From Pyrinomonadaceae bacterium (lineage in GTDB: Bacteria; Acidobacteriota; Blastocatellia; Pyrinomonadales; Pyrinomonadaceae): DNA of 16,065 bases. The DNA lies in the NCBI GenBank assembly GCA_013813825.1, contig JACCRA010000452.1:1-16065 (forward strand), read 5' to 3'. The translations under genes and the position numbers were made by a program. The notes beneath the pieces were generated by a model. That model had not been told where the DNA came from and ran no database searches. It worked only from the letters and a program-made list of their open reading frames with translations. Below are positions 1-16,065 of the stretch, piece after piece; position 1 is the stretch's first letter, and every line of letters begins with the position of its first letter.

Positions 1-61
1 AACAAGGTGTGGGAGACCCTGACTGCCCCTCGCAAGCTGAATTCTTGGAGGCCTCATGCTG

Positions 62-176
62 ATGTCCAAACCAAAATTGCTTGATCAGGTGCGCGCTATC
101 GCGCGCCTAAAGCACCTCAGTTATAAAACCGAGAGGGGCTTACGTCTATTACATCAAGCGGCTCATTTCACGTTGA
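62..176 (+). pseudogene. Tyrosine recombinase (integron-integrase-like) N-terminal remnant, frameshifted
   Basis: An ATG at 62 (in-frame ATG also at 56, with GGAGG at 47-51) opens a frame reading MSKPKLLDQVRAIARLKH and then LSYKTE. This is the usual start of the SAM-like N-terminal DNA-binding domain of integron-type tyrosine recombinases. After a run of four G at 134-137 the family sequence continues only in the shifted frame, from the GCT at 138: AYVYYIKRLI, then a stop at 174-176. The unshifted frame runs to a stop at 233-235 with unrelated residues. One extra G therefore broke the gene. Nothing resembling the core-binding remainder or the catalytic R-H-R-Y domain follows, because the SCO gene begins on the other strand at 217. 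It is a dead fragment of a mobile-element gene. The family call rests on about 35 residues. Confidence 0.6.
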
Positions 177-216
177 TTGGCACTTTGGTATTAACCTCAC
201 GCCGAATGACGCGGCC

Positions 217-1122
217 TCAAGAAGTAGCCGGCTGATTGCTGAGGGCGGCGCGGATGTCCGCCAGTACGTCGGCGGGTTTCCATTCGTTGCCACGATAAAT
301 CTTCAATACTTTGCCATCTGGCGAGACGAGGGCGGTGCAGAGCGAGTGAATAATCTCGTCGCCGTCCGCCATCGAACTGAGGCCGAAAAAAGTCGCCAGC
401 TTTTTCACTTCTTCCGGTTGGCCGGTCACAAACTCCCACTGTTGAAATTTTTCGTCGGCGTAATTTCCGGTGTGTGCCGCGCCGTAACTCCGCAGCACTG
501 GCGGCGTGTCGCGCGTGGGATCGATACTGACGCTTAACAGGTGTGCTTTCGTTCGCAGGTTCGGGTCCTTCAACAACTCGCGGTTGATCTCCGCGAAGTT
601 GTTGCTCATCAGCGTGCAGTAGTCGGGCAGCGGGCAGCGCGTGTAAATGAACGTCAGGAGCAGCAACTGCCCGCGATAATCCGCGAGGCCGACCTTTCTG
701 TTGTCCTGATTGACGAGACGGAAATTCGGCACGGCGTCGCCGGGTTGTGGTTCGGCAATGGCCGCCGCTCCCCCTGCCGGCCCGGCGGGAGCGGAGATGA
801 CTTGCGTCACAATCGGATTTTCCAGCCACGAACGATCCCCGTCCACGACGAGCGTCGCTTGAATCTGATCGCCGGCTTTCATCACATCGTAGGCCGAATC
901 TTCCTTAAGCGTAAAAGACATGGTCATCGCGTCCATCAACTCCGGAATCGTTTCGTGAGTGATGACAACTTGCTGTTGAGCTTTGTTGAAGGACACGACT
1001 GTGCCTTTCAGTTCGTAACGCCGCTCATCGCTAGGCTGGATAGTCCCGGCACAACTCAAGAGCATCAGGCACAGAAGCATGGCAATCGCGACACGCCAGC
1101 GGCCTATCCGCTTAATGCACAT
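217..1122 (-). CDS. SCO1/SenC-family copper lipoprotein with fused CusF-like domain
   Basis: About 301 residues from the ATG at 1122. A short basic stretch, a hydrophobic core and the lipobox LLSC (Cys24) indicate a lipoprotein exported to the envelope. Residues ~35-110 resemble a CusF-type copper-binding domain. His56 and the MTM motif (Met66, Met68) match CusF copper ligands, and Met63 sits where CusF has Trp. Residues ~125-300 are a thioredoxin-fold SCO domain with Cys163 and Cys169 (CPLPDYC) and the distal His259. SCO proteins bind copper and help assemble the CuA centre of cytochrome oxidase, or act as thiol reductases. The cysteine spacing is CX5C rather than the usual CX3C. A TTG at 1194 preceded by GGAG would add 24 residues, but it would push the signal peptide far from the N terminus, so 1122 is preferred. 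Divergent from folD, with no oxidase genes nearby. Confidence 0.87.
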   Translation of the reverse strand: MCIKRIGRWRVAIAMLLCLMLLSCAGTIQPSDERRYELKGTVVSFNKAQQQVVITHETIPELMDAMTMSFTLKEDSAYDVMKAGDQIQATLVVDGDRSWLENPIVTQVISAPAGPAGGAAAIAEPQPGDAVPNFRLVNQDNRKVGLADYRGQLLLLTFIYTRCPLPDYCTLMSNNFAEINRELLKDPNLRTKAHLLSVSIDPTRDTPPVLRSYGAAHTGNYADEKFQQWEFVTGQPEEVKKLATFFGLSSMADGDEIIHSLCTALVSPDGKVLKIYRGNEWKPADVLADIRAALSNQPATS

Positions 1123-1347
1123 GCTCACAAATTGGTTTGTCGCACAGCGCAACGTGGGCAGCGCATTTAATGAGACGCAAGCTTGAATTAACAAAAGATT
1201 ACTCCGAAGGAAAAGATTGAAAATAGGATAGCACGATGAGAATCATACTTCATCAGGTGACTGCATTAGCGATTAAATCCTGTGAAGTTGATAGCCGCAG
1301 GACATTGCAGCGAGAGTTTTGCTAAGATGTCAGCCGGGCGAGCTAAC

Positions 1348-2301
1348 ATGATGACGTTGTGCCAAAGTGAAGAGCGTCGCGCCACCGTGCTGGACGGGGC
1401 GCGGGTGGCCGAAGAGATTAAACGCGAAGTGGCCGGGGAAGTTTCCCGTCTGCGCGAGACGCATGGCGTGCGGCCCGGTTTGGCGGTCGTGCGCGTCGGC
1501 GACGATCCGGCCTCGGCCGTCTATGTGGGCAGCAAAATCCGCACTTCTGAATCGTTGGGCCTGCGCTCGGAACAGATCGCCTTATCGGCGGAAACCAAGA
1601 CCGACCAACTGCTGCAAACTATCGACACTCTCAACGCGCGCGAAGCGGTTGACGGCATTCTTGTGCAACTCCCTTTGCCGCTTGCCATTGATGAATCAAA
1701 GGTGCTTGAGGCAATTGATCCGGGCAAAGACGTGGACGGCTTTCACCCGCTCAACGTCGGTAATTTGGCGCTCGGTCGCGCGGGCTTTGTACCATGCACG
1801 CCGGCCGGGATTTATGAGCTACTGGTGCGCGAGGGCGTCTCGCTTCGGGGAGCGCGCGCCTGCATCGTCGGTCGCAGCAACATTGTCGGGCGTCCGCTCG
1901 CCCAATTGCTGTTGAGGGCAGACGCGACGGTGACGATCTGCCATTCGCGAACGACGAATTTAAGTGAAGTGACACGCACGGCCGACATTCTCATCGCCGC
2001 CGTCGGCCGCATCGGGCTAATTCGCGGCGAGCACGTAAAGCCCGGCGCGATTGTGATCGATGTCGGGATGAACCGCTTGACGAGTGAGGCGGGGGCGAGG
2101 GAATTATTCGGCGACCGCGCCGCCGAAAGGATCGAAGTGATCAGAAAGCGCGGCGCGACTTTGATCGGCGACGTGCATCCGGCGGAGGTCGAGAAGGTGG
2201 CGGGGAGATTGACGCCGGTTCCCGGCGGCGTCGGCCCGCTGACGGTGGCGATGCTGATGAAGAATACGCTGCTGGCGGCGAAGCGCCGCCGCGAATTGTG
2301 A
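1348..2301 (+). CDS. folD: Bifunctional methylenetetrahydrofolate dehydrogenase / methenyltetrahydrofolate cyclohydrolase FolD
   Basis: Cytosolic enzyme of one-carbon metabolism. It oxidises 5,10-methylene-THF with NAD(P)+ and hydrolyses the methenyl product to 10-formyl-THF. From the ATG at 1348 it is about 317 residues, slightly longer than the usual ~285-300. All family landmarks are present: YVGSK with the catalytic Lys (~residue 63), DGILVQLPLP (~102-111), KDVDGFHP (~127-134), PCTPAGI, the Rossmann motif GRSNIVGRPLA and the C-terminal signature PVPGGVGPLTVAML. The start is uncertain: an in-frame GTG at 1282, ATG at 1327 and ATG at 1351 are alternatives, and none has a strong ribosome binding site. 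Family homology begins near residue 12 of this model (ATVLDG), so a start at 1348 or 1351 is the best fit. coaE follows after 10 bases, suggesting co-transcription. Confidence 0.93.
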   Translation: MMTLCQSEERRATVLDGARVAEEIKREVAGEVSRLRETHGVRPGLAVVRVGDDPASAVYVGSKIRTSESLGLRSEQIALSAETKTDQLLQTIDTLNAREAVDGILVQLPLPLAIDESKVLEAIDPGKDVDGFHPLNVGNLALGRAGFVPCTPAGIYELLVREGVSLRGARACIVGRSNIVGRPLAQLLLRADATVTICHSRTTNLSEVTRTADILIAAVGRIGLIRGEHVKPGAIVIDVGMNRLTSEAGARELFGDRAAERIEVIRKRGATLIGDVHPAEVEKVAGRLTPVPGGVGPLTVAMLMKNTLLAAKRRREL

Positions 2302-2311
2302 GCATGAAGCG

Positions 2312-2929
2312 ATGCTGAGCGTCGGCCTCACCGGCTCCATCGCCGTCGGCAAATCGTTCGTCTCAGAGGTGCTGACCGAATGCGGTTGTTACGTGCTCGA
2401 CGCCGACCGCACGGCACGCGAGGTGGTATTGCCGGGAACCATCGGCCTACAATCTGTTGTCGCGGAGTTTGGAGTTGAAGTCTTACACATTGACGGCACG
2501 CTCGACCGCGGCAAACTCGGTGCGCTCATCTTCAACGACGATAACCAGCGCGCGCGGCTGAACGCGATCCTGCACCCGCTGATCCGCGTGGCACATGAAG
2601 AGTGGTTGCGTGGAGTTGCGGCCACAGATTCGCGCGCCGTGGCCGTGATCGACGCGGCGCTGATGATCGAGTCGGGCAGTTACCAAATGTTCGACCAATT
2701 AATCGTTGCCCACTGCCGGCCTGAGATACAACTCGACCGGCTGGTGAAGCGGAACAAACTGGCCGGGGACGAAGCCGCGCGACGCATCGCCTCGCAAATG
2801 CCGCAGGAGGAAAAAATGCGCTTCGCGGACTTTTTGATCGACACGTCGAATGGGTTCGAGGAAGCGCGACGGCGGACAGTTGAGGTTTATGTCCAACTCA
2901 AGCGTCTGGCCGAAATGAAGGGCGCATGA
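2312..2929 (+). CDS. coaE: Dephospho-CoA kinase CoaE
   Basis: Catalyses the last step of coenzyme A synthesis, the ATP-dependent phosphorylation of the 3'-hydroxyl of dephospho-CoA, in the cytosol. The 205 residues match the family length of about 200. The P-loop is GSIAVGKS (residues 8-15). DAD at 30-32 supplies the conserved Asp of the active site. The conserved HP of the CoA-domain helix lies near residue 88 (LHPLIR). RRIASQMP (~residues 161-168) matches the C-terminal lid-region motif R-x-x-x-Q. The ATG at 2312 lies 10 bases after the folD stop with only a weak Shine-Dalgarno sequence, so translation may be coupled to folD. A 42-base gap separates it from the downstream peptide-binding protein gene. 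Confidence 0.94.
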   Translation: MLSVGLTGSIAVGKSFVSEVLTECGCYVLDADRTAREVVLPGTIGLQSVVAEFGVEVLHIDGTLDRGKLGALIFNDDNQRARLNAILHPLIRVAHEEWLRGVAATDSRAVAVIDAALMIESGSYQMFDQLIVAHCRPEIQLDRLVKRNKLAGDEAARRIASQMPQEEKMRFADFLIDTSNGFEEARRRTVEVYVQLKRLAEMKGA

Positions 2930-2971
2930 TGCTGGTGAGGTCGAGTAAATTTCGCTGACAGCCTTACCGTC

Positions 2972-4897
2972 ATGCACGCGGAATTCAGTAAAAGAGTTGT
3001 GAACGTGTATCGAGTCATATTTCTGAATGGAACCGCTCGTTGGTCGCGCTGGCGCGTCAGGCTGGCTGTATTAGTGGCTGTTTCGTTGGCGGTGAGTGGT
3101 GGCGGATGTTTCACCGACCAAAAGGGCGAGGCTTTTTATGGTCGCGTTATCGTGCCGCGCTCTCAAGAATTTCGTTGGTGCGACGGCAGTTTGCCGCAAA
3201 TTTTCGATCCGGGATTGGCTGCCGCGGCGCCTGATACCGACGCCGTCCGGGCGCTCTATGAAGGCTTGACTGACTACGAGCCGCGCACGCTCAAGCCGGT
3301 GCCGGGAGTGGCGCTCAGTTGGGAGTCTTCGGCGGATCACCGGGAGTGGACTTTTCGCCTGCGCCGGGACGCGCGTTGGTCGAACGATGAAGAGGTGACG
3401 GCGCGGGATTTCGTCAATTCATGGCAGCGGACACTGAATCTCGGCGACCGCGCGCCACACGCGAAACTGCTCGACAATATCCTCGGCGCGCGTCGTGAAT
3501 TGCCGGGCCAGACATCGCCGGAATCCTCTGCCCGCGCCGAGGTGCGCGATGGCGGCGAGGTATCTGTCGGGCCGCGACCGACTCCCACTCCCCCGCGCCC
3601 GGAACCCTTCGGCGTCGAGTCGCTTGATCAGCACACGTTGCGCGTCCGCCTTCTTCGGCCGGATCAAAACTTCCCCGCGCTCGTCGCACACCCTGTCTTC
3701 CGCCCCCTCCACCGCTCGCAGTTGGAGTCTGAACTAGTGCGAGACGACGAAGCGGAAGGGCAACTGCCGGACACAACAAAAAGCGAATCTGTCCCGCAGT
3801 CAGTAGTTTCAAATGGTGCTTTTCGTTTGAGCCAACAGGGAACGGACAGTGTGGTGTTAGAGCGTGCGGGGAGTTATTGGAATACGAAACAAGTAACACT
3901 CAACCGCGTCCGCTTCGTGGCCGCGCGCAACGCGGAAGAGGCGCTGGCCGCATACCGCGCGGGCGAAGTTGATGCCGTCACGAATACGAACGTCGAACCG
4001 CTGGCGGTCAAGCTCTTGGTCCCTTATCAAGATTTTCGCCGTTCGACTTTCGGCGCTGTCACTTATTACCAGTTCAACACGGTCAATTCGCCGTTCGACG
4101 ATCTCCGCGTCCGCCAAGCATTGACATTGGCTGTCGAGCGCGAGCGTCTTAGTCTCGACACGCTGAAAGGCGCGAGTGAGCCAGCCGACAGTTTCTTCCC
4201 CGGCGACGGGCGAAACGCCTCAAATCCGCAGCCGCAAAAGATAACGTCACATGATCCTGAGAAGGCCCGTCAGTTACTGGCGGAAGCCGGCTACCCCGGC
4301 GGCGTGGGATTTCCACGAATCAGATTGCTGGTCAACCGTAACGATCAACACCGGACGGTCGCTCAAGCAATCGTCGCCATGTGGCGCAGCGTTCTCAGTG
4401 TCGAGACTGAGATCGTGGCGAAAAATTGGGAAGAGTATGAGGTGGCGTTCAAGGCGGGCGACTACGATATTGCGCGGCGCGGAATCGTGATGCAAACCCT
4501 CGACGAAGAAACCAATCTACTCGCTATGTTTGCGGAGGAATCGCCGGTCAACTCTGAGCCACTGCCTGCCGCCAGCGTCGAGGCCGCCGCCGCTGCTGCC
4601 GACACACCGGACAACTCACCGGAGCCTTCCCCGTCCGCCGTGGCTGGCCTGACCGAGACGGAACGGGCGAGAACAATGCCGCCCGTGCGGAAGACGATTC
4701 TGACCGAGGCGCAGGCGCTGGCCGAGTTGCCGGCGATGCCCATCTATTTCGCCACCTCGTTCGCGCTGGTGAAGCCCTACGTCAACGGCTTCGACTCAAA
4801 TCTGCTCGACGCTCCGTCGCTCCAACACGTCCGCTTGGACACGAATTGGCAATTGCCAAAACAAGACGCGACGATTAGTTTGGTGCGGGACCAGTGA
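2972..4897 (+). CDS. Oligopeptide ABC transporter substrate-binding lipoprotein (SBP family 5, OppA-like)
   Basis: Extracytoplasmic solute-binding protein of family 5, which captures peptides and hands them to an ABC permease. A hydrophobic segment (~30-42) ends in SGGGC, with Cys46 the likely lipidated residue. The N-region before it is unusually long. In-frame GTG codons at 2999 and 3005 could be the real start, and no good ribosome binding site precedes 2972. Typical OppA segments are visible: PQIFDPGLA, WTFRLRRDARWSND, VTARDFVNSWQR, NGAFRLS, and the segment FDDLRVRQALTLAVERE. Two low-complexity stretches interrupt the fold. One is around residues 173-212, rich in Pro and Arg. The other is at ~524-570, rich in Pro, Ala, Ser and Glu, where related proteins carry the segment before the final PIYF strand. 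Followed by oppD and oppF after 109 bases. Substrate specificity cannot be read from the sequence. Confidence 0.85.
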   Translation: MHAEFSKRVVNVYRVIFLNGTARWSRWRVRLAVLVAVSLAVSGGGCFTDQKGEAFYGRVIVPRSQEFRWCDGSLPQIFDPGLAAAAPDTDAVRALYEGLTDYEPRTLKPVPGVALSWESSADHREWTFRLRRDARWSNDEEVTARDFVNSWQRTLNLGDRAPHAKLLDNILGARRELPGQTSPESSARAEVRDGGEVSVGPRPTPTPPRPEPFGVESLDQHTLRVRLLRPDQNFPALVAHPVFRPLHRSQLESELVRDDEAEGQLPDTTKSESVPQSVVSNGAFRLSQQGTDSVVLERAGSYWNTKQVTLNRVRFVAARNAEEALAAYRAGEVDAVTNTNVEPLAVKLLVPYQDFRRSTFGAVTYYQFNTVNSPFDDLRVRQALTLAVERERLSLDTLKGASEPADSFFPGDGRNASNPQPQKITSHDPEKARQLLAEAGYPGGVGFPRIRLLVNRNDQHRTVAQAIVAMWRSVLSVETEIVAKNWEEYEVAFKAGDYDIARRGIVMQTLDEETNLLAMFAEESPVNSEPLPAASVEAAAAAADTPDNSPEPSPSAVAGLTETERARTMPPVRKTILTEAQALAELPAMPIYFATSFALVKPYVNGFDSNLLDAPSLQHVRLDTNWQLPKQDATISLVRDQ

Positions 4898-5006
4898 GAT
4901 AATTTCTCACGCTCCGCAGCACAGACGGCGCTCACATCAGCCATGAGGGCGTGGAGACCACAAACCTGCATGGCCGAGACCAACTCGATCGGCCAACCGC
5001 GTCAAC

Positions 5007-6077
5007 ATGAACTCAAAAACAATTCCGTCAACCGACAAAACTGCTTTACATCACGACACGTTGCTTTCGATTAAAGACCTCCGTACCTACTTCCAGACCG
5101 AAGACGGAGTAGTGAAGGCCGTGGACGGAGTCAGCTTTGAGCTGAAGCGGGGCGAGACACTGGGCATCGTCGGCGAATCAGGCTCCGGCAAGTCGGTCAC
5201 GAGTTTGTCGGTGCTTCGCTTAATCCCACAACCGCCGGGCCGGATCGTGTCGGGCGAGATTTTTTTCGCCGGCCAAGACATCCTCAGCCTGCCGTTCAAA
5301 GAGGTGCGAAAAATTCGCGGCCGACGCATCAGCATGATCTTCCAAGACCCGATGACTTCGCTCAACCCGTTCATGCGAATCTCGCGGCAGTTAATGGAGA
5401 TCACCAAACTTCACCTCGGCCACACGAAAGCTCAAGCTTACAAGCACGCGATTGAAATGCTGGAACGGGTCGGCCTGCCGGACGCGAGCACCCGCGCGGA
5501 CAATTATCCGCACGAGTTTTCGGGAGGAATGCGCCAGCGTGTGATGATCGCGATGGCACTTTCATGTGAGCCGGAGTTGCTGATCGCCGACGAGCCGACG
5601 ACCGCTCTTGACGTGACGATTCAGGCGCAGATTCTTGAATTGATCAAAAACCTCAAAAGCAAAACCGGCGCCAGCGTGATTCTCATCACACACGACCTCG
5701 GCATCGTCGCCGGGATGACCGATCACATAGTTGTGATGTACGCCGGCAAAGTTTTCGAGCAGTCGCCGACGCGCGAACTGTTTGCCCGCCCCGGCAACCC
5801 CTACACCAAAGGATTACTACGCTCGGTACCTGCTCCGGCTCGTGTCGATGGGGAAGAGTTGTACCAGATTCCGGGATTGCCGCCCGATGTCGCGCACTTG
5901 CCGCCGGGCTGCCCGTTCGCCCCGCGTTGCGAGCGCGCCGAAGAGATTTGCCGGCGCGAACTTCCTCCCTTGGTGCAACTGACACCTGATCATCACTCGC
6001 TCTGCCACTTCGCGGAAGACGTGTATGCACAATCTCGCCGCGAGCGCGAAACACGCGCCGGCATTTCCGTGCCGTAA
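5007..6077 (+). CDS. oppD: Oligopeptide ABC transporter ATP-binding protein OppD/DppD
   Basis: Cytosolic ATPase subunit that powers peptide import, working as a heterodimer with OppF. About 356 residues. Walker A is GESGSGKS (56-63), the Q-loop lies in [10 protein letters not shown], the ABC signature is SGGMRQR (172-178) and Walker B is [12 protein letters not shown] with Asp195-Glu196. The switch His is in ITHDLG. The C-terminal oligopeptide-transporter extension contains four cysteines (302, 308, 315, 333) in a CPFAPRC arrangement, which in characterised DppD relatives binds an Fe-S cluster. The first 18 residues are poorly conserved and no Shine-Dalgarno sequence is evident before 5007, so the start is only moderately certain. 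oppF follows after 24 bases. No permease genes lie on either side, unlike the usual oppABCDF order. Confidence 0.92.
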
Positions 6078-6101
6078 CCTTCGACAAGAGGCCATCACCT
6101 G

Positions 6102-7262
6102 ATGAGCACGCAATTTTCACACACCGATCAACCTCCCCAGCCCTTCTCGCCGGGTATCACGCCGATTGGCGGCGCCGAGCCTTTAATGTCGATCCGTGAT
6201 CTCAAGGTTCACTTCAAGCAGGCCGGCGGATCACTGTGGGATCAATTCGCTGGCAGCGCCAGAAGTGTCAAGAGAGTAGTAAAGGCTATCGATGGAGTTT
6301 CACTCGACATCTTTCGTGGCGAGACGTTCGGGTTAGTGGGTGAATCCGGCTGCGGAAAATCCACGCTGGGGCGTGCCGTGCTCCGCCTGATCGAACCGAC
6401 CGGCGGTCAGGTCTTCTTTCGCGGGAGAGACCTTGCGAGTCTCTCCACGCGCGAGTTGCGTCAACAACGTCGCCACTTGCAAATGATCTTTCAAGACCCC
6501 TTCTCATCTTTGAATCCTCGGATGACAGTCGGACAGATCGTCGGAGAGCCTTTCGAGGTTTTCAAACTGGCGCGCGGCGGCGACAAGGACAGGCAAGTCA
6601 ATGCACTGTTAGAAACAGTTGGCCTGAGCCAACGCTTCAATAAAAGATTCCCGCACGAATTTTCCGGCGGACAGCGGCAGCGCATCGGGATCGCCCGCGC
6701 GCTGGCCGCCAACCCGGATTTTATTGTCGCCGACGAGCCGATCTCGGCGCTCGACGTTTCCATCCAATCGCAGATCATGAATTTGTTGGAGCGTCTCCAA
6801 CGCGAACGGAATTTGACTTACCTCTTCATCTCGCACGATCTGCGCGCCGTGCGGCATCTCTCCGACCGTGTGGCTGTGATGTATTTGGGGAAGATCGTCG
6901 AACTGGCCGCCGCCAAAACTCTCGCCGATGAGCCGCTGATGCCTTACACGAAGGCATTAATTTCAGCCGTCCCGATTCCCGATCCTGAGATCGAAGCGAA
7001 ACGCCGGCGCGTCGTGCTGGAAGGCGACGTGCCTTCCGCCATCAACTCGCCGTCCGGCTGTCGCTTTCATACCCGATGCCCTTACACCGTCCAAGCTTGT
7101 CGGGAAGTTGTGCCGCAACTAATCGAAATTAAACCTGACCATTTCGCCGCTTGCATCCGCATCAGCCCCGCTCAGCCTGACATCACTCAAGTTGCGCCGG
7201 ACGCTGTGCCGGGCTTAAATCACGAGGCGCTTGAATGCACCGTGAAAGTTGTCGCGCATTGA
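6102..7262 (+). CDS. oppF: Oligopeptide ABC transporter ATP-binding protein OppF/DppF
   Basis: Second ATPase subunit of the peptide importer, partner of OppD. 386 residues. Walker A is GESGCGKS (80-87), the Q-loop is in [10 protein letters not shown], the signature is SGGQRQR, Walker B is [12 protein letters not shown] and the switch His is in ISHDLRA. The oligopeptide-type C-terminal region also has four cysteines (CRFHTRC, then a further Cys each in QACR and AACI), echoing OppD. An insertion (roughly residues 41-60, GSLWDQFAG and following) between the first strands and the P-loop is typical of OppF rather than OppD. The ATG at 6102 has AGAGG about 10 bases upstream. About 25 Pro-rich residues precede the ABC domain. 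It ends the peptide-transport cluster, with 244 bases before the next gene. Confidence 0.92.
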
Positions 7263-7344
7263 CAATATAATTACAACGACAGGAACATTATTGGGACAAT
7301 TAAAGGCCGTAAAGTGAGAATGCTAATCCCGACAACTTAAAAGC

Positions 7345-7373
7345 TTGTACGAGGCCCAGCAGACTCTTATACT
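7345..7373 (+). promoter_or_regulatory. Candidate sigma-70-type promoter upstream of the diguanylate cyclase gene
   Basis: TTGTAC (7345-7350) and TATACT (7368-7373) are separated by 17 bases. The -10 element is a near-consensus match, the -35 only partial. It lies in the 244-base gap after oppF and would give a leader of about 125 bases before the ATG at 7507. A perfect TATAAT also occurs at 7266-7271 but has no matching -35 at a proper distance. The rest of the gap shows no gene. Confidence 0.3.
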
Positions 7374-7506
7374 GCGGCCGAGGGCGTATCTCTAACTATT
7401 CCGCACGGTGGCTCGACCAATCTAGAGCCTCGCACCGTTGCCGAGCCTTGCCTAAGAGGATTCGGCCCGCCCTCTCACACTGATTTCCGCATCGCAGCAC
7501 TACAAA

Positions 7507-9579
7507 ATGGAAAAGATGGTCGCCGCCGAGCGCGTCACAGACGAGGAAGAGTTGGCGTCGCCCACCCCAACGTGGGTGGCGGCACAGGAGTCCGCCGCGC
7601 GGGAAGCCGGACTTTCCGTGCTTCTCATTGCAGGGCCTCAACCGCCGCAATTGGCTGAATCAAACAATAATTCGATCTGCAAATCATTTCAGTCTTCTCC
7701 GTCTCATGCACAACTGTGTGAACCATTTTGTGGCGAGGCGTTCGCGCGCGCTCAAGCGGCCGGCGAGGCCGTCTATTATCGTTGCCACGCCGGCTTGCAC
7801 TGTTTCGCAATGCCGGTTCAGCACGGAAGCGAGCGCCCATCGCTGGCAGTTATCGGCGGACGCGCCTTTCTCTCCAGCGCGGATTACCGTCGATTAGTTG
7901 AGCGTTTTCGCGACGGTGACTTGCAGTCGTTGTGGTCTCCTGGATTGTTAAATAACGTCATTTTTTCGACCCCGGGTGGATTGGAAAAATTGGTTGCGCT
8001 CCTCTCCTCTGAAGCCGCCAAAGGAAAGCCGCCGCCGCCTGCTTCGACAGCGACGACGGAAGAGCCGCCGCCGAAAGCGGAAACGCACGGAGCAGTCACC
8101 GCGCAGCTTCACGGCAATTCGCACGCGATCAGGCAATCGTTGCGTGAGTCCTGCCAACACGCGCTATCAATTCTGAAGTCGGAATACGGCGTCGAGACGG
8201 CGGCCTTGATCTTTCGCGTCGACGAGAAGTTTGTGCGCTTGGGAGTACGCGGCGGAATCGACGCGCTGGCCGCCATCGTCTGCGAGCGCCTGAATGGCGG
8301 AGCTTGGCCGGAGTTGAGAGGGCGGGAAGCAATCCATCAGTCGCCGTTATCGCTCACTTTTCAGGGAGGGCAGGCAGAGGTATTCCCGCTCACCGTGGGC
8401 GGCGAGTTGCGAGGCGCTCTGGTCGTCGGGCGGGCGCCGTTAAACGCCACTGTGCGGGCGTCCGTCGTCGAATTTTGCGAGGCTCATGTTCTGCCGCTGG
8501 AAGTCCTTAGACTGCGCGAAGAATTACAGCGGCAGTTGCTGGCCGCGCACCACCTCCAATCTTTCTCCGCGGTCTTGAACGCCGTCGAGCCGGAAGAGGC
8601 GTACTCGACGATTCTTCGCCACTCGGTGGAATTGATGCGCTCGGAGCGCGGTTCGCTGATGTTATTCGACGAGGGGGCGAACGAGTTGAAAGTGCAGGCG
8701 GCCATTGGTCCCCGCGCCGAAGTCGCCCAAAAAATGCACCTCAGTCTCGATGCCAGTTTGTGTGGCGCGGTCTTGAACGACGGCCGGCCGCTGGTCGTGA
8801 AAAACCTCCGCGCCGCGGGGCACGCGCCTGCTCCCGCTGACAGAAATTATAAGTCTGATTCGTTCATCAGCTACCCGATCATCATCGGCGGGCGAAGGAT
8901 CGGCGTGCTGAACATGACCGATAAACTCAGCGGCGAAGTGTACGATGATCTGGACTTAAATCTGCTCGAACTCATCGCCCCGCAACTCGCTCTCGCGCTT
9001 GATCGCGCGTCGTGGCATCAGAAGGCAACTCAGTTTCAACTATTGTCGATCACCGATCCGCTGACCGGTTTAGTCAACCGCCGGTACATGGAGGAGCGAC
9101 TCGCGGAAGAGGTCGAACGCACGAAGCGCCATCACTTTGAGATGAGCTTTTTGATGTTGGACATCGACCATTTCAAGCTCTACAACGACCGGCAAGGCCA
9201 TCAAGCCGGCGACCTCGCGCTGGAAATGACGGCGCAATGTCTGAAGTCGGCGCTCCGCACCGAGGATGTCGCTTCGCGCTATGGTGGTGAAGAGTTTACC
9301 GTCCTGTTACCACAGACGAGCATCGGCGAGGCGTGTGTCATCGCCGAGCGCATTCGCCGCCGGGTCGAGCGCACCCAATTTGTGCACGGCGAGACGCAGC
9401 CGCACCGGGCGCTCACGGTGAGTATCGGCATTTCCGCTTTCGGGGCGGAACTCGAAACCCCGTCGGCGATCATCGGCGCCGCGGATCAGGCTCTCTATGC
9501 CGCGAAAAGACGCGGTCGAAATTGTGTGGACATTTTCGGCCACCAACCCATCTCCCCCCCCATCCCTCATGCCGACTGA
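7507..9579 (+). CDS. Diguanylate cyclase with PocR-like, tandem GAF and GGDEF domains
   Basis: 690 residues, no signal peptide or membrane segment, so cytosolic. Residues ~30-170 resemble the PocR ligand-sensing domain: LCEPFCGEAF, then YRCHAGL (Cys93) and FAMPV, IGGRAF, with further cysteines at 58, 71, 75 and 99. A Pro-rich linker (~175-195) follows. A divergent GAF-like region spans ~205-325 and a clear GAF domain ~350-505. The GGDEF domain (~515-680) has DPLTGLVNRR, DIDHFKLYND and the active-site motif GGEEF (593-597), so it should make cyclic-di-GMP from two GTP. The RxxD inhibitory site (Arg584-Asp587) sits exactly five residues before it, predicting product feedback. The ATG at 7507 lacks a clear ribosome binding site, and Met4 (7516) is an alternative. 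The 3' end overlaps the next gene by 11 bases, implying joint translation with the kinase-like protein. Confidence 0.88.
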   Translation: MEKMVAAERVTDEEELASPTPTWVAAQESAAREAGLSVLLIAGPQPPQLAESNNNSICKSFQSSPSHAQLCEPFCGEAFARAQAAGEAVYYRCHAGLHCFAMPVQHGSERPSLAVIGGRAFLSSADYRRLVERFRDGDLQSLWSPGLLNNVIFSTPGGLEKLVALLSSEAAKGKPPPPASTATTEEPPPKAETHGAVTAQLHGNSHAIRQSLRESCQHALSILKSEYGVETAALIFRVDEKFVRLGVRGGIDALAAIVCERLNGGAWPELRGREAIHQSPLSLTFQGGQAEVFPLTVGGELRGALVVGRAPLNATVRASVVEFCEAHVLPLEVLRLREELQRQLLAAHHLQSFSAVLNAVEPEEAYSTILRHSVELMRSERGSLMLFDEGANELKVQAAIGPRAEVAQKMHLSLDASLCGAVLNDGRPLVVKNLRAAGHAPAPADRNYKSDSFISYPIIIGGRRIGVLNMTDKLSGEVYDDLDLNLLELIAPQLALALDRASWHQKATQFQLLSITDPLTGLVNRRYMEERLAEEVERTKRHHFEMSFLMLDIDHFKLYNDRQGHQAGDLALEMTAQCLKSALRTEDVASRYGGEEFTVLLPQTSIGEACVIAERIRRRVERTQFVHGETQPHRALTVSIGISAFGAELETPSAIIGAADQALYAAKRRGRNCVDIFGHQPISPPIPHAD

Positions 9580-11836
9580 AACCCCCGATCAACACCCTCA
9601 TTTCAAACGTGTGCTCGGACGCATTCCCCCCAACGATTTCGTTGGACGGAGCGTCGAACTGCAAGAGATCGTCAGCCTCGCTCCCGATTCCGCGCGCCGG
9701 CGCGGCTTGCTCGTGCTCTCCGCGCCGGCGTCCGGCGTCACTGAGCTGTTGCGCCAAGCCTACGACAAACTTTTCGCCCAACGCGGCGAAGCGACGCCGA
9801 TCTACTTCTCTTGGTCTCATTCCGTTGACACCGTCTTAAACTCGGCGCGCCAGTTTCTACACGCGTTTCTCTCACAGTTCATCGCCCACCGGCGCGGCGA
9901 ACCGCGGCTCGTCAATTCGCCGCTGCCCGTCCATGAACTAGCCGAGCTGGCCATCCCGGCGGACGCCGGGTGGATCCAAAAATTAATCGGAAATTACGAA
10001 CGCGCGCGGGGCGATGAAAACGCGCTGGTGCGCCTCTGCCTGAGCGCGCCGCAGCAAGCCGCCGCGCACGGATCCCGCACCTTAATCTTGTTCGACGACA
10101 TGCACGCCATCGACGAGTTAAAAGGCGACGTTGATCTGCGAATTGAGAGCGCGCGATTGTCAGTTGCGAATGCCGGGACGCAGTTCGTCTATGCCGGCTT
10201 ACGCCGTCGGTTGCTCGACGTGCTGAACGGGGAGTCATCCGCTCACCGGCTGGACAATTTCGGGACGCTGCACGTGGATGGCTTAAACATGCGAAACGCG
10301 CGCATCCTCATCGAGCGCCTTGCCTTCTCGCTACACGTCCCGCTCAGCGACGAGTCGCGCGATCTGCTCGCCCAACAGTTCTCCGGTAACCCGTTATTGC
10401 TGTCGTTGTACTTGCAAGCGGCGCACAATAAAAGCATCGAATTGGAGACTTATCTTGATTGCCAGCGGTTGTATGTGGACGAACTGCTCGGCGGGCGTCT
10501 CCACCGACGGCTCAATGTGGTGCTCGAAAATATCGCGCCAGCGGTCTCGCTGCGGCGCGGTTTACTCCGCGCGTTGCACGAATCGTCTTTAACGAGTGTT
10601 ACGAAAACTCCGGCCGAGGCGTGGCGCAAAAAGCTCGATCTCGACCCCGGAGAGTTTGACAACCTGATGACGCGGCTGCACGCCTATGAATTGGCGAGCT
10701 ATACCGCAACTTTTTTGGAGATCACTGCTTGCGCCGTTTGGCGCGACTACCTGCGCGCTAACTACCGCCTGCAAATCAGCGCCGAGCCGCGCGCCCTCGT
10801 CGTCGCCGAAACACTAACGGAGACTCTTAAGCGGGCTCCGCAAACAATGGCGCGCCAGTACCGACGCGAGAGCGCCCTCGGTTTGCGCGAATTGCTCGCG
10901 CGCTTCGATCACCAGCGCGTGCCGGCGAGTCTCTTTCATTTTGAAAAGTTCACGAGCTTGTATCTTGGTCTGCAACCCGAAGAAGTGGTCGCGACGCTTG
11001 ACGCCGAGTCCGAGTTGTTACGCTTGCCGCAGGTCATCCACACAGCCGCGGGCGGCTCTTTCCATGCGCCGATGCGGCAGGTGAGCGACGAGGAGCGGTG
11101 CGCCGTCGCCCACGGCTTCGACACGAACGGATACACGGACGCCGGCGAAGTCGTTTGGGTGGCGGCCGAGATCGAGTCGAAAGTCGAGGCCGGGCGGGCG
11201 ATCACGGAAGTCTGGTGCGAGCGACTCAAACTACTGGCGCAGGCGTGCGGGTTTCGCCGGGTGCGGTTCTGGCTGGTCGCGCCCGAAGGTTTTACAGCCG
11301 AAGCCGGAGAGTTGCTGACCCGGCGCGAGGTGTTAAGCTCCAATCGGCGGCAACTGGAAATGCTTACCGTCCGGCTGTCGCCGGCGGGAGCGGCGGACAA
11401 AGCGGCCGAGACTTCCGCCGCGCCCGCCAACGAATTCGAGATGGTGATTCCGATGGGCGGCGACACCGAGTTGATCGCCGCGCAGGCGGTCGAGCAGATC
11501 GCGCGACGTTTGAATTTTCAACCCGAGGCTATCAACCAGATCAAGACCGCCCTCATCGAAGCCTGCATCAACGCAACCGAGCACAGCCTCAGCCCGGATC
11601 GGAAAATTTACCAGCGTTTTCGCATCGAAGATGATAAGTTAGTGATCATCGTATCGAGCCGGGGCGTGGGTGTCCCTACGCCGCTGTCCGCCGTGTCGAA
11701 CGGCGAAGGCAGTGAGTCCGCCAAAGGTCGGCGGGGCTGGGGACTGAAATTGATCCGCGCGTTAATGGATGAGGTCGAGTTCGAGCGCGTGGACGACGGC
11801 ACCCGCCTCCGCATGGCGAAACACCTCCGCCCGTAG
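9569..11836 (+). CDS. STAND/AAA-like NTPase region fused to an RsbW-like GHKL (anti-sigma kinase) domain
   Basis: 755 residues from the ATG at 9569, which overlaps the cyclase stop by 11 bases. An upstream in-frame start at 9497 would lie wholly inside the cyclase gene and is less likely. Residues 24-27 are FVGR, the usual opening of STAND/AAA modules. A Walker-A-like segment (51-61, SAPASGVTELL) has Val57 where Lys is expected. Walker B is LILFDD (Asp176-Asp177), and GNP at 273-275 resembles the GxP motif of STAND proteins. Residues ~515-600 may be a nuclease-fold-like region (Asp524, Glu536, Lys538). The C-terminal ~645-755 is an RsbW/SpoIIAB-type ATPase with the N-box EACINATEH (Glu664, Asn668), the G1 region VSSRGVG (Ser697 at the usual Asp) and the G2 box GRRGWGL (720-726). 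Probably a multidomain serine kinase or switch acting on the STAS protein encoded 16 bases downstream. The exact role is unknown. Confidence 0.75.
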   Translation: MPTETPDQHPHFKRVLGRIPPNDFVGRSVELQEIVSLAPDSARRRGLLVLSAPASGVTELLRQAYDKLFAQRGEATPIYFSWSHSVDTVLNSARQFLHAFLSQFIAHRRGEPRLVNSPLPVHELAELAIPADAGWIQKLIGNYERARGDENALVRLCLSAPQQAAAHGSRTLILFDDMHAIDELKGDVDLRIESARLSVANAGTQFVYAGLRRRLLDVLNGESSAHRLDNFGTLHVDGLNMRNARILIERLAFSLHVPLSDESRDLLAQQFSGNPLLLSLYLQAAHNKSIELETYLDCQRLYVDELLGGRLHRRLNVVLENIAPAVSLRRGLLRALHESSLTSVTKTPAEAWRKKLDLDPGEFDNLMTRLHAYELASYTATFLEITACAVWRDYLRANYRLQISAEPRALVVAETLTETLKRAPQTMARQYRRESALGLRELLARFDHQRVPASLFHFEKFTSLYLGLQPEEVVATLDAESELLRLPQVIHTAAGGSFHAPMRQVSDEERCAVAHGFDTNGYTDAGEVVWVAAEIESKVEAGRAITEVWCERLKLLAQACGFRRVRFWLVAPEGFTAEAGELLTRREVLSSNRRQLEMLTVRLSPAGAADKAAETSAAPANEFEMVIPMGGDTELIAAQAVEQIARRLNFQPEAINQIKTALIEACINATEHSLSPDRKIYQRFRIEDDKLVIIVSSRGVGVPTPLSAVSNGEGSESAKGRRGWGLKLIRALMDEVEFERVDDGTRLRMAKHLRP

Positions 11837-11852
11837 AAGGGACCAAACACTG

Positions 11853-12251
11853 ATGACGTTGCCTTCCGTTTCTCCGGTGCGATCAGCGCGGATTGGGAAC
11901 GTCGCCGTGATCTACGCTAGCGACTATTTGAACCGTTTCAACGGCGAGCGCCTCGAACGTGAGTGCCGCCTGCGCTTGGGCGAGGGCTGCCGCGCTCTCG
12001 TGGTTGACTTCAGACACACAGATTTAGTGAACAGCATCGGCGTCTCAATGTTACGGGGCGTGATCGACGTGGCGGAAAAGGCCGGGGCCCGGCTCATTTT
12101 CGCGGACGTGAACGGTCAGGCGGCACAGCTATTTGAGTTGCTTGGGCTGATGCGTGACGTCGCGCTCGCGCCAAACGAACAGGCCGCCCTCACCTTACTC
12201 GCTGAATCCGAGACGACCACGACCGCCGACACAACTCCTCATAGCGACTGA
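11853..12251 (+). CDS. STAS-domain anti-sigma-factor antagonist (RsbV/SpoIIAA-like)
   Basis: 132 residues forming a single STAS domain: a VAVIY strand, then LVVDFRHTD, the phosphoacceptor loop VNSIGVS, and the C-terminal helix region LFELLGL. Ser61 occupies the position of the Ser that RsbW/SpoIIAB kinases phosphorylate (DS in the classical proteins), but the preceding Asp is Asn60. Such proteins bind an anti-sigma kinase when unphosphorylated and release its partner. The ATG at 11853 lies 16 bases after the kinase-like gene, with AGAAGG about 11 bases upstream. A longer frame from 11769 would run through the kinase 3' end and is rejected. The C-terminal ~15 residues are Thr-rich and probably disordered. 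It is the likely direct partner of the GHKL domain encoded upstream. The following ferredoxin gene is convergent. Confidence 0.85.
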   Translation: MTLPSVSPVRSARIGNVAVIYASDYLNRFNGERLERECRLRLGEGCRALVVDFRHTDLVNSIGVSMLRGVIDVAEKAGARLIFADVNGQAAQLFELLGLMRDVALAPNEQAALTLLAESETTTTADTTPHSD

Positions 12252-12284
12252 ACTGATACCCCGGAGTCATGTCGGACGCCCGAT

Positions 12285-12587
12285 TTACGTCTGCGCTGGG
12301 CCTTTGCAGGTTGGTCCCATCAGAGCTTCTTTCTTCAGACTGATCACCGGATAGTTGGGCGCTTCGTCGATATTGAGGGCGATCCACTCCTGAAACTCTT
12401 CCGGCACTGCCGCCTCCGCGAAGATCGCCTCGACCGGACACTCCGGCACGCAGGCGTCGCAGTCGATGCACGTCTCGGCGTTGATGTAGAGCCGATCCGG
12501 CAACTCGTGAAAAGCCTCGACCGGACAGACGCCCGCGCAGTCCGTGTACTTACAATCAACACACGCCTCAGTCACGATGTAAGTCAT
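12285..12587 (-). CDS. fdxA: Seven-iron-type (3Fe-4S/4Fe-4S) ferredoxin, FdxA-like
   Basis: Small cytosolic electron carrier of 100 residues, close to the ~107 of the family. The start MTYIVTEACVDCKYTDC is diagnostic. By comparison with Azotobacter ferredoxin I, Cys9, Cys17 and Cys50 should ligate a 3Fe-4S cluster. Cys21, Cys40, Cys43 and Cys46 should ligate a 4Fe-4S cluster. Cys12 is extra and could allow a second 4Fe-4S cluster instead. The family cysteine after CPV (CPVDC in relatives) is Ala here. The C-terminal half is acidic (EEFQEW and following), as usual. Three ATG codons occur in a row. The third (12587) is chosen because GGGAG lies six bases upstream of it. It is monocistronic, with its own likely promoter at 12636-12663. 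The redox partner is not identifiable from the window. Confidence 0.92.
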   Translation of the reverse strand: MTYIVTEACVDCKYTDCAGVCPVEAFHELPDRLYINAETCIDCDACVPECPVEAIFAEAAVPEEFQEWIALNIDEAPNYPVISLKKEALMGPTCKGPAQT

Positions 12588-12593
12588 CATCAT

Positions 12594-12598
12594 CTCCC
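12594..12598 (-). promoter_or_regulatory. Ribosome binding site of the ferredoxin gene
   Basis: GGGAG on the minus strand, immediately followed by three consecutive ATG codons. Its six-base spacing to the third ATG (12587) selects that codon, matching the usual MTY start of the family. Confidence 0.6.
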
Positions 12599-12635
12599 AA
12601 TTCGCAACAGATAAGATCAAGATTACAACAGTGCT

Positions 12636-12663
12636 TTTATGGCAGAGCGTGGAAGATTGTCAA
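12636..12663 (-). promoter_or_regulatory. Sigma-70-type promoter of the ferredoxin gene
   Basis: On the minus strand a perfect TTGACA (12663-12658) is followed after 16 bases by CATAAA (12641-12636), a four-of-six match to the -10 consensus. The predicted transcription start is about 40 bases before the ferredoxin ATG. It lies in the 155-base gap downstream of the HNH gene, so the ferredoxin need not depend on read-through. Confidence 0.5.
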
Positions 12664-12742
12664 TCAAAGTAAGAGTAAGAGGGATGCACACCCGACTGCT
12701 ACCGCAGGCGATTCTGACCTGTACCCTCGATTTGAAATTGCT

Positions 12743-13186
12743 TTATGAACTTTCCCGCGGGTCTGCGAGGGGCGGATGGCGATTGATTGCGATGTCGTCT
12801 TGCCTGATGCGCTGAACTCTTTCGCGGTTTAGCTCAAGCCATTTGATGGTAACGTGACCGATGTCGCTTTGCGGTAGCACCCGCAAGCCGTCGGCAGACC
12901 AGATGAAATGTTCCGCCCAGAGCATTCGGCGCGGGTTGAAAAGCGGGATTACATTTTGGGTATCTGCGTCGAAGACGCTTTGTTTGTCCGACTTGTGACG
13001 GTTGCAATGAAAACAAGCCAACGCCAAGTTTTCCAAAGTATCGTCGCCGCCCTCTGAGGTGGGCAGGATATGATCAAGCGTGAAGGGCACGAGTTGCCAA
13101 TGCTCGTCGGTATGACAGTACTCGCAAAGGACGGCGGCGCGTTGCCGGACTTGCTCCCGAATGAACGGCGAGATTTTACGCGGCAA
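12743..13186 (-). CDS. HNH endonuclease
   Basis: 147 residues. The zinc-binding cysteines CEYC (21-24) and CFHC (58-61) frame the HNH core: LDH with Asp38-His39 as metal or general-base residues, SEGGDDTLENLAL with Asn53, then NRHK with Asn62 and His64. This is a complete beta-beta-alpha-metal nuclease motif, so a DNA-cleaving activity is likely. The C-terminal half (NPRRMLW, HFIWSADGL, LELNRERV) matches what I recall of a subfamily frequent in Cyanobacteria and environmental bacteria, which is not linked to introns or restriction genes. It starts at TTG (13186) with AGGA five bases upstream. The start overlaps the end of the upstream small gene by 11 bases, so the two are translated as a unit. 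Its biological role is not known to me. Confidence 0.85.
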   Translation of the reverse strand: MPRKISPFIREQVRQRAAVLCEYCHTDEHWQLVPFTLDHILPTSEGGDDTLENLALACFHCNRHKSDKQSVFDADTQNVIPLFNPRRMLWAEHFIWSADGLRVLPQSDIGHVTIKWLELNRERVQRIRQDDIAINRHPPLADPRESS

Positions 13187-13463
13187 GGTTGTCCTGTGAG
13201 GATTGCGACAGATTGCGAATCAGACGATTGACATGACTCAGGTAATCATCAACTTCTTCGTATTGAAGCAACTCGCGTTCTTCTTCTTCGGTCATCATGT
13301 TTGCTTTCTGTTTGTCGAGCAGTTCGTTGATTCGCTCTTGCACCGAGACGGAAGCGCGAAAGATAACGATACCTTGTTCGAGTTCGAGATGAACCGCACC
13401 ATCACGCGACAAGGTTTCAGGCAGATGATTCAATTTCGGAATGGTGAGCTGTGAATTATTCAT
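13176..13463 (-). CDS. Small acidic protein paired with the HNH endonuclease, function unknown
   Basis: 95 residues, no signal peptide and no recognised domain. The N-terminal half looks like short beta strands (VHLELEQGIVIFRAS). The C-terminal half is helical and very acidic (VQERINELLDK, then TEEEERELLQYEEVDDYL). The gene ends inside the start of the HNH gene (11-base overlap). From memory, the same small-protein/HNH order recurs in Cyanobacteria and other environmental bacteria, which argues that it is a real gene and a functional partner. An immunity or regulatory protein for the nuclease is possible, but unproven. The ATG at 13463 has no Shine-Dalgarno sequence, and an oligo-T run lies just upstream of it. 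Confidence 0.72.
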   Translation of the reverse strand: MNNSQLTIPKLNHLPETLSRDGAVHLELEQGIVIFRASVSVQERINELLDKQKANMMTEEEERELLQYEEVDDYLSHVNRLIRNLSQSSQDNLAA

Positions 13464-13467
13464 AGCG

Positions 13468-13497
13468 AAAAAAAAGCATAGCAGATGTTTTGCTGCT
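13468..13497 (-). terminator. Weak rho-independent terminator after the second peptide-binding protein gene
   Basis: On the minus strand, AGCAG (13497-13493) pairs with CTGCT (13484-13480) across an eight-base loop. Four bases later comes a run of eight T (13475-13468). The stem is only five base pairs, so termination may be partial. It sits in the 38 bases between the SBP stop and the small-protein start. Confidence 0.4.
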
Positions 13498-13501
13498 GGC
13501 G

Positions 13502-15061
13502 TTATTTCTCAAGCGTCAACAGGCGCACGAATTTCCAGTCGCCTCCCGGATCGACTTTGATGTTGGAGACGTTGCGGCGCGCGACGATCATGTTGTTGGG
13601 ATACCAGAGCGGCAGCGTCGGCATCTCGCGGCTGATGATCTCCTGCGCCTGCCGGTATAAATCTCTGGCTTGCTCCGTGCCGCCGGGCGTGGCAACCGCC
13701 TGACCGAGGACGCGGTTCAGTTCGGCGTTGTTGAAGCGGCTGCGGTTGAAGTTTCCGCCGCCCAGATTGGTAAAGAGATCGCGCAAAAAGATCGGGTCTT
13801 GATTGCCACCCACCCAACGACCGATGGTCAGTTGATACTGGCCTTTGGTCATCGCCTCGCGCAAAGTATTGTCTTCCAGCGTCTCGATAGAGACGGGAAC
13901 GCCGACTTCCTTCAGAGCATTCTGAATGACTCCGGCCGACTGGCGTGCGATGGCGTTAGTGGCCGAGATTTTGAAGACGAGCGGAGCGGGGAGGCGCATC
14001 TTCGGACCGTCGCCGTCCGAATCGCGAAAGCCCGCTTCATCCAGTAGCTTTTTCGCTTGAGCGGGATCGTACCCGTACTTTTGGCCTGACGTGTAAGCCC
14101 AAGACTCTTCAGGGATCATCGAGTGCGCGATGCGCGCCTGTCCTTGTAGCAGATCGCGGACGAGGCTCTCGCGGTTGACGGCGTAAGCGATGGCGCGGCG
14201 GACGCGGGCATCCGTCAGCGGGGCGCTCTCGGTGTTGAAACCGAAATACTGAATGTTGACGCCGGGCGCTTGCTCCACTTTCAGATCAGGATGTTGCGCC
14301 AGCCCGACATAAGCATCAGGCGTCAGCGCGGTATTAATCGCCAGATTGACGCGACCGGATTGCAGCCCGGCCTGCTGCGAATTGGCATCGAGGATCACGC
14401 TCACGCGCAAGGCTTTAATCGTCGGCGCGCCTTCCCAATAATTGTCGTTGGCCTCCATGTCAACGATGCCTTGCGACTGGTCAAAGCGGACGAACTTGTA
14501 CGGCCCGGAGCCGAGTGGCTGCTGCTCCTGCGTCTCGAAAGTCCCGGCGGGAATGATGGCTGTCGGCACAAGGTTGGTTAGCAGTTCGAGCCACGGATCA
14601 TGTAAGCGGATGACGAGCGTTTGCGGATCAGGCGCTTCGATTGCGGCGACGTGCGGTTTACGATTAGCGCCCGCGCCTTGATAGAACGAGGCGGCTTTTT
14701 GTGAATCGGAAGCGAGCAGCTTGTCGAAGGTGTACTTGGCATCGGCGGAGGTCAGCAGTTTGCCGTCGTGAAACTTCACATCATCGCGGAGCTTGAACGT
14801 GTATGACAGACCATCGGCGGCGCGCTGAATGTCTGTTGCCAGTTCGCCGACGTACTCGAAACGCTCGTTCTTCTTGACCAGCGAGTTGAACATCAACTGC
14901 CGGAATCGCTCGCTCTGTGCGTCGAAGCCGCGCAGGGGATCGAGAGTTCGCGGCGCGGCTTCCAGCGCCATCACGAAAGTCTCGTTGCGTCGATTGCAAT
15001 TAGCCAACGACGCCCCGATTACGATCAGCGTCAGGATGAGCGCCATGAGCCGGCGAATCAT
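13502..15061 (-). CDS. Peptide ABC transporter substrate-binding lipoprotein (SBP family 5)
   Basis: 519 residues, a typical family length. A basic N terminus and hydrophobic stretch end in LANC (Cys22), giving a probable lipoprotein, though Asn before the Cys is atypical. Family-5 hallmarks run the whole length: TLDPLRGFD, YTFKLRDDVKFHDG, LGSGPYKF, NDNYWEGAPTIKALRV, then VRRAIAYAVNRE, and the late motif MPTLPLWYPNN. Unlike the first SBP in this window, it carries no low-complexity insertions. It binds peptides, or possibly muropeptides, outside the membrane for an ABC importer encoded elsewhere. Its ATG overlaps the NagZ stop codon by one base (TAATG), so it is translationally coupled to a cell-wall-recycling enzyme. 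This favours murein-peptide uptake as its job, which is an inference. Confidence 0.9.
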   Translation of the reverse strand: MIRRLMALILTLIVIGASLANCNRRNETFVMALEAAPRTLDPLRGFDAQSERFRQLMFNSLVKKNERFEYVGELATDIQRAADGLSYTFKLRDDVKFHDGKLLTSADAKYTFDKLLASDSQKAASFYQGAGANRKPHVAAIEAPDPQTLVIRLHDPWLELLTNLVPTAIIPAGTFETQEQQPLGSGPYKFVRFDQSQGIVDMEANDNYWEGAPTIKALRVSVILDANSQQAGLQSGRVNLAINTALTPDAYVGLAQHPDLKVEQAPGVNIQYFGFNTESAPLTDARVRRAIAYAVNRESLVRDLLQGQARIAHSMIPEESWAYTSGQKYGYDPAQAKKLLDEAGFRDSDGDGPKMRLPAPLVFKISATNAIARQSAGVIQNALKEVGVPVSIETLEDNTLREAMTKGQYQLTIGRWVGGNQDPIFLRDLFTNLGGGNFNRSRFNNAELNRVLGQAVATPGGTEQARDLYRQAQEIISREMPTLPLWYPNNMIVARRNVSNIKVDPGGDWKFVRLLTLEK

Positions 15062-16065
15062 TAAAGTTTTCCTCCGTAGGTGTAATTCAATTTGCGATTA
15101 AGCGTCTCGATGTCTTGAGAGAGTTGCGCGATGCGCGCCGGCTCGAACTTGAGCGGCGGCTGCGCCAACAGCTTGCAAGCCGCGATGCGCGCGAGTGATT
15201 CATTGATGCGTTCTTCAGTAATAACTTTGTCCCGCACCGCTTGGACGAGCGATTGATAGCCGCGCCGGATGAGATCGGGGCGCGCGCAAATTAATAGCAT
15301 GTCTTCGCCGGCTTCGACGGCGCGCTTGACCGTCTGCTCGATCTCGTTGTGACGCGCAATCGCGCCCATCTCAAGATCGTCAGTCAAGACCAATCCGCGA
15401 TAGCCGAGTTCGTCGCGCAACAGGCGGGTGACGATGGAACGATTGATCGAAGCCGGAGCCAACAAGCCACCCGTCATACCGCGCTGGATGTCGATGTTGG
15501 GGAAACCGCCGTGGCTGACCATCACCGCCCGCACCATGTTGTCTTCGCGCTGGAACAATTCGATGTAAGGCGCGAGGTCTTGGGCGATCAGATCGTCGTG
15601 CGAGAGTTTAATGATCGGCATCGAGTCGTGCGAATCAACCTCGCCCGCGCCGATGCCGGGAAAGTGTTTGGCGCAGCCGAGACAGCCCGCGCCCTGCAAG
15701 CCCCGCAGATAGACCGTCGTGTAGCCGAGCACCTCGCCCGGCGAGCGACCGAAGGAGCGCGAGTAGAGGCCGTTCGAGAGCAAGTCGCGGTCGTCGGTCA
15801 TGATCGACAGCACGGGCGCGAAGTTCATGTTGAAGCCAAGCAGCCGCAAAGTTTCGCCCGTGACGCTGCCAAGCAGCCGCGCGCCGGCCAGATCGCCGTG
15901 CTGCCGGATCGCCCGCGCCGCCGGCATCGGCGTGAAAATCCGCCGCAGGCGATCCACCAATCCGCCTTCCTGATCGATGCCGAGCAACGGTTCGATAATC
16001 AGCGACTCGCGGACGTGATCGAGCAGTTGGCGCAACTGCGCGGGCGCGACCACATTGCGGCCAAA
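15061..16065 (-). CDS. nagZ: Glycoside hydrolase family 3 beta-N-acetylhexosaminidase (NagZ-like), 5' end outside the window
   Basis: About 334 C-terminal residues are visible. The frame is open to the window edge (FGRNVVAPA at the start), so a short N-terminal part is missing. GH3 NagZ enzymes remove N-acetylglucosamine from muropeptides in peptidoglycan recycling. Visible motifs are IDQEGG with the substrate-binding Asp, RSFG, KHFPG, the DSH loop carrying the catalytic Asp-His pair, and VLTDDLEMGAI with the nucleophile Asp. The His normally found in KHFPGHG is Ile here (KHFPGIG), a change also seen in some GH3 relatives. Whether it is cytosolic or exported cannot be judged without the N terminus. 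It overlaps the following peptide-binding protein gene by one base. The gene symbol is by homology of motifs and could also fit a broader GH3 hexosaminidase. Confidence 0.87.
   Translation of the reverse strand, partial: FGRNVVAPAQLRQLLDHVRESLIIEPLLGIDQEGGLVDRLRRIFTPMPAARAIRQHGDLAGARLLGSVTGETLRLLGFNMNFAPVLSIMTDDRDLLSNGLYSRSFGRSPGEVLGYTTVYLRGLQGAGCLGCAKHFPGIGAGEVDSHDSMPIIKLSHDDLIAQDLAPYIELFQREDNMVRAVMVSHGGFPNIDIQRGMTGGLLAPASINRSIVTRLLRDELGYRGLVLTDDLEMGAIARHNEIEQTVKRAVEAGEDMLLICARPDLIRRGYQSLVQAVRDKVITEERINESLARIAACKLLAQPPLKFEPARIAQLSQDIETLNRKLNYTYGGKL

Follow-up and report, generated by a model that had tools for sequence, protein, structure and literature searches.

A Pyrinomonadaceae gene module in which a GHKL-STAS partner switch has probably been converted to cyclic-di-GMP control

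The DNA analysed here (the window) is a stretch of 16,065 nucleotides from a Pyrinomonadaceae bacterium, in which three neighbouring genes encode a diguanylate cyclase, a large fusion protein with a GHKL domain and a small STAS protein (Table 1). The coordinates agree with the spacing given in an earlier note on this DNA: the cyclase and fusion genes overlap by 11 bases, and the STAS gene follows the fusion gene after a gap of 16 bases. Exactly the same overlap was found in 6 of 24 other loci, with start codons chosen by script. From this gene spacing, we infer that the module is organised as an operon; a promoter scan of positions 7200-12750 returned one promoter-like site, a count not above that in shuffled sequence. 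The window has 39 listed open reading frames (ORFs), and the 13 main ones were scanned with Pfam; the 10 ORFs outside the module include peptide-transport, folate and CoA genes and genes for a ferredoxin, an HNH protein and a glycosyl hydrolase. No sigma factor gene was found among these 13 ORFs, and no PP2C phosphatase gene either, as the earlier note had claimed for the surroundings of the module.

Table 1. Positions of the module genes and their features in the window.
Feature	Position	Strand	Basis
PocR-GAF-GGDEF diguanylate cyclase, 690 aa	7507..9579	+	Pfam
RTED (I-site) and GGEEF active site motif	9256..9297	+	read from translation
STAND-NTPase / PD-(D/E)XK-like / GHKL fusion, 755 aa, ATG at 9569	9569..11836	+	Pfam, structure prediction
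Predicted STAND NTPase fold, residues 17-408	9617..10792	+	structure prediction
Walker A site without Lys (APASGVT)	9722..9742	+	homologue alignment
Walker B strand, Asp176 kept	10082..10099	+	D in 120/120 (best 120 of 1308 homologues)
Possible restriction-endonuclease-like (PD-(D/E)XK) domain	11012..11380	+	
RsbW/SpoIIAB-type GHKL domain	11429..11830	+	
N-box EACINATEHS, E664 and N668 kept	11558..11587	+	
G1 box, Asp changed to Ser (SRGVG)	11657..11671	+	
STAS protein, 132 aa	11853..12251	+	Pfam STAS 7e-10
Ser61, aligned with the STAS phospho-acceptor position (VNSIG)	12033..12035	+	alignment to SpoIIAA DSSG motif
33 bases where four relatives carry GAF-HD-GYP before the ferredoxin gene; absent here	12252..12284	.	

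In the following comparisons, f1 is the window's own family, identified as Pyrinomonadaceae by many named relatives, f2 is its sister family, and f3 is another family of the same class. Counts refer to loci or genomes, many of which are draft MAGs, and counts from relatives are not independent of one another; the locus counts contain repeats, with at least L058/L099 and L059/L081 being the same contigs from two collections. Pfam recognised PocR, one GAF and GGDEF domains (PF00990, 4e-49) in the cyclase. The architecture PocR-GAF-GAF-GGDEF proposed earlier thus holds except for the first of the two GAF domains: residues 195-345 had no Pfam match in the window protein, and one of three relatives tested (L036) gave a weak GAF_2 match over this region (E 0.0096). 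The window protein carries GGEEF, conforming to the GG[D/E]EF pattern of diguanylate cyclases, as do the proteins of 45 of the 53 readable loci; the 8 f2 loci have AGDEF, and RxxD is present in all 53.

For the fusion protein, Pfam identified HATPase_c_2 (4e-19) and a weak AAA_16 match below its cut-off, and structure prediction assigned a STAND NTPase fold to the N-terminal part, which agrees with the STAND-like/GHKL fusion described in the earlier note. The predicted fold is the same as in the STAND/NLR NTPases (archaeal ATPases 2qen/2fna, CED-4 and plant NLRs), from which the window protein and its close homologues differ in having no P-loop Lys and in using a GHKL domain as output. The Walker A pattern GxxxxGK[S/T] is missing from the window protein, and its Lys occurs in 0 of the best 120 of 1308 database homologues and in 8 of 54 readable loci, all 8 of them from f2. 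Judging from these alignments, the P-loop Lys of the NTPase is lost in Pyrinomonadaceae.

The GHKL domain belongs to the RsbW/SpoIIAB type, as expected for an RsbW-type partner switch. Its N-box Glu and Asn, the usual Mg-ATP residues, are kept in all 55 readable fusion loci and in all of the best 120 of 1308 homologues, and this invariance suggests that nucleotide may still be bound. The Asp of the G1 box contacts adenine in such domains, and its loss usually abolishes ATP binding. This Asp was found in none of the 56 readable fusion loci, which have Ser (31) or Asn (25) instead, with one further row unreadable, and in none of the best 120 of 1308 database homologues, all of which have Ser. 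The next residue is Arg in all 48 readable f1 loci and Lys in all 8 f2 loci, and the second Gly of the box is lost too in most fusion members. As a control, 21 other RsbW-type GHKL domains were hand-picked among weaker matches in f1 and f2 genomes (20 from genomes that carry the fusion gene, one of these being the window's own), and every one of them retained the Asp. Taken together, the losses of the G1-box Asp and of the P-loop Lys make both labels, "kinase" and "NTPase", doubtful for the fusion protein.

The STAS protein matched STAS (PF01740) and, below threshold, STAS_2; Pfam gave no match to DUF1987, the domain of SiaC-type proteins. In all 79 loci, a phosphorylatable Ser occupies the phospho-acceptor position. 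The crystal structure of RsbV with RsbW, as described in PMC7340262, shows Glu49 of RsbW touching Ser56 of RsbV, so that docking alone could conserve both the STAS Ser and the N-box Glu. Among the RsbV-binding residues of RsbW named in that description, Lys44 and Glu49 are kept in the fusion protein as K659 and E664, and Arg23 aligns with Ala and Asp42 with Gln; docking of the GHKL domain to STAS may for this reason differ from that of RsbW to RsbV.

Searches of 97 genomes (matches < 1e-60) recovered the fusion protein in 51 of 60 f1 and all 7 f2 genomes. In a sample of the phylum (396 genomes, E 1e-15), in which the sizes of the f1, f2 and remaining groups were read from the order of the sample list, it was present in 27 of 28 f1 and 3 of 3 f2 genomes; 74 of the other 365 genomes also gave matches, all of them confined to the GHKL end of the profile (position at least 579 of 744). 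The usual module consists of four genes, encoding the cyclase, the STAND-NTPase/GHKL fusion, the STAS protein and a GAF-HD-GYP phosphodiesterase. The cyclase gene lies directly upstream of the fusion gene in all 56 evaluable genomes (58 carry the fusion, and the contigs of G016 and G043 end), which rules out chance adjacency of the two. The STAS gene lies at most 300 nt downstream of the fusion gene in 46 of 56 evaluable genomes (the contigs of G036 and G042 end); the remaining 10 have it at a distance of at least about 0.9 kb, on a different contig or at some other place. Of 54 evaluable genomes (contigs block the view in G023, G036, G042 and G059), 53 have the GAF-HD-GYP gene directly behind the STAS gene, among them all 10 in which STAS is displaced; only the window departs from this order. 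The link of STAS to the phosphodiesterase is thus tighter than its link to the fusion gene. The check named in the earlier note, whether the three genes keep together in related genomes, thus came out complete for the cyclase and fusion genes and partial for STAS, with each of the 10 displaced STAS genes having moved together with HD-GYP. The neighbourhoods of G003, G039 and G049 were read by eye, and the reading of split modules draws on loci L042, L057, L100, L167, L168 and L031. The cyclase and STAND-GHKL genes thus form one tight pair and the STAS and HD-GYP genes another, and the two pairs co-occur even when unlinked.

The catalytic residues of HD-GYP (HD, HHExxDGxGYP) are intact in all 44 module loci of the relatives. 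Among the f1 genomes, an HD-GYP orthologue was detected in 48 of the 51 that carry the fusion gene and in 0 of the 9 that do not; it is missing from G000, G036 and G042, and the contigs of the latter two stop at the fusion gene or inside it. The PP2C and HD-GYP profiles used were built from 3 and 5 sequences, respectively. No PP2C gene was found at any surveyed f1 or f2 locus, where the flanks covered ranged from about 1.5 to 10 kb or reached the contig end, and scans of the three window proteins and of five HD-GYP proteins showed neither a receiver nor a PP2C domain. SpoIIE-family matches occur in all 97 genomes searched, including 7 in the window's own assembly, so absence of a PP2C gene beside the module does not mean absence from the genome.

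Relatives of the GHKL-STAS pair outside f1 and f2 point to the origin of the module. We analysed 30 such GHKL loci, 8 from f3, 2 from f6 and 20, mostly the highest-scoring, of the 69 matching genomes of the phylum sample outside the class. In 29 of them, adjacent GHKL and STAS genes have a SpoIIE-type PP2C gene at most about 500 nt away, and in L139 it is 2.9 kb off; HD-GYP was found at none of the 30 by the profile used. Of the 30 GHKL domains of these PP2C modules, 29 have the G1-box Asp and the other (L141) has Gly. A profile of the GAF domain was constructed from the f1 and f2 HD-GYP proteins of the 44 loci in which more than 180 residues precede the HD part. It scored 102-125 bits on the first GAF domain of 11 module phosphatases (8 of 8 in f3, together with L132, L133 and L137) and at most 47 bits on all other GAF domains in the tested loci; the phosphatases of the remaining PP2C-module loci gave no match of comparable strength. 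The GAF domain was tested alone because a full-length HD-GYP query favoured the GAF-HD-GYP proteins of f3 (151-166 bits, mostly through the HD part) over the module phosphatases (68-96 bits). With the GAF profile, the same f3 GAF-HD-GYP proteins scored 31-37 bits against 102-125 bits for the phosphatases, by which we rejected recruitment of a ready-made GAF-HD-GYP gene. When the profile was run against all 97 genomes (E 1e-12), it matched the module HD-GYP protein in 48 f1 and 7 f2 genomes at 207-294 bits, two of these matches being split into halves of 102-116 bits, and the module PP2C in 8 f3 genomes at 107-129 bits. Nothing else in these genomes exceeded 70 bits, the next best match reaching 69 bits, and second matches in G007 and G056 were weak (50 bits). 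Relocation of the phosphatase together with its GAF domain was likewise discarded, as nothing but the module HD-GYP protein exceeds 70 bits in f1 and f2 genomes.

A tree of joined GHKL and STAS sequences placed f1 and f2 in one group (support 0.95) and f3 in another (0.96); its 63 rows derive from the 65 loci that passed the gap filter, identical rows being dropped, and many f1 loci were filtered out. Based on these comparisons, the module very likely descends from a GHKL-STAS-PP2C partner switch. A phosphodiesterase has probably taken the place of the phosphatase as output, since the HD-GYP protein and the phosphatases of 11 loci have matching GAF domains.

In the window, 33 bases separate the STAS gene from the ferredoxin gene, whereas in four relatives (L032, L033, L034 and L056) STAS is followed by HD-GYP and then by the ferredoxin gene on the opposite strand. 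This junction is not common to all relatives, as a close one, L045, has HD-GYP with no ferredoxin gene behind it. No HD-GYP orthologue was found in the window's own assembly, which is 78% complete in 819 contigs, and the absence is accordingly provisional; a copy elsewhere in the genome was rejected as an explanation because the matches there are to other proteins only, 6 of 7 over the HD region. Given the ferredoxin gene immediately after STAS and no orthologue elsewhere, we assume either a clean loss or an assembly error. The phosphodiesterase gene appears to have been lost in the window's lineage, leaving the cyclase, the fusion protein and STAS, and the four-gene model describes the window incompletely.

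We favour, with a probability of about 0.55, the reading that the module controls cyclic-di-GMP, descends from a GHKL-STAS-PP2C partner switch and works by partner exchange. The former switch has probably been converted to cyclic-di-GMP control and probably no longer runs an ordinary phosphorylation cycle, and that the exchange is free of phosphorylation seems to us an even bet. In such a mechanism, the GHKL domain would serve as a docking face for STAS and would no longer act as a cycling STAS kinase, and the STAND body would present or hide this face upon sensing its signal. STAS would shuttle between the GHKL domain and the GAF-HD-GYP protein, with the cyclase as a possible further partner, and its docking would set the balance between synthesis and breakdown of cyclic-di-GMP, so that signals received by PocR, GAF or STAND would be converted into a change of cyclic-di-GMP. 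Because the window retains only the cyclase arm, the target of STAS there may be the cyclase or a distant partner. The replacement of the adenine-contacting Asp by Ser or Asn, together with the invariant Arg or Lys next to it, further raises the idea that the pocket has changed its ligand and now reads a guanine nucleotide or cyclic-di-GMP; STAS release would then report the messenger level and close a feedback loop between cyclase and HD-GYP. We consider this extension improbable.

The tight pairing of STAS with HD-GYP also bears on whether STAS instead sets the activity of the cyclase by binding it directly, as with HsbA or SiaC, with HD-GYP as a separate companion. STAS or STAS-like proteins do govern cyclases in Pseudomonas and Sinorhizobium (PMC8457831; PMC5085249), a cyclase gene lies in the operon, and it is the only such enzyme that the window keeps. 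When the module is split, however, STAS stays with HD-GYP in 10 of 10 genomes and the cyclase and fusion genes remain together in 9 of 9 evaluable ones (one contig ends), and we regard direct control of this kind as possible and rather unlikely. An ordinary phospho-switch with scattered parts, in which the GHKL domain phosphorylates Ser61 despite its Ser or Asn in the G1 box and another PP2C of the genome reverses the reaction, would account for the invariance of E664, N668 and the STAS Ser, and SpoIIE-family candidates are at hand in every genome searched, the window's own included. It is at odds with the G1 box, whose Asp is absent from all 56 fusion loci and present in all 21 other RsbW-type GHKL domains of f1 and f2 genomes and whose second Gly is mostly gone as well, and with the lack of PP2C along the surveyed f1 and f2 flanks; we judge it unlikely.

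Synteny alone is weak evidence here, since the upstream transporter genes are conserved neighbours too, and the genes might simply be neighbours that are expressed together, STAS and the cyclic-di-GMP enzymes taking no part in any partner exchange. The occurrence of HD-GYP in f1 only together with the fusion gene, the persistence of the STAS and HD-GYP pair after relocation and the retention of the GAF domain through the exchange of PP2C for HD-GYP all argue against mere co-location, which we consider very improbable.

Compared with RsbU-RsbV-RsbW and SpoIIE-SpoIIAA-SpoIIAB, the module has no PP2C, its GHKL domain lacks the G1-box Asp and is fused to a STAND NTPase, cyclic-di-GMP enzymes lie in its operon, and the 13 window ORFs scanned include no sigma factor gene. 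As two defining features of the RsbW type (G1-box Asp and PP2C) are absent, we describe the module as derived from this family and not as a member of it. Partner switches that control cyclases are known, namely HsbA-HsbD, SiaC-SiaD and BgrV-BgrR (PMC8457831; PMC5085249; PMC6482189; PMC7647112). In the HptB-HsbR-HsbA-HsbD system of Pseudomonas aeruginosa, a STAS protein and a diguanylate cyclase are functionally linked, as proposed for the module; HsbR, however, is a response regulator that combines phosphatase and kinase functions, for which the module has no counterpart, and neither HD-GYP nor a STAND fusion is part of the system as described in PMC5085249. SiaABCD of P. aeruginosa and BgrR/BgrV of Sinorhizobium likewise tie a partner switch to a cyclase and, as described in the reports cited above, contain neither HD-GYP nor a STAND fusion; SiaC, which activates SiaD by direct binding (PMC8457831) and is phosphorylated by SiaB, is a DUF1987 protein and not a Pfam STAS protein. 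Against this background, the distinct cyclic-di-GMP-linked switch suggested by the earlier note stands as a conserved GHKL/STAS module with a cyclase and no PP2C beside it, and its designation of the GHKL part as a kinase has become doubtful with the loss of the G1-box Asp. The earlier reading had missed the HD-GYP gene as a fourth member, the GHKL-STAS-PP2C descent and the losses of the G1-box Asp and P-loop Lys.

Searches of the open literature returned no paper matching HD-GYP with STAS domain and serine kinase, and none matching Pyrinomonadaceae with c-di-GMP; a term search in the text of a review of STAS-only proteins (PMC8256260) found no mention of c-di-GMP or HD-GYP. What is new here, relative to the literature cited, is the probable exchange of a PP2C for an HD-GYP output with a parallel change in the kinase motif. 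The module would be a phylogenetically bracketed case in which an operon swaps protein phosphate for cyclic-di-GMP and retains the binding pair, and it makes testable whether partner switching requires phosphorylation. It is also a conserved candidate hub of cyclic-di-GMP signalling in the soil family Pyrinomonadaceae. A parallel is Moorella MtG, in which the N-terminal part of RsbU is placed on GGDEF under the control of RsbT, so that a phosphatase sensor sits on a c-di-GMP enzyme, as here (cited in PMC12143880); MtG differs in its RsbT/stressosome setting and in carrying GGDEF and not HD-GYP, and the account in PMC12143880 describes no loss of kinase motifs. The same 2025 paper proposes that sensor domains are exchangeable among PP2C phosphatases, cyclases and histidine kinases via shared linkers, and the term HD-GYP is absent from its main text. 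The module described here would be a natural example of such movable sensor-linker units between output enzymes (PMC12143880), extended to HD-GYP.

Upstream of the cyclase gene, the window carries two genes for oligopeptide/dipeptide ABC transporter ATPases. Among the Pyrinomonadaceae loci searched, the second of these also lies upstream at 20 of the 21 with enough upstream sequence, the single exception being L056. No transporter ATPase gene was found at the loci searched in the sister family that has the fusion gene, where the region covered upstream was in most cases about 2 kb long, or at those searched in a third family of the class, in which the GHKL-STAS pair stands beside a PP2C phosphatase gene. 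A functional link between peptide uptake and the module is possible.

In the sister family, eight loci (L059, L080-L084, L086 and L087) retain the P-loop Lys, and their cyclase motif is AGDEF rather than GGEEF; this family has a different mix of retained and lost motifs. Among the 30 GHKLs read from PP2C modules, only that of L141 lacks the G1 Asp, with Gly in its place. Because the genome-search match there crosses a stop codon, this Gly may be a reading error rather than an independent loss of the Asp.

In two genomes of genus g8, a second GGDEF gene (127 bits) directly follows the fusion gene on its 3′ side, and no STAS gene was seen within the 1.5 kb flank. The gene run at L133 and L132 is predicted to be a switch with two phosphatases.

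At L038, the contig that carries the module is 3.9 kb long and belongs to a MAG labeled Deltaproteobacteria; it is probably mis-binned Acidobacteriota. In three genomes (L069; L054, the same match as L027; and L072), the fusion gene is broken into two frames, reflecting either an assembly frameshift or real decay.

Coordinates of genes in the window and at related loci
Feature	Location	Remark
Copper-binding CusF-like domain fused to SCO1/SenC	window 217-1194 (-)	
Two oligopeptide/dipeptide ABC transporter ATPase genes	window 5007-7262	upstream of cyclase gene
Second GGDEF gene, g8	L129 3643-4665; L130 3678-4652	
Single run: GHKL, STAS, HAMP-SpoIIE protein, GAF-GAF-SpoIIE protein	L133 3882-9111; also L132
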